Shown here one piece after another: positions 1 to 64,000 of a stretch of DNA of 64,000 bases (position 1 is its first letter; the number at the start of each line of letters is the position of its first letter). Below the pieces are notes generated by a model. It saw only the letters and a list, made by a program, of their open reading frames with translations. It searched no databases and had not been told where the DNA came from. The position numbers were made by a program, and so were the translations under genes. Source of the DNA: Pseudomonadota bacterium (lineage in GTDB: Bacteria; Pseudomonadota; Alphaproteobacteria; Rhodospirillales; Magnetospirillaceae); NCBI GenBank assembly GCA_021848545.1, contig JAJZUL010000002.1, positions 1 through 64,000 on the forward strand, in the 5' to 3' direction.

Positions 1-103
1 CCTCGGAGCGCAAGCGAGGATAGCCAAGGGCGCGGACGCGCCCGCCCGGCGATTGAGGGAAATATACATAATGCAGGGGAAGCGGGTTCACCCGATTCCC
101 CTG
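1..103 (+). repeat. Dispersed palindromic repeat, copy 1 (REP-like)
   Basis: The first 103 bases contain two clear hairpins. The first has 7-bp arms at 28-34 and 37-43 around a GA loop. The second has 14-bp arms at 74-87 and 90-103, with one mismatch, around a TC centre. Nearly the same sequence returns inverted at 20796-20890, and a relative occurs as a 60-bp tandem at 12934-13053. The copy may begin before the window. It lies upstream of, and in the same direction as, the next gene. No coding potential is evident. Confidence 0.75.
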
Positions 104-183
104 GCCGCAACCCCGCCGAGGCTAGGAATCGGCGAGCCGATGACGCAAGATAGCGGGATTCCGACCTTGCGGAGTCATGACCC

Positions 184-687
184 TTGCAGAACCAATCCGT
201 TTCGTCCGCTTCGCCCCGCGAAGTGGTGGGCACCTTTTCCGACCGCGCCCTGTTTCAGGCGGCCGTCGAATCCCTGTTGCGCGCCGGCTTCGCCCGGAGC
301 GATCTGTCGATCCTGTCCTCTCATACGTCGCTGGACGCCAGCGGACCGGAAGGAAAGCGCTGGCGCGACGTCCTGACCGCCTTGGTGGGAGAGTTCAAAT
401 ACGAGGGTCCATTGGTGGCGGCCGGCCTGATCGCCGTCGCCGCCGGGCCGGTGGGCGCGGCCATCGCCGCCCTGATCGCCGCCGGTGTCGGCGGCGTCGC
501 GGTCAAGGAACTGCTCGACGAGGTCACCGCCCTGCCCGATTCGGAAGGTTTCTCCCGGGCCCTGGCCGCGGGCAGCATCATCCTGTGGGTGGCCGCCGGC
601 GACGAGCGCCGCGAGGCCGCCGCCATGAATGCGCTGGTGGATGCCGGCGCGGCCAATGTCCATGTTTTCCAGCGACCAACCGCTTGA
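184..687 (+). CDS. Small protein with central hydrophobic Gly/Ala segment
   Basis: A 167-residue protein I cannot name with confidence. Residues 1-75 are soluble, with a pattern (FSDRALFQAAVESLLRAGF) that recalls the N-terminal fold of general-stress/DUF1269-type proteins. Residues 76-108 are a continuous Gly/Ala/Val-rich hydrophobic stretch that could be a membrane hairpin or glycine zipper. The C-terminal part (AAMNALVDAGAANVHVF) looks like a small alpha/beta unit. The start is a TTG at 184, with GGAG nine bases upstream at 171-174. The overlapping ATG at 177 opens an arginine-rich shadow frame and is rejected. It ends 22 bp before maeB, so the two may be co-transcribed. Function unknown. 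Confidence 0.6.
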   Translation: MQNQSVSSASPREVVGTFSDRALFQAAVESLLRAGFARSDLSILSSHTSLDASGPEGKRWRDVLTALVGEFKYEGPLVAAGLIAVAAGPVGAAIAALIAAGVGGVAVKELLDEVTALPDSEGFSRALAAGSIILWVAAGDERREAAAMNALVDAGAANVHVFQRPTA

Positions 688-709
688 GACCCTGTTCTGA
701 AAGGACAGA

Positions 710-3034
710 ATGACGGCATCCGCCCCCGATCACGCCGCCGCCCCGCCTTCGCCGGACGATAGCGCCGAGGCGCGGGAACACGCCACGCTTGAACGCGAGG
801 CCCTGGCCCTTCACGCCTCGGGCCGACCGGGAAAACTTGAAATCGTCGCCACCAAGCCGCTGACCACTCAGCGGGATCTGGCGCTCGCCTATTCGCCGGG
901 CGTGGCCTTTCCCTGTCTGGCGATCGCCGACAATCCCGATCTCGCCTTCGATTACACCGCGCGCGGCAATCTGGTCGCCGTCATCTCCAACGGCACCGCC
1001 GTGCTGGGTCTGGGCAATCTCGGCGCTTTGGCCGGAAAGCCGGTGATGGAGGGCAAGGCGGTCCTGTTCAAACGCTTCGCCGACGTGGACGCCATCGATC
1101 TTGAAGTCGACGCCCACGAGGTGGACGACGTGGTCAATGCCGTGCGCTTCCTCGGCCCCAGTTTCGGCGGCATCAACCTCGAAGACATCAAGGCGCCCGA
1201 CTGTTTCATCATCGAACAGCGTTTGCGCGAAGTGATGGACATCCCGGTCTTTCACGACGATCAGCACGGCACCGCCATCATCGCCGCCGCCGGCCTGATC
1301 AACGCCGCCGCGCTGACCGGCCGCGATCTGGCGAAGATCAGGGTGGTGGTCAACGGAGCCGGCGCCGCCGGCATCGCCTGCACCGAACTGATCAAGGCCA
1401 TGGGCGTTCCCCACGGCAACGTCATCCTGTGCGACACCAAGGGCACCGTCTGGCAGGGACGCCCCGAGGGCATGAACCAGTGGAAATCGGCCCATGCCGT
1501 ACCCACCGACGCCCGCACCCTGGCCGAGGCCATGGCCGGCGCCGACGTGTTTCTGGGCCTGTCGGTCAAGGGCGCCGTCACCCCCGCCATGGTCGCCGCC
1601 ATGGCCGAACGGCCCATCATTTTCGCCATGGCCAACCCCGACCCGGAAATCACGCCCGAAGAGGTCCGCGCCGTGCGCCCGGACGCCATCGTCGCCACCG
1701 GGCGGTCGGATTATCCCAACCAGATCAATAACGTCCTGGGCTTTCCCTACATCTTTCGCGGGGCGCTGGATGTGCGGGCGCGCACCATCAACGATGCCAT
1801 GAAGATCGCCGCCGCCCACGCTTTGGCCCGGCTGGCCCGCGAGGACGTCCCCGACGAAGTCGATGCCGCCTATGCCGGACGGCGTTTGCGTTACGGCGCC
1901 GACTATATCATTCCGGTTCCGTTCGATCCCCGGCTGATCGCGGCGATTCCGCCGGCCGTCGCCCAGGCGGCGATGAATAGCGGCGTGGCGCGCCGGCCCA
2001 TCGCCGATCTGGAGTCCTATCGCCGGCAATTGTCGGCGCGCCTGGACCCCACCGCCGCCAGTCTTCAGGCCATCGCCGAGACGGTGCGGGCCAATCCGCG
2101 CCGGGTGGTGTTCGCCGAGGGCGAGGAGGAGAAATCGATTCGGGCGGCGCTGGCCTTCCGCAATGCCGGGTACGGCACGCCGATCCTGATCGGCCGCGAG
2201 CAGCGCATCAACGACACCATCGCCGCTTTGCATCTGCCCGGCGCGGAAACATTGGAAATCGTCAACGCCAGACTGTCGGACAAACGCGACCGCTATACCG
2301 ACATCCTGTACCGCCGGCTGCAGCGGCGGGGCCTGCTGGTGCGCGACGTCCAGCGTCTGGTCAATCAGGAACGCAATATCTGGGGCGCACTGATGGTCAC
2401 CGATGGCGCCGCCGACGCCATGGTCACCGGTCTGACCCGCACCTACCGCCAGGCGTTCGACGAGATCACCCGGGTGATCGATCCCGTGCCCGGTCACCTG
2501 GCTTTCGGCCTGACCCTGCTGGTGGCGCGGGGGCGCACCGTGTTTCTGGCCGACACCTCCGTCAATGAAAGCCCGTCGCCGGAACAATTGGCCGACATCG
2601 CCAGTTTGAGCGCCGCCAAGGCCCGGCGGATGGGCCACGAGCCGCGAGTGGCGCTGCTGGGTTTTTCGACCTTCGGCAACCCGCCGTCCCAGGCCTGCGA
2701 ACGATTGCGCGAAGCGGTGGCCATCCTCGAAGCGCGGAACGTCGATTTCGAATTCGACGGGGAAATGGCCGCCGACGTCGCGCTGGACGCCGATTTGCTG
2801 GCCCATTACCCCTTCTGCCGCCTGTCGGGGCCGGCCAACGTGCTGGTGATGCCCGATCTCCACGCCGCCAATATCGGATGGAAACTGATGCGCAAACTGG
2901 GCGGCGGCACCGTCATCGGGCCACTGTTGATGGGGCTGGCCAAACCGATCCAGATCACGGCCATGGACGCCACGGTCAACGACATCGTCAACATGGCGGT
3001 GCTGGCCTGTTACGACACGGTGGGCGGAGAATAA
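710..3034 (+). CDS. maeB: NADP-dependent malic enzyme with C-terminal phosphotransacetylase-like domain
   Basis: A 774-residue MaeB-type malic enzyme, which oxidatively decarboxylates malate to pyruvate with NADP in the cytoplasm. The malic domain carries YSPGVA near residue 61 and the metal-site segment FHDDQHGTA near residue 181. The nucleotide-binding loop [11 protein letters not shown] follows near 214. From about residue 440 to the end is a Pta-like domain ([16 protein letters not shown]). In the family this domain is usually non-catalytic and responds to acetyl-CoA; that is family knowledge, not visible here. Length fits the two-domain form. An AAAGGA ribosome site precedes the ATG. phoR follows after 4 bp. 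Confidence 0.95.
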
Positions 3035-3038
3035 GGAA

Positions 3039-4445
<1,407 letters not shown>

Positions 4446-4476
4446 TCGTCACAATTCGGCGCTCGATCGCGCTCTT

Positions 4477-4641
4477 TAGCCCGATCTATTCATGGGGCCG
4501 CGAGGTGATGGCGCAGGGGTTTGATTTGGATGGGATTTTTCGCGGACGCCGCCAATACTGGAGTATTGGCCAGGCCGCAAAAAGCCCAGGCGGATCAAAG
4601 ACCAAGCCAGCGCCCGCCGGAACCGTGAATAGATCGGGTTA
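4477..4641. repeat. 165-bp imperfect palindromic element
   Basis: The 347-bp gap between phoR and phoU holds a long imperfect inverted repeat. The outer arms CCGATCTATTCA (4481-4492) and TGAATAGATCGG (4626-4637) match perfectly. Similarity persists inward: TTTGAT against ATCAAA, and TTTTTCGCGG against a CCGCAAAAAG segment. The centre at 4551-4570 is a 9-bp-arm palindrome around GG. I see no transposase and no target-site duplication. A separate 9-bp hairpin lies at 4732-4757, just before phoU. It could be a small non-autonomous element or a large processed RNA hairpin. Confidence 0.75.
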
Positions 4642-4792
4642 GCATCGGCGTGTCGGAAAATTTGTCAGCTTATTTGATTTTTCACTTGTCCAGACCGATG
4701 ATGACGCGCTTCCACCCGGTTGGCGGCCTTGGAGCGCGATGGCATTGGATCGCGCTCTCGTTAGTTGAGCAAGAGGCGGAGGTTCCAGGACT

Positions 4793-5512
4793 ATGGCCGA
4801 CCAGCATATCTTCAAACTCTATGACGACGAGCTGAAGAAACTCGACGATACCCTATCCCGCATGGGCGGGATGGCCGAATCCCAACTGACCGGGGCGATG
4901 AAGGCCCTGGCCGAACGCGACAGCGAACTGGCCGCTCGTGTGGTCAGCGGCGACGAGCAGATCGACCGCTGCGAACATTTCGTCAACGAACAATCGGTGC
5001 GGCTTCTGGCGTTACGCGCGCCCGTCGCCAACGATCTGCGTCTGGTGATCACCGGCCTGAAGGTCGCGGGCGACATCGAACGCATCGGCGACCATGCGGC
5101 CAATTGTGCCAAGCGGACCCTGGTGCTCAACCAAATGGCGCCGGTGGCCCTGACGGGCACGCTGGTGCGGTTGGGCCGGGTCGTCGATGAGCAATTGCGC
5201 AAAAGCCTGGACAGTTACCTCAACCACGATGCCGAGAGCGCCTTGGCGGTCCGGGATCGCGACCGCGAGGTCGACGACCTTTATTCCAGCCTGTTCCGGG
5301 AAATCCTCACCTATATGATGGAAGATCCGCGCACCATCACCGCCTGTTCCCATCTGATGTTCATCGCCAAGAACATCGAACGGATCGGCGATCACGCCAC
5401 CAATATCGCGGAAATGACCTATTTCCTGGTCACCGGCCAGGCGATCGAAGACAAACGTCCCAAGCACGACCTGTCCAGTTTCGAGGGCGGCGAGCCGCTC
5501 ATCGACGGCTGA
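4793..5512 (+). CDS. phoU: Phosphate signalling regulator PhoU
   Basis: A 239-residue PhoU, made of two repeated three-helix bundles (about residues 15-105 and 118-210). Each carries the family pattern of acidic/His residues: DIERIGDHAANCAKR and NIERIGDHATNIAEM. PhoU couples the PstSCAB transporter to PhoR and dampens the Pho response when phosphate is plentiful. Its partner phoR is 347 bp upstream, but the pst genes usually found between or beside them are missing. The ATG at 4793 has a GGA-containing site a few bases upstream. A hairpin at 4732-4757 sits in the leader. Confidence 0.95.
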   Translation: MADQHIFKLYDDELKKLDDTLSRMGGMAESQLTGAMKALAERDSELAARVVSGDEQIDRCEHFVNEQSVRLLALRAPVANDLRLVITGLKVAGDIERIGDHAANCAKRTLVLNQMAPVALTGTLVRLGRVVDEQLRKSLDSYLNHDAESALAVRDRDREVDDLYSSLFREILTYMMEDPRTITACSHLMFIAKNIERIGDHATNIAEMTYFLVTGQAIEDKRPKHDLSSFEGGEPLIDG

Positions 5513-5558
5513 TCGGGATCGGTCCCCGCGAGGGCGATGACATCGATACCATCGGGGG

Positions 5559-5591
5559 GATGGATGCCGGCCTTCGGCCTTGTCCCATCCA

Positions 5592-5593
<2 letters not shown>
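5559..5593. terminator. Hairpin between convergent phoU and ald
   Basis: The 8-bp arms GATGGATG (5559-5566) and CATCCATC (5586-5593) enclose a GGCC-TTC-GGCC mini-hairpin. It lies in the 79-bp gap between two convergent genes and touches the ald stop codon. No clear T-run follows, so it may work as a bidirectional or processing structure. Confidence 0.45.
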
Positions 5594-6713
<1,120 letters not shown>

Positions 6714-6755
6714 GGTGCCTGCCCCGATGATTGTCGGGACATGCTACCTGGGATT

Positions 6756-8098
6756 CTACGCGCCCGCACCGATTTCGCCCGCCGCCGGGTCGGCGCGGGT
6801 GATATAGCGCAGCAGAATCAGGGCCGGCAGGGTGACGACGGTGGTCAGGAAAAAGAAATCGACCCAGCCCATGGCATCGGCCAGTGCCCCGCCCACCGAG
6901 GCGAACAGGGTGCGCCCCAGGGCGGCCACCGACGATAACAGGGCGTATTGGGTCGCCGTATAACGGACATTGCACAGGTTGGACAGATAGGCGACCAGCG
7001 CCGAACCGGCCATGCCGCCGGTGATGTTTTCGGCGAAGACGCACAGGGCCAGGGCGCGGATGTCGTGGCCGGCCACCGCCTGAACCACATAGAAAAGATT
7101 GCCCGCCGATTGCAGAAGGCCGAACAGCAGCAGGGCCCGGATGTCGCCCAACCGATTGACCAGGGCCCCGCCGATAAGGCCGCCGGCCACGGTGGCGCCG
7201 AAACCGAACACCTTGCTGACGGTGGCGATCTGATCGAGGCTGAAGCCGAGATCGATGTAAAGGGGATTGGCCATGCTGCCGGCCATCGCCTCGCCGACCT
7301 TATAGCCGATGATGAAGGTCAGGATCAGCGCCCAGCGCCGTCTGGCCATGAAATCGGCGAAAGGACAAACCACCGCGCCGTAAAGCCAGGCCAGGATTTC
7401 CGCCCGCCGCCCGGTGAGATGGGGGCGGCTTTCCAGAAATTGCCGGGCCCGGCCCTCGCGCTCGGCCGTCGCCGCGCTGGTGGCGGCGACGGGCTCGGGC
7501 CGCAGCAGGAATACCGCCATGCCCACCACCAGCAGGCCGGCCATGGTGGCGTAGGCCGCGAACCAGCTGACGGCCGAGGCGATAAACATCGCCCCCGCCC
7601 CCGACGCCAACATGGCGATGCGATAGCCGGTCTGCACCGCGCCGGCTCCCGGCCCCTGCAAATCCGAGGTCAGGATTTCCACCCGATAGGCGTCGATGAC
7701 GATATCCTGGCTGGCTGACAGGAACGCCACCGTCAGCGCCAGGATGGCGGTGGCGCCGATATCCTTCACCGGATCGCACGAGCCCAGCGCCAGGATGGCG
7801 CCGATCAGCAGGATCTGGATGGTCACCCCCCAGCTCCGCCGCCGTCCCAGGCGCTGCGTGATCACCGGCAGATGCAGGCGGTCGATCAGGGGCGACCAGA
7901 CGAATTTAAGCGAATAGGGCAGCCCCACCAGGGCGAACAGGCCGATGGCGGTACGGCTCAGCCCCTGGATGGTGAGCCAGGCCGACAGGGTGGAAAAGGT
8001 CAGCAGCAGCGGCAATCCGCTGGAAAAACCGAGGGCGGCGACGGCGAGAACCCGGCGGTCCAGATAGGTCCGCCATCCCCTGGGCGCCGCCCCCGTCA

Positions 8099-8102
<4 letters not shown>
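6756..8102 (-). CDS. AmpG-family MFS permease
   Basis: A 448-residue integral membrane protein of the major facilitator superfamily, AmpG/PAT branch. It has about 12 hydrophobic helices, and the N-terminus LAVAALGFSSGLPLLLTFSTL with LPYSLKFVWSPLIDR is typical of AmpG. AmpG imports anhydro-muropeptides released from the cell wall for recycling; eukaryotic relatives carry acetyl-CoA, so the substrate here is inferred. Its ATG overlaps the typA stop as ATGA, implying translational coupling. No ampR or beta-lactamase gene is nearby. Confidence 0.82.
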
Positions 8103-9922
<1,820 letters not shown>

Positions 9923-9951
9923 GACTCAATTCAGTTCGAGGTCGAAAGATT

Positions 9952-10950
9952 TCAGGAAACGCCCAGCATGTCGCGGACGAGATCGAGAAGCGGGCGTTCC
10001 GGTCGCGCTCCCATATGGGAGATCACCTCGGTCGCGGCGATGCCCCCCATCAGGGCGCATTCGGCCGGACCCAGATCGCCGGCCAGCCCGGCCAGAAAGC
10101 CGGCGGCGTAAAGATCGCCGGCGCCGGTGGTGTCCACCACCACCGCGTCCGGGTCGGCGGCCACCGCCACCGTTTGCGAGCCGGCCACCACCACCGAGCC
10201 GCGATCGCCGCGGGTGATGGCGGCGACCCGGCAATGATCGCGCACGGCGCCGAGGGCGGAATCGAAATCGGCGGTGCGGTAGAGCGCGGTCAATTCCGCC
10301 TCGTTGGCGAACAGGATATCGACGTGACCTTGCACCAATTCAAGGAACGCCTCGCGATGGCGATCGACGCAGAACGGATCGGACAGGGACAGCGCCACCA
10401 GCCGCCCGGCCTGATGGGCGGCGGCCGCGGCCTTGAGAAAGGCGCGCTGGGCCAGGGGCGGATCGTACAGATAGCCTTCGAGATAGGTGATGGCCGACTG
10501 GGCGACGATCTCGTCGTCCACGTCGTCGGGCCCGAATTCGACGCAGGCGCCAAGATAGGTCAGCATGGTCCGCTGGGCGTCGGGCGTGACCAGAACGAAG
10601 CAGCGCGCCGTCGGCGGGCCGGACAAGGCGGCGGGCGTTTCGAAGGCGACGCCGGAATTACGGATGTCGTGGCGGAACACGCCCCCCAACTGGTCGTCGC
10701 ACACCTTGCCGAGATAGGCGGCACGCCGCCCCAACTGGGCCACGCCGACCACCGTATTGGCCGCCGATCCGCCGGAACATTCGATGGCGGGCGGCAAACG
10801 ACGATAAATGCGGTCGGCCTCGCCGGCGTCGATCAGGGTCATCACCCCTTTGACGACGCCCAGATCGGCCAGCAGGGAATCGTCGGCATGGACCATCACA
10901 TCGACGATCGCGTTGCCGATGCCGGCGACGTGGTAGCGTGGTTCGTTCAT
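9952..10950 (-). CDS. PfkB-family sugar/adenosine kinase
   Basis: A 332-residue PfkB carbohydrate kinase most like bacterial adenosine kinases. The N-terminus [13 protein letters not shown] and the substrate-loop [15 protein letters not shown] are typical. The C-terminal signature [16 protein letters not shown] contains the catalytic Asp and anion hole. An upstream in-frame extension exists, but I place the start at the ATG at 10950: it has AAGG five bases upstream and fits the family N-terminus. The likely role is nucleoside salvage; the true substrate is not shown by sequence. The divergent EI24 gene starts 170 bp away. Confidence 0.88.
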
Positions 10951-11119
10951 GACCTTGACCGGATGCATCTCGTCAAACGTGTGTCCCGGCGGCTTCGACC
11001 CGGGCAGACATCGCGGCGGGAGTATAGCGGCCATGCCCTGCCGCACAATGTTAAACTGTGTCGGTGGAAGAGACGCGCCCCTTTGCCCGGCGCGCGGAGC
11101 GTGCTTCAATGGCGCCGCC

Positions 11120-11800
11120 ATGATCAAAGCCCTGTTCAAAGCCTTCGCCCAATTGTCCGATCCGCGCCTGCGGGGCGTGGTGCTGTTCGGCATTTTCGGC
11201 GCGGCGGCGGCCTATGTGGCGCTGGTGGCTTTGGCCTGGTGGGCGGTATCCCATGTCCATTGGTTCCAGGCCGCCTGGGCCAACACCGCCAGCGATGTGG
11301 TCGTCACCCTGCTGGCCCTGCTGCTGCCCCTGCCCTTTTTCCCGGCCCTGGCGACCTCGGTGGCGAGCGTCCGCCTGGAAACGGTGGCCGAGGCGGTGGA
11401 CCGGCTTCACTATCCCGGCGACGGCCCGGCCCGGCCTCAAGGGTGGACGGAATTGCTGGTCGTCAGCCTGCGCTTCCTGGCGGCGACGGTGGTGGTCAAT
11501 CTGATTTCGCTGCCCTTCTACGTGATGTTCATGGTGAGCGGGCTCACCATCCCGGTCGCCGTTCTGGTCAACGGTTACCTGCTCGGTCGTGAATATTTTG
11601 AAGTCGTAGCGTTTCGCCGGATGGCGCCGGAGGAGGCCCGACGCCTGTTTCGCGCCCATCGCGGCCGGTGGTGGGTGGCCGGCGCGATCATCTATGTCGT
11701 CTTCAGCGTGCCCGTCCTCAATCTGGCGGGGCCGGTGATCGCCACGGCCTTCATGCTCCACTTGCTGCGAATATTGCAGCCTCATGACGAACCGTTATAA
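11120..11800 (+). CDS. EI24/CysZ-like membrane protein
   Basis: A 226-residue protein with about four strong hydrophobic segments. One is at residues 22-50 (VLFGIFGAAAAYVALVALAWW), another at 65-85 (VVVTLLALLLPLPFFPALATS). A third spans about 115-145 and a fourth about 195-218. The segment GYLLGREYFEVVAFRR, followed by a cytoplasmic RRLFRAHRGRWW, is typical of EI24-domain proteins, the family of the sulfate transporter CysZ. No cys genes are near, so sulfate transport is not supported. The start at 11120 drops a non-conserved extension. Confidence 0.8.
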   Translation: MIKALFKAFAQLSDPRLRGVVLFGIFGAAAAYVALVALAWWAVSHVHWFQAAWANTASDVVVTLLALLLPLPFFPALATSVASVRLETVAEAVDRLHYPGDGPARPQGWTELLVVSLRFLAATVVVNLISLPFYVMFMVSGLTIPVAVLVNGYLLGREYFEVVAFRRMAPEEARRLFRAHRGRWWVAGAIIYVVFSVPVLNLAGPVIATAFMLHLLRILQPHDEPL

Positions 11801-11870
11801 TTTCGGCCAACCCGGCCGACAGGGCCCGATCCCGCCACGATTGCCGACTTCGTAAACAGGGGACGTTTTC

Positions 11871-12299
11871 ATGAGGGGCCTCAGGTCCTTACGCTCACCG
11901 ATCATTCTTACCGCCATTCTGGGCCTTGCCGCCTGCGCCGCGCCGCCGGAACCGGCCGTTGTATCGCCGCCCGCACACGCCGCCCGGTCGGGTGTCAATC
12001 CGATGCTGCCGCCCTCCCAAAAACGCTCCGAGGTCGCCGGCGGCCCGTCCCGGCTCAAGGGGATGAACACGGCGCAGGTTCGCGCTTTGTTGGGAAATCC
12101 CAATTTTCGCCGCCGCGACGCCCCCGCCGAAATCTGGGAATATCGCGGTCACGCCTGCACCCTCGACCTGTTCCTTTACGACCACCCGACCGGCCGCACC
12201 GTCGACGCCTACACGGTGCGCAGCGCCCGGCCCATCGCCGCCGACGCCTGCCTGAACGATCTGGTGAACATGGCCGGAAAGGGGCCCGGCGGTCCGTAA
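11871..12299 (+). CDS. Small lipoprotein with OmlA/SmpA-like region
   Basis: A 142-residue predicted lipoprotein. The N-terminus RSLRSPIILTAILGLAAC is a lipoprotein signal, with a LAAC lipobox and the acylated Cys at about residue 22. A Pro/Ala-rich linker follows. From about residue 62, LKGMNTAQVRALLGNPNFRR...EIWEYRG resembles the two-helix start and first strand of OmlA/BamE-type domains. Two further cysteines (HACTLDLF, DACLNDL) may form a disulfide in the periplasm. The product is probably anchored in the outer membrane. Its specific role is unknown, and it converges with the nitroreductase gene. Confidence 0.75.
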   Translation: MRGLRSLRSPIILTAILGLAACAAPPEPAVVSPPAHAARSGVNPMLPPSQKRSEVAGGPSRLKGMNTAQVRALLGNPNFRRRDAPAEIWEYRGHACTLDLFLYDHPTGRTVDAYTVRSARPIAADACLNDLVNMAGKGPGGP

Positions 12300-12318
12300 C
12301 CGGAGCCCGCTTCGGCGA

Positions 12319-12909
12319 TCAGTCGATCCGGCAGCTTTCGGAAAAGTCGGGACGCGGGCCGCGGGGGAACAGGACGGACGCGTCGCCATAGCCGATATTG
12401 AGCAGGAAATTGGAACGGATGCGGGTGCCGGCGAAAAAGGCGGCATCGACCTTGGCGTTGTCGAACCCGCTCATCGGCCCGCAATCCAGTCCCAGCGCCC
12501 GGCAGGCGAGGATGAAGTAACCGCCCTGGAGCGTGCCGTTGCGGAAGGCGGTGCTTTCGATCAGGGATTCGTTGCCGACGAACCAGGACCGCGCGTCGGT
12601 ATGGGGAAACAGGCGCGGCAGGTCTTCATAGAAATCGAGATCGTGAGCGACGATGGCGGTGACCGGCGCCGACATGGTCTTGTCGACATTGCCGTCGATC
12701 AGGGCCGGGCGCAGCTTGTCCTTCGCCGCCTGGCTTTTGGCGAAAACGATCCGCACCGGCTGACAATTGGCCGAGGTCGGCCCCATCCGGGTCAGCTCCC
12801 AGGCACGGTGAAGCAGCGCGTCGGGCACCGGCTTGGGGGTCCAACTGAAATGGCTGCGCGCCTCGCGAAACAACAGATCAAGCGCCCGATCATCGAGTAT
12901 GGTTGTCAT
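12319..12909 (-). CDS. Nitroreductase-family protein, RutE/malonic semialdehyde reductase-like
   Basis: A 196-residue FMN-dependent nitroreductase-fold protein. [17 protein letters not shown] is the FMN-binding start of the RutE/HadB group. [29 protein letters not shown] is its conserved middle, and LLNIGYG is near the end. RutE reduces malonic semialdehyde in pyrimidine degradation, but no other rut gene is present, so the substrate is uncertain. AAAGGAG lies just before the ATG. The 60-bp tandem repeat sits immediately upstream. Confidence 0.88.
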
Positions 12910-12933
12910 ATCGGCTCTCCTTTACGTTTTAGT

Positions 12934-13053
12934 TTCACCCTCGCCGGGCGCGGCCGTCCGGCCGCTTGGCCACTCGCTCAATGCTCGTATAAGTTCGCCC
13001 TCGCCGGGCGCGGCCGTCCGGCCGCTTGGCCACTCGCTCAATGCTCGTATAAG
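12934..13053 (-). repeat. Two tandem 60-bp repeats, related to the dispersed palindromic repeat
   Basis: Two copies, 60 bp apart and identical over at least 56 bp (12938-12993 and 12998-13053). Each holds a 7-bp stem with a two-base loop (12950-12956/12959-12965 and 13010-13016/13019-13025). On the minus strand the sequence aligns with the repeats at 1-103 and 20796-20890: AGCGAG, GCCAAG, GGACG and CGCCCGGC are shared, while the stem sequence differs by paired changes. It occupies most of the nth-rutE gap. Confidence 0.85.
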
Positions 13054-13072
13054 AGCGTGATTGAACTTCGTT

Positions 13073-13717
13073 TCATCCCGCTCTGGCGGGGGTTTTGTCG
13101 GGATAGGCGCAGAGATCGCGCACGATACACCGGGGACAGTCCGGTTTTCGCGCCTTGCAGACATAGCGCCCATGCAAAATCAGCCAATGGTGGGCGTGCT
13201 GGCGCCAGTGATCGGGCGTCGCCGCCAACAGACCCTGTTCCACCGCCAGCGGCGTCGCGCCCGGCGCCAGACCGGTACGGTTGGCAACCCGGAACAAATG
13301 GGTATCGACGGCGATGGTCGGCTGACCGAAGGCGATGTTCAGCACCACGTTGGCGGTCTTGCGGCCGACGCCGGGCAAAGCCTCCAGCGCTTCGCGGTCC
13401 GCCGGCACCTGGCCGCCATGGCGTTCGATCAACAGACGCGACAAGGCGATGACGTTCTTGGCCTTGGTCTTGAACAGGCCGATGGTGCGGATGGCGTCCC
13501 TGAGCGCGTCCTCGCCCAGCGTCACCATCTGTTCGGGCGTGGTGACGCGGGCGAACAGGGGTCCGGTCGCCTTGTTGACGCCGACATCGGTAGCCTGGGC
13601 CGAAAGGACCACCGCCACCAGCAGGGTATAGGGATTGACGTAATTCAGCTCGCCCTTGGGATGCGGATCGGCCCGGGAAAAGCGGGCGTAGAAATCTTCG
13701 ATATCGGCCGGTTTCAT
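13073..13717 (-). CDS. nth: Endonuclease III
   Basis: A 214-residue DNA glycosylase/AP lyase that removes oxidised pyrimidines. The helix-hairpin-helix LPGVGRKTANVVLNIAFG contains the catalytic Lys at about residue 121. The catalytic Asp is in VDTHLFRVANR. The C-terminal iron-sulfur loop has the spacing CX6CX2CX5C (CKARKPDCPRCIVRDLC), which binds a 4Fe-4S cluster. Length matches E. coli Nth. The ATG overlaps, as ATGA, a stop in the second frame of the upstream DUF1848 gene. Confidence 0.97.
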   Translation of the reverse strand: MKPADIEDFYARFSRADPHPKGELNYVNPYTLLVAVVLSAQATDVGVNKATGPLFARVTTPEQMVTLGEDALRDAIRTIGLFKTKAKNVIALSRLLIERHGGQVPADREALEALPGVGRKTANVVLNIAFGQPTIAVDTHLFRVANRTGLAPGATPLAVEQGLLAATPDHWRQHAHHWLILHGRYVCKARKPDCPRCIVRDLCAYPDKTPARAG

Positions 13718-13726
13718 AGGGATCGC

Positions 13727-14686
13727 TTAGCTTTGCCCAACAGGGCGATCATGCCCCGGTAACGGGCCGGCGTCATCAGGACAATGGGATGGGGGTGGCC
13801 CGGCACCGAGAAAGGCGGCGGTGGGATCGTGGGCGGCATGGCGCGCGGCGGCCGCGTCCCGCGATCCCACCGCATAGCAATAGACGCAGCCATGGGGACA
13901 GGTGTCGTAGGCGCCGATATCGCGGCTTTCGTGGCAGCGGCAATCGGGGCGGTTGCCTTTGATCCGGGCGGCGATGATCCGCGCCATCCCCCAATCGGCC
14001 GCCACCCGCTCCAGTCGCCCGGCATCGACGCAGGCCGCCGGCCGGGTGCTTGGGCCCACCAGATCGGCCTGGGAACACAGGGTCAACGCCATGCCCCGCT
14101 CGCCGGCCAGAACCCCCAGACGGCCGGCCAGGGCGCGCTTTTCGCCGGCCGGCGGGTCCCACCACGAAAAATCGTGGGTGGCGGCGGCGGCATCGAGATT
14201 GCGGACGGTCTTGCGATAGGGATTGGCGAAGCTGATCACCGCCTCGTCCACCAGTCCGGCCAGCCCGTCGGCCAGACGGGCGAAGGTATCCGCCAGATGG
14301 TCGGGCGGAGTCAGCGAGGTGAAAAGGATGGGATCGAACCGCCAGACCACCGTATGCGGGCCGTATTCCCCGGCCAGCCGGCGGATGGTTTCAACCGCCT
14401 GGGTCGGGCCGGTCACCGAGCGCTCCAAGGCCCGCGGCAGGCCGGTGACGGTATATTGAACGACGAAGGGCAGACCCGCCGCCCGCACCTCGGCCAGCAT
14501 CGGCAGAAAGGGCTGGGCATTGCGGGTCCAGAAGACGAAGCCGTCATTGCCATCCCGTAACGGCACGGTGGCCGGCGGCCCGCCGTAAGGGTTGGCGACC
14601 CGGGCGAAGCCTTCGCGGAAGCGCCGGGCGAACCATTGGCCGTAAAAGGCGGGGATGTCGGTGCGGTAGCTGGCGGAAACGATCAT
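13727..14686 (-). CDS. DUF1848 Cys-rich protein
   Basis: A 319-residue DUF1848 protein. The family start ISASYRTDIPAFYG-like (here IVSASYRTDIPAFYGQWF) fixes the ATG at 14686. The middle carries VFWTRNAQPF and a TVVWRFDPILFT stretch. Near the end is the cysteine cluster CRCHESRDIGAYDTC-PHG-CVYCYA, which suggests metal or iron-sulfur binding; GCVYCYA recalls radical-SAM-like proteins. The biochemical function is not known. After about residue 290 the frame loses coding character while the neighbouring frame gains it and ends on the nth start codon, so the C-terminus may be affected by a frameshift. Confidence 0.82.
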   Translation of the reverse strand: MIVSASYRTDIPAFYGQWFARRFREGFARVANPYGGPPATVPLRDGNDGFVFWTRNAQPFLPMLAEVRAAGLPFVVQYTVTGLPRALERSVTGPTQAVETIRRLAGEYGPHTVVWRFDPILFTSLTPPDHLADTFARLADGLAGLVDEAVISFANPYRKTVRNLDAAAATHDFSWWDPPAGEKRALAGRLGVLAGERGMALTLCSQADLVGPSTRPAACVDAGRLERVAADWGMARIIAARIKGNRPDCRCHESRDIGAYDTCPHGCVYCYAVGSRDAAAARHAAHDPTAAFLGAGPPPSHCPDDAGPLPGHDRPVGQS

Positions 14687-14730
14687 GGGGCCATCATAGA
14701 AAACTGCGGGCATCGGCGTCCGCCCCGCTG

Positions 14731-14758
14731 TTGCGCGTCTTCGGACACTCCCTATATA
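14731..14758 (+). promoter_or_regulatory. Heat-shock (sigma-32-type) promoter of dnaK
   Basis: TTGCGC at 14731-14736 and CCCTATATA at 14750-14758 are separated by 16 bp before the TATATA core. CCYTAT-type -10 boxes are typical of alphaproteobacterial RpoH promoters. It lies about 105 bp before dnaK. No CIRCE operator (TTAGCACTC inverted repeat) is present. Confidence 0.55.
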
Positions 14759-14863
14759 ACGCCGGTGTGACGGGATACCGTCGCGCCGGATCGAGACATC
14801 AGGGGGTCCCGGGGCGGCTGCTCCACCGAGGGCCGCTGGACCCGCCCAAACCAAGAGGACGAC

Positions 14864-16768
<1,905 letters not shown>

Positions 16769-16799
16769 GGGCTCCGTCATCGAAGCCCGTATGGTAAAC

Positions 16800-16828
16800 C
16801 CGCCCCGGACCCGTGGGTTCCGGGGCGG
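16800..16828 (+). terminator. Hairpin in the dnaK-dnaJ gap
   Basis: The perfect 10-bp arms CCGCCCCGGA (16800-16809) and TCCGGGGCGG (16819-16828) flank a 9-base loop. No T-run follows. It is more likely an attenuator or RNA-processing/stability structure that lowers dnaJ relative to dnaK than a full stop. Confidence 0.5.
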
Positions 16829-16890
16829 CGCCATGTCAGTGCCAATGCGCTGTGGTTTAACGATGAACCGATGTCTGTGAACGGGGCGGC

Positions 16891-18039
16891 ATGAGCAAGC
16901 GTGACTATTACGAGGTTCTGGGGATGCCGAAAACGGCGTCGGCCGAGGACCTGAAAAAGGCCTACCGCAAGCTGGCCATGCAATATCACCCGGACCGCAA
17001 TCCCGACGATCCGTCCGCCGCCGAAAACTTCAAGGAACTCAACGAAGCCTACGACGTTCTCAAGGACGAGCAGAAGCGGGCCGCCTATGACCGTTTCGGC
17101 CACGCCGCCTTTGACGGCCGCGCCGGCGCCGGCGCCGGCGGTTTCGATTTCCATTTCGGCCAGGGGGGCGCCGGCGGATTCTCCGACCTGTTCGAGGAGA
17201 TGTTCGGCGAATTCATGGGCGGTCGCCGCGGTCCCGCGTCGGGCCAGGGCGCCGACCTGCGCTTCAATGTCGAAATCAGCCTGGAAGACGCCTTTCGCGG
17301 CAAGACTCAGACCGTCACCGTGCCGACCTCGGCCGCGTGCGAATCCTGCAACGGCACCGGCAGCGCCGGCGGCGGCCAGCCCGTCACCTGTTCCACCTGC
17401 CGCGGCGCCGGAAAGGTCCGCGCCCAGCAGGGATTCTTCACCATCGAACGCACCTGCCCCACCTGCCAAGGCATGGGCCGCGTGATCAAGGACCCCTGCA
17501 AATCCTGCGGCGGGTCGGGCCGGGTTCACAAGGACAAGACCCTGCAGGTCAACATCCCCGCCGGGGTCGAGGACGGCACCCGCATCCGTCTGGCCGGCGA
17601 AGGAGAGGCCGGCATGCGCGGCGCCCCGGCCGGCGATCTGTACATCTTTCTGACGGTGGCGCCCCACCGCCTGTTCCAGCGCGACGGCGCCAACATCTTT
17701 TGCCGGGTGCCGATCCCCATGACCACGGCGACCCTGGGGGGCACCATCGAGGTTCCCACCATCGACGGCACCCGCGCCAAGGTCAACATTCCCGCCGGCA
17801 CCCAGACCGGCAACCAGTTCCGCCTGCGCGCCAAGGGCATGAGCGTCCTGCGCAGCCCGGCCCGGGGCGACATGTTCATCCAGGCCACGGTCGAAACCCC
17901 GGTCCGTCTGACCAAGCGCCAGATCGAATTGCTGAAGGAATTCGAGGCCGAGGGCGAGGGCGAACCCAGCCGCCATTCCCCCGAATCCCACGGCTTTTTC
18001 GCCAAGGTCAAGGAATTGTGGCAGGATTTGACCGAGTAG
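16891..18039 (+). CDS. dnaJ: Hsp40 co-chaperone DnaJ
   Basis: A 382-residue type I DnaJ. The J domain (residues 1-70) has YHPDRNPDD with the HPD motif that stimulates DnaK ATPase. A Gly/Phe-rich region follows at about 75-110. The zinc domain has four CXXCXGXG repeats: [24 protein letters not shown] and CKSCGGSG. The C-terminal peptide-binding domains follow. A GGGGCGG-like site lies before the ATG. The gene is probably driven from the dnaK promoter through the intergenic hairpin. Confidence 0.98.
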
Positions 18040-18055
18040 GGACTGGCAGGAGAGC

Positions 18056-18856
18056 ATGATGAAGATCGGGATCGTCGGCTGCGCCGGCCGTATGGGGCGC
18101 ATGCTGGTCGGCGCCGTGCTGGATACGGACGGCGTCGATCTCGCCGGCGCCACCGAACGGGCCGGCTCGGACGCGGTCGGACGCGATGTCGGCGAATTTC
18201 TGGGCCGGCGGCAAACGGGCCGCGTGATCGATACCGATACCCTGCGCCTGTTCGAGGTATCGGATGCGGTGATTGATTTCACCACGCCCGCGGCCAGCGT
18301 CGAGCACGCCGGTTTCGCCGCCGAAGCCCGCACCGCGTTGGTGCTGGGAACCACCGGCCTGTCGCCGGAGGACGAGGCCGCGATACGCGATGCGGCGGCG
18401 CGCACCGCCATCGTCTGCGCCCCCAATTTCTCGGTCGGCGTCAATCTGCTGATGTTGCTGGCCGAGCAGGCCGCCGCGGTTCTGGACGACAGTTACGATA
18501 TCGAAATCGTCGAGATGCACCACCGCCACAAGGTGGATTCCCCATCGGGGACGGCCTTGGGCCTGGGCCGCGCTTGCGCCCGCGGACGCAAGGTGGCCCT
18601 GGACGAAGTCTGGTGCAAGGCGCGCGACGGCCAGGTGGGCGCGCGGCCCCGCGGCGAAATCGGTTTCGCCACCCTGCGCGGCGGCGACGTGGTCGGCGAT
18701 CACACCATCGTCTTTGCCGGCGACGGCGAACGGATCGAACTCAGCCACCGCGCCTCCAGCCGGGCGGTATTCGCGAGCGGCGCCGTCCGGGCCGCGCGCT
18801 GGGCCGCCGGACGGCCGCCGGGCATGTATTCCATGCGCGACGTTCTGGGGATGTAG
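18056..18856 (+). CDS. dapB: 4-hydroxy-tetrahydrodipicolinate reductase
   Basis: A 266-residue DapB, the NAD(P)H-dependent reductase in the lysine/diaminopimelate pathway. The nucleotide loop GIVGCAGRMGRM is at residue 5. The catalytic and substrate segment EMHHRHKVDSPSGTAL lies near residue 153, with the His pair and the Lys/Ser-Gly-Thr contacts intact. Two ATG codons in a row (18056, 18059) follow CAGGAG; the second has the better spacing. It starts 16 bp after dnaJ, so it can ride on the heat-shock transcript. Confidence 0.96.
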   Translation: MMKIGIVGCAGRMGRMLVGAVLDTDGVDLAGATERAGSDAVGRDVGEFLGRRQTGRVIDTDTLRLFEVSDAVIDFTTPAASVEHAGFAAEARTALVLGTTGLSPEDEAAIRDAAARTAIVCAPNFSVGVNLLMLLAEQAAAVLDDSYDIEIVEMHHRHKVDSPSGTALGLGRACARGRKVALDEVWCKARDGQVGARPRGEIGFATLRGGDVVGDHTIVFAGDGERIELSHRASSRAVFASGAVRAARWAAGRPPGMYSMRDVLGM

Positions 18857-18875
18857 TTCGCGGACAAGCGGAAAA

Positions 18876-18893
18876 CGGGGGCCGAAGCCCCCG
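18876..18893 (-). terminator. Intrinsic terminator of grpE
   Basis: Read on the minus strand, a 7-bp GC stem closes a UUCG tetraloop and is followed by GTTTTCC. It lies between convergent dapB and grpE, so it probably also stops dapB transcription. Confidence 0.75.
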
Positions 18894-18904
18894 TGCCGCT
18901 CAAA

Positions 18905-19495
18905 TCACGCCGACGTATCCACCTGCTCGCCGGGAGGCACCTTGGGGCCGCCCTTGGAAACCGCCACCATGGCCGGGCGCAGCAGACGGTCGTGGATGGT
19001 GTAGCCACGCTGCATCACCATCACCACGGTGCCCTCCGGTTGGGTGATATCTTCCATTTCCATCATCGCCTGATGAAAATTGGGATCGAAGCGGCAACCG
19101 TCGGCCTCCACCAGTTTGATCCCATAGCGTTCGAGCGTGGTCATCATCTCGCGTTCCGTCATCTCGACGCCGACGGTCAGCGAACCGACGGCCTCGTCGC
19201 TGTCGCGGGACGCCTCCGGGACCGCATCCAGAGCCCGGCGCAGATTGTCGGCCACGGTCAGTATGTCCTTGGCGAACTGGGCCACGGCGTAGCGGCCGCG
19301 ATCCTCGGCCTGCTGCTCCAGCCGGCGGCGGACGTTTTCCACCTCGGCCTTGGCGTAAAGCAGGTCGTTTTTCAACCGCGCCACCTCGGCCTCCAGAGCG
19401 GCCGCCCGGTCGGCGGGCGCCTCGTCGGCGGCCGGCTGCGAAGGCAGCGCGGTGTCCTCGGCGGGAGCGGCGTCGTTGTGGGGGTCTTGGGTCAT
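18905..19495 (-). CDS. grpE: Nucleotide exchange factor GrpE
   Basis: A 196-residue GrpE that releases ADP from DnaK. An acidic, disordered N-terminus (residues 1-35) is followed by a long helix/coiled coil (VARLKNDLLYAKAEVENVRRRLE). The C-terminal beta domain holds the family signature, here DPNFHQAMMEMEDITQPEGTVVMVMQRGY. The gene is downstream of hrcA on the same strand but separated by a terminator-like hairpin, and lies convergent to dnaKJ-dapB. I see no strong promoter motif in the 52 bp after the hairpin. Confidence 0.97.
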   Translation of the reverse strand: MTQDPHNDAAPAEDTALPSQPAADEAPADRAAALEAEVARLKNDLLYAKAEVENVRRRLEQQAEDRGRYAVAQFAKDILTVADNLRRALDAVPEASRDSDEAVGSLTVGVEMTEREMMTTLERYGIKLVEADGCRFDPNFHQAMMEMEDITQPEGTVVMVMQRGYTIHDRLLRPAMVAVSKGGPKVPPGEQVDTSA

Positions 19496-19547
19496 CGCTT
19501 CCTTCTCGGGTTAAGGGGTCAGAGCTTGTCAATCAATCGAACTTGCA

Positions 19548-19610
19548 AAAGAACGCCCATTGGAAACATTGGCGTTTTTCCGTCGATTTCACGCCGGATG
19601 GGCATTCTTT
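19548..19610 (-). terminator. Terminator-like hairpin between hrcA and grpE
   Basis: The arms AAAGAACGCCCAT (19548-19560) and ATGGGCATTCTTT (19598-19610) pair over 13 positions, including one G-U wobble. An inner 5-bp stem sits at 19571-19575/19591-19595. On the minus strand the arm ends in TTCTTTTGC. It lies 10 bp after the hrcA stop. Confidence 0.5.
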
Positions 19611-19619
19611 CACAAACTC

Positions 19620-20675
19620 TCAGCCGATCAGACGGCCGATTACCTTGGCGGTGTAATCCACCATGGGAATGATACGCGCGTAATTGAGCCGCGTGGGTCC
19701 GATCACGCCGATGGCGCCGACGATTTGTTCCCGCGAATCGCGATAAGGCGAAACGATCATGGAACATCCGGTGACGCCGAACAGCTCGTTTTCCGCGCCG
19801 ATGAAGATCTGCACGCCCTCGGCGCCGGCGGTCAGATCGAGCAGGCGCAGGAATTGTTGGCTGGTTTCCAGGGCATCGAACAGGGAACGGATGCGTTCCA
19901 GGTCTTCCAGAACGGTGACGTCTTCCAGCAGGTGCGACGTGCCGCGCACGATCAGCGCCGATCCATCATCGCCGCCGGCCCAGGTCGCCAATCCGGCCTC
20001 GACCACGGCCTTGGTCAGAGCGTCGAGGCGGGTGCGCTGATCCTCGAGCTCGGCGGTCACCTCTTCGCGCAGGGTGTCGAGGGCGCGACCGCGCAAACGG
20101 GCGTTCAGGTAATTGGAGGCCTCCACCAGGGCCTGATCGCCGACGCCATCGGGCAGATCGAGGATGCGGTTTTCCACCAATCCGTCCTCGGTCACCAGCA
20201 CCACCAAGGCGCGGCCCAGGCCCAGCGAGACGAATTCCATATGTTTGAGCGAACGCTGCACCTTGGGCGCGGCGACGATGCCGGCGCACCGCGACAGGCC
20301 GGACAGGGTGCCGATCGCCTCGGACAGCATCTGCTCCATGCTTTTTCCGGCGGTCCGGCACAGGACATCGATGCGTTCGCGCTCCTCTTCCGCCAAACCG
20401 CCCAATTCCAGCAGACCGTTGACGAACAGGCGCATGCCCGCCTGGGTGGGCAGGCGACCGGCCGAGGTATGGGGCGCGTACAACAACCCGGCATCCTCGA
20501 GATCGGCCATGACGGTGCGGATGGTCGCCGGCGACAGCGAGGTGATCAGCCGGCGCGACAACGTGCGCGAGCCGATGGGCTCGCCGGTTTCGACATAAGC
20601 CTCGACGATATGACGGAAAATCTCCCGCGAGCGTTCATTCAGTTCGCCGACCATCGGCGTTCTGCCGCGCTGCAT
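19620..20675 (-). CDS. hrcA: Heat-inducible transcription repressor HrcA
   Basis: A 351-residue HrcA, the repressor that binds CIRCE operators upstream of groESL-type operons. The N-terminal winged helix (ELNERSREIFRHIVEAYVETGEPIGSRTLSRR) and SPATIRTVMADLEDAGLL are typical, followed by the GAF-like dimer domain. I choose the ATG at 20675 because AGGGA lies six bases upstream; a longer form from 20714 and a shorter one from 20654 are possible. No CIRCE site is visible in this window, so its targets lie elsewhere. A 6-bp hairpin (20703-20718) lies in its leader. Confidence 0.95.
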   Translation of the reverse strand: MQRGRTPMVGELNERSREIFRHIVEAYVETGEPIGSRTLSRRLITSLSPATIRTVMADLEDAGLLYAPHTSAGRLPTQAGMRLFVNGLLELGGLAEEERERIDVLCRTAGKSMEQMLSEAIGTLSGLSRCAGIVAAPKVQRSLKHMEFVSLGLGRALVVLVTEDGLVENRILDLPDGVGDQALVEASNYLNARLRGRALDTLREEVTAELEDQRTRLDALTKAVVEAGLATWAGGDDGSALIVRGTSHLLEDVTVLEDLERIRSLFDALETSQQFLRLLDLTAGAEGVQIFIGAENELFGVTGCSMIVSPYRDSREQIVGAIGVIGPTRLNYARIIPMVDYTAKVIGRLIG

Positions 20676-20795
20676 ACCGTTTCCCTGCCTGCCGATCCAA
20701 GAAAGCCGGACCAATCCGGCCTCATTTCAAGTTACCAGATGCGATGAGGTCGGAATCTAGTGAGGGTATGGGACCTCGTCAACGTGGGCCGGTAC

Positions 20796-20890
20796 GCAGG
20801 GGGATCGGGTTCACCCGATCCCCCTGCATTATATATATTTCCCTCAGCCGGGCGGGCGCGTCCGCGCCCTGGGCTATCCTCGCTTGCGCT
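20796..20890 (-). repeat. Dispersed palindromic repeat, copy 2
   Basis: An inverted copy of the repeat at 1-103. A perfect 15-bp stem with TC centre spans 20796-20827, and a 7-bp stem spans 20854-20860/20863-20869. On the minus strand the AT-rich link between the stems reads TATATATAATG, which includes a TATAAT. It fills part of the 326-bp hrcA-rph gap; the rest (20891-21001) shows nothing I can name. It lies upstream of, and in the same direction as, hrcA. Confidence 0.8.
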
Positions 20891-21001
20891 GCGGCGGCCT
20901 CAACGGCCTAGTCGCTCCGCTCCAAGGGGACGAGCGCCTGGACGGCGGCGGGTGGGTAGGATACGGTGCCGCCTTTCCCAATTCCTGTCCGAGGCTTCGC
21001 C

Positions 21002-21718
21002 ATGAGACCGTCCGGCCGCGCGCCCGACCAGCTCCGCACCGTCACCCTTGAACCCGGCTTCGCCAAATATGCCGAAGGCTCGTGCCTGGCCAAATTCGGC
21101 GATACCCATGTGCTGTGCACCGCCTCGATCGAAGAGAAGGTTCCGCCGTTTCTGCGCAATACCGGCCGCGGCTGGGTCACCGCCGAATACGGGATGCTGC
21201 CCCGCTCGACCCATGATCGCACCGATCGCGAGGCGGCCAAGGGCAAGCAATCGGGCCGCACCCAGGAAATCCAGCGGCTGATCGGCCGCTCGCTGCGCTC
21301 GGTGACCGATCTGACCGCCATGGGCGAACGGCAGATCAAGATCGATTGCGACGTGCTGCAGGCCGATGGCGGCACCCGCACCGCCTCGATCACCGGCGGC
21401 TATGTGGCGCTGCATCTGGCGTTCAAGAAACTGGTGACCCAGGGATTGCTGAAGGCGGTCCCGCTGACCGATCAGGTGGCGGCCGTGTCCTGCGGCCTGT
21501 ATCAGGAAACGGCGGTGCTCGATCTGGATTATGCCGAGGATTCCTCGGCCCAGGCCGATTCCAATTTCGTCCTGACCGCCACCGGCGGCATCGTCGAAAT
21601 CCAGGGCACCGCCGAGGAGCGCCCCTTCAGCCGCGACCAGTTCGAGCAGCTTTTGCGTCTGGCGGAAAAGGGCGTGACCGAACTGGCCGAAATCCAGCGC
21701 AAGGCCGTGGCCGGATGA
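21002..21718 (+). CDS. rph: RNase PH
   Basis: A 238-residue phosphorolytic exoribonuclease that trims tRNA 3' ends. It shows the family start [19 protein letters not shown], the conserved [15 protein letters not shown] near residue 62, and [16 protein letters not shown] near residue 86. It also has the phosphate and catalytic segment [20 protein letters not shown]. The full family length is reached from the ATG at 21002; a 12-codon upstream extension is not conserved. The stop overlaps the rdgB start (ATGA). Confidence 0.97.
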
Positions 21719-22335
21719 AACCCGGTCCCATCCTTTCCCCCGGCACCCGGCTGGTGATCGCCAGCCATAATGCCGGCAAGGTCCGGGAAATCGGCGACCT
21801 GCTGGCGCCGTTCGGCATCGACGTGGTTTCGGCCGGAACCCTGGGGCTGGCGGAACCCGAGGAGACCGGCGCCACCTTCGCCGCCAATGCCGAGCTGAAG
21901 GCCCGCGCCGCCTGCGACGCGTCGGGCCTGCCGGCGCTGGCCGACGATTCCGGTCTGGCGGTCGATGTTCTGGGCGGCGATCCCGGCATCTATTCGGCGC
22001 GCTGGGCGGGACCGGACCGCGATTTCGCCCTGGCCATGGACAAGGTGCATCAGGCGATGGGCCGGGCCGGCGGCGGCGACACCAACGCCCGTTTCGTCTG
22101 CGCCCTGGCCCTGGCCCGGCCCGATGGGGCCTGCGACATTTTCGAAGGCACGGTCGAAGGCGATATCGTCTGGCCGCCCCGGGGCGACAAGGGATTCGGT
22201 TACGATCCCATTTTCCGTCCCAAGGGCCGCACCATCACCTTCGCCGAGATGGAGCCCCAGGCAAAACACGCCATCAGCCACCGCGCCGACGCCTTCGCCA
22301 AGCTGGTGGCGGCCTGTTCCGGCAAGGCGCGATGA
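21715..22335 (+). CDS. rdgB: dITP/XTP pyrophosphatase
   Basis: A 206-residue Ham1/RdgB protein that hydrolyses non-canonical purine triphosphates (dITP, XTP) and so keeps them out of DNA. Visible motifs are the family start [26 protein letters not shown], the catalytic [25 protein letters not shown] split over residues 78-101, and GFGYDPIF near residue 160. It overlaps rph upstream and hemW downstream by ATGA junctions, so the three genes are translationally coupled. Confidence 0.97.
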
Positions 22336-23474
22336 ATCCGGGCTTCGGCATTTACGTCCATTGGCCGTTCTGCCTGTCCAAATGTCCCTATTGCGATTTC
22401 AACAGCCATGTCGCCGGCACCATCGACGCGGATCGTTGGCGCCGCGCCCTGGTGGCCGAGCTGGGCTGGTTCGCCGCGCGGACCAGCGGGCGGACGGTGA
22501 CCAGCGTATTTTTCGGCGGGGGCACCCCGTCTTTGATGCCGCCGGTTATCGTCGCCGCCCTTCTGGATGAAATCGCCGGCCGCTGGCCCCTGGCCGGGAA
22601 TCTGGAGGTAACGCTGGAGGCCAATCCCTCCTCGGTCGAGGCCGATCGCTTCCAAAGCCTGCGCGCCGCCGGCATCAACCGGCTGTCTTTAGGAATTCAG
22701 GCCCTGGAGGATGGGGCGCTGCGCTTTCTCGGCCGCCGTCACGATCTGGGCGAGGCCTTGGCCGCCCTCGATCTGGCCGGCCGCACCTTTCCGCGGACCT
22801 CGTTCGATCTGATCTATGCCCGCCCCGGCCAGACGCCCCAATCCTGGCGGGCGGAACTGGAACGCGCTTTGACCCTGGCCGGCGAGCATCTGTCCCTGTA
22901 CCAATTGACCATCGAGCCGGGCACCGCCTTCGCCCCGGCCCATGCGCGGGGCGATTTCATCCTGCCCGACGAGGATGCGGCGGCCGAGATGTTCGAGATC
23001 ACCGCCGAAGTCACCGCGGCCGCCGGCCTGCCCGCCTATGAAATCAGCAATCACGCCCGGCCCGGCGCCGCCTGCCGCCATAATCTGACCTATTGGCGGG
23101 GGGGCGATTACCTGGGCATCGGCCCGGGCGCCCATGGCCGCCTGGGAGCGGAACGGATCAGGCAGCACCGCGCGCCCGAATCCTGGCTGACGATGGCCGA
23201 AAAGGACGGCCACGGCACCCGCGCCCGCGAATCCTTGAGCGGCGAGGATCGCGCCCGCGAACTGGTGATGACCGGATTGCGTCTGAGCGAGGGGATCGAC
23301 ACCGAAACGTTCGTCGAATCCTGCGGCCGGACACCTGATTCGGTCATCGACCCGGCCGGTCTGGCCCGGATGGTCGAAGGCGGTTTCGTCGAAAGCGGAC
23401 CGGACCGGCTGCGGGCCACGAAACGCGGCCGCGCCCTGCTCAATTCGGTGATTGCGACCCTGCTTGCGGATTAA
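22332..23474 (+). CDS. hemW: Heme chaperone HemW (radical SAM)
   Basis: A 380-residue HemW, formerly called an oxygen-independent coproporphyrinogen oxidase homologue. The N-terminus [16 protein letters not shown] has the CX3CX2C radical-SAM cysteines. [10 protein letters not shown] and LTLEANPSS-type motifs ([13 protein letters not shown]) follow. The HemW-specific YHNxxYW-like segment appears as [22 protein letters not shown]. HemN-specific N-terminal features are absent. Its 3' end overlaps the convergent lipoprotein gene by 35 bp. Confidence 0.93.
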
Positions 23475-24900
23475 AGCCGGACGGCGCGGGAGACTGATCG
23501 ACCGCCGGCGTGGCAGCGGCGGGCGGCGCCGGAAAGGACGTAAGCGCGGGACTGACCGTCGTCGACCCGTTCTGACCCACCTGCCGCACCGCCAGACCGC
23601 GCTGGCAGATCCCGTTGGGCAACAGGCGGAAGATGCCGTCCACCCCGGCGAAGCCGTCCGGATTGGTCAAAGCCGATTGCGGGTAATCGCCCTCGCCCTC
23701 ACGGGCCAGCACCGCGGCCAGGGCGGTGGCGTCATAGGCGTTGCCGGCAAAAGCCGCCAAGCCGGCAGGCAACGGCCCGAACGCCTTGGCGTAGCGGGCG
23801 GCGAACGCGCCGGGGCCGGTTTTGGGCAGGGCCGGATACCACGCGCCCTGCAACGCCGGCTCGTCGGACAGATTGGCGCCGTCCCAGCGCATGGTTCCCA
23901 GGAAACGGACCGATCCCGGCACGATCCCGTAATAGGAAACGAGCGAGGCGATGGTTTTCAGCCTTATGCCGTCATCGGGCAACAGAACCGCGTCATAGGG
24001 CAGCTTGATGGCGCTGGTATCCACCTTCTCGGGCGTGCCGCCGCGCGCGTAGTAATCGGTGAAGGTCCTGGCCGCCCCGGCGAAATCCTTCGCGGTGGGA
24101 TCGTAGAACTGGGCGCGGGTCACTTGCGCGCCATCGGCCGTCACCACCGAAGTCAGGGCGCTGGCCATGGCATGGCCATATTCATCGTCGGGCGCCAGAA
24201 TGGCGAAGCGCTGGCGGTGGTCTTTGGTTATGGCCAGCGACACTTCGCGCTGAATCTGGGCTTCGGGCAGGAATCCCAGGGAATAGACGCCATTGCCCAG
24301 AACCGACCGGTTGGTGGTGAAGGCGACCACCGGAATCGAATGGCCGGCGACCACCTGGGCCACCGCCGCCACCGACGTCGAGAAGAGCGGCCCCAGAATG
24401 ATGTTCGCCTTGTCGTCGACCGCCTGCTGGGCGGCGGCGGCGGCGCCCGCGGCGGTCCCCTTGGTGTCGATGGGCAGCAGATTGAATTTCGGCCCCGCCA
24501 CTTCGAACACCGCCAATTGGGCGGCGTTGGACAGAATCTTGCCCAGGGCGGCGTCAGGCCCGCTTAATGGGACCAGCAGCGCGGCGCGGGCGCCGAAATG
24601 CGTCGGCGCGGCCGCGGCCGGGGCCGCCGTGGCGGGAACGGCGGTGGTCGGCGCGGCGGGACCCATGACCCCGGACGCCGGCGGCGTCGATCGCGGCAGG
24701 ACCTGGGATTGCACCTGGGCCAGCGGCGCGGCGGAGGGCGGCGGCGGCTGTCCGGCCGAGAGCGGCTGAAGCGGCGCCTCCGGCGATGGCTTGGTGACTT
24801 CGATCTGGGATGATAAGGGTGTCTGTTGACACCCACTTATCATCAGCAGGGCCAAAAGCCATGGCAGGGCCGCAACACGGGCAGGCGACCGCAAACGCAC
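23440..24900 (-). CDS. LpoA-like lipoprotein (penicillin-binding protein activator)
   Basis: A 486-residue predicted outer-membrane lipoprotein. Signal and lipobox: LPWLLALLMISGC, with the Cys at about residue 24. A Pro/Ala-rich low-complexity linker spans about residues 25-105. A periplasmic-binding-protein type I domain follows (ARAALLVPLSGPDAALGKILSNAAQLAVF...), ending by about residue 455, with a Pro-rich tail. This matches the C-terminal domain of LpoA, which activates PBP1A; the TPR N-terminal domain of enterobacterial LpoA is missing. Neighbouring rsmI and yraN support orthology to yraM by context. Confidence 0.82.
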   Translation of the reverse strand: MRLRSPARVAALPWLLALLMISGCQQTPLSSQIEVTKPSPEAPLQPLSAGQPPPPSAAPLAQVQSQVLPRSTPPASGVMGPAAPTTAVPATAAPAAAAPTHFGARAALLVPLSGPDAALGKILSNAAQLAVFEVAGPKFNLLPIDTKGTAAGAAAAAQQAVDDKANIILGPLFSTSVAAVAQVVAGHSIPVVAFTTNRSVLGNGVYSLGFLPEAQIQREVSLAITKDHRQRFAILAPDDEYGHAMASALTSVVTADGAQVTRAQFYDPTAKDFAGAARTFTDYYARGGTPEKVDTSAIKLPYDAVLLPDDGIRLKTIASLVSYYGIVPGSVRFLGTMRWDGANLSDEPALQGAWYPALPKTGPGAFAARYAKAFGPLPAGLAAFAGNAYDATALAAVLAREGEGDYPQSALTNPDGFAGVDGIFRLLPNGICQRGLAVRQVGQNGSTTVSPALTSFPAPPAAATPAVDQSPAPSGFNPQAGSQSPN

Positions 24901-25820
24901 CGGGTACCTCCGTCAGGTGTGATGACGCGACAGCGGAGGGTAGACCGGGCGGGGCGGGAAGTAAACCGGCACCGGGCCTGTATCTGGTGGCCACGCCCAT
25001 CGGCAATATGGGCGACATCACCCTGAGGGCCATCGAAACCCTGAGGCACGCCGATCTGATCGCCTGCGAGGACACCCGCGTCACCGGAAAACTGCTGGCG
25101 CGCTTAGGGTTGGCGGTACCGCTGGTCGCCTATCACGAACACAATGCCGACCGGGCCGGCCAGACCCTGCTGGCCCAATTGCGCGAAGGCCGGGTGGTGG
25201 CGCTGGTCTCGGATGCCGGCACGCCGCTGATTTCGGATCCGGGATGGCGGTTGGTGCGGACCTGCCGGGATGAGGGAATCGCGGTGACCGCCCTGCCCGG
25301 CCCGTCGGCGGCGCTGACCGCCCTTCAATTGTCGGGCCTGCCCGCCCAACCGTTCCTGTTCGCCGGATTCCTGCCGCGTACGGCGGCGGCCAGGCGCGCC
25401 GCCGCCCACGACCTGGCTTTGGTGCCGGCGACCCTGATTTTTTTCGAATCGCCCAACCGGCTGGGCGCGTCCCTGGCCGATCTCGCCGCCATTCTCGGCG
25501 ACCGGCCGGCCGCAATCGCCCGGGAACTGACCAAGCTGCATGAGGAGATTTCGCCCGGCACCCTGACCGAACTGGCGGAACGCTACCGCCAGGCGCCGGC
25601 GCGCGGCGAAGTGGTGCTGGTGGTGGGACCGCCCGCGGCGCAAGCGCCGGCCGGCGACGCGGATATCGACGGCCGGCTGGCCGAAGCGCTGGCGGGCGGC
25701 GCCAGCCTGAAGGATTCGGCCGCCCTGGTGGCCGCGGAAACCGGGCGACAACGGCGCGAGGTCTATGCCCGGGCCTTGCGGCTGGCGAAGCGGGCGGCGA
25801 AAGGCGGGCCGGCGGAATGA
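24861..25820 (+). CDS. rsmI: 16S rRNA (cytidine-1402-2'-O)-methyltransferase
   Basis: A SAM-dependent RsmI that methylates the ribose of C1402 in 16S rRNA. The core starts at GLYLVATPIGNMGDITLRA. IACEDTRVTGKLL, VALVSDAGTPLISDPGWRLV and ALPGPSAALTALQLSG are the SAM and substrate motifs of the tetrapyrrole-methylase fold. LIFFESPNRL and ARELTKLHEEI follow. The exact start is unclear: no ATG/GTG/TTG lies close to the core, and the ATG at 24861 makes a 319-residue protein whose 5' end overlaps the divergent lipoprotein gene by 40 bp. Confidence 0.93.
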   Translation: MAGPQHGQATANAPGTSVRCDDATAEGRPGGAGSKPAPGLYLVATPIGNMGDITLRAIETLRHADLIACEDTRVTGKLLARLGLAVPLVAYHEHNADRAGQTLLAQLREGRVVALVSDAGTPLISDPGWRLVRTCRDEGIAVTALPGPSAALTALQLSGLPAQPFLFAGFLPRTAAARRAAAHDLALVPATLIFFESPNRLGASLADLAAILGDRPAAIARELTKLHEEISPGTLTELAERYRQAPARGEVVLVVGPPAAQAPAGDADIDGRLAEALAGGASLKDSAALVAAETGRQRREVYARALRLAKRAAKGGPAE

Positions 25821-26197
25821 CGCGGCGGGCCGCCTATCGCCGGGGCGCCTGGGCCGAAACGGTCGCCGCCTGGTGGCTGCGCCTTAAAGGGTACCGGGTG
25901 GTGGGCCGGCATGTGACCGCCAGACGGGGCACCGGTCTGGGGGAGATCGATATCGTCGTTCGGCGGGGCGGCGTGCTGGCCTTCGTCGAGGTCAAGGCGC
26001 GCGGCGACGCGGGCCTTGCCGCCGCCGCCATTTCCCCCACCCAACGCCGCCGCATCGAGCGGGCGGCGCGGGGCTATGTCGCCAACCGGCCGGATCTGGA
26101 CGGTTGCGTTATCCGTTTCGATGCCGTCCTGGTATCGCCCTGGCGGCCGCCCCGGCATCTGGCCGATGCCTGGCGAACGGACTCATCGGGCTGGTGA
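25817..26197 (+). CDS. YraN family (UPF0102) endonuclease-like protein
   Basis: A 126-residue YraN/UPF0102 protein with a restriction-endonuclease-like fold. RGAWAETVAAWWLRLKGYRVVGRH is the N-terminal helix-strand. GEIDIVVRRGGVLAFVEVKAR carries the EID...EVK residues of a PD-(D/E)XK-type site. ISPTQRRRIERAARGYV follows. The cellular role is unsettled; it may be linked to DNA uptake or repair. It overlaps rsmI by ATGA, matching the rsmI-yraN linkage of many proteobacteria. Confidence 0.9.
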   Translation: MTRRAAYRRGAWAETVAAWWLRLKGYRVVGRHVTARRGTGLGEIDIVVRRGGVLAFVEVKARGDAGLAAAAISPTQRRRIERAARGYVANRPDLDGCVIRFDAVLVSPWRPPRHLADAWRTDSSGW

Positions 26198-26290
26198 GAC
26201 GTTTTCGCGCAAGGGGAATCGCGCGAAAACGCTTCGGCGTGCCACATTCGCCCTCTACAGTGTGGCGACTTCGATTGTGGAGGAGCTCCC

Positions 26291-26899
26291 GTGAAATCCT
26301 ATCTCCTCGTGCTGGGCGCCGGCGCGGCGCTGATGACGGTCGCCAGCCTGTCGGGCTGTACCGGCGTCGCGGTGGGCGCCGGCGCCACGGCGGCCGTGGC
26401 CGCCTCGCAGGACCGGGGCCTGGGCGGCGCCATCGACGACACCAAGATCCGGGCCGAGATCGACGGATTATGGTTCCGCAGCAGTTACAAGATCTTCAGC
26501 AAGGTGGACCTCAACATCATGGAGGGCCGCGTGATGCTGACCGGCGCGGTCCCCTCCGAGGCCATGCGCAACGAGGCGGTCCGTTTGACCTGGCAGGCGG
26601 CGGGCGTCCGCGAGGTCATCGACGATATCGTGGTCATACCGGGAGGCATTTCCCTGGCGCAGGGCACCCACGACGAGCTGGTCGAGGAGAAGCTGAAGGC
26701 CGACCTGCTGCTCGACAAACATATCGACAACATCAATTACGATATCGATGTGGTCAACGGGGTCATCTATCTCTTGGGCATCGCCAAGAATCAGGCGGAG
26801 CTGGACCGGGTTCTGGCCTATGCCAGAAGCATTTCCGGGGTCAAGCAGGTGGTCAACCACGTGCTGATCAAAACCAATCCACGCCGTATCGCCAACTGA
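26291..26899 (+). CDS. BON-domain lipoprotein (DolP/OsmY-like)
   Basis: A 202-residue protein with a lipoprotein signal ([21 protein letters not shown], Cys at about 23) and two BON domains. The first spans about residues 48-115 ([15 protein letters not shown]...[16 protein letters not shown]) and the second about 128-198 ([20 protein letters not shown]...[13 protein letters not shown]). Two BON domains behind a lipobox is the layout of DolP (YraP), which supports outer-membrane integrity. The rsmI-lpoA-yraN context matches yraL-yraM-yraN-yraP. AGGAGCTC lies before the ATG. Confidence 0.85.
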
Positions 26900-26933
26900 G
26901 AGCCCGACCCGGATTTCGTCCAAGGACAAAACC

Positions 26934-27878
26934 ATGAGCCTTTCCATCGGCATCCAGATGGACCCCATCGAGACCATCGACATCAACGCCGATTCGACCT
27001 TCGCTCTGGCCCTGGAGGGGCAAAAGCGGGGCCACATCCTGTTTCACTACCTGCCCCAGGATCTGACCTTTCGCAAGGGCAAGGTCCTGGCCCGCGCGCG
27101 GCCGCTGACGGTGCAACGGGTGGCCGGCGCCCATGCCCGGCTGGGTGAGCCGGTGGTGATGGATCTGGGCACGCTGGACGTGGTGCTGATGCGCCAGGAC
27201 CCGCCCTTCGACATGGCCTATATCACCGCCACCCATCTGTTGGAGCACATCCACCCTAAAACCTTGGTGGTGAACGATCCGGTATCGGTGCGCAACGCGC
27301 CGGAAAAACTGATGGTCACCCACTTCCCCGATCTGATCCCACCCACCCTGATCACCAGCGATCGGCGGCAGATTCACGATTTCCGGCGGGAATACGGCGA
27401 TATCGTGGTCAAACCCCTGTTCGGAAACGGCGGCGCCGGGGTGTTCCATGTCGGACCCGGAGATGAGAATTTCAACGCGCTGCTGGAATTGTTCACCCAA
27501 TTGTACCGCGAGCCGGTGATCGTCCAGGCCTATCTGCCCGAGGTCCGGTCCGGGGACAAACGCATCATCCTGGTGGACGGAGTGCCCGCCGGCGCCGTCA
27601 ACCGGGTGCCCGCCAGCGGCGAGGCCCGATCCAACCTGCATGTGGGCGGTCAGGCCGTCAAAAGTGAGCTGACCCGAAGAGAGCGGGAGATATGCGCGGC
27701 GGTCGGACCGGTGCTGAAGGAACGGGGGCTGATTTTCGTCGGCATCGACGTCATCGGCGACTACCTCACCGAGATCAACGTGACGTCGCCCACCGGCATC
27801 CAGGAGATCGATCGCTTCGATGGCAGTTGCATCGAGGGGCTGATTTGGGATGCGATCGAGACGCGGCGCGCGATATAA
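26934..27878 (+). CDS. gshB: Glutathione synthetase
   Basis: A 314-residue ATP-grasp GshB joining gamma-glutamylcysteine and glycine. It shows the start [46 protein letters not shown] near residue 82, [16 protein letters not shown] near 155 and the metal-binding [12 protein letters not shown] near 282. The full length is typical. It starts 34 bp after the BON gene and is the last gene before a 342-bp AT-richer gap. Confidence 0.97.
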
Positions 27879-27987
27879 AACATCATATAATTCATTGATA
27901 AGAAAAAGGTATTCGAGTTAGCGCGCAAAATACGTCACAAATCTGCAAACGCAGTTATGTGAGTTTGTGGATTGGATTCAAGCGCAG

Positions 27988-28002
27988 TTAACGTCTGGTT
28001 AA
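27988..28002. promoter_or_regulatory. CtrA-type box upstream of comM
   Basis: TTAACGTCTGGTTAA is an exact TTAA-N7-TTAA, the full CtrA consensus of alphaproteobacteria. It lies in the 342-bp gap 27879-28220 between gshB and comM, 219 bp before the comM ATG. The gap is visibly AT-richer than its surroundings and also holds an 8-bp hairpin at 28012-28033. I saw no other exact full site in the intergenic regions I scanned. Confidence 0.55.
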
Positions 28003-28011
28003 GATTCTGGT

Positions 28012-28033
28012 CCCGTTGCGGGGATGCAACGGG
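28012..28033 (+). terminator. Hairpin in the gshB-comM gap
   Basis: The arms CCCGTTGC (28012-28019) and GCAACGGG (28026-28033) flank a six-base loop, followed by GGTCTTCATT. It could end the gshB transcript, or act as a leader structure of comM. The T-run is poor. Confidence 0.35.
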
Positions 28034-28220
28034 GGTCTTCATTATCGAAAACCGTTGACGCGAATCGCGTCCGTCGAAAACGGCGAGACGAGTGGCTCCG
28101 CCGACGGCCCCGCTTCCCTGGATTCGCCCCTTATCACAACTGTATCGGCTTCCGGCGCTGGTCGCACCGCCATTGCGCGATTATGATTGCGCTCCGTCCC
28201 CGGCGAAAGATTCTCCCTTC

Positions 28221-29735
28221 ATGACCGCCCGCGTTGCCACCGTCGCTTTTTCCGGCATCGAGGTTCTCGACGTCGATGTCCAGGTGCAGATTTCCGGCGG
28301 ATTGGTGGCCTTTACCGTGGTCGGCCTGCCCGACAAGGCCGTCGCCGAAAGCCGCGAGCGGGTGCGGGCCGCCCTCAACGCCCTGGGTTTGGCGCTGCCG
28401 CCGAAACGAATCACCGTCAATCTGGCCCCCGCCGACGTGTTGAAGGAAGGCAGCCATTTCGATTTGCCCATCGCCGTCGGTCTGCTGGTGGCCATGGGAA
28501 TCCTGCCCGCCGACGAGATGGCCCGCTACACCATCCTGGGCGAACTGGGCCTGGACGGCTCGCTGGCCCCGGTGGCCGGCATCCTGCCCGCCGCCATCGC
28601 CGCCAATGCCAGCGGGCGCGGCCTGATCTGCCCGGCCGCCCAGGGCGGCGAGGCGGCCTGGGCCGGCGGCGAGGAGGTTTTGGCGCCGGGCTCGCTGCTG
28701 GCCCTGATCAATCATTTCAAGGGCACCCAGGTGCTGACCCCGCCGGTGCCGCGACTGGCCGAGGATGACGAGCGTCTTCCCGATCTGAAGGACGTCAAAG
28801 GGCAGGAAACCGCCAAGCGCGCCCTGGAGGTGGCCGCCGCCGGCGGTCACAATCTGCTGATGGTGGGTCCGCCGGGCTCGGGAAAATCGATGCTGGCCGC
28901 CCGCCTGCCCGGCCTGTTGCCGCCGTTGTCGCCGCCGGAGGCGCTGGAAGTCAGCATGATCCATTCGGTGGCCGGGCAACTGGCCGACGGGCGGCTTTTG
29001 CGGCGACGCCCGTTTCGCGACCCCCATCATTCCGCTTCCGTCGCATCGGTGGTGGGCGGCGGTCAGCGGGCGCGGCCGGGGGAAGTGGCGCTGGCCCATC
29101 TGGGGGTTCTGTTCCTGGACGAACTGCCCGAATTCGCCCGCGGCGTGCTGGAAGCCCTGCGCCAGCCCCTGGAAACCGGGCGGGTCAGCATCGCGCGGGT
29201 CAATGCCCATGTCACCTATCCGGCGCGGGTGCAGTTGGTGGCGGCCATGAATCCCTGCCGCTGCGGCCATCTCGACGATGCCGCCATCGCCTGCGCCCGG
29301 GCGCCCAAATGCGCCGCCGACTATCAGAACCGCATTTCCGGCCCCCTGTTCGACCGCATCGATCTTCATGTCGATGTGGGCGCGGTCAATCCCGCCGATC
29401 TGGCCCTGCCGCCGCCGGCGGAAGGCTCGGCGGACGTCGCCGCCCGCGTCGCGGCCGCCCGCCGGCGCCAGACCGAGCGCTATGAGGGGCTGGGCGTTCG
29501 CTGCAATGCCGAAATCGACGGCGAAATCCTGGAAAAATTCGCCGCCCCCGATGCGGAAGGCCGCGCCTTGCTGACGGAAGCCACCGACCGCATGCGCCTG
29601 TCGGCCCGGGGCTATCACCGGGTATTGCGGGTGGCCCGCACTCTGGCCGATCTGGCCGGCGCGGACGCCATCGGCCGCATCCATATCGGCGAGGCCCTGT
29701 CCTATCGGCGCCTGCGGCCGGGGGCGACCGGATAG
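28221..29735 (+). CDS. comM: ComM/YifB-family Mg-chelatase-like AAA+ ATPase
   Basis: A 504-residue YifB/ComM protein. The N-terminal ChlI-like domain starts RVATVAFSGIEVLDVDVQVQ and has VVGLPDKAVAESRERVRAAL. Walker A is GPPGSGKSM near residue 215. Walker B is LFLDELPEF near residue 295, with RQPLETG following. The C-terminal domain holds MNPCRCGH and GPLFDRIDLHVDV. In naturally competent bacteria ComM is a helicase that drives branch migration during transformation. The start at 28221 leaves out an upstream 43-codon extension with no homology. Confidence 0.93.
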   Translation: MTARVATVAFSGIEVLDVDVQVQISGGLVAFTVVGLPDKAVAESRERVRAALNALGLALPPKRITVNLAPADVLKEGSHFDLPIAVGLLVAMGILPADEMARYTILGELGLDGSLAPVAGILPAAIAANASGRGLICPAAQGGEAAWAGGEEVLAPGSLLALINHFKGTQVLTPPVPRLAEDDERLPDLKDVKGQETAKRALEVAAAGGHNLLMVGPPGSGKSMLAARLPGLLPPLSPPEALEVSMIHSVAGQLADGRLLRRRPFRDPHHSASVASVVGGGQRARPGEVALAHLGVLFLDELPEFARGVLEALRQPLETGRVSIARVNAHVTYPARVQLVAAMNPCRCGHLDDAAIACARAPKCAADYQNRISGPLFDRIDLHVDVGAVNPADLALPPPAEGSADVAARVAAARRRQTERYEGLGVRCNAEIDGEILEKFAAPDAEGRALLTEATDRMRLSARGYHRVLRVARTLADLAGADAIGRIHIGEALSYRRLRPGATG

Positions 29736-29740
29736 ATCCG

Positions 29741-30346
29741 TCAGCGCCGCAGAAGACGAAGATGGCGGCGCACGTACCAGATCACCCCGGCCAGCAGGAT
29801 GATGGTGATCACGGCGTCGAAGCGATGGAACCAGCCGCCCAGGGTGTTCCAATGCTGGCCCAGCTTCAGCCCGATCCAGGCGAGGCCCCAACACCAGATG
29901 TAGGAGCCGATGAAGGTATAGAGGTTGAAGCGCCAGAGCGGCATCCGCGCCACCCCGGCGGGAAAGGCGATGAAGGTGCGCACCACCGGCAACATCCGGC
30001 CGATCAGGATGGTGATGTCGCCGTGGCGGGTGAACCAGCGGTCGGCGAGATCGAGATCGTGATGGGTGATCAGCAGATATTTGCCGTACCGCTCGACCAG
30101 GGGCCGGCCGCCCCACAGCCCCACCCAATAGGCGACCAGCGAACCGACCACCGAGCCGGCGGCGCCGGCCAGAGCGACGAGCCACAGCGACAATGTGCCG
30201 GTGGACACCAGAAAGCCGGAAAACGGCATGATGATTTCCGACGGCAGCGGGATGCACGCGCTTTCGATGGCCATCAGCAACGCGACCCCGGCATAGCCGA
30301 GATGGGCGATGACCGTGGTGATGAGGCCGGCGATGTGTTCCAGCAC
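29741..30346 (-). CDS. DedA-family membrane protein
   Basis: A 201-residue DedA (SNARE-associated/VTT) protein with about five hydrophobic segments. It has the conserved ESACIPLPSEIIMPFSGFL near residue 28, GSVVGSLVAYWVGLWGG near 66, and the GRMLPVVRTFIAFPAGVARM signature with its essential Arg near 120. DedA proteins take part in envelope integrity, and several act as lipid carriers (C55-P or phospholipid flipping). I choose the GTG at 30346, 4 bp after the hinT stop; a longer in-frame ORF reads through hinT in the wrong frame. Confidence 0.88.
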   Translation of the reverse strand: MLEHIAGLITTVIAHLGYAGVALLMAIESACIPLPSEIIMPFSGFLVSTGTLSLWLVALAGAAGSVVGSLVAYWVGLWGGRPLVERYGKYLLITHHDLDLADRWFTRHGDITILIGRMLPVVRTFIAFPAGVARMPLWRFNLYTFIGSYIWCWGLAWIGLKLGQHWNTLGGWFHRFDAVITIILLAGVIWYVRRHLRLLRR

Positions 30347-30350
30347 CGGC

Positions 30351-30713
30351 CTAGACCCGCGCCAGCATCGGTCCCAGCCTGCGGCCGCCGAAGACATGGA
30401 TATGGAGGTGGGGGACCTCCTGGCCGCCATTGGCGCCGCTATTGGCCAGCATGCGCCACCCCGCATCCGCGATTCCGGTCAGCTCCACCACCTTGCCGAC
30501 GGCGCGGAACAAGGCGGCGATTTCGGCGTCGCTGGCCTTCGCCGAAAAATCGTCCATAGATTGATAGGCGCCCTTGGGGATCACCAGCACATGGACCGGC
30601 GCCTGGGGATTGATGTCGTGAAAGGCGAGCGTGTGCTCGTCCTCGTACACGGTCTTGTTGGGAATTTCGCCGCGAAGGATGCGGGCGAAGATGTTGTTGG
30701 GGTCATAGGTCAT
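30351..30713 (-). CDS. hinT: HIT-family purine nucleoside phosphoramidase
   Basis: A 120-residue HinT-like protein. NIFARILRGEIPNKTVYEDE is the family start and HVFGG with the catalytic histidine triad HLHIHVF ends it near residue 105. HinT hydrolyses AMP-lysine and other nucleoside phosphoramidates. It lies between hisE and dedA in the his operon. HIT genes next to hisE are common in alphaproteobacteria, so the linkage is probably old, though any link to histidine synthesis is inference. Confidence 0.92.
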   Translation of the reverse strand: MTYDPNNIFARILRGEIPNKTVYEDEHTLAFHDINPQAPVHVLVIPKGAYQSMDDFSAKASDAEIAALFRAVGKVVELTGIADAGWRMLANSGANGGQEVPHLHIHVFGGRRLGPMLARV

Positions 30714-30738
30714 CCTGAAACCCTCCCTGGCCCGGAAA

Positions 30739-31065
30739 TCAGCGTTTGCGGCTTTTCTTTTCGTCGATGCCCGACGTGCCGGCGCGGCCGGCCAGTTCGG
30801 CCCAGATCTCGTCGGGGGCGATGCCCAAATCGGCCCACAGCACCAGCAGGTGATACAGAAGGTCGGCGCTTTCGCCGACCACGGCGCCCGGTCCCTGCCC
30901 CATGGCCGCCACCACGGTTTCCACCGCTTCCTCGCCCACCTTCTGGGCGATCTTGGCGCGGCCCTTGGCCAGCAGGCGGGCGGTATAGGATTTGTCGGGA
31001 TCGCCGTCGCGACGGCTGGCGATCACCTCGTAGAGTTCGTCGAGATAGCGGCCGTCCCGGCTCAT
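30739..31065 (-). CDS. hisE: Phosphoribosyl-ATP diphosphatase
   Basis: A 108-residue MazG-like HisE catalysing the second step of histidine synthesis. YLDELYEVIASRR, SYTARLLAKGRAKIAQKVGEEAVETVVAA and ESADLLYHLLVLW carry the conserved Glu/Asp residues that bind magnesium (EEAVE and ESADL). The partner HisI is separate and not in the window. It lies 19 bp after hisF in the same operon, with a basic tail (EKKSRKR). Confidence 0.95.
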   Translation of the reverse strand: MSRDGRYLDELYEVIASRRDGDPDKSYTARLLAKGRAKIAQKVGEEAVETVVAAMGQGPGAVVGESADLLYHLLVLWADLGIAPDEIWAELAGRAGTSGIDEKKSRKR

Positions 31066-31084
31066 GGCAATCCTCCTAGGCCGA

Positions 31085-31846
31085 TCAGTTCAACCGCACG
31101 GGAATGCCGTGGGCGGCCATATGCGCCTTGGCTTCCGCGATCGAAAATAGACCGAAATGAAAAATGGAAGCGGCCAGAACCGCCGTCGCATGGCCCTCGC
31201 GGATGCCGGCGACCAGATGATCGAGGGTGCCGACCCCGCCCGACGCGATCACCGGCACCGGCACGGCATCGGCGACGGCCCGGGTCAGGGCCAGGTCGAA
31301 GCCCTGGCGGGTGCCGTCGCGATCCATGGAGGTCAGCAGGATTTCGCCGGCCCCGTATTCGGCCATGCGCCTGGCCCATTCCACCGCGTCGATGCCGGTG
31401 GCGTTGCGCCCGCCATGGGTGAATATCTCGAATTTGCCGGGCGCCACCTGCTTGGCGTCCATCGCCACCACCACGCACTGGCTGCCGAACTTGATGGCGG
31501 CTTCGCGCACGAATTCGGGACGATGAACCGCGGCGGTGTTGATGCTGACCTTGTCGGCGCCGGCCAGCAGCAATTTACGAATATCCTCGGTCACCCGCAC
31601 CCCGCCGCCCACGGTCAGCGGCATGAAGCAATGTTCGGCGGTCCGCCCCACCACGTCGTAAATGGTGTCGCGGTTATCCGAACTGGCGGTGATGTCGAGA
31701 AAGGTCAGTTCGTCGGCGCCGGCCCGGTCATAGACCTTGGCCTGTTCCACCGGATCGCCGGCATCGACCAGATCGACGAAATTGACGCCCTTGACCACGC
31801 GGCCGCCCTTGACGTCGAGACAGGGGATGATGCGCATCTTGAGCAT
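31085..31846 (-). CDS. hisF: Imidazole glycerol phosphate synthase subunit HisF
   Basis: A 253-residue (beta/alpha)8 barrel, the cyclase half of IGP synthase. It uses ammonia made by HisH to form IGP and AICAR. Catalytic Asp residues are visible in [19 protein letters not shown] (Asp 11) and [15 protein letters not shown] (Asp 130). [10 protein letters not shown] gives the phosphate-binding turn. Length is standard. The partner hisH is two genes upstream. Confidence 0.98.
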
Positions 31847-31851
31847 GGCGC

Positions 31852-32577
31852 CTAATCCTTGAGCAGAGCCAGGGCCTCGGCCAGATCGATGCGCCCGTCA
31901 TACAGCGCCCGGCCGGAAATGACGCCGACGATCCCCGCACCCGCCGCCGCCTTCACCCGCCGCAGATCGTCGAGCGACGACACCCCGCCGGAAACGATGA
32001 CCGGCGTTTGAATGGCGTGGGCCAGGGCCGCCGTCGCGTCGATATTGGGACCGGCCAGAACGCCGTCGCGATCGATATCGGTATGAATGATGGCGGCGAC
32101 CCCGACATCCTCGAACTTCAGGGCCAATTCCAGGGCGGTGACGTTCGAGGTCTCCGCCCAGCCCTCCACCGCCACGCGCCCCCCTTTGGCGTCGATTCCC
32201 ACCGCCACCCGGCCGGGGAATTCGCGGCAGGCTTCCTTGACCAGGGCGGGATTGCGCAGCGCCACGGTGCCCAGGATGACCCGGCGGACCCCGCGCTCCA
32301 GCCAGGCCTCGATGGCGGCGAGATCGCGGATGCCGCCGCCCAATTGCACCGGCACCGGCGCCGCCGCCAGAATGGCTTCGACGGCGGCGGCGTTGGCCGG
32401 CCGGCCGGCGAAGGCGCCGTCCAGATCCACCACGTGAATCCATTCGGTCCCGGCCGCGACGAAAGCCCGCGCCTGGGCCGCCGGATCGGTGTTGAAGACC
32501 GTCGCGTCCTCCATCCGCCCCAGCTTGAGGCGGACGCAGGCGCCGTCCTTGAGATCGATGGCGGGAAAAAGAATCAT
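31852..32577 (-). CDS. hisA: ProFAR isomerase HisA
   Basis: A 241-residue (beta/alpha)8 isomerase acting just before HisFH. The catalytic Asp is in [14 protein letters not shown] (Asp 8), with a second acidic residue in [15 protein letters not shown] (about Asp 130). [10 protein letters not shown] and [13 protein letters not shown] form the two phosphate-binding loops. The ATG overlaps the hisH stop by 4 bp. hisF starts 5 bp after its stop. Confidence 0.98.
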
Positions 32578-33221
32578 GATCGGGGCGTCCAGCGCAGGAA
32601 ATTGGCGATGACCCGAAGGCCCGCCTCCTGGCTTTTTTCGGGATGGAACTGGGTGCCGGCGATGGAACCGTGGGCGACGATGGCGGTGATAGGGCCGCCG
32701 TAATCGACCTCGGCCACCACATCGGCGGGATTGTCGCAGCGCAAGTAATAGGAATGGACGAAATAGGCGTGCGCGCCGGGCGACAGCCCATCCAGCAGCG
32801 GGTGGGCGCCGGGCGTGAAGGACAATTCGTTCCAGCCCATATGCGGCACCTTGCGATCCGGGGCCGGCACGATGGGCACCACTTCACCCTGAATCCAGTT
32901 CAGGCCGGGATGATCCCCATGCTCGCGCCCGATGGTCGCCAGAAGCTGCATGCCGACGCAAATGCCGAGAAACGGCGCGCCGTCGCCCCGCACCCGGTCG
33001 GTCATCGCCGCGACCATGCCGGGCAAGGCGTCAAGACCGGCCTTGCAATCGGCGAAGGCCCCGACGCCGGGCAGAACGATACGGTCGGCGCGCGCCACCA
33101 CCGACGGATCGGCGGTCACGGCGATCTTTGCCGTCATGCCGGTTTCGGCGACCACCCGCTCGAACGCCTTGGCGGCCGATCGTAAATTGCCCGAGCCGTA
33201 ATCGATGATGGCCACCAGCAT
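32574..33221 (-). CDS. hisH: Imidazole glycerol phosphate synthase glutaminase HisH
   Basis: A 215-residue class I glutamine amidotransferase that feeds ammonia to HisF. The nucleophile Cys is in [12 protein letters not shown] (about residue 86), and the His/Glu of the triad are in [14 protein letters not shown] (about 195-197). The start [18 protein letters not shown] fixes the ATG at 33221. It overlaps the hisB stop by a few bases only on the upstream side, implying coupled translation. Confidence 0.97.
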
Positions 33222-33223
33222 GG

Positions 33224-33820
33224 TCACGCGCCCCCCAGGGTGCCCTTGGTGGACGGCACGGAATCGGCCTTGCGGGGATCGATCTCCACCGCCTCGCGAA
33301 GCGCGCGGGCCAGGGCCTTGAAGCAGCTTTCGACGATGTGATGGCTGTTTTCGCCATACAGATTTTCGACATGCAGGGTGGCGCCGGCATTCTGGGCGAA
33401 GGCCTGAAACCATTCCTTGAACAGCTCGGTGTCCATGTCGCCGACCTTGGCCCGCGGGAAATCCACGTTCCAGATCAGATAGGGACGATTGGACAGGTCG
33501 AGGGCCACCCGGGTCAGGGTCTCGTCCATGGGCACCAGGGCCGATCCGTAGCGACGGATGCCGGTGCGGTCGCCCAGCGCCTTGGCCACCGCCTGGCCGA
33601 TGGCGATGCCGCTATCCTCGGTGGTATGGTGAAAATCGATATGAAGATCGCCCGTGGCCGCCACGTCGAGATCGATCAGCGAGTGGCGCGACAATTGTTC
33701 GAGCATATGGTCGAGAAAGCCGATTCCGGTTTTCACGCCATAACGACCGTCGCCATCGAGATCGACGGTGACGGTAATGTCGGTCTCGGCGGTTTTGCGC
33801 GCGACGCTGGCCTTGCGCAT
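33224..33820 (-). CDS. hisB: Imidazoleglycerol-phosphate dehydratase
   Basis: A 198-residue monofunctional HisB dehydratase, without the phosphatase domain of the enterobacterial fusion. Manganese-binding histidine clusters are visible in [19 protein letters not shown] and [19 protein letters not shown], and near the C-terminus in [17 protein letters not shown]. It is the first gene of the hisB-hisH-hisA-hisF-hisE-hinT-dedA run, divergent from hslV across 177 bp. Confidence 0.97.
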
Positions 33821-33931
33821 GGATCGATTTCTCCGGATTGGACGGGTCGGAAACGGCCCGCCGTCGCCGGAATGGCAAGCGGGTCGCCCGGAAAGGGTGG
33901 TATTAACAGGAATGGCCGCGCCGCGCCAGTA

Positions 33932-33959
33932 TGGACGGCCGGGGCACCTCTGCTATCAT
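33932..33959 (+). promoter_or_regulatory. Possible hslV promoter
   Basis: TGGACG (33932-33937) and TATCAT (33954-33959) are 16 bp apart in the hisB-hslV divergent gap, about 38 bp before the hslV ATG. The match to a housekeeping promoter is moderate. No clear RpoH box is seen. Confidence 0.35.
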
Positions 33960-33997
33960 CCCGTCCGATCCTCACCTCCTGTCGGTATCAGTCGCCC

Positions 33998-34543
33998 ATG
34001 TCCGAATCCCCTCCCTCCTGGCACGGCACCACCATCCTTTCCGTCCGCAAGGGCGATCAGGTGGTGATGGCCGGCGACGGCCAGGTTTCCCTTGGCCAGA
34101 CCGTCATCAAGGGCAACGCCCGCAAGGTGCGGCGCATCGGCGGCGACCGGATTCTGGTCGGTTTCGCCGGCGCCACCGCCGACGCCTTCACCCTGCTGGA
34201 GCGGTTGGAAGGCAAACTGGAAAAGCATCCCGGCCAATTGCTGCGGGCCTGCGTCGAGCTGGCCAAGGATTGGCGCACCGACCGCTATCTGCGCCGGCTG
34301 GAAGCGATGATGGCGGTCGCCGACAAGGACGCGTCCCTGGTGCTGACCGGTCAGGGCGACGTTCTGGAGCCCGAGGACGGCATCATCGGCATCGGTTCGG
34401 GCGGCAATTACGCCCTGGCGGCGGCGCGCGCCCTGGTGGGAATCGACGGCCTGGCGGTCGAGGAGATCGCGCGGCGGGCCATGGGCATCGCCGCCGACAT
34501 CTGCGTCTACACCAACCGCAATCTCGTGGTGGAAAGCCTGTAA
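33998..34543 (+). CDS. hslV: HslV peptidase of the HslUV protease
   Basis: A 181-residue proteasome-beta-like peptidase. The mature N-terminal Thr nucleophile follows a short leader: [26 protein letters not shown], with TT at about residues 11-12. [33 protein letters not shown] is the family core. The enzyme cleaves unfolded and regulatory proteins, powered by HslU. It is directly joined to hslU, whose ATG begins on the base after the hslV stop. Confidence 0.97.
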
Positions 34544-35866
34544 ATGACTTCGTTCAGTCCCCGGGAGATCGTTTCCGAACTCGACCGCTACATCGTCGGC
34601 CAGCACGACGCCAAGCGCGCGGTCGCCATCGCGCTCAGGAATCGCTGGCGGCGACAGCAATTGCCGGAATCCCTGCGCGAGGAAGTGCTGCCCAAGAACA
34701 TTCTGATGATCGGCCCCACCGGCGTCGGCAAGACCGAAATCGCCCGGCGTCTGGCCCGTCTGGCGCAGGCGCCGTTCATCAAGGTCGAGGCCACCAAATT
34801 CACCGAGGTCGGCTATGTCGGCCGCGATGTCGAACAGATCATCCGCGATCTGGTGGAAATCGCCATCGGCATGACCCGCGAGCGGTTGCGCAAGCAGGTG
34901 GCGGCCAAGGCCGAAATCGCCGCCGAGGAACGGCTGCTCGACGCCCTGGTGGGGGAAAAGGCGTCGGCCGACACCCGCCAGAAATTCCGCAAGATGCTGC
35001 GCGAGGGAACGCTGGACGATCGCGAGGTCGATATCGAGGTCGCCGAAACCGGCGGCGCGAGCCTTCCCACCTTCGACATTCCCGGCATGCCCGGCGCCCA
35101 GATGGGCATGGTCAACCTGTCCGACATGCTGGGCAAGGCGTTCGGCGGCGCCCGCACCAAATCGCGGCGGATGAACGTTGCCGATGCGCAACGAGCCTTG
35201 TTCGCCGAGGAATCCGACCGGCTTTTGGACCAGGACACCGTGGTCAAGGACGCGATCTGGTCGGTGGAGAATAACGGCATCGTCTTCATCGACGAGATCG
35301 ACAAGATTTGCGCCCGCTCGTCCGAGCATCATGCCGGCGGCGATGTCAGCCGCGAAGGCGTGCAGCGCGATCTGTTGCCCCTGATCGAGGGCACCAACGT
35401 GGCGACCAAGCACGGCAACGTCAAAACCGACCATGTGCTGTTCATCGCCTCGGGCGCGTTCCATCTGGCCAAGCCGTCGGATCTTTTGCCCGAATTGCAG
35501 GGCCGTCTGCCGATCCGGGTCGAATTGCAGGCCCTGTCGCGCGAGGATTTCGTGCGGATTCTGACCGAACCGGAAGCCAGCCTGATCAAGCAATACCGGG
35601 CCTTGCTGGAAACCGAGCAGGTGATCCTGGACTTCACCGACGAAGCCATCGCCGCCATCGCCGATCTGGCCGCGGAAATCAACGCCACGGTGGAGAATAT
35701 CGGGGCCCGGCGGTTGCAGACGGTGATGGAGCGGTTGCTGGACGATATCAGCTTCACCGCGCCGGACCAGATTCCGGGGACCCGGATCGAGGTCACGCCC
35801 GAGATGGTCACCGAAAACGTGGGAGAATTGGCCAAGACCGCCGATCTGGCCAAGTATATTCTGTAG
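34544..35866 (+). CDS. hslU: HslU unfoldase ATPase
   Basis: A 440-residue AAA+ ATPase partner of HslV. It begins [35 protein letters not shown] in family style, with Walker [10 protein letters not shown] near residue 57 and the pore loop region VGYVGRD near residue 88. Walker [11 protein letters not shown] lies near residue 245. The C-terminus ends LAKYIL; the exposed C-terminal tail docks into HslV to activate it. An imperfect hairpin follows its stop. Confidence 0.98.
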
Positions 35867-35876
35867 ACGCTGGAAA

Positions 35877-35925
35877 AAAGGCGGCGCGCCCCGCCGTTAA
35901 GGATAATTTACGGCGCAGCGCCTTT
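35877..35925 (+). terminator. Likely terminator after hslVU
   Basis: AAAGGCG plus GCGC (35877-35887) pairs with GCGC plus CGCCTTT (35913-35925), with a 2-base bulge, and is followed by CTGATAG. The rest of the 277-bp gap to the Usp gene holds only small weak hairpins. Confidence 0.4.
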
Positions 35926-36143
35926 CTGATAGAGGGCTGAGCGATGGGATTTGATCCCCCGCAAAGTCCGGGCGGCACTGAAGCTGTAAAAAGACCGAAG
36001 TTTTTCACGCTCAAAATTCCGACCATGGCGCGATGCCATAGCGGTATGGTCCGGAAGACGGCGCATATTCATCACGTCGCGTCTTTCATCGTCGGAATGA
36101 AAACCAACGGTGCGGGGCGAGGCCCAGTCAAGCGAGACACGTC

Positions 36144-37445
36144 TTGCCCGAACAAACCGCAACACCACGCCTCGCCACCCTTCTCCTTGCCATCGACGGA
36201 TCGGATTTCGGCGACGGCGCCGTTCGCGTAACGACCGGATTGGCCATCACCAACGAATCGACGGTGGTGGTGCTGAGTGTTCTGGCCAACAACCAGAGCA
36301 ACGGCATGATGGGGCTGGACACCCGGGCGGTGGAGGAGGAGCGGCGGTGGGCCGTCGTCCGCCGGGTCGTCGCCGGCATCGAGGCCGCCGGCGTCCGGGT
36401 GCGGGGAATGGTATCGGACGAGCCCAACGTGGCCGCCGCCGTCGTCGCCACGGCCGGAAACGTTCATGCCGACATGATCGTGGTGGGGCGCCGCGCCCGG
36501 CGCGGTTTGGTCCGGACCAGGCGGGGCGAAACCTTGGCCAGGATCATCGCCGATGCCGATTGCCCCGTCCTGGTGGTTCCCCGGGCGGGTGAGCTTTGGC
36601 GGCGGCGCATTCTGATGGCCACCGATGGATCGACGGCCAGCGAGGTTGCCGGCAGTATCGCCGGGCTGTGCGCCCTGGGTCATCACATGCCGGTCACCGT
36701 TCTGTCGGTGGAAAATCCCAAGCATTCGGCCGAACGCCAGGCGGAGGCCAGAGGAATCGTCGATGAGGCCGTCCGCAAGCTGGTCGCGGGAGGCGTCGAC
36801 GCCAGCGGGTGGGTGCGGCGCGGCGCGCCGGCCGACGAGATCATCGCGGCGGTCGGCGACGTGGGGGCGGACCTGATCGTCATGGGCAGTGCCGGACGCA
36901 GCGGTTTGGGTCGGATGATGGTGGGCAGCAACAGCCAGGCGGTGATCACCAACACGACCTGCCCGGTGCTGGTGACGACGGCGCGCATGGTGGAACGCCA
37001 GGCGCAACGGTTTCCGCCCGAAACCGTGCCGGCCGCGCCGGCGCTCACCGAATCGGACCGGCCCGGCTTTCTGGTGGTCGCCGATGGGGCCGGCGGTACC
37101 GCGGCGTTGGATTACGCCTGCCAGCAGGCCCGTGCCGTCGACGGGCGGGTGGAGATCGTGCGGATCGTGGCCGGGGGGGAATCGGAAGCGGATGGCCGTC
37201 AAATCCTGGACGCGTTGGCCGCCAGGGCCGTCGTGTTGATGGGGGAGACGGCGCCGTTGCATTTGGCGCATGGCGATCCGGCGACGGTGATAATCGATTT
37301 GATCGTCGCCGACCCGTCCATTTCCGGAGCGGTGATGACGGCCGGTCCCGGCGATTCCGGCCAGAATATCGCTGATTTGATCACGCGGCGTGGCGGTGAT
37401 TTGACCGTACCGCTCACGATCGTTCCCGCCCGCCCCAGGATTTGA
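36144..37445 (+). CDS. Universal stress protein with two Usp domains and a degenerate third
   Basis: A 433-residue protein. Domain 1 (about residues 8-145, LATLLLAIDGSDFGDGAV) lacks a clean ATP loop (VVGRRARRGLVRTRRGET). Domain 2 (about 150-285, RRILMATDGSTASEVAG) has the full G2XG9XGS ATP motif in GSAGRSGLGRMMVGS. Residues 310-433 look like a third, partial Usp fold (GFLVVADGAGGTAALDYAC). The start is a TTG at 36144, as no ATG precedes domain 1; this is weak. Its stop overlaps the codon region just before the CLC gene ATG, so the two are probably coupled. Confidence 0.85.
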   Translation: MPEQTATPRLATLLLAIDGSDFGDGAVRVTTGLAITNESTVVVLSVLANNQSNGMMGLDTRAVEEERRWAVVRRVVAGIEAAGVRVRGMVSDEPNVAAAVVATAGNVHADMIVVGRRARRGLVRTRRGETLARIIADADCPVLVVPRAGELWRRRILMATDGSTASEVAGSIAGLCALGHHMPVTVLSVENPKHSAERQAEARGIVDEAVRKLVAGGVDASGWVRRGAPADEIIAAVGDVGADLIVMGSAGRSGLGRMMVGSNSQAVITNTTCPVLVTTARMVERQAQRFPPETVPAAPALTESDRPGFLVVADGAGGTAALDYACQQARAVDGRVEIVRIVAGGESEADGRQILDALAARAVVLMGETAPLHLAHGDPATVIIDLIVADPSISGAVMTAGPGDSGQNIADLITRRGGDLTVPLTIVPARPRI

Positions 37446-37450
37446 CACAG

Positions 37451-39310
37451 ATGATCGCTTCTTCCCAAACGCCCGGCACCGTGCCGTCCGCGAAAAACCC
37501 GTTTGCCAATCGCTTTTTTTCCTGGCGGGTATGGCTGCGGCACACGCTGCGCAACATACCCGTGATGGTGCCGCTGCTTTCAGCGGTGCTGGGCGTGGTG
37601 GCCGGCGGCGCCGTCGCCGGTCTGCATGAGTTGACCAAGGAATTGCATCGTGTCGATTTTGGATTGCCGCCCCACGTCTCACTGAGCGAGGCGACGTCGG
37701 TAGAGTGGTGGCGGCTGGCGATCATACCACCGGTGGTGGGTTTGCTGACCGGGATCGGCATGCTGGTGATGCACAAGCTATGGCCGGAGGAAACCGTCGA
37801 TCCTATCGAAGCCAACGCTTTGTTCGGCGGCCGCACCGGTTTCTGGAGCAGCGTCCGGCTGGTGGTCGCCACCCTGGGTTCCAACGCCGCCGGCGCGTCG
37901 GTGGGCATGGAGGCCGCCTACAGCCAGATCGGATCGGGTATTTTTTCCAGCGTCGGACAGAAATTGCGGTTGGGGCGAAGCGATCTGCGGCTGTTGACGG
38001 CCGCGGGGGCGGCCGGGGGCATCGCGGCGGCCTTCAACGCGCCGCTGGCCGGCGCCTTTTACGGTTTCGAACTGGTGCTGGGGAGTTACACGATCCCGGC
38101 TTTGGCGCCGATCGGCCTGTCGGTGGTTACCGCCATCCTCACCCTGCGCGGCTTGCTGGGGTATGAACGGATGTTTCCCCTGGACAGCCTGCACACCCAT
38201 CCCCACCCTCTCGAATATGCGGTTTTCGTGTTTATCGGGCTGCTGGCCGGTATCGTCGGCATCCAGATCATGCGGCTGGTCAGCCTGATCGATCGGACCA
38301 CTCGGGCGTCGGGCATCCCGTCCTGGCTGCGGCTGGCGGTGGGCGGCGTGGTTCTGGCCATCCTGGCCGAAATCGCCGTGCAGGCGCTGGGTAGCGGTCA
38401 CGGCGCCATGCGCGGGGTTTTGACCATGACGTGGCCCCTGACCACCCTGCTGTTGTTTCTGGCGATCAAGATCCTGGCCTCGACAACATCGCTGGGCGTC
38501 GGGTTCCGCGGCGGTCTGTTTTCGACGTCGCTGGTGATGGGGGGCTTGCTGGGCGCCATCGTGGCGAAGATCTTCGCCCTGTTCCTTCCGCTTTCCGTAC
38601 CCGGCATGCAGACCTTCGCCATGGTCGGCATGGGGTCGATGGGAACGGCGGTCATCGGTGCCCCGATGACCATGATCACCTTGGCGATCGAAACCACCGG
38701 AGCCTATTCGATGACCTTCGGGGTGCTGACCGGCGTGGTGGTCGCCTCGCTGTTCGTCCGCAGCACCTTCGGCTTCAGCTTCGCCACCTGGCGCTTCCAT
38801 CTGCGCGGCATCGCCATCCGCGGCGCCCACGACGTGGGCTGGGTCGCCGATCTGACCGTGCGGCGGATCATGCGGCGTGACATCCAGTCGGTTTCCGGTG
38901 ATTTGCCCCTGGCGAAGTTCCGGGAAATGTACCCGCCGGGGAGTGCCGATCGGGTGTTCGTCGCCGATTCCGGCGGCCATTACATGGGAGCGGTCGATGT
39001 CACCGCCGCCCATGACCGGGCATTGGACGACGACGCGGCGGTGACCGTGGTGGCGGATTTGGCGCGGGGACGGCAATGGGTTCTGACCGGCGAGGAATCG
39101 GTGCGCTCGGCCCTGTCACGGTTTTCCGCCGCCGATTTGCATACCTTGCCGGTGGTGGATTCCACCACCGATCTGCGGCTGACGGGGTCTTTGACGGAAA
39201 CCCATGCCCTGCGCCGTTATTCCGCCGAAATGGAGCGGCGGCGCGACGATGAATTGGGAGAACGACGGGTCTTCTCGGATTCCGACGGCGATCCACAGCC
39301 GTCGCGGTAA
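37451..39310 (+). CDS. CLC-family chloride channel/transporter with C-terminal CBS region
   Basis: A 619-residue CLC protein. About 10-12 hydrophobic helices cover residues 35-440. The gating-glutamate motif appears as ASVGMEAAY in place of GREGP, keeping the Glu. The second filter motif is GVGFRGGLFSTSLVMGG, and AVIGAPMTMITLAIETTGAYSM holds the late helices. The usual GSGIP motif is not seen. A CBS-like pair follows from about residue 470 (VRRIMRRDIQSVSGD...AALSRFSAADLHTLPVVD). CBS domains commonly bind adenosine nucleotides, which fits its coupling to an ATP-binding Usp protein; that link is inference. Confidence 0.88.
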   Translation: MIASSQTPGTVPSAKNPFANRFFSWRVWLRHTLRNIPVMVPLLSAVLGVVAGGAVAGLHELTKELHRVDFGLPPHVSLSEATSVEWWRLAIIPPVVGLLTGIGMLVMHKLWPEETVDPIEANALFGGRTGFWSSVRLVVATLGSNAAGASVGMEAAYSQIGSGIFSSVGQKLRLGRSDLRLLTAAGAAGGIAAAFNAPLAGAFYGFELVLGSYTIPALAPIGLSVVTAILTLRGLLGYERMFPLDSLHTHPHPLEYAVFVFIGLLAGIVGIQIMRLVSLIDRTTRASGIPSWLRLAVGGVVLAILAEIAVQALGSGHGAMRGVLTMTWPLTTLLLFLAIKILASTTSLGVGFRGGLFSTSLVMGGLLGAIVAKIFALFLPLSVPGMQTFAMVGMGSMGTAVIGAPMTMITLAIETTGAYSMTFGVLTGVVVASLFVRSTFGFSFATWRFHLRGIAIRGAHDVGWVADLTVRRIMRRDIQSVSGDLPLAKFREMYPPGSADRVFVADSGGHYMGAVDVTAAHDRALDDDAAVTVVADLARGRQWVLTGEESVRSALSRFSAADLHTLPVVDSTTDLRLTGSLTETHALRRYSAEMERRRDDELGERRVFSDSDGDPQPSR

Positions 39311-39382
39311 GGCAATTACAACCCTTTCATCGACATAATCGGTCGACATCCTGGCGGCTGAGCGCTGCCCCGGGAGGGCGAT

Positions 39383-39420
39383 GACATTGGATTGACGCGG
39401 GAAGACGTCGATCCAATGTC
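39383..39420 (+). promoter_or_regulatory. Leader hairpin before the ABC exporter
   Basis: The arms GACATTGGATTGACG (39383-39397) and CGTCGATCCAATGTC (39406-39420) match 14 of 15 bp, with one G-T pair, around an 8-base loop. It ends 32 bp before the exporter ATG and has no T-run. It could end the CLC transcript or regulate the exporter. Confidence 0.5.
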
Positions 39421-39452
39421 TGAATCGCGCCCCGACCGTTACGGAGACCCTG

Positions 39453-41186
39453 ATGTTAGGCAAGACCCGCGCTTTTTTGCGCGACGTATGGATCCTCACC
39501 AAACCCTATTGGCAATCCGAGGAAAAATGGAAATCGGGCGCCCTGCTGGCGGTGATCGTCGGACTGCATCTGGGAACGGTCTATCTCAGCGTGCTGTTCA
39601 ACACCTGGAACAAGCTGTTTTATAACGCGCTGGAAGCAAAGGATTTTCACGCCTTCGTCCACCAGTTCATCCGGTTCGGGTTCCTGGCGACGGCCTTCAT
39701 CGTCGTGGCCGTCTACCGGGTTTATCTGCGCCAGATGCTGGAAATCCGCTGGCGGCGCTGGCTGACCGAACGGTTCGTCGGCGGCTGGCTGGGGGATCGG
39801 GCCTATTACCGGCTGCAATTGTCGGGGGACGACCGTACCGACAATCCCGATCAACGGATCTCGGACGATATCGGCGCCTTCATCGGCCAGACTCTGGTCC
39901 TCAGCCTGGGATTCATGGAATCGGTGGTGACCCTGGCATCCTTCGCCGTCATCCTGTGGGGATTGTCGGGTACCCTGCACGTCGCCGGATTGGCCATTCC
40001 CGGTTACATGCTGTGGGTGGCGGTGGTTTACGCCATCCTCGGCACTTGGCTGACCCATATCATCGGCCGACCGCTGATCATGCTGAATTACCGCCAACAG
40101 CAATACGAGGCCGATTTCCGCTTTTCGCTGGTGCGGTTGCGTGAAAACGCCGAAGGCGTGGCACTTTACGGCGGCGAAGGCGAAGAGGCGCGCAGCTTTA
40201 CCGAACGCTTCGCCCACGTCGTCCATAATTGGTGGGACATCATGCGCCGCCAGAAGCGGCTGACCTGGTTTTCCGCCGGCTACAGCCAAGTGGCCATCGT
40301 CTTTCCTTTCATCGTTGCCGCCCCCCGGTATTTCTCCGGGGCTCTGCAACTAGGGGGACTGATGCAGACCGCGTCGGCCTTCGGCCAGGTTCAGGGCGCT
40401 TTGTCCTGGTTCGTCGAGGCCTATACCGGACTGGCGGCCTGGAAGGCGACGGTCGACCGGTTGACCGGCTTCGAACATTCCCTAGCCCGGGTGACCGGTG
40501 CCGCCGGCGGGCGGCTGGACCGGGGCCATACCGATGCGGGCAGGGACATCGTCATCGACGGGCTGGATGTCCAACTGCCCGACGGCACCGCCTTGTTGCG
40601 CGATATCCGCCTGACCTTGCCGCCCGGCAGCCGAACCCTGATTTCCGGCCCGTCCGGCTGCGGCAAAAGCACCTTGTTCCGGGCCATCAGCGGCTTGTGG
40701 CCCTATTGCCACGGGCGAGTGTCGATCCCGGCCGGAGACCGGGTGCTGTTCCTGCCGCAGAAACCCTATCTGCCCATCGATACCCTGCGCCGCGTCGTCG
40801 CCTATCCCGATTCCGCCGATTCCTATGACGAGGCCACCATCACCGAGGTGCTTCGGACATGCGGGCTGGAAGGATTGGTCGCGCGTCTCGACGAAAGTCA
40901 GCATTGGAGCCAAATTCTGTCTCTCGGCGAACAGCAACGGCTGGCCATCGCCCGCGCTTTGCTGTTGCGGCCGCACTGGCTGTTCCTGGACGAGGCCACC
41001 TCCAGTCTCGACGAGGCCAGCGAGGCCGATCTCTACCGGCTCTTGACCGAAAGGCTGGGTGAGACCGCCATCGTCAGCATCGCCCACCGTCCCACCCTGG
41101 GGGTTTTCCACCGCGATCGCATCGATTTCGCCAACAACGGCGGCGAACCGGGTTATCGCCTGATCGCGCCCAGCCCGGCCGAATAG
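39453..41186 (+). CDS. ABC transporter, fused permease-ATPase (SbmA/YddA type)
   Basis: A 577-residue half-transporter. The membrane domain (about residues 25-330) has the family segment NTWNKLFYNALEAKDFHAF and LEIRWRRWLTERFVGGWL, typical of the SbmA/BacA-YddA group. It continues DNPDQRISDDIGAF and LRENAEGVALYGGE. The ATPase has Walker A SGPSGCGKST near residue 400, the signature LSLGEQQRLAIARA near 490 and Walker B WLFLDEATSSLDE near 508. Relatives carry peptides, vitamin B12 or very-long-chain lipids; the substrate here is unknown. It stands alone, and ends 7 bp before the convergent parB. Confidence 0.9.
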   Translation: MLGKTRAFLRDVWILTKPYWQSEEKWKSGALLAVIVGLHLGTVYLSVLFNTWNKLFYNALEAKDFHAFVHQFIRFGFLATAFIVVAVYRVYLRQMLEIRWRRWLTERFVGGWLGDRAYYRLQLSGDDRTDNPDQRISDDIGAFIGQTLVLSLGFMESVVTLASFAVILWGLSGTLHVAGLAIPGYMLWVAVVYAILGTWLTHIIGRPLIMLNYRQQQYEADFRFSLVRLRENAEGVALYGGEGEEARSFTERFAHVVHNWWDIMRRQKRLTWFSAGYSQVAIVFPFIVAAPRYFSGALQLGGLMQTASAFGQVQGALSWFVEAYTGLAAWKATVDRLTGFEHSLARVTGAAGGRLDRGHTDAGRDIVIDGLDVQLPDGTALLRDIRLTLPPGSRTLISGPSGCGKSTLFRAISGLWPYCHGRVSIPAGDRVLFLPQKPYLPIDTLRRVVAYPDSADSYDEATITEVLRTCGLEGLVARLDESQHWSQILSLGEQQRLAIARALLLRPHWLFLDEATSSLDEASEADLYRLLTERLGETAIVSIAHRPTLGVFHRDRIDFANNGGEPGYRLIAPSPAE

Positions 41187-41193
41187 ATCACGA

Positions 41194-42102
41194 TCACTTG
41201 CCCAGGCGCGACAGCAGATCGTCGAGCTGTTCGAGGCTGGCGAAGGTGATGGTCAGGTCGCCGCGGCCGCCATTGGCGCGGATGGCGACCTTCATCCCCA
41301 AACTGGCCGTCAGATCCCGTTCCAGGGCGACGGTGTCGGCATCGCGGGGCGGCGGTTGCGGATGGCCGGTTTCCTTGGGTTTCAGCGTGCCGTTCACCAG
41401 CTTTTCGGTCTGCCGGACATTCAGCGCCCGGTCCACCACTTCGCGGGCCAGACCTGCGGGATCGGTGGCGCCGAGCAAGGCGCGGGCGTGCCCCGCCGTC
41501 AATTGCCCCTGCTCCACCATGCTCTTGACCGAATCCGGCAAGGCCAGAAGCCGCATCATATTGGCGACATGGCTGCGGCTTTTGCCCACCGCCTTGGCCA
41601 ATTCCTCCTGGGTATGGCTGAATTCGTCGATCAGGCGACGATAGCCGTCGGCCTCCTCCAGGGGTGAAAGGTCCTGGCGTTGCAGGTTTTCCACCAACGC
41701 CACTTCCAACGCCTCGCGATCGGTCAGCGGCCTGACGATGGCCGGAACCTCGTGAAGCTGAGCGCGCTGCGCCGCCCGCCAGCGCCGTTCGCCGGCGATG
41801 ATCTCGAAAGCGCCGGCATCCTCGGGATGGGGCCGCACCAGAAGCGGCTGAAGGATGCCTTTTTCACGCACCGACGCCACCAGATCGTCGATGGAATCCT
41901 CGTCGAAACGGCGGCGCGGCTGATAGCGCCCCGGCCGCAGAGTCTCGATCGGTATGGATTTCAGCCCATGGGCCTGTTCCAGGGTGGCGACCGCCACCGC
42001 CCCGTCCGAAGTCGGCGCCGTCACCGTCGGCGTGGCCGCGCCGACATCGCCCAACAAAGCCGACAGACCACGGCCGAGATTGCGTTTCTTGGTCTCAGCC
42101 AC
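41194..42102 (-). CDS. parB: Chromosome partitioning protein ParB
   Basis: A 302-residue ParB/Spo0J, a CTPase clamp that loads at parS and spreads. The N-terminus RNLGRGLSALLGD is the ParA-contacting tail. The CTP-binding box is visible as GERRWRAAQRAQL near residue 104. ENLQRQDLSPLEEADGYRRLI leads into the helix-turn-helix (KAVGKSRSHVANMMRLLALP), and the C-terminal dimer domain ends LDDLLSRLGK. It lies 5 bp after parA. Two parS sites lie 1.4 and 3.3 kb upstream, at the mnmG ends. Confidence 0.97.
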   Translation of the reverse strand: MAETKKRNLGRGLSALLGDVGAATPTVTAPTSDGAVAVATLEQAHGLKSIPIETLRPGRYQPRRRFDEDSIDDLVASVREKGILQPLLVRPHPEDAGAFEIIAGERRWRAAQRAQLHEVPAIVRPLTDREALEVALVENLQRQDLSPLEEADGYRRLIDEFSHTQEELAKAVGKSRSHVANMMRLLALPDSVKSMVEQGQLTAGHARALLGATDPAGLAREVVDRALNVRQTEKLVNGTLKPKETGHPQPPPRDADTVALERDLTASLGMKVAIRANGGRGDLTITFASLEQLDDLLSRLGK

Positions 42103-42107
42103 GGTTC

Positions 42108-42923
42108 TTACGCCCCCGTCAACGCGTCGCGTTCCCGCTTCAGCACTTCGCTGGCGAGATGAATATAGGCCTCGGCGCCGGAACTTTTCACGTCATAGAG
42201 CAGAACCGGCTTGCCGTGAGAGGGGGCCTCGGAAATGCGCACGTTGCGGGGAATCACCGTTTTGTACACCTTGTCGCCAAAAAAGCCGCGAACGTCGGCG
42301 GCCACCATATCGGAAAGATTGTTACGCTTGTCGAACATGGTCAGCACGATACCGTGCAGCTCCAATCCGGGATTGAAGGTCTGCTTGACCCGTTCGATGG
42401 TCTTGACCAGATGGCTGACCCCCTCCAGGGCGAAAAACTCGCACTGCAAAGGCACCATCACCGCATGCGCCGCCACCAGAGCGTTCAAGGTCAGCAGATT
42501 GAGCGATGGCGGGCAATCGATCAGGACGTAATCGTAGCCGGTGACGGTCGCCAGCGCGTCGCCCAACCGGGATTCGCGGCGCGGCGCGTCCACCAGTTCG
42601 ATCTCGGCGCCCGACAGATCGACGCCGGAGGTGACGATGGACAGACCCGGTATGTCGGAGGGCCGCACCGCCTCGGCCAAGGTCGCCTCGCCGATCAGCA
42701 CATGATAGGACGTCACTTCGCGCGACGCCCGATCGATGCCCAATCCCGTGCTGGCATTGCCCTGGGGATCGAGATCGACCAGGAGAACCGTCTTGCGGGT
42801 GGCGGCCAGGGCCGTGGCCAGATTGATGGCGGTGGTGGTCTTGCCGACGCCGCCCTTTTGATTGGCGATCGCCAGGATGCGGGTGGCGGTCGCGGGGGCG
42901 TTGCTGTCGCTAGGCTCGTCCAC
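42108..42923 (-). CDS. parA: Chromosome partitioning ATPase ParA
   Basis: A 271-residue Walker-type ATPase (Soj/ParA) that moves ParB-parS complexes. The deviant Walker A KGGVGKTTTAINLA is near residue 21, LLVDLDPQGNAST near 48, the Walker B-region LIDCPPSL near 130, and LTMFDKRNNL near 190. There is no N-terminal DNA-binding extension, as expected of a chromosomal type Ib ParA. It overlaps the end of rsmG by 14 bp. Confidence 0.97.
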   Translation of the reverse strand: MDEPSDSNAPATATRILAIANQKGGVGKTTTAINLATALAATRKTVLLVDLDPQGNASTGLGIDRASREVTSYHVLIGEATLAEAVRPSDIPGLSIVTSGVDLSGAEIELVDAPRRESRLGDALATVTGYDYVLIDCPPSLNLLTLNALVAAHAVMVPLQCEFFALEGVSHLVKTIERVKQTFNPGLELHGIVLTMFDKRNNLSDMVAADVRGFFGDKVYKTVIPRNVRISEAPSHGKPVLLYDVKSSGAEAYIHLASEVLKRERDALTGA

Positions 42924-43521
42924 GGCGTACCTCTTCGAGATCGAGGATAAGGCCCGACGGGTCGGTAATGGACCGGGTCCGACGGCAGGTCATCATCCAA
43001 TCTTTCGCCGCCTCGGTCAATTCGTCTTCGGCGCCGGCCCCTTTGAGAAACAGGCAATGTCCGCCGGGCGCAAGGTGGCGGTCGGCCCAGGGCAGAAGTT
43101 TGGCCAAGGGCGCCAAAGCGCGGGCGGTGACGATGTCGGCGCCGAGCGGCGAGACTTTTTCGATGCGCTCGGTATGCACCGTGATTTCGGTGCCGGTGGC
43201 CCGTGCCGCTTCGCGCAGAAACGCCGCCTTGCGGCTGTCACTCTCGATCAGGTGGGGATCGGGAGCGCCGAGAATGGCCAGGACCAGTCCGGGAAAGCCG
43301 GCGCCGGAACCCAGATCGACCAGGCGGTGGGCGGTGGGCGGCAATAGCGGATAAAGCTGCCAGGAATCCAGCATATGGCGACGCCAGAGATCGGGGATCG
43401 TGTTGGGACCGACCAGATTGATGCGCTGTTGCCAACGGATCAGAAGGTCGGCATAGACGGTCAGGCGCTCCATGGGTTCGGCGCCGAGGCCGGTGCGGGT
43501 CCGAAAGTCTTCGGGAATCAT
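42910..43521 (-). CDS. rsmG: 16S rRNA (guanine-527-N7)-methyltransferase
   Basis: A 203-residue RsmG (GidB). NLVGPNTIPDLWRRHMLDSWQL is the family start. The SAM loop VDLGSGAGFPGLVLAIL is near residue 70, and TARALAPLAKLLPWA near 133. It methylates G527 of 16S rRNA; loss gives low-level streptomycin resistance. It sits between mnmG and parA as in most alphaproteobacterial origin regions, with a perfect parS site 25 bp upstream of its start. Confidence 0.97.
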   Translation of the reverse strand: MIPEDFRTRTGLGAEPMERLTVYADLLIRWQQRINLVGPNTIPDLWRRHMLDSWQLYPLLPPTAHRLVDLGSGAGFPGLVLAILGAPDPHLIESDSRKAAFLREAARATGTEITVHTERIEKVSPLGADIVTARALAPLAKLLPWADRHLAPGGHCLFLKGAGAEDELTEAAKDWMMTCRRTRSITDPSGLILDLEEVRRGRA

Positions 43522-43545
43522 GGCCTGTCCGCCATATCGTGGGAA

Positions 43546-43561
43546 TGTTTCACGTGAAACA
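43546..43561. promoter_or_regulatory. parS site 1 (perfect)
   Basis: TGTTTCACGTGAAACA matches the ParB-binding consensus at 16 of 16 positions. It lies in the 46-bp gap between mnmG and rsmG. Confidence 0.95.
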
Positions 43562-43567
43562 CCGTAT

Positions 43568-45460
43568 CTAGGGGTCCTGACGCCCGCTCACGCCGCCGCG
43601 ACGGACGTATCCCAGCAGCGCCGCCAGGGCCGCCGGGGTTATACCCGGAATGCGCCCCGCCGCCCCCAGACTCGCCGGCCGCGCCGCGCTCAATTTCTGG
43701 CGGATTTCCGTCGATAACGACCCGATCGCCCCGTAATCCAGATCCTTCGGCAAAGCCAGGGATTCCTCCCGCCGATAGCGGGCGATATCCGCCTCCTGCC
43801 GGCCCACATACCCCTGATACCGCCCCTCGATGGCGAGGCGGTTGAGAACATTGCCGTCGATGTCCCCGATTTCCGGCCAGATCGATACCAGCCGGTCGCG
43901 ATCGCAATCCGGATAGGCCAGCAGATCCCAGGCGCTGCGCGCCACCCCGTCGAGATTGACCGCGATCCCCGCCTCTCTCAGGCGGTTGGGCGACGCCCGC
44001 AGCGCCAGCAACCGCTCCCGCCCCTCCGCCAGCCGTTCGGCCATGGCGGTGAAATGCCGTTCCCGTTCCCCGCCCACCACGCCCAAGGCGCAGCCCCGCC
44101 CCGTCAGGCGCAGATCGGCGTTATCTGCCCGCAAGGTCAGACGATATTCCGCCCGCGAGGTGAACATCCGATAGGGCTCCGCGGTCCCCCGCGTCACCAG
44201 GTCGTCGATCATCACCCCGATATAGGCCTCGCCCCGATCCCAGGTCACGGGCTCGGAACCACCGGCGCGCCGCGCCGCGTTCAGCCCCGCCACCAATCCC
44301 TGACCCCCCGCTTCCTCATAGCCGGTGGTGCCGTTGATCTGACCGGCCAGAAACAATCCCCGCACCGCCTTGCTCTCCAACCCATGGGTCAGGGCGCGGG
44401 GATCGACGTAATCATATTCGATGGCATAGCCGGGGCGCAGCATCACCGCCCGCTCCAGGCCGGGAATGGTGGCGATCATCTTTTCCTGGATCTCGGCCGG
44501 CAACGACGTGGAGATGCCGTTGGGATAGATTGTGGGATCATCGAGCCCTTCCGGCTCCAGAAAAATCTGATGACGCTCCTTGTCGGCGAACCGCACCAGC
44601 TTGTCCTCGATGGACGGACAATAGCGCGGACCGACGCTTTCGATCCGCCCCGAATACATCGCCGACCGATGGAGGTTGTCACGGATCAGCTGGTGGGTCC
44701 GCCCGCTGGTGAAGGTGATTCCGCACCGGATTTGCGGCACCTCGATTCGATCGGTGAGATAGGAGAACGGAACCGGCGGATCGTCGCCGGCCTGCATCTC
44801 CAATCCCGACCAATCGATGGTCCGGCCATCCAGCCGCGGCGGCGTTCCGGTTTTCAATCGCCCCAAGGGCAGGCCCAGCCGGTCCAGGGTCGCCGACAAA
44901 CCATAGGCGGGGGCGTCCCCCATGCGACCCGCCGGCCAGCGGCGATCCCCGCAATGGATCAATCCCCGCAGGAACGTCCCGGTGGTCAACACCACCCCGC
45001 CGCAAGCGATCCGCCGGCCATCCGCCAGCACGATACCGGCCACCGTATCCTGATCAAGGATCACGTCCTCGACGGTTCCGGCCACCAGGGTCAGACCCGA
45101 CTGCCGGCTCAACAGATCGCCCATGGCGGCGCGGTACAGGGCGCGGTCGGCCTGGGCGCGTGGGCCATGCACCGCCGGCCCCTTGCTGAGGTTGAGCATG
45201 CGGAACTGAATGCCGGCCCGATCGATGGCCCGGCCCATCACGCCGTCCAGGGCGTCGATTTCCCGGACCAACTGCCCCTTGGCCAGACCGCCGATCGCCG
45301 GATTGCACGACATTTCGCCGATAGTATCCAGACGTTGGGTCACCAACAGGGTGTCGGCCCCCATGCGCGCCGCCGCCGCCGCCGCCTCGCACCCGGCATG
45401 GCCGCCGCCGATCACCACCACATCCGCCTTGCGGTCCCAATCCGGTTTCACGTGAAACAT
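43568..45460 (-). CDS. mnmG: tRNA uridine-34 carboxymethylaminomethyl synthase MnmG
   Basis: A 630-residue FAD protein (GidA) that, with MnmE, adds a carboxymethylaminomethyl group to wobble uridine 34. The FAD loop [22 protein letters not shown] is near residue 14. [30 protein letters not shown] and [24 protein letters not shown] are clear, and the insertion and C-terminal helical domains follow. The first five codons overlap a parS palindrome (MFHVKP), so the coding start and a ParB site share sequence. Confidence 0.98.
45444..45459. promoter_or_regulatory. parS site 2 (15 of 16)
   Basis: GGTTTCACGTGAAACA differs from the parS consensus only at the first base. It overlaps the first codons of mnmG, 1.9 kb from site 1. 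Confidence 0.85.
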
Positions 45461-45467
45461 ACCCTCG

Positions 45468-46781
45468 TCACTTTCCGATGCAGAAATCCCGGAACACCAC
45501 GTCCAGAACCTCCTCGATATCCATATGGCCGGTGATCCGTCCCAAGGCCCGCCCCGCCTCGCGAATCTCTTCGGCCGCCATCTCGACTTCCGGCGCCGCC
45601 CCGAAGCGCCGCAAACACTCCACCGCCATCGCTGTCGCCGCCCGGTGGCGATCGCGGGTGAATACGGCGCTGCCGGCCAACCGGCCCTCCGCCGCCCCGG
45701 CCAGGGCCGCCATCACCCCGTCGAGGCCGGCGCCGCTGATCGCCGAAACCCCCAGAACCGGCCGGCCGGCGATCGTCGCCGGCACCTCCCCGGCCAAATC
45801 GATCTTGTTCATCACCACCAATGCCCGGTCGTCGATCATCGCCAGACTATCCCCGTCCCGGTCGGGCAAGGCCGTCGCGTCGAACACCACGAGGGTCACA
45901 TCCGCCTGTTCGGCCCGCGCTCGGGCACGACGCACACCTTCGGCTTCAACCACATCCTCGGCCTCCCGCAAACCGGCGGTATCGGCGATGGTCACCGGCC
46001 AGCCATCGAGATCGAGATGGATTTCGACAATATCGCGGGTCGTCCCGGCCATGGTCGAAACGATGGCCGCCTCCCGCCCGGCGATGCGGTTCACCAGACT
46101 GGATTTCCCGACATTGGGCGCGCCGATCACCGCCACATGGCAGCCGTCCCGCAACCGCTCTCCCCGCCGATCGTCGGCCAGAGCCGTTTCCATCTCCGCC
46201 ATCAAAGCGTCGACCATTTCCCGCGCCGTCCCGGTCACATCGTCGGGAACGTCCTCGTCGGTGAAATCGATGGCCGCCTCCAGCAAGGCCAGCACCCCCA
46301 CCAGCCGCGCCCGCCACTCCCCCACCACGCGTCCCAGACGCCCGTCCAATTGCAGCAACGCCTGACGCCGCTGCTGGGCGGTCTCCGCCGCCACCAGATC
46401 GGCCGTCGCCTCGGCCCGGGTCAGATCCATCTTGCCGTTGACCACCGCGCGGCGGGAAAATTCTCCCGGCTCCGCCGGCCGCAATCCCAATGCCAGCAGC
46501 GCTTCCCGCACGGCGCGCTCCACCGCGCGGCCGCCATGGAGATGCAGTTCCACCACATCCTCGCCGGTAAAACTGGCCGGGCCGGGAAACCACAAAATCA
46601 GACCGTCATCGATGATTTCGCCCATCTGGTCGCGCACCCGCCCGCGCGTCGCCACCCGCGCGGGGATCGCGCCGCCGATCAAAGCCGTCAGAGCGGCCCC
46701 CGCCTCCGGCCCCGACAGGCGATAGACGGCGATACCGACCGCCCCCCGGCCGCTGGCCAAAGCGAAGATGGTGTCCGACAC
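45468..46781 (-). CDS. mnmE: tRNA modification GTPase MnmE
   Basis: A 437-residue MnmE (TrmE), the partner of MnmG. The N-terminal folate-binding domain starts [21 protein letters not shown]. The G domain carries [14 protein letters not shown] near residue 222, DTAGLR near 266 and NKID near 330. The protein ends in CIGK, the conserved CXGK motif needed for the modification. It lies 7 bp before mnmG on the same strand. Confidence 0.98.
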
Positions 46782-46809
46782 TTAACCGATCCCGAATGTA
46801 CGGCGATTC

Positions 46810-47148
46810 TCAGGCCACGGCGTCCGGTGCCACCATCAACCGCTCGACCCGGCCGCCTTCCATCACATGAACCCGCAGAACCTCGTCCACATCGTCATGG
46901 GTGCGGACGGCATACCATATCCCTTCAGGATAAATCACCATCACCGGCCCCAATTCACAACGATCCAGACAGCCGGCCGAATTGACCCGGACATCGCCCA
47001 GGCCCGCCTCCTTGGCCCGGACCTTCAGATAGTCGCGCAACGCCTCCGATCCGCCGGCGGCACAGGACCCCCTTTTATGCCCATCGGGCCGCCGATTGGT
47101 GCACACGAACAGATGGACGCGATAAAACAAGGACGGGTCGGTTTTCAC
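46810..47148 (-). CDS. Thioredoxin-like 2Fe-2S ferredoxin
   Basis: A 112-residue protein of the (2Fe-2S) ferredoxin family with a thioredoxin-like fold. Four cysteines fit the cluster: HLFVCTNRRPDGHKRGSC (two) and NSAGCLDRCELGPVM (two). Relatives resemble Aquifex-type ferredoxins and the NuoE C-terminal domain; the electron partner is unknown. The start is a GTG whose last base overlaps the stop of the small upstream gene (GTGA). Confidence 0.88.
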   Translation of the reverse strand: MKTDPSLFYRVHLFVCTNRRPDGHKRGSCAAGGSEALRDYLKVRAKEAGLGDVRVNSAGCLDRCELGPVMVIYPEGIWYAVRTHDDVDEVLRVHVMEGGRVERLMVAPDAVA

Positions 47149-47396
47149 TCTTTTTTCTCCTTATGGCCGCTCCCGGTGAATTGCGACCAGAACATGGCCT
47201 GCAATTGCTCCAGATTCTGGGCCTGCATCGGCAGCCAATTCTTCATCAGGGTTTCCGGGTCCATCCCCGCCAGGGCCGCCCGCATCCGCTCCTGCATATC
47301 GGCCATGACCGCGTCCTGCATGGGCTTCCAATCGGGAAGACCGAAAAAGGTCCGGGCCTCCTCCGGCGTGCAATCGATATCGACGGTGATCTTCAT
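47145..47396 (-). CDS. Small DUF6489-like protein
   Basis: An 83-residue protein beginning [20 protein letters not shown], which I associate with the alphaproteobacterial DUF6489 family (from memory). One short strand at the N-terminus is followed by amphipathic helices ([30 protein letters not shown]), and the end is lysine/glutamate-rich. The start at 47396 drops a poor 20-codon extension. It may be a phasin-like or binding protein; the function is unknown. It is translationally coupled to the 2Fe-2S gene. Confidence 0.75.
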
Positions 47397-47518
47397 CTGT
47401 TCCCGCCCTTCTCCTGGAGGTCGATGCGGGCGCCCCCGCTCGACTTGCCAAACCATGTCGGCGTTCCAACCTAAGCTGTCAATCCATACCGCGCAACGCC
47501 AGCCAAGGTGCGCCCGCC

Positions 47519-49531
47519 ATGCCCAACCGGCTTGCCCAAGAGACCAGTCCCTATCTGCTCCAACACCGGGACAACCCGGTCGATTGGTGGCCTTGGACCG
47601 CCGAAGCCCTGGCCGCCGCCCAGGCCCAGGACAAACCCATCCTCCTATCGGTCGGTTACGCCGCCTGCCATTGGTGCCATGTCATGGCCCATGAAAGTTT
47701 CGACGACCCGGAGATCGCCGCCCTGATGAACCGGTCCTTCATCAACATCAAGGTCGATCGCGAGGAACGTCCCGATCTCGACGCCATTTATCAGCAGGCC
47801 CTGGCGGCCACCGGCCAATCGGGCGGCTGGCCTTTGACCATGTTCCTTACCCCCGATGGACGGCCCTTTTGGGGCGGAACCTATTTCCCGCCGGCGCCCC
47901 GCTACGGCCGCCCCGGTTTTCCCGATCTGTTGCAAGGAATCGCCACGATCTGGAGCGAACGGCGCGACCGGATCGACACCAATATCGCCGCCCTGGCCAA
48001 AGCCCTCCACCCCTCTCCTCCGACGCCCGGCGGCCGAACCCTGTCCATGGCCCTGCTCGATCACGGCGCCATGGGTTTGCTGCCGGCTGTCGATCCCGTC
48101 CATGGTGGTCTTCGCGGTACGCCCAAATTTCCCCAGCCCGGCATTTTCGACTATCTGTGGCGCGCCTGGTTGCGCACCGGCGAAATCCGCCTCCGCGACG
48201 CCGTTTTGCTGACCATGGACCGCATATGCCAGGGGGGCGTTTACGATCATCTCGGCGGTGGGCTGATGCGCTATTCCACCGACGAGGTCTGGCTGGCGCC
48301 GCATTTCGAAAAGATGCTCTACGACAACGCCCAATTCATCGACCTGCTGACGTCGCTCTGGCAGGCCACCGGCACATCGCTTTATCGCCATCGGGTGGCT
48401 GAAACCGTGGATTGGTGCCTTCGCGAAATGATCGCCGAGGATGGCGCCTTCGCCGCGACCCTTGATGCCGACAGCGACGGCCAGGAAGGCCTTTTCTATA
48501 CCTGGAAAGCCGATGAAATCGCCCGGCATCTGGATCCCGATACCGCGTCCCTGTTTTCCCGCGCCTATGACGTCACCGCCGAGGGCAATTGGGAACACGG
48601 CCGCACCATCCTGCGCCGCCTTGATCACCCCACGGGCGCCAAGATCGAAGACCGCCTCGCCCACGCCCGCGCCACCCTGTGGGCCGTACGCGAAGACCGG
48701 GTTCGGCCCGGCCGCGACGACAAGGTTCTGGCCGACTGGAACGGCATGCTGATCGCCGCTTTGGCCAATGCCGGCTTTGCCTTTGAAAGGCCGGACTGGC
48801 TGGACGCGGCCCGCAAAGCCTACGACGTGGTTCGCCAGCGTATGGCCTTGCCCGATCACCGCCTCGCCCATTCCCTCTGCCAGGGGCGGATCGGCGAGAT
48901 CGGTCTGCTCGACGATCTTGCCACCATGGCCCGCGCCGCCATCATCCTGGCCGAAGTCACCGGCGACACCACCTATCTCGACCATGCCAAAGCCTGGGTG
49001 AGCGCCGCCGACCGCTACCATTGGGACGGGAACGACGGCGGTTATTTCCAAACCGCCACCGATGCACCCCACATCATCCATCGTCTGAAACCCATCGAGG
49101 ACGGGGCGACGCCATCGGCCAACGGCATCATGGCTCAGGTTCTGGTCCGGTTGTGGCACCATACCCGAACCGAATCCTACCTTCAGCGCGTCCAATCCCT
49201 TTTCGACGCTTTTTCCACCTTGGCGACAAGCCAGCCTTATCGGGTCACGTCGCTTCTGGCCGCCTATGAGCAGTTGGATAATCCCGTCGAGATCGTCATC
49301 GCCGGCCCGCGGGACCGCGCCGATACCAAGGCCTTGCTGGGGGTCGTCGCCATCGCCCCCCTGCCCACCCGCATCATCATCACCGGCGGTTCAAGGACGC
49401 TGCCCCCACACCACCCCGCCCATGGCAAAGCCGAAATCGACGGTGCCACCGCGATCCATGTCTGCCGCCATCAAACCTGTTCGCCGCCGGTAACCAGTCC
49501 CCAAGAGCTCCATCATCTGTTAAGGATATAG
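47519..49531 (+). CDS. Thioredoxin-domain protein, DUF255/YyaL family
   Basis: A 670-residue protein. The N-terminal DUF255 thioredoxin-like domain (residues 1-165) has [24 protein letters not shown] and the motif [15 protein letters not shown], with Cys-X-X-Cys (CHWC). The remainder is an (alpha/alpha)6-barrel like that of glycosidases and N-acyl-glucosamine epimerases ([47 protein letters not shown]). The human relative is SPATA20. The reaction is not established. AAGGTG lies upstream of the ATG. It is divergent from the two small genes. Confidence 0.93.
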
Positions 49532-49557
49532 GGGTTCAACATCCCCTTTTCGGTCCC

Positions 49558-50007
49558 ATGCCTCAACTGGCCTTCAATACCCCGATGGGTCCTCTCGCCA
49601 TTGCCGAAGAGGATGGCCGTATCGTCTCCGTCGATTGGGGATGGCCGGCGCGATCCGAGGAAACGCCTCTTTTGTGTCGGGCCCGCGATCAATTGGACCT
49701 TTATTTCACCGGCGATTCCGCGGGCTTCGATCTTCCCCTCGACCCGCCGGGCACGGCCTTTCAGCGCCGGGTATGGCAGGACATGGTCCGTATTCCGTTC
49801 GGAACCGTTCGCACCTATGGCGACCTTGCCGCCGCGCTGGGCACATCACCCCGCGCCATCGGCCTGGCCTGTGGCCGCAATCCCCTTCCCATCCTCATCC
49901 CCTGTCACCGGGTCATCGCCGCCGGTGGGCATATCGGTGGCTATTCCGGTCTTGAGGGTGTAAGCACCAAGCGGTATCTACTCAATCTGGAAGGTATTTA
50001 TTTGTGA
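49558..50007 (+). CDS. ogt: Methylated-DNA-protein cysteine methyltransferase
   Basis: A 149-residue O6-alkylguanine repair protein. The helix-turn-helix TVRTYGDLAAALGTSPRAIGLA and the active-site sequence NPLPILIPCHRVI with acceptor Cys at about residue 116 are intact. GGHIGGYSGLEGVSTKRYLL closes the domain. There is no AdaA domain, so it is the constitutive Ogt type. It follows the DUF255 gene by 26 bp and may be co-transcribed. An imperfect 11-bp hairpin follows at 50025-50058. Confidence 0.95.
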   Translation: MPQLAFNTPMGPLAIAEEDGRIVSVDWGWPARSEETPLLCRARDQLDLYFTGDSAGFDLPLDPPGTAFQRRVWQDMVRIPFGTVRTYGDLAAALGTSPRAIGLACGRNPLPILIPCHRVIAAGGHIGGYSGLEGVSTKRYLLNLEGIYL

Positions 50008-50024
50008 TACGCCGTATCGCAAAA

Positions 50025-50058
50025 CAGCAATCTTTAACTCAATCCTAAAAGATTGTTG
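50025..50058 (+). terminator. AT-rich hairpin after ogt
   Basis: CAGCAATCTTT (50025-50035) pairs with AAAGATTGTTG (50048-50058) at 10 of 11 positions plus one G-T pair. It has no T-run. The half-site TTAA-N7-CTAA at 50033-50047 falls inside. Confidence 0.35.
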
Positions 50059-50113
50059 ATGTATAAAGACCACAGCGCCTGAGGCGCCTCGCTCCCACAT
50101 TCGACCAAGATAC

Positions 50114-50560
50114 ATGCGCCAAGATCGCCGCCTTCGCATCAAACGCATCCTGATCGTATCCAGCATTATCTGGATGGTCGCCGTAACCTCGGTGGTGCTT
50201 CTGACCCTGCCGCGGCAAGCGACCTTGACCATGGAATCACCGCAAATTCAGCGTGAACTCGCCCGCGATTGCTCGGGAACGTTCAAGCAGCGTTTCCGCT
50301 GCAAGCAGACCATCATTCTGAATACCAGCCAGCGAACCTTCAGCGATCTCGCCCTACGGCTGCTGGCGGTGGTGGCGGGACCGATCGCGGCTGCGGTCTA
50401 TTTCGTCCGCTATTGCCGGCCCGACCCGATTCAGCCCCGCCCGGCGACCCCATCCGCACCCGACGACATGTCATGGAAAAAAGCGGCGGAACAGCGCATC
50501 CACCAGCCGAAATCGGCTGGCGACGAAGACGATTCGTCCGATCCTCCCCCGTTGTGGTGA
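50114..50560 (+). CDS. Uncharacterised two-helix membrane protein
   Basis: A 148-residue protein I do not recognise. The N-terminus is basic (RQDRRLRIKR), followed by a hydrophobic helix at about residues 12-32 (ILIVSSIIWMVAVTSVVLL). A short periplasmic-type loop holds two cysteines (ARDCSGTFKQRFRCKQ). The second helix is at about 80-98 (LALRLLAVVAGPIAAAVYFV), and a Pro/Asp-rich tail follows. The two cysteines could form a disulfide. It stands alone between ogt and the convergent rho, with strong terminators behind it. Confidence 0.6.
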   Translation: MRQDRRLRIKRILIVSSIIWMVAVTSVVLLTLPRQATLTMESPQIQRELARDCSGTFKQRFRCKQTIILNTSQRTFSDLALRLLAVVAGPIAAAVYFVRYCRPDPIQPRPATPSAPDDMSWKKAAEQRIHQPKSAGDEDDSSDPPPLW

Positions 50561-50606
50561 GATTCGGACCAATCTGCCATCACGCTCTGATGTATTGATT
50601 AATACC

Positions 50607-50637
50607 AAATCCCGATGAGAGTGACTCATCGGGATTT
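50607..50637. terminator. Terminator hairpin 1 between the small membrane gene and rho
   Basis: Perfect 12-bp arms (50607-50618, 50626-50637) around a 7-base loop. On the minus strand it is the second hairpin after rho. On the plus strand it follows the small membrane gene. Confidence 0.65.
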
Positions 50638-50654
50638 GAGCGAAACCCGCTCGT

Positions 50655-50690
50655 GATCGGGTCGCGTCGCTGGTGCGATTCGACCCGATC
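50655..50690. terminator. Terminator hairpin 2 after rho
   Basis: Perfect 10-bp arms (50655-50664, 50681-50690) enclose an inner 4-bp stem with loop TGGT. It begins 10 bp after the rho stop on the minus strand. Both hairpins together isolate rho from the plus-strand genes. Confidence 0.65.
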
Positions 50691-50699
50691 AAATCCGGG

Positions 50700-51956
50700 C
50701 TAGCTGTTCATCGCTTCGAAGAAATCGTTGTTGTTCTTCGAATGCTTCAGCTTATCCACCAGGAATTCCATCGCATCCACCACGCCCATGGGCATAAGGA
50801 TGCGCCGCAGCACCCACATCTTGGACAGGGTCGATTTCTCGACCAGCAATTCCTCCTTGCGGGTTCCCGACCGGGTGATGTCGATGGCCGGGAAAGTGCG
50901 CTTGTCCGACAATTTCCGGTCCAGGATGATTTCCGAGTTACCGGTTCCCTTGAATTCCTCGAAGATCACCTCGTCCATACGGCTGCCGGTATCGATCAGC
51001 GCCGTGGCGATGATGGTCAGCGATCCGCCTTCCTCGATATTGCGGGCGGCGCCGAAAAACCGCTTGGGCCGCTGCAAGGCGTTGGCGTCGACGCCGCCGG
51101 TCAGAACCTTGCCCGAGCTGGGTACCACCGTGTTATAGGCGCGCGCCAGACGCGTGATCGAATCCAGCAGGATGACCACGTCGCGTTTGTGCTCCACCAA
51201 CCGCTTGGCTTTTTCCAGAACCATCTCCGTCACCTGGACATGGCGCGAAGCCGGTTCGTCGAAGGTGGAACTGATCACCTCGCCCTTCACCGAACGGGCC
51301 ATATCGGTGACTTCTTCCGGCCGTTCGTCGATCAACAGAACGATCAGATACACTTCCGGCTGATTGGCGGAAATGGCATGGGCGATGTTCTGCAACATCA
51401 CCGTCTTGCCGGTGCGGGGCGGTGCCACGATCAGGGCGCGCTGTCCCTTGCCCAGGGGCGCCACCAGATCGATGACCCGGGTGGTCAAATCCTTGGAACC
51501 GGGGCTGTCGATTTCCAGATGCAGCCGCCGATCCGGATAAAGCGGGGTCAGATTGTCGAAATTGATCCGATGCCGCACATTTTCCGGCGGTTCGAAATTG
51601 ATCGAATTGACCTTCAGCAGCGCGAAGTAACGCTCGCCATCCTTGGGCGCCCGGATCTGGCCCTCCACCGTGTCGCCGGTGCGCAGGCCGAAGCGGCGGG
51701 CCTGGCTGGGACTGACATAGATATCGTCCGGACCCGGCAGATAATTGGCTTCCGGGCTGCGCAAAAACCCGAATCCGTCTTGAAGGATCTCCAAAACGCC
51801 ATCGCCGTAAATCGGCGTATCGTTGTCTGCCAACTGCTTGAGAATGGCAAACATCATATCCTGCTTACGCAGGGTGCTTGCGTTCTCAATCTGTAATTCT
51901 TCCGCGAAAGACAACAATTCCGCTGGCGTTTTTTTCTTAAGATCTTGGAGATGCAT
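50700..51956 (-). CDS. rho: Transcription termination factor Rho
   Basis: A 418-residue hexameric RNA helicase. The start [20 protein letters not shown] at 51956 gives the standard length. The RNA-binding cold-shock fold ([33 protein letters not shown]) is near residue 60. The ATPase has Walker [15 protein letters not shown] near 180, and [13 protein letters not shown] near 210. A TTGACA promoter lies about 150 bp upstream. In the conserved alphaproteobacterial order it is the fourth gene from the origin on this side. Confidence 0.98.
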
Positions 51957-52101
51957 GAGTGATGTCCGTATCAACCGTTGTCCGGCCGCCAGCTACGCAC
52001 GATTTCCTTTGGGCACGCCCTAAGGAGCGGATGAAAATCCGGCGGGGATATCAACGTGTCTCGGGATGGGGGCTTCGACAGGCCCAAGCGACTTTTTCTC
52101 A

Positions 52102-52130
52102 CCTTTAGCCAAAGGACCGGGCGCTGTCAA
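52102..52130 (-). promoter_or_regulatory. Probable rho promoter
   Basis: On the minus strand, TTGACA (52130-52125) and TAAAGG (52107-52102) are 17 bp apart in the 214-bp gap upstream of rho. The leader is about 150 nt, which fits autoregulation of rho by early termination, seen in other bacteria. The rest of the gap shows no named feature. Confidence 0.45.
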
Positions 52131-52170
52131 ACGCCAATATCACGAAAGTTCCAAGCCCCGATCCAAAAAA

Positions 52171-52608
52171 TCAAAACGGCTTCACCACCACCAATATGAC
52201 GATCCCGATCATCAGAAGCGTCGGTATCTCATTGGCTATGCGATAAAAGCGCTGACTATGGCGGTTTCGGTCGGCGGCGAAATCGTTTTTCCACCGCATC
52301 ATCGCCCAATGGCTCGCGGTCAACAAAACCACCAGAACCAATTTGACATGCAACCAGCCAAAGCGGAAATCACCGCCGATCGTCGCCATACTGAGGCCCG
52401 CGATCCAGGCGACGACGGCCGCCGGCGTCATGATGGCGTTCATCAACCGCCGTTCCATGATCTTGAAAGTCTCGGAGGCCTGTGATCCCGGCTCGACCCC
52501 GCAATGATACACGAACAATCGCGGCAGATAGAGCAGCCCCGCCATCCATGAAATCACCGCGATCACATGCAAGGCCTTCAGCCACGGATACCATGCCGCC
52601 ATCCTCAT
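52171..52608 (-). CDS. hemJ: Protoporphyrinogen IX oxidase HemJ
   Basis: A 145-residue HemJ (UPF0093), a four-helix membrane protein that oxidises protoporphyrinogen. WLKALHVIAVISWMAGLLYLPRLFVYH holds the conserved His and Arg near residues 12-30. WLHVKLVLVVLLTASHW has the second His pair near residue 85, and RIANEIPTLLMI ends the family core. The ATG at 52608 overlaps the hemH stop as ATGA; a longer start lies inside hemH. It acts between hemE and hemH. Confidence 0.94.
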   Translation of the reverse strand: MRMAAWYPWLKALHVIAVISWMAGLLYLPRLFVYHCGVEPGSQASETFKIMERRLMNAIMTPAAVVAWIAGLSMATIGGDFRFGWLHVKLVLVVLLTASHWAMMRWKNDFAADRNRHSQRFYRIANEIPTLLMIGIVILVVVKPF

Positions 52609-53606
52609 GTTCCCCTTACCGAACAGGAAAGGCCGGCGCGAGCGCAACCATCGCATCCCATGGCCGGATTTCCCGCCAATTCGATCAAACCGGAGATGAA
52701 AGCGGGATCGGTTCCCACCGTGGGTACCCGAATATAGCCCGGTACGCCCATCCGGTCGGCCCGTTCGCGATATTCCATGTCCAATTCCACCAAAGTCTCC
52801 GAATGTTCGGAAACGAAAGCGATGGGGCAGATCACCACGGCAACGCCATCGGCCGCCGCCCGTTCCAATTCATCGTCCAGGGACGGGGCCAGCCATTTCA
52901 TCGGCCCGACCCGGCTTTGATAACAGACCGCCCAATCGCCGTCTTCCAGACCGATCTTTTCCGCCACCGCCACCGCCGTCTGCCGGATGTGGACCGGATA
53001 GGGGTCCCCACGATCGACGATTTTTTGCGGCAGGCCATGAGCGGAAAACAGCACCCGCGGTTTTCCGTGGGTCCCGGCCTGGCCCAATCCCCGCCGGACC
53101 CCGTTGGCTATCGCCGTGATCAGTCCCGGCAAACGCGGATAGCAGCAGACTTTGACCGTCGCCGCCGTCAAACCGGCTTTGCGCGCCGCCTTGGTCCAAA
53201 GCGCCACCGACGATCCGGTGGTGGTGGTGGAAAATTGCGGATAAAGCGGCAACAGAACGATGCGGTCCGCGCCCCATTCCTTGATTTCGGTCACCGCCTG
53301 TTCGGTCAGGGGATGCCAATACCGCATGGCGATGACCACACGGTGATCCGGCCCCAAGCCGGCCGCCAGCGCTTGCGCCTGCGCTTGCGTCTGCTCCAAC
53401 AGCGGTGACTTGCCGCCGATTCGATTATAAATGGCGCGCGCCACCGGCGCCCGCCGGCCGGAAATGATCTTCGCTATCAGCCATCGCAACGGCAGTGGTA
53501 AAGCGATGATGGCCGGATCGAAAAACAGGTTGAACAGAAACGGCTCGACCGCCGCGCTGTTATCGGGACCGCCCAGATTGAACAGGACAATGGCGGTTTT
53601 CGACAT
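52605..53606 (-). CDS. hemH: Ferrochelatase
   Basis: A 333-residue HemH inserting ferrous iron into protoporphyrin IX. AIVLFNLGGPDNSAAVEPFLFNLFFDP is the family start. VIAMRYWHPLTEQAV is near residue 92. The metal-site His is in VLFSAHGLPQKIV (about 187), and the conserved CPIAFVSEHSETLVELDMEY is near 275. The C-terminus has CX2CX5C (MGCDGCARAGLSC), which suggests a [2Fe-2S] cluster as in some other ferrochelatases. It follows hemE by 6 bp. Confidence 0.97.
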   Translation of the reverse strand: MSKTAIVLFNLGGPDNSAAVEPFLFNLFFDPAIIALPLPLRWLIAKIISGRRAPVARAIYNRIGGKSPLLEQTQAQAQALAAGLGPDHRVVIAMRYWHPLTEQAVTEIKEWGADRIVLLPLYPQFSTTTTGSSVALWTKAARKAGLTAATVKVCCYPRLPGLITAIANGVRRGLGQAGTHGKPRVLFSAHGLPQKIVDRGDPYPVHIRQTAVAVAEKIGLEDGDWAVCYQSRVGPMKWLAPSLDDELERAAADGVAVVICPIAFVSEHSETLVELDMEYRERADRMGVPGYIRVPTVGTDPAFISGLIELAGNPAMGCDGCARAGLSCSVRGT

Positions 53607-53612
53607 CGGTCT

Positions 53613-54647
53613 TCACGCCCGCCACGCTTTGATCCGTTCGGCCAACCGGGCCACATGTTCCGGCGGCGTGGCCGGTACGATGCCGTGGCCGAGGTTGAAA
53701 ATGAACGGTCCGCGACCCAGCACCGCCAGAATGCGATCAATGGCGCGGTCCATGGCCTCGCCTCCGGCCACCAGCAACAACGGATCCAGATTGCCCTGGA
53801 CGGTGCAAAGCGGTTGCAGCTCTTTCGCCGCCCAATCCAGGGGCACGGTGATGTCCAGGCTCACGCCGTTGACGCCGGTTTCGATCACGTAATCCCGGTA
53901 CAGCACGCCGGCGCCGCGGGGAAATCCGATGACCGGCACGCCGGGACGATCCCGATGAATGCGCGCCACCAAAGCGCGGGTGGGCGCGATCACCCATTGC
54001 CGGAAATCCTCCTCCGGCAGGGCGCCGGCCCAGGTGTCGAACAGTTGCAACGCTTCCGCGCCGGCATCGATCTGGGCGATCAGATAGGTCGCGGTGGCCT
54101 CGACCACCAGATCGATCAGCCGTTTGAAGGTTTCGGGATCGCTCCACATCAACTGTTTGATCCTGGCGAAATCGCGCGATCCGCCGCCTTCGACCATATA
54201 GGTGGCAACGGTCCAGGGCGCGCCGGCGAATCCGATCAGGGCGGTTTCCGGCGGCAGGGCTTTCGATAATTGCCGTACCGTTCGCACGACCGGAGCGAGA
54301 CGGTCGAGCAATCCCTCGGTATTGAGACCATCCAGATCCCTTGCCGAGCCAATCGGCGGTAACGCCGGTCCTTCGCCCTCGCGAAAGGAAAGCGGCTGAC
54401 CCAGGCCATGGGGAATCACCAGGATGTCGGAAAACAGGATGGCCGCGTCCATATGGTAGCGGCGCAACGGCTGGAGAGTGACTTCGGTGGCGAAATCCGG
54501 CGCATAGCACAGATCGAGAAAGCTGCCGGCTTCGGCGCGAAGGGCGCGATATTCGGGGAGATAGCGACCAGCCTGGCGCATCAGCCAGAAGGGGGGCCGG
54601 TCGAGGGTTTCGCCCGCCAGGGCGCGCAGGAACGGCTTTGCGGTCAC
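53613..54647 (-). CDS. hemE: Uroporphyrinogen decarboxylase
   Basis: A 344-residue HemE, decarboxylating uroporphyrinogen III to coproporphyrinogen [25 protein letters not shown] with its binding Arg residues is near residue 19. The catalytic Asp is in [12 protein letters not shown] near 74. [19 protein letters not shown] follows. It is the first gene left of the origin and reads away from it, starting hemE-hemH-hemJ. hemE next to the origin is the Caulobacter arrangement. Confidence 0.98.
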
Positions 54648-54777
54648 GTGTCTCTCCGATGGGGTGCCGTCCTCTCATACAAGGTTTGGAAAGGGGAAGA
54701 AAGGAGGGTGTTGTAGTGAATCCCTGTGGAATGCGGGGATTGGCGTTTTTCCCCGGTTCGTCCTCGAAACATCCCCT

Positions 54778-54786
54778 TGTGGGTAA
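54778..54786 (-). promoter_or_regulatory. DnaA box, 8 of 9
   Basis: Minus-strand TTACCCACA, one mismatch to TTATCCACA. It lies two bases from TTATCCCGG (54789-54797) on the other strand, making an imperfect back-to-back pair. Confidence 0.6.
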
Positions 54787-55023
54787 AGTTATCCCGGCCT
54801 GTGTATGAAAGCTGAAAAAGCGGCGGTTTTCCCAAGGTTCATCGGCGAATGCGGTTTCGGGCGCGACTGGGGAAAATCTGTGCGGTTCCGGATGCTTCAC
54901 GATATTGTCGATGACAAGGCCCCTTTTGTCCCCCTGCGGGTGGAGATGGGCAAATCCGCAGCGGTATCGGGGGGCTTTTTCACCGGGATCGACGAAGGGG
55001 CCGGTTATCACCGTTTTTGGGAC

Positions 55024-55032
55024 TTATCCCCA
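55024..55032 (+). promoter_or_regulatory. DnaA box, 8 of 9, with W-box core
   Basis: TTATCCCCA, one mismatch to TTATCCACA. It contains TCCCCA and is 58 bp before the ppsR ATG. Confidence 0.6.
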
Positions 55033-55089
55033 CAGGCGTTGACGGGAACCGATCAACGCCGCCCTCCTCGCAATTTGGTATCATCCCCC

Positions 55090-55917
55090 ATGCGCCAGAT
55101 TCATCTCCATCTCGTTTCCGACGCGACCGGCGAGACCGTGACCGGTCTCGCCCGCGCCTGCATGGTGCAGTTCGAGGGCGTTGACATCGTCCAGCACGAT
55201 TGGTGGCTGATTCGCAGCCGGCCCCAGGTGGAACGGGTGATCGCCGGGCTGGAGGCCGATCCCGGCATCGTCTTGTTCACTCTGGTCGACAATGCGGTGC
55301 GTAAACATCTGGAAGAGGCCTGCCATCGTCTTCAGATGCCGTGCATTTCCGTGCTCGATCCGGTGATGGCGGCGCTGGGCAACTATCTTCAGGTCGAGAT
55401 GAGGGCCACGCCCGGCCGGCAATATCAGCTCGATGCCGGGTATTTCGCCCGTATCGACGCCATGCATTTCACCCTGGCTCACGATGACGGCCAGATGCTG
55501 GACGACATCGATAACGCCGACATCGTTCTGGTCGGCGTATCGCGCAGCTCGAAAACCCCGACTTGCATGTATCTCGCCTACCGCGGACTTAAATGCGCCA
55601 ATTATCCCCTGGTTCCCTCCGTCCCTCTGCCGGCGGTGCTGATCGCCGCGAAACGGCCGCTGATCGTCGGTTTGACCCGTGACGCCCGCAGCCTGTCCGA
55701 CATCCGCCGGGCGCGGCTGAAATTTCTCAACCAGACCGAGGATTCCGATTACGCCGCCCTGGACAAGGTTCATGAGGAAGTCCAGGAGGCCCGTCGCCTG
55801 TTCACCCGCATGAATTGGCCGGTGGTGGACGTGACCCGTCGATCGATCGAGGAGGCTTCGGCCGCCATCGTCCAGCTCCATCAGGATCGCTTGTTGGAAC
55901 GGGGGCGGAAATCTTGA
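55090..55917 (+). CDS. ppsR: Pyruvate,phosphate dikinase regulatory protein
   Basis: A 275-residue DUF299/PSRP protein, a bifunctional ADP-dependent kinase and Pi-dependent phosphorylase that switches PPDK or PEP synthase. IHLHLVSDATGETVTGLARA is the start. The P-loop-like VLVGVSRSSKTPTCMYLAYRG is near residue 150 and GLTRDARSLSDIRRARL near 195. The ATG at 55090 drops a 95-codon extension that runs through the origin. It is the first gene right of the origin, equal to the RP001/CC_0001 position. Confidence 0.95.
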   Translation: MRQIHLHLVSDATGETVTGLARACMVQFEGVDIVQHDWWLIRSRPQVERVIAGLEADPGIVLFTLVDNAVRKHLEEACHRLQMPCISVLDPVMAALGNYLQVEMRATPGRQYQLDAGYFARIDAMHFTLAHDDGQMLDDIDNADIVLVGVSRSSKTPTCMYLAYRGLKCANYPLVPSVPLPAVLIAAKRPLIVGLTRDARSLSDIRRARLKFLNQTEDSDYAALDKVHEEVQEARRLFTRMNWPVVDVTRRSIEEASAAIVQLHQDRLLERGRKS

Positions 55918-56498
55918 TCGTCCTGGCCTCGGGATCGCCGATCCGGCTCACCTTGCTGCGACAGGCGGGATTGGCGGTGACCGCCGATCCATCCACCGTC
56001 GACGAGGAATCCGTCAAAATCCGCCTGGCGGATCACGACACGCCGTCTTTGGCTTTGGCCCTCGCCACGGCCAAAGCCGAACAGGTCTCGGCCCGTCATC
56101 CCGCCACGCTGGTCATCGGCGCCGACCAATGTCTCGACAGCGACGGCCGGCGCTTCGACAAACCGGCGGATATGGCGGCGGCCCGCGACCAGCTTTTGGC
56201 GCTGCGCGGCCGTACCCATCATTTGCACAGCGCCGTGGCGGCGGTGATCGACGGAAGAACGGTCTGGCGCCATGTGGGTGACGCCCGCCTGACCATGCGG
56301 GATTTTTCCGACGCGTTTCTCGACGCCTTTTTGACCGGGACCGGCACCGATGCCCTGGGATCGGTGGGCGCCTATCGCCTGGAAGACCGGGGGATACAAT
56401 TGTTTTCGGCCATCGATGGGGATTATTTCACCATTCTGGGTCTGCCATTGTTGCCGCTGCTGGATTTTTTGCGCCAAACGGGGGAGATAGCGCGATGA
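55914..56498 (+). CDS. maf: Maf-family nucleotide pyrophosphatase
   Basis: A 194-residue Maf protein, hydrolysing non-canonical nucleotides. The family start LASGSPIRLTLLRQAG is near residue 4, with the expected LASxSPxR. VIGADQCLDSDGRRFDKP has the catalytic Asp (about 66), and LRGRTHHLHSAV is near 100. I place a TTG start at 55914, overlapping the ppsR stop (TTGA). No ATG is available before the conserved LASGSP, so this start is well supported. Confidence 0.94.
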   Translation: MIVLASGSPIRLTLLRQAGLAVTADPSTVDEESVKIRLADHDTPSLALALATAKAEQVSARHPATLVIGADQCLDSDGRRFDKPADMAAARDQLLALRGRTHHLHSAVAAVIDGRTVWRHVGDARLTMRDFSDAFLDAFLTGTGTDALGSVGAYRLEDRGIQLFSAIDGDYFTILGLPLLPLLDFLRQTGEIAR

Positions 56499-57331
56499 TA
56501 CCGACCGGACGGGCCAAACTCGCCGGGGTGCTGGGATGGCCGGTCGGTCATTCCCGTTCCCCGCGCCTGCATGGATTCTGGCTTGATCGACTGAATATCG
56601 ACGGCGCCTACGTCCCGTTGGCGGTGGCGCCGGAAAATCTCGGCCAGGCCGTCGCCGCCCTGCCCAAACTGGGATTCGTCGGCGCCAATGTCACCGTGCC
56701 CCACAAGGAAACCATCATACCGTTTCTGGATCGTATCGACCCTTTGGCCGCCCGCATCGGCGCGGTCAATACCCTGGTGATCGATGAAAGCGGCCAGATC
56801 GAGGGACGCAATACCGACGCTTTCGGCTTTCTCGAAAATCTTCGCCGCAATGCCCCGTCCTGGTCGGCGGATTCCGGTCCGGCGATCGTGCTGGGCGCCG
56901 GCGGCGCGGCGCGGGCGGTGGTCGTCGCCCTGGTGGATGCCGGCGTTTCCGATATCTGCCTGGTCAACCGGTCGCGCCAACGAGCCGAGAAACTGGCCGC
57001 CGCCTTCAAGGGACCCATCCGGACCGCCGATTGGGAAGATCGGGCCAAAGTTCTCGGCGACGCCGCGTTGTTGGTCAACACCACCGTTCTCGGCATGACC
57101 GGGGCGCCGATTCTCGATCTCGATCTGTCGCGATTGCCGCCGCGGGCCGTGGTCAACGACGTGGTCTATGTCCCTCTTGAAACCAACCTGTTGTCGGTGG
57201 CGCGCGCGCGCGGCAATCCGGTGGTCGATGGGCTGGGCATGTTGTTGTGGCAGGCGGTGCCGGGATTCGAGCGCTGGTTCGGAATCCGTCCCGAAGTCAC
57301 CGCCGAATTGCGCGACGCGGTCTTGTCGTGA
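56495..57331 (+). CDS. aroE: Shikimate dehydrogenase
   Basis: A 278-residue NADP-dependent AroE in the aromatic amino-acid pathway. The shikimate-binding AGVLGWPVGHSRSPRLHGFW is near residue 9, the catalytic Lys and partner in NVTVPHKETIIP near 66, and NTDAFGF with its Asp near 105. The NADP loop is VLGAGGAARAVVVAL near 130. It overlaps maf by ATGA, and coaE follows after 22 bp. Confidence 0.97.
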   Translation: MIPTGRAKLAGVLGWPVGHSRSPRLHGFWLDRLNIDGAYVPLAVAPENLGQAVAALPKLGFVGANVTVPHKETIIPFLDRIDPLAARIGAVNTLVIDESGQIEGRNTDAFGFLENLRRNAPSWSADSGPAIVLGAGGAARAVVVALVDAGVSDICLVNRSRQRAEKLAAAFKGPIRTADWEDRAKVLGDAALLVNTTVLGMTGAPILDLDLSRLPPRAVVNDVVYVPLETNLLSVARARGNPVVDGLGMLLWQAVPGFERWFGIRPEVTAELRDAVLS

Positions 57332-57353
57332 CGGCGGTGATCGGCGATCGCCT

Positions 57354-57986
57354 ATGAGGATTCTCGGGCTGACCGGTTCCATCGGCATGGGCAAGACGAC
57401 GGCGGCGCGGGCATTGCGCCGGTTGGGCGTGCCGGTCCATGATTCCGATGCCTCGGTTCATCGTCTTGTCGCCGCCGGCGGCGCCGCGGTGCCGGCCATC
57501 GCCGCCGCCTTTCCCGGAACGGTCCGCGATGGCGCCGTGGATCGGGCGGCGCTGGGGGACATGGTATTCGCCGACGCCCATGCGCTGCGCCGTCTGGAAA
57601 CCATTCTTCATCCTCTGGTCCGTCGGGAAGAGGGCCGGTTTCTGCGCCGCTGGGCCCGCGCCCGGGCTCCGGTGGTGGCGTTGGACATTCCGCTTTTGCT
57701 GGAAACCGGAAGTGAGAGACGCTGCGATCTGGTGGTGGCGGTGACCGCGCCCCCCTTTCTTCAGGCGCAACGGGTTCTACGTCGTCCGGGGATGACCGTG
57801 GAGCGGCTGATCGCCATCCGGGCTCATCAGATGGGGGAAGCCGAAAAGCGTCGCCGGGCCGATATCCTGATCCCCACCGGGCGCGGTCGGGGGCCGGCCT
57901 TGCGTGATCTGATCCGCGCCGTCACACTGCTCAAAGCCCGTCCCGCTGGTGCCTGGCCACCCGTTCCCCATCCCCGTTGGTCGTGA
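57354..57986 (+). CDS. coaE: Dephospho-CoA kinase
   Basis: A 210-residue CoaE, the last step of coenzyme A synthesis. Walker A is LTGSIGMGKTTAARAL near residue 5. PVHDSDASVHRL, with its substrate-binding Asp, is near residue 27. LDIPLLLETG is near 108 and QRVLRRPGMTVERLIAIRAHQM near 138, with IPTGRG near the end. It starts 22 bp after aroE; its stop overlaps the region just before the dnaQ start by few bases (gap 7 bp). Confidence 0.95.
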   Translation: MRILGLTGSIGMGKTTAARALRRLGVPVHDSDASVHRLVAAGGAAVPAIAAAFPGTVRDGAVDRAALGDMVFADAHALRRLETILHPLVRREEGRFLRRWARARAPVVALDIPLLLETGSERRCDLVVAVTAPPFLQAQRVLRRPGMTVERLIAIRAHQMGEAEKRRRADILIPTGRGRGPALRDLIRAVTLLKARPAGAWPPVPHPRWS

Positions 57987-57993
57987 TCCGTTC

Positions 57994-58683
57994 ATGCGCG
58001 AACTCGTTCTCGATACCGAAACCACAGGCCTCGATCCCCTGGGTGGCCACCGTCTGGTGGAAATCGGCTGCGTCGAGCTGATCAATCATCTGCCCACCAG
58101 GAACAGCTTTCACCGCTACATCAATCCCCAACGCGACATGCCGGAGGAAGCCTTCCGCGTTCACGGTCTGTCGGCGGATTTTCTGGCGGGTCAGCCGCTT
58201 TTCGCCGATATCGTCGGCGAATTCCTCGAATTCCTCGAAGATTCGCCTCTGATCATCCATAACGCCACCTTCGACATGGGCTTCATCAATGCCGAATTGA
58301 CGCGGCTTGGCTTGGCGACACTGCCCATGAGCCGGGCGGTCGATACGGTGGCGATGGCCCGCAAACGTTTTCCCGGCGCCCAGGTCAATCTCGACGCCTT
58401 ATGCCGGCGTTTCGAAATAGACAATACCCATCGGACCAAGCACGGCGCCCTGCTGGACGCCGAATTGCTGGCCGATGTCTATCTGCAATTGATCGGTGGC
58501 CGCCAGCCCGGCCTCGACCTCGCCGTGGCTGCCGCCACCAGCGGTCCGGCCGCCGAACGTCCCCGCCGCGAGCCCCGGCCGCACCAGCCCTCGGCCGAGG
58601 AACTGGACGCTCACAGGGCCTTTGTCGCCAAGCTCAAAAACCCCATCTGGCTGCGGGATGAAGAGGTCGAAACGGCGCGTTGA
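57994..58683 (+). CDS. dnaQ: DNA polymerase III epsilon subunit
   Basis: A 229-residue proofreading 3'-5' exonuclease. ExoI is LVLDTETTGLDP (Asp 7, Glu 9), ExoII is LIIHNATFDMGFINAEL (Asp near 93), and ExoIII is HGALLDAELLADVYL (His near 150, Asp near 155). The C-terminal tail (about 170-229) is Pro/Ala/Arg-rich, as expected for the polymerase-binding segment. It is the last gene of the ppsR-maf-aroE-coaE-dnaQ run. It converges with xth. Confidence 0.97.
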   Translation: MRELVLDTETTGLDPLGGHRLVEIGCVELINHLPTRNSFHRYINPQRDMPEEAFRVHGLSADFLAGQPLFADIVGEFLEFLEDSPLIIHNATFDMGFINAELTRLGLATLPMSRAVDTVAMARKRFPGAQVNLDALCRRFEIDNTHRTKHGALLDAELLADVYLQLIGGRQPGLDLAVAAATSGPAAERPRREPRPHQPSAEELDAHRAFVAKLKNPIWLRDEEVETAR

Positions 58684-58689
58684 CGCCGG

Positions 58690-59481
58690 TTACGGCAGGT
58701 CGAGATCAACGATTACCGGAACATGGTCGGACGGCTTCGTCCAATCCCGGCATTCCCGCGCCACCAGGGCGCCGCGCAATGATCCGGCCAGGGCCGGCGT
58801 CACCCAGATGTGATCCAGCCGCCGACCGCGATCGTTCTTTCGCCAGTCGGGAGAGCGGTAGCTCCACCAGGTGAACAAGGACTGCTCCGGCGGGATGAAG
58901 GCGCGGACAGCGTCCCGCCAATCCAGGGATGCCTGCAATTCCGCCAGCGCGGCGACTTCCACCGGCGTGTGGCTGACCACCGACAATAATTGCTTGTGGG
59001 ACCAGACGTCGGTTTCCAGGGGCGCGATGTTGAGATCGCCGGCCACCACCATCGGCCGGTCGGGTCGGAAATTGTCGCGATACCAACGGGTGAGCCCGGC
59101 CAGGAAATCCAGCTTGTGAGCGAATTTGGGATTGGCGTCGGCGTCGGGAATGTCGCCGCCGGCCGGCACGTACAGGCAATGGATGTCGATCCCCGCCACC
59201 CGCGCCACCAGATGGCGGCAATCCTCGCGCCCGCTCCGGGACGGCCGCTCGATATCGGAAAGCGGCAAGCGCGACAGGATGGCGACGCCGTTATAACTTT
59301 TCATCCCGTGAAAGGCGATGTGGGGGAACCCCAACGCGCGGCAGGCATCCAGCGGAAACAGGGGATCGTCGACCTTGGTTTCCTGAAGACACAGCACGTC
59401 GGGATTGAGGGCGGCGACGATCTCGGCCAGAAGCGGCAGGCGCAACCGCAGCGAATTGATGTTCCAGGTGACGATACGCAA
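58690..59481 (-). CDS. xth: Exodeoxyribonuclease III
   Basis: A 263-residue AP endonuclease/3'-exonuclease of the Xth family. RIVTWNINSLRLRLPLL, the catalytic LCLQETKVDD (Glu near 34), GDLNIAP (Asp/Asn near 153), RRLDHIWVTP and SDHVPVIVDL near the end are all present. It acts in base excision repair. It converges with dnaQ with 6 bp between. The 259-bp gap upstream, toward the lolA-like gene, holds the structured-RNA candidate and a terminator. Confidence 0.96.
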   Translation of the reverse strand: MRIVTWNINSLRLRLPLLAEIVAALNPDVLCLQETKVDDPLFPLDACRALGFPHIAFHGMKSYNGVAILSRLPLSDIERPSRSGREDCRHLVARVAGIDIHCLYVPAGGDIPDADANPKFAHKLDFLAGLTRWYRDNFRPDRPMVVAGDLNIAPLETDVWSHKQLLSVVSHTPVEVAALAELQASLDWRDAVRAFIPPEQSLFTWWSYRSPDWRKNDRGRRLDHIWVTPALAGSLRGALVARECRDWTKPSDHVPVIVDLDLP

Positions 59482-59553
59482 TGAAAATCCCTTCAGGCCG
59501 TTGGTCCACGGCCCACGTTTCTACACTTTTGAACTTGGCGGAAAAACGAAGGC

Positions 59554-59585
59554 GGGCGCCCGGTCAGGGGGGTAACCGGGCGCCC
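59554..59585 (-). terminator. Strong hairpin/terminator upstream of xth
   Basis: Perfect 11-bp GC-rich arms (59554-59564, 59575-59585) around a 10-base loop. On the minus strand it is followed by GCCTTCGTTTTT, giving a delayed U-run. Confidence 0.65.
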
Positions 59586-59596
59586 TGTGCTCCGTA

Positions 59597-59707
59597 GGGA
59601 GCCGTGGAGGCTGGCAGGGGAAACCGCCTCCACCGATTGAAACCATTGCGGTCCCAATCGCTCTGCCTAACCACATGGGGATGACTTCCCGGCGCGTCAG
59701 GGCTCCC
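59597..59707 (-). ncRNA. Candidate structured RNA between lolA-like and xth
   Basis: Read on the minus strand, a 7-bp closing stem (59701-59707 with 59597-59603) encloses several hairpins. One is an 11-bp hairpin at 59634-59660 with two G-U pairs. The next is an 8-bp hairpin at 59604-59633. A small 4-bp hairpin lies at 59678-59690. The last two main helices and the closing stem abut without unpaired bases, and an 11-bp terminator hairpin follows. This multi-stem junction could be a small RNA or the processed 3' end of the lolA transcript. No clear promoter is seen. Confidence 0.5.
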
Positions 59708-59740
59708 GATCGCATGGCAGATTTGCAATTTACACATGCG

Positions 59741-60394
59741 TCAATAATGGGGTTTGAAATTGGGATCGACGAATTCGAACAGCTTGGGTTTCAACGGCAG
59801 GCCGGTTTCCACATTATACAGGGATACGGTGGTTTCCTTGCCCTCGCCATCCACCACCCGCCATTGCCGCAATTGCAGCGGTCGCGTGCTGAAGACCAGG
59901 GTCAGCGATCCGTTTCCGGGATCGCTGGTCTGAACCAGGGTGACGGAAATGACGCCGGGGTTCCGCGAGATTTTGGTAATGGCGAGATCCTTGCCGTCCA
60001 GCGCGATGTGCCGCCGCACCAGAATGCCGGCGGGGGTCGAATTCAGCGGGATATAGCTGGGATTGCCCATGCTCTTGTCATAGACGATGAGAAACGTGCC
60101 ATTGGCCACCACCAACAGCGGGCTCGGCGGATCATATTGCAGGCGCAAGTGGCCCGGACGGCTGAGATAGGCGGTGCCTTCGGCCTGGGCGCCGTCCTGG
60201 GCGATTTGCAGGAAATGCGCCTTGAGGGTGGCGAAGCTGTTGAGATACGCCTCGATCCTGGCGACGGCCGTCCGGTTGGCGGCGGTCAGCACCAGGCGGT
60301 GCGGCTGGGCGGCGACGGCCGGCATCGCCGAGGCGATCATCGCCGCCAGACCCATCGCCGCCAGCCGGCCCGCTTTCCACCGAAATACCCGCAT
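59741..60394 (-). CDS. LolA-like outer-membrane lipoprotein carrier
   Basis: A 217-residue periplasmic protein of the LolA fold. The signal peptide (AGRLAAMGLAAMIASAMPAVAAQ) is cleaved near residue 29. The mature part has SFATLKAHFLQIAQDGAQAEGTAYLSRPGHLRLQYDPPSPLLVV, the usual LolA opening (tracing, then membrane-lipid hydrophobic cavity), and DPGNGSLTLVFSTRPLQL near residue 165. LolA carries lipoproteins from the inner to the outer membrane. It lies 30 bp after ftsK. Confidence 0.88.
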   Translation of the reverse strand: MRVFRWKAGRLAAMGLAAMIASAMPAVAAQPHRLVLTAANRTAVARIEAYLNSFATLKAHFLQIAQDGAQAEGTAYLSRPGHLRLQYDPPSPLLVVANGTFLIVYDKSMGNPSYIPLNSTPAGILVRRHIALDGKDLAITKISRNPGVISVTLVQTSDPGNGSLTLVFSTRPLQLRQWRVVDGEGKETTVSLYNVETGLPLKPKLFEFVDPNFKPHY

Positions 60395-60424
60395 GATACC
60401 TCTCCCGCTGAAACCGCCCGTCGA

Positions 60425-62770
60425 TCAGTAATCGCCGCCGCGGATCAGAATTTCGCGTTTGCCCACATGGTTGGGCTTGCCCACCACGCCTTCGGCCTCC
60501 ATGCGGTCGATCAGGCGGGCGGCGCGGTTATAGCCGATTTGCAGATGGCGCTGGATGAAACTGGTGGAAGCCTTGTTCTCCCGCGCCACCAGGGCGACCG
60601 CCTGATCGTAGAGATCGTCGCCGGGCCCACCGCCCCCCGTTTCCGCGGAAAACGGCTGATCGTCCTCCTCGGTCACCGCCTCGACATAGGCGGGTTCGCC
60701 CTGGGCGCGCAAATGTTCAACCACTTTTTCGACTTCGTCATCGGCGACGAAGGGGCCGTGGACGCGGATGATGCGCCCGCCGGCGGCCATGTACAGCATG
60801 TCGCCCTGCCCCAGAAGCTGTTCGGCGCCCTGTTCGCCGAGAATGGTGCGGCTGTCGATTTTCGAAGTGACCTGGAACGAGATGCGGGTGGGAAAATTCG
60901 CCTTGATGGTGCCGGTGATGACATCCACCGACGGCCGCTGGGTGGCCATGATCAGATGGATGCCGGCGGCCCGCGCCATCTGCGCCAGCCTTTGCACCGC
61001 CGCCTCGATATCCTTACCCGCCACCAGCATCAGATCGGCCATTTCATCGACGATGATGACGATGAAGGGCAAAGGTGTCAGATCCAAGGTCTGGTTTTCA
61101 TAAACCGGCTTGCCGGTTTCGGGATCGAAGCCGGTCTGAACGGTGCGGGTCAGGGTATCGCCACGGGCCGCCGCCTCGGCCAGGCGCTGGTTGTAGCCGG
61201 CGATATTGCGCACGCCCAGCTGACTCATGGCGCGATAGCGGTCCTCCATTTCCCGGACCGCCCATTTCAGCGCCACCACCGCTTTGCCCGGTTCGGTGAC
61301 GACCGGCGCCAGCAGATGGGGAATGCCGTCATAAACCGACAATTCCAGCATCTTGGGGTCGATCATGATCAACCGGCACTCGTCGGGTCCCAGGCGGTAC
61401 AGCAGGGACAGGATCATGGTGTTGACCGCGACCGATTTGCCCGATCCCGTGGTGCCCGCGATCAACAGATGGGGCATGCGGGCCAGATCGACCATCACCG
61501 GCGCGCCGCCGATATCCTTGCCCAGCACCAGGGTCAGGCGCGCCGAGGCTCTTTCGAACTGTTCGGCGGCCAGCAATTCCCGCAACAGCACCATGTCGCG
61601 CCGCTGGTTGGGCAGTTCGATGCCGATGACCGAGCGGCCGGGAACGGTGGCGATGCGAACCGACAGGGCGCTCATCGACCGCGCGATATCGTCGGCCAGA
61701 CCGATCACCCGGCTGGTCTTGGTGCCGGGCGCCGGTTCCAGTTCATAAAGGGTGACCACCGGCCCCGGCCGCACCTTGACCACCTTGCCGCTGACGCCGA
61801 AATCCTCCAGCACCGTTTCCAGCAATTTGGCGTTTTGCGACAGGGCGTCCGCCGACAGACGGACCGTTCCCTGATCGGACGGCATGGCCAGCAGGGTCAA
61901 AGGGGGAAGCGCGTATCCCGAAGGCGGCGGTCCGCCCAAGGGCAACGATCCCTGGCGGGCGGCCCGTTCCCGCTTGCCCGGCGCCGCCGGCGGGCGGCGC
62001 GGTTCCACCAGGGGTCCGGGCGCGACGTCCGGCGCGGGCGGGCTGTCGAACGGCGCCTCGTCCTCATCGATGGGATCGGTGGTGGGTACGAAAATCTCAT
62101 CTTTTCGAACCGTCGGCTCCCGCCGCGACAGATCGACGGTCATCCGCCCCAGGGCGACGGCCCCGCTGCCGGCGGCCGCGGTCACGCTCATCGGTCCCCG
62201 GCTCAGACGGCGCCATTCGCCGAGGCTGAGCCCCAAAGCCGGCACCGAGCAGGCCAGGGCGAGCACAGCGGCCACCACCGCCGGAACCCAGTTCAGGCCC
62301 CCGCCCAGCAGCCCCGCCAAAGTTGAATCGACCAGATGCCCGAAGGCGCCGCCCGCCCCGGCGGGCAGGCCGGAATCGATCGGCAGGGGGGCCAGGGCCA
62401 CGGTCCAGGCCAGGAATCCGCCGCCCAGCGCCGCCAGCCGCCACCGCCATCGGGACGGCGGCGCGGCCGTGACCAGGATGCGCAAACCCCAGATGGTGAT
62501 CGCCAAGGCCGGCAGGATGGCGGCCAGACCCCAACCCTGGAAGGACAGATCGGCCAGATCGGCGCCGAGCCGGCCCAGCGCGTTGGCCACCGGACCCTCG
62601 ACGGCGGTGTCGAAACTGGGATCGGTGCTTTTTGCGGTGACCAGGGCGGCCAGCAGGGCGATGCCGGCGCAGGCCAACACCAGGCCGCCCGACCGCGCCG
62701 CCAGCCGGCGCAGGGTTTCCGCCGATCCTTCGGGAAGGAAGGGTTGGTGCCCGGTTTCCTTGCGCGCCAT
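60425..62770 (-). CDS. ftsK: DNA translocase FtsK
   Basis: A 781-residue FtsK/SpoIIIE. About four transmembrane helices lie in residues 28-190. A Pro/Arg/Asp-rich linker follows at about 195-290. The alpha and beta motor domains carry Walker [17 protein letters not shown] near residue 440, [17 protein letters not shown] near 585 and [16 protein letters not shown] near 620. The gamma winged helix at the end ([27 protein letters not shown]) reads KOPS sequences and activates XerCD at dif. It follows dapC by 15 bp and leads into the lolA-like gene. Confidence 0.97.
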
Positions 62771-62785
62771 GGTCGTGCCGCCTCC

Positions 62786-63964
62786 TTACAGGATTTGAGC
62801 CATTCGACCCAGCGCCCGTTCGGTGGTGGCGAGATCGTGAACCAGCGCCACCCGGATGAAAGGACGACCGGGATTGTCGCCATTGATGCCGTCGTCGGCA
62901 AGATAGGCGCCCGGTAGGACCCGGATGCGGGCTTCGCGCCACAGGGCCGTCGCCGCTGCCTCGCCGTCGCCGACATCGAGCCACAGGAAAAAGCCGCCCT
63001 CCGGCCGGCGAAAGCCGAACCGCCCACCCAGCAAGCGTTCCGCCGCGTCGATCTTGGCGCGGTACAGCGCCCGGTTTTCGATGACATGGGTCTCGTCCCG
63101 CCACAGGGCGGAGGCGGCCGCCAGAACGGGAAGCGGCGTGGCGGCGCCGCCATAGGCCCGCAGGCGGCCGAAAGCGGCGATCAGCGCCGGATCGCCGGCG
63201 ACGAAGCCCGAGCGCAGGCCGGGAACGCTGGATCGTTTCGATAAAGAATTGAAAACCAGAACCTGATCCAACCGCCCGTCCAGGGCGGCGCAGGCGGCAA
63301 GCGCGCCCGACGGTTCCTCCCGGTCCCAGATTTCCGAATAACATTCGTCGGCGGCCAGGATGAAATCGAACCGCCGCGCCGTTTCTATGGTCCGGGCCAG
63401 CAGGCCGGGATCGGCGACGGCGCCTTGCGGATTGGCCGGGCTGCACAGATAGGCCATGACCGTGCGGGCCAGCAGCGAGTCCGGCAGGGCGGAAAAATCG
63501 GGCTGGCTGGCCGGTCCATCCATGCCCGGCACCAGCACCGGTTCGGCGCCGGCCATGATCGCCGCCCCGGCATAGACCTGATAGAAGGGATTGGGCAGCA
63601 GCACCGCCGGCGGCGCCCCGTCCGCGCCGCCCCGCCGCGCCAGTTGCGCGGCCAGATACAGGGCTTCGCGGGTGCCGGCCACCGGCAGGATCATCCGGTG
63701 GGGATCGATCAGACCCGACGGCAGTCGAAACCGCCGGACCAGCCAGTCGGCCACCGCTTCGCGGAAATCGGCGGTGCCATTGCCGGGCGGATATTTGTTC
63801 CACGAACCGGCATGGGCGGCCAGCTGCTCGGCCACCAGGGGCGGCGCCGGGTGTTGAGGTTCGCCGATCGACATGACGATGGCGTCCCCGGTCACCTCGC
63901 CCAGCAGGGCGGCGAGACGGGCGAATGGATAATCGGCGAGGCGGTCGAGGCGGGAATTGAGCAT
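62786..63964 (-). CDS. dapC: PLP aminotransferase, N-succinyldiaminopimelate-type DapC
   Basis: A 392-residue class I aminotransferase. The N-terminus LDRLADYPFARLAALLGE and SIGEPQHPAP resemble DapC of the diaminopimelate/lysine pathway. KYPPGNGTADFREAVADWL is near residue 56. The PLP-binding Lys is in VFNSLSKRSSVPGLRSGF (about 240). DapC identity is moderate; other aminotransferases of this branch look alike, but dapB is also in the window. A complete gene ends 36 bp before the window edge. The final 36 bp hold nothing I can name. Confidence 0.82.
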   Translation of the reverse strand: MLNSRLDRLADYPFARLAALLGEVTGDAIVMSIGEPQHPAPPLVAEQLAAHAGSWNKYPPGNGTADFREAVADWLVRRFRLPSGLIDPHRMILPVAGTREALYLAAQLARRGGADGAPPAVLLPNPFYQVYAGAAIMAGAEPVLVPGMDGPASQPDFSALPDSLLARTVMAYLCSPANPQGAVADPGLLARTIETARRFDFILAADECYSEIWDREEPSGALAACAALDGRLDQVLVFNSLSKRSSVPGLRSGFVAGDPALIAAFGRLRAYGGAATPLPVLAAASALWRDETHVIENRALYRAKIDAAERLLGGRFGFRRPEGGFFLWLDVGDGEAAATALWREARIRVLPGAYLADDGINGDNPGRPFIRVALVHDLATTERALGRMAQIL

Positions 63965-64000
63965 GACGAGGCTGAAGCGATTTCACCCTGTTGTAGCGCA

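Follow-up and report, generated by a model that had tools for sequence, protein, structure and literature searches.

The hemE-ppsR intergenic region as the predicted chromosomal origin in a Magnetospirillum-like alphaproteobacterium

The gap between hemE and ppsR at 54648-55089 can be assigned with high confidence as the site where a Magnetospirillum-like alphaproteobacterium starts to replicate its chromosome, with DnaA-box-like sites, predicted ParB/parS segregation and no recognisable full CtrA site. It is very probably oriC because of its enrichment in DnaA-box-like sites, its matrix score, the parS sites, the conservation within the family and the GC skew of relatives. The sequence-only reading had proposed a probable chromosomal origin between the two genes, and this proposal now has strong support: the boxes are conserved, parS sites are present, and a relative with a single contig has its skew minimum here. 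An origin is thereby placed in a draft genome (3.17 Mb, 85 contigs), as a well-supported further case of the known hemE-ppsR origin type. The window, the whole stretch of DNA analysed, is the first 64 kb of contig C14 (150,517 bases).

The setting hemE/COG1806 is that of the Caulobacter and Rickettsia origins (PMC1914354). For an origin of this type, some 400 bp are expected between the two divergently transcribed genes; here hemE and ppsR are divergent and exactly 442 bp apart. On the hemE side it is flanked by rho-hemJ-hemH, on the ppsR side by maf-aroE-coaE-dnaQ, and parAB-rsmG-mnmG-mnmE lies about 8-13 kb away. This gene order, already read from the sequence before, was confirmed by NCBIfam models, which also identified aroE, coaE, dnaQ, mnmE and mnmG; maf and parA are identified at the '-like' level, the models for the Maf-like gene scoring under their curated cut-offs. 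The origin is very probably located where it is expected for the alphaproteobacterial class. The central features are:

54648-55089, no strand: predicted oriC, hemE-ppsR divergent intergenic region (gene calls, DnaA-box-like sites, relatives, skew)
53613-54647, minus strand: hemE, uroporphyrinogen decarboxylase, left boundary gene (TIGR01464, 410 bits, above cut-off)
55090-55917, plus strand: ppsR (COG1806/DUF299/'RP001'), right boundary gene (NF003742, 325 bits, above cut-off)
52605-53606: hemH (NCBIfam)
52171-52656: hemJ (NCBIfam)
50700-51974: rho (NCBIfam)

As expected for an origin of this type, the GC content of the gap is lower than that of the window (0.563 vs 0.652), a contrast that is modest because the genes directly to the left (50,000-54,647) are also low, at 0.597. 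A search of the whole window against Rfam at curated thresholds gave no match.

TTATCCMCA is the consensus of the DnaA box, and sites were counted by their mismatches to it and compared with dinucleotide shuffles of the gap; site coordinates are gap positions plus 54647. With at most one mismatch the gap contains three sites (0.25 expected) and with at most two mismatches 11 (2.57 expected), counts that none of 300 shuffles reached, so that the several one- or two-mismatch boxes claimed earlier are borne out. The first three comprise one exact match (55024) and two with one mismatch (54778, 54868). Across the whole window no enrichment was seen (16 sites vs 11.9 expected), and one-mismatch sites in the genome number 582, compared to 561 for the reversed control pattern. 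Exact sites occur 23 times genome-wide, no two of them within 5 kb of one another. The sites of the gap are:

55005-55013, plus strand: DnaA-box-like TTATCACCG, two mismatches, first of a 19-bp-spaced pair (matrix from relatives, gap position 358; pair spacing)
55024-55032, plus strand: DnaA-box-like TTATCCCCA, second of the pair and top-scoring site of the gap (motif scan)
54868-54876, minus strand: DnaA-box-like TTTTCCCCA (motif scan)
54778-54786, minus strand: DnaA-box-like TTACCCACA (motif scan)
54789-54797, plus strand: weaker box-like TTATCCCGG (matrix scan, gap position 142)
54747-54755, plus strand: weaker box-like TTTTCCCCG (matrix scan, gap position 100)
54725-54733, minus strand: degenerate counterpart of the family's hemE-side box, TGTGGATAA in many relatives and TGTGGAATG here (alignment)

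The gaps of the 29 other family members were used to train a position matrix, which was applied to 6284 overlapping 445-bp segments (708,354 bases, 22% of the genome). The gap ranked first with a score of 108.9, the best other locus reaching 55.0, and its box cluster is denser than elsewhere in this scanned 22%. One rival cluster by count, C4:39472-39936, was set aside: it consists mostly of a repeated GC-rich element with several copies of TTATCCTCA, all in one orientation, and lies outside the best 25 segments of the matrix scan. The TCCCCA-type motifs noted earlier are present, with two copies against 0.64 expected, but they are not significant alone (137 of 1000 shuffles reach this number).

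We propose that DnaA, encoded on another contig, would load on this cluster of non-consensus boxes, namely the plus-strand 19-bp pair beside ppsR and the minus-strand boxes in the hemE-side and middle parts of the gap, and would then open an AT-richer stretch of the gap. As there is no recognisable full CtrA site, the timing of initiation would probably be set by the level and activity of DnaA and not by CtrA occlusion.

The gap was compared with those of relatives. PpsR matches were found in 55 of 61 genomes; the family set comprises 30 loci, our own and 29 from the 33 further genomes of the family in which PpsR was matched. The family includes Magnetospirillum sp. 64-120 and an uncultured Telmatospirillum, whose records have the 140-bp core of the hemE-ppsR gap that was compared in common with family loci (L161 with L029, L163 with L035). 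At the order level 20 of 21 matched genomes were taken, and for the class a non-random sample, mostly one per family, of 60 of 99 matched ones. Divergent hemE was found in 56 of these 60 (55 after removal of one duplicate). The setting is not universal, since 44 of 143 class-sample genomes gave no PpsR match to this query. Ten of 190 loci were dropped, as no divergent hemE stood beside ppsR in the stretch covered (some stretches end near the gene), and the duplicates L161, L162, L163, L164, L176 and L274 were removed before gaps were counted. This left 174 distinct gaps: 30 from the family, 20 from the order, 69 from titled records and 55 from the class sample. When named genomes were scanned with the protein alone no relative was found, whereas a scan based on an alignment was successful.

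All 30 family loci have divergent hemE and ppsR, with gaps of 363-545 bp, and each gap carries at least two DnaA boxes (127 in total vs 6.0 expected). In the family alignment a conserved hemE-side box is followed by CGGGGAT, and on the ppsR side stands a pair of the type TTATCCCC[AG] and then TTATCCACAGG. Pairs were sought on the plus strand in the last 130 bp, with no more than two mismatches in either site and no more than one in at least one member. A distance of exactly 19 bp was found beside ppsR in 22 of 30 family gaps, which is to be read as conservation and not as 22 independent cases because the members share descent; in two further gaps the distance is 20 bp. Outside the family, 3 of the 105 further gaps from the Rhodospirillales side of the PpsR tree show the 19-bp spacing, compared with none of the 39 from the opposite side. 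Our own pair, TTATCACCG at 55005 and TTATCCCCA at 55024, ends 57 bp before the ppsR start codon, unlike 12 of the 24 pair-bearing family gaps, where no more than about 10 bp separate the second box from the ppsR start as mapped. The pair offers a concrete, testable model of a DnaA-only origin. Seven of the 135 Rhodospirillales-side gaps (L177, L186, L188, L196, L230, L232, L251) have no one-mismatch DnaA box; in these, which include two Reyranella and one Defluviicoccus, the origin may have moved or the boxes diverged.

The presence of a CtrA gene in the genome (NF045991, 409 bits against a cut-off of 350) leaves a small probability that CtrA gates this origin through half-sites or a divergent motif unmatched by TTAA-N7-TTAA, since a missing motif is no proof of missing binding. 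Against such gating, the gap contains neither TTAA-N7-TTAA nor TTWW-N7-TTWW and in this respect does not resemble a CtrA-gated origin of the Caulobacter type. The earlier statement that it lacks TTAA and a full CtrA site is true of the motif. We dropped the absence of TTAA as meaningful in itself, as it says little alone when 253 of 1000 shuffles of the gap also lack it. At least one TTAA is present in 16 of the 30 family gaps, though not in our own, which would suit gating through half-sites; perfect full sites, however, are found in 0 of 30 (0.07 expected), and sites with at most one mismatch number two against 2.4 expected. Moreover, Magnetospirillum magneticum and Rhodospirillum centenum were reported to grow unaffected after loss of ctrA (PMC8116508). 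An origin timed probably by DnaA and not by CtrA remains the preferred reading. Genome-wide, the full TTAA-N7-TTAA occurs 8 times, compared to 22 for the reversed control pattern.

Perfect CtrA sites were counted in all 174 gaps, with shuffles giving the expected numbers, and were sorted by the PpsR tree (FastTree, midpoint-rooted), whose main split has weak support. On the side that holds most Hyphomicrobiales rows, 7 of 39 gaps carry 8 such sites together (0.83 expected), and on the side with the Rhodospirillales 3 of 135 gaps carry 3 (2.12 expected). The Fisher value of 0.0013 between the two sides is descriptive because the split was picked after the tree was seen. Given these counts and those of the family, absence of a CtrA site is the usual state among these relatives and, as judged by motif, is not special to this lineage. 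The earlier suggestion that the lineage starts replication without direct CtrA gating thus fits the lack of a full site, but no peculiarity of the lineage can be read from it. It is conceivable, at somewhat less than an even chance, that the Magnetospirillum-type family has its own CtrA-free layout with the head-to-tail 19-bp box pair beside ppsR, that CtrA sites entered the hemE-ppsR origin separately on the Hyphomicrobiales branch, and that our own genus has weakened boxes and extra hairpin sequence between the pair and ppsR.

Full CtrA-type sites were seen in the predicted-origin gaps L231, L237, L238, L252, L253, L285 and L299, and such gap sites occur in Chelatococcus, Microvirga (two), Methylobacterium and four other genomes. 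In four of the Hyphomicrobiales-side sites both halves are of the TTAAC form (Chelatococcus, one of the two in Microvirga, and two other genomes). The only full CtrA-type site of the window, TTAACGTCTGGTTAA at 27988-28002 (0.01 expected), is followed after about 90 bp by an ORF (28092-29735) that encodes Mg-chelatase (ChlI) domains and that we take to be ComM-like. A search for GcrA (PF07750) gave no match in the genome; the control matched Caulobacter but also, oddly, Sulfolobus.

Caulobacter crescentus Cori (hemE/CC_0001) is bounded by the same genes and is similar in length, at about 400 bp (404 in PMC1914354), and its DnaA sites are described as weaker than the usual consensus (PMC4468827), as the mismatches suggest for ours. 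It differs in its five CtrA sites and G-boxes (PMC4468827), whereas our gap has no CtrA motif and carries, next to ppsR, two TTATC-type boxes at 19-bp spacing. The Rickettsia prowazekii origin (hemE/RP001) has the same flanks (PMC1914354), but CtrA sites are reported there (PMC4468827, PMC1914354) and its AT content is 82.55% (PMC1914354). CtrA sites are predicted in many origins of Wolbachia, Anaplasma, Ehrlichia and Rickettsia, with none given for Ehrlichia ruminantium (PMC1914354), and a review states that most of the other alphaproteobacterial origins show no such sites (PMC4468827). Brucella CtrA was reported not to bind the origin (PMC2877005). The chromosomal origin of Sinorhizobium meliloti, likened here by description and not by sequence, is similar in that CtrA is in the cell, yet neither a CtrA motif nor bound CtrA is described at the origin (PMC4433202); it differs in that attempts to delete ctrA failed or gave mutants with poor growth (PMC8116508), and the species belongs to another order. 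Published reports on Rhodospirillales already point to an absence of CtrA gating (PMC8116508), and CtrA is reported to serve motility in the group (PMC4433202, PMC8116508). The present case suggests that what is conserved in this type of origin is its gene setting together with the DnaA boxes, and not CtrA control.

Segregation genes and candidate parS sites lie on the hemE side of the gap:

43546-43561, no strand: parS, perfect TGTTTCACGTGAAACA (only perfect match in the 3.17-Mb genome)
45444-45459, no strand: parS, one mismatch (motif search)
41194-42102, minus strand: parB (TIGR00180, 210 bits, above cut-off)
42108-42923, minus strand: parA-like ATPase (NF041546, 111 bits, under its cut-off of 180)
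42910-43521: rsmG (NCBIfam)

parAB is also found near Cori of Caulobacter crescentus. The perfect and the one-mismatch parS are 9-11 kb from the gap, and a single further match at two mismatches or fewer lies on C66. Because the reversed control outnumbers parS at this threshold (5 matches per strand vs 3), weight is put only on these two sites, which are 2 kb apart and beside parAB. ParB bound at them would segregate the new origins.

Cumulative GC skew was determined in two single-contig family genomes, G027 and G018, from 40 samples of 20 kb each; positions of minima are good to tens of kb only, because they are interpolated with denser sampling beside the gap. In G027 the minimum at 3,390,000 coincides with the gap at about 3,389,000, the maximum at 1,185,000 lies near the antipode of the gap (1,206,102), and 37 of 40 samples agree in sign. 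Strand-balanced third-codon-position skew agrees (minimum 3,395,000; 35 of 39 signs). G018 gave a weak signal, with minima at 2,685,000 and, for the third position, 2,655,000 for a gap at about 2,678,500, and sign agreement in 30 and 25 of 40 samples, respectively. Its maximum at 4.37 Mb is not opposite the gap (antipode 0.40 Mb), and a balanced-replichore fit slightly favours 2.42-2.48 Mb (r 0.46) over the gap (r 0.43). Our own genome, an 85-contig draft, allows skew to be read on contig C14 but gives no ordered whole-genome skew; on C14 a stretch of strongly negative skew runs between about 43 and 54 kb, after which the cumulative curve stays level and reaches a slightly lower value near 66 kb. 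A minimum at the gap, the check named by the sequence-only reading, is clear in G027 and weak in G018.

It is very improbable that the gap is a mere divergent promoter region where DnaA regulates hemE and ppsR while replication starts elsewhere, e.g. near dnaA: both genes need promoters, one of which could be the conserved hemE-side block, and dnaA is on another contig, C77, but the sampled skew minimum of G027 is at the gap, the perfect parS is on C14 with none at two mismatches or fewer on C77, and the 20 kb of C77 around dnaA hold no three-box cluster. In Rhodospirillales dnaA is described as not conserved near ori (PMC8116508). Two adjacent stretches that match the DnaA model in its C-terminal portion only were seen outside dnaA (G000:C27:4491-5309), and another on C65.

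Within the predicted origin, the alignment shows one further element:

54678-54707, no strand: conserved block beside hemE, TACAAGGTTT...GAAAG (alignment)

This block may serve as an unwinding element or as the hemE promoter. In 20 of 30 family gaps, though not in our own, it contains the 40 bp with the highest AT content. TTATCCACA, present in 19 of 30 family gaps, is absent from our gap, which counts against the origin reading. A further point against is that our gap has no IHF site, a feature expected of this origin type, by the strict consensus WATCARNNNNTTR or the looser WATCAN5WTR of PMC1914354, and among the family gaps such sites occur in 1 of 30 and 4 of 30, respectively. Between the box pair and ppsR lies a hairpin, GCGTTGA...TCAACGC (55035-55066), within leader sequence that is absent from most of the aligned relatives listed; a 32-bp copy, 94% identical and on the opposite strand, is found at C4:25160-25191.
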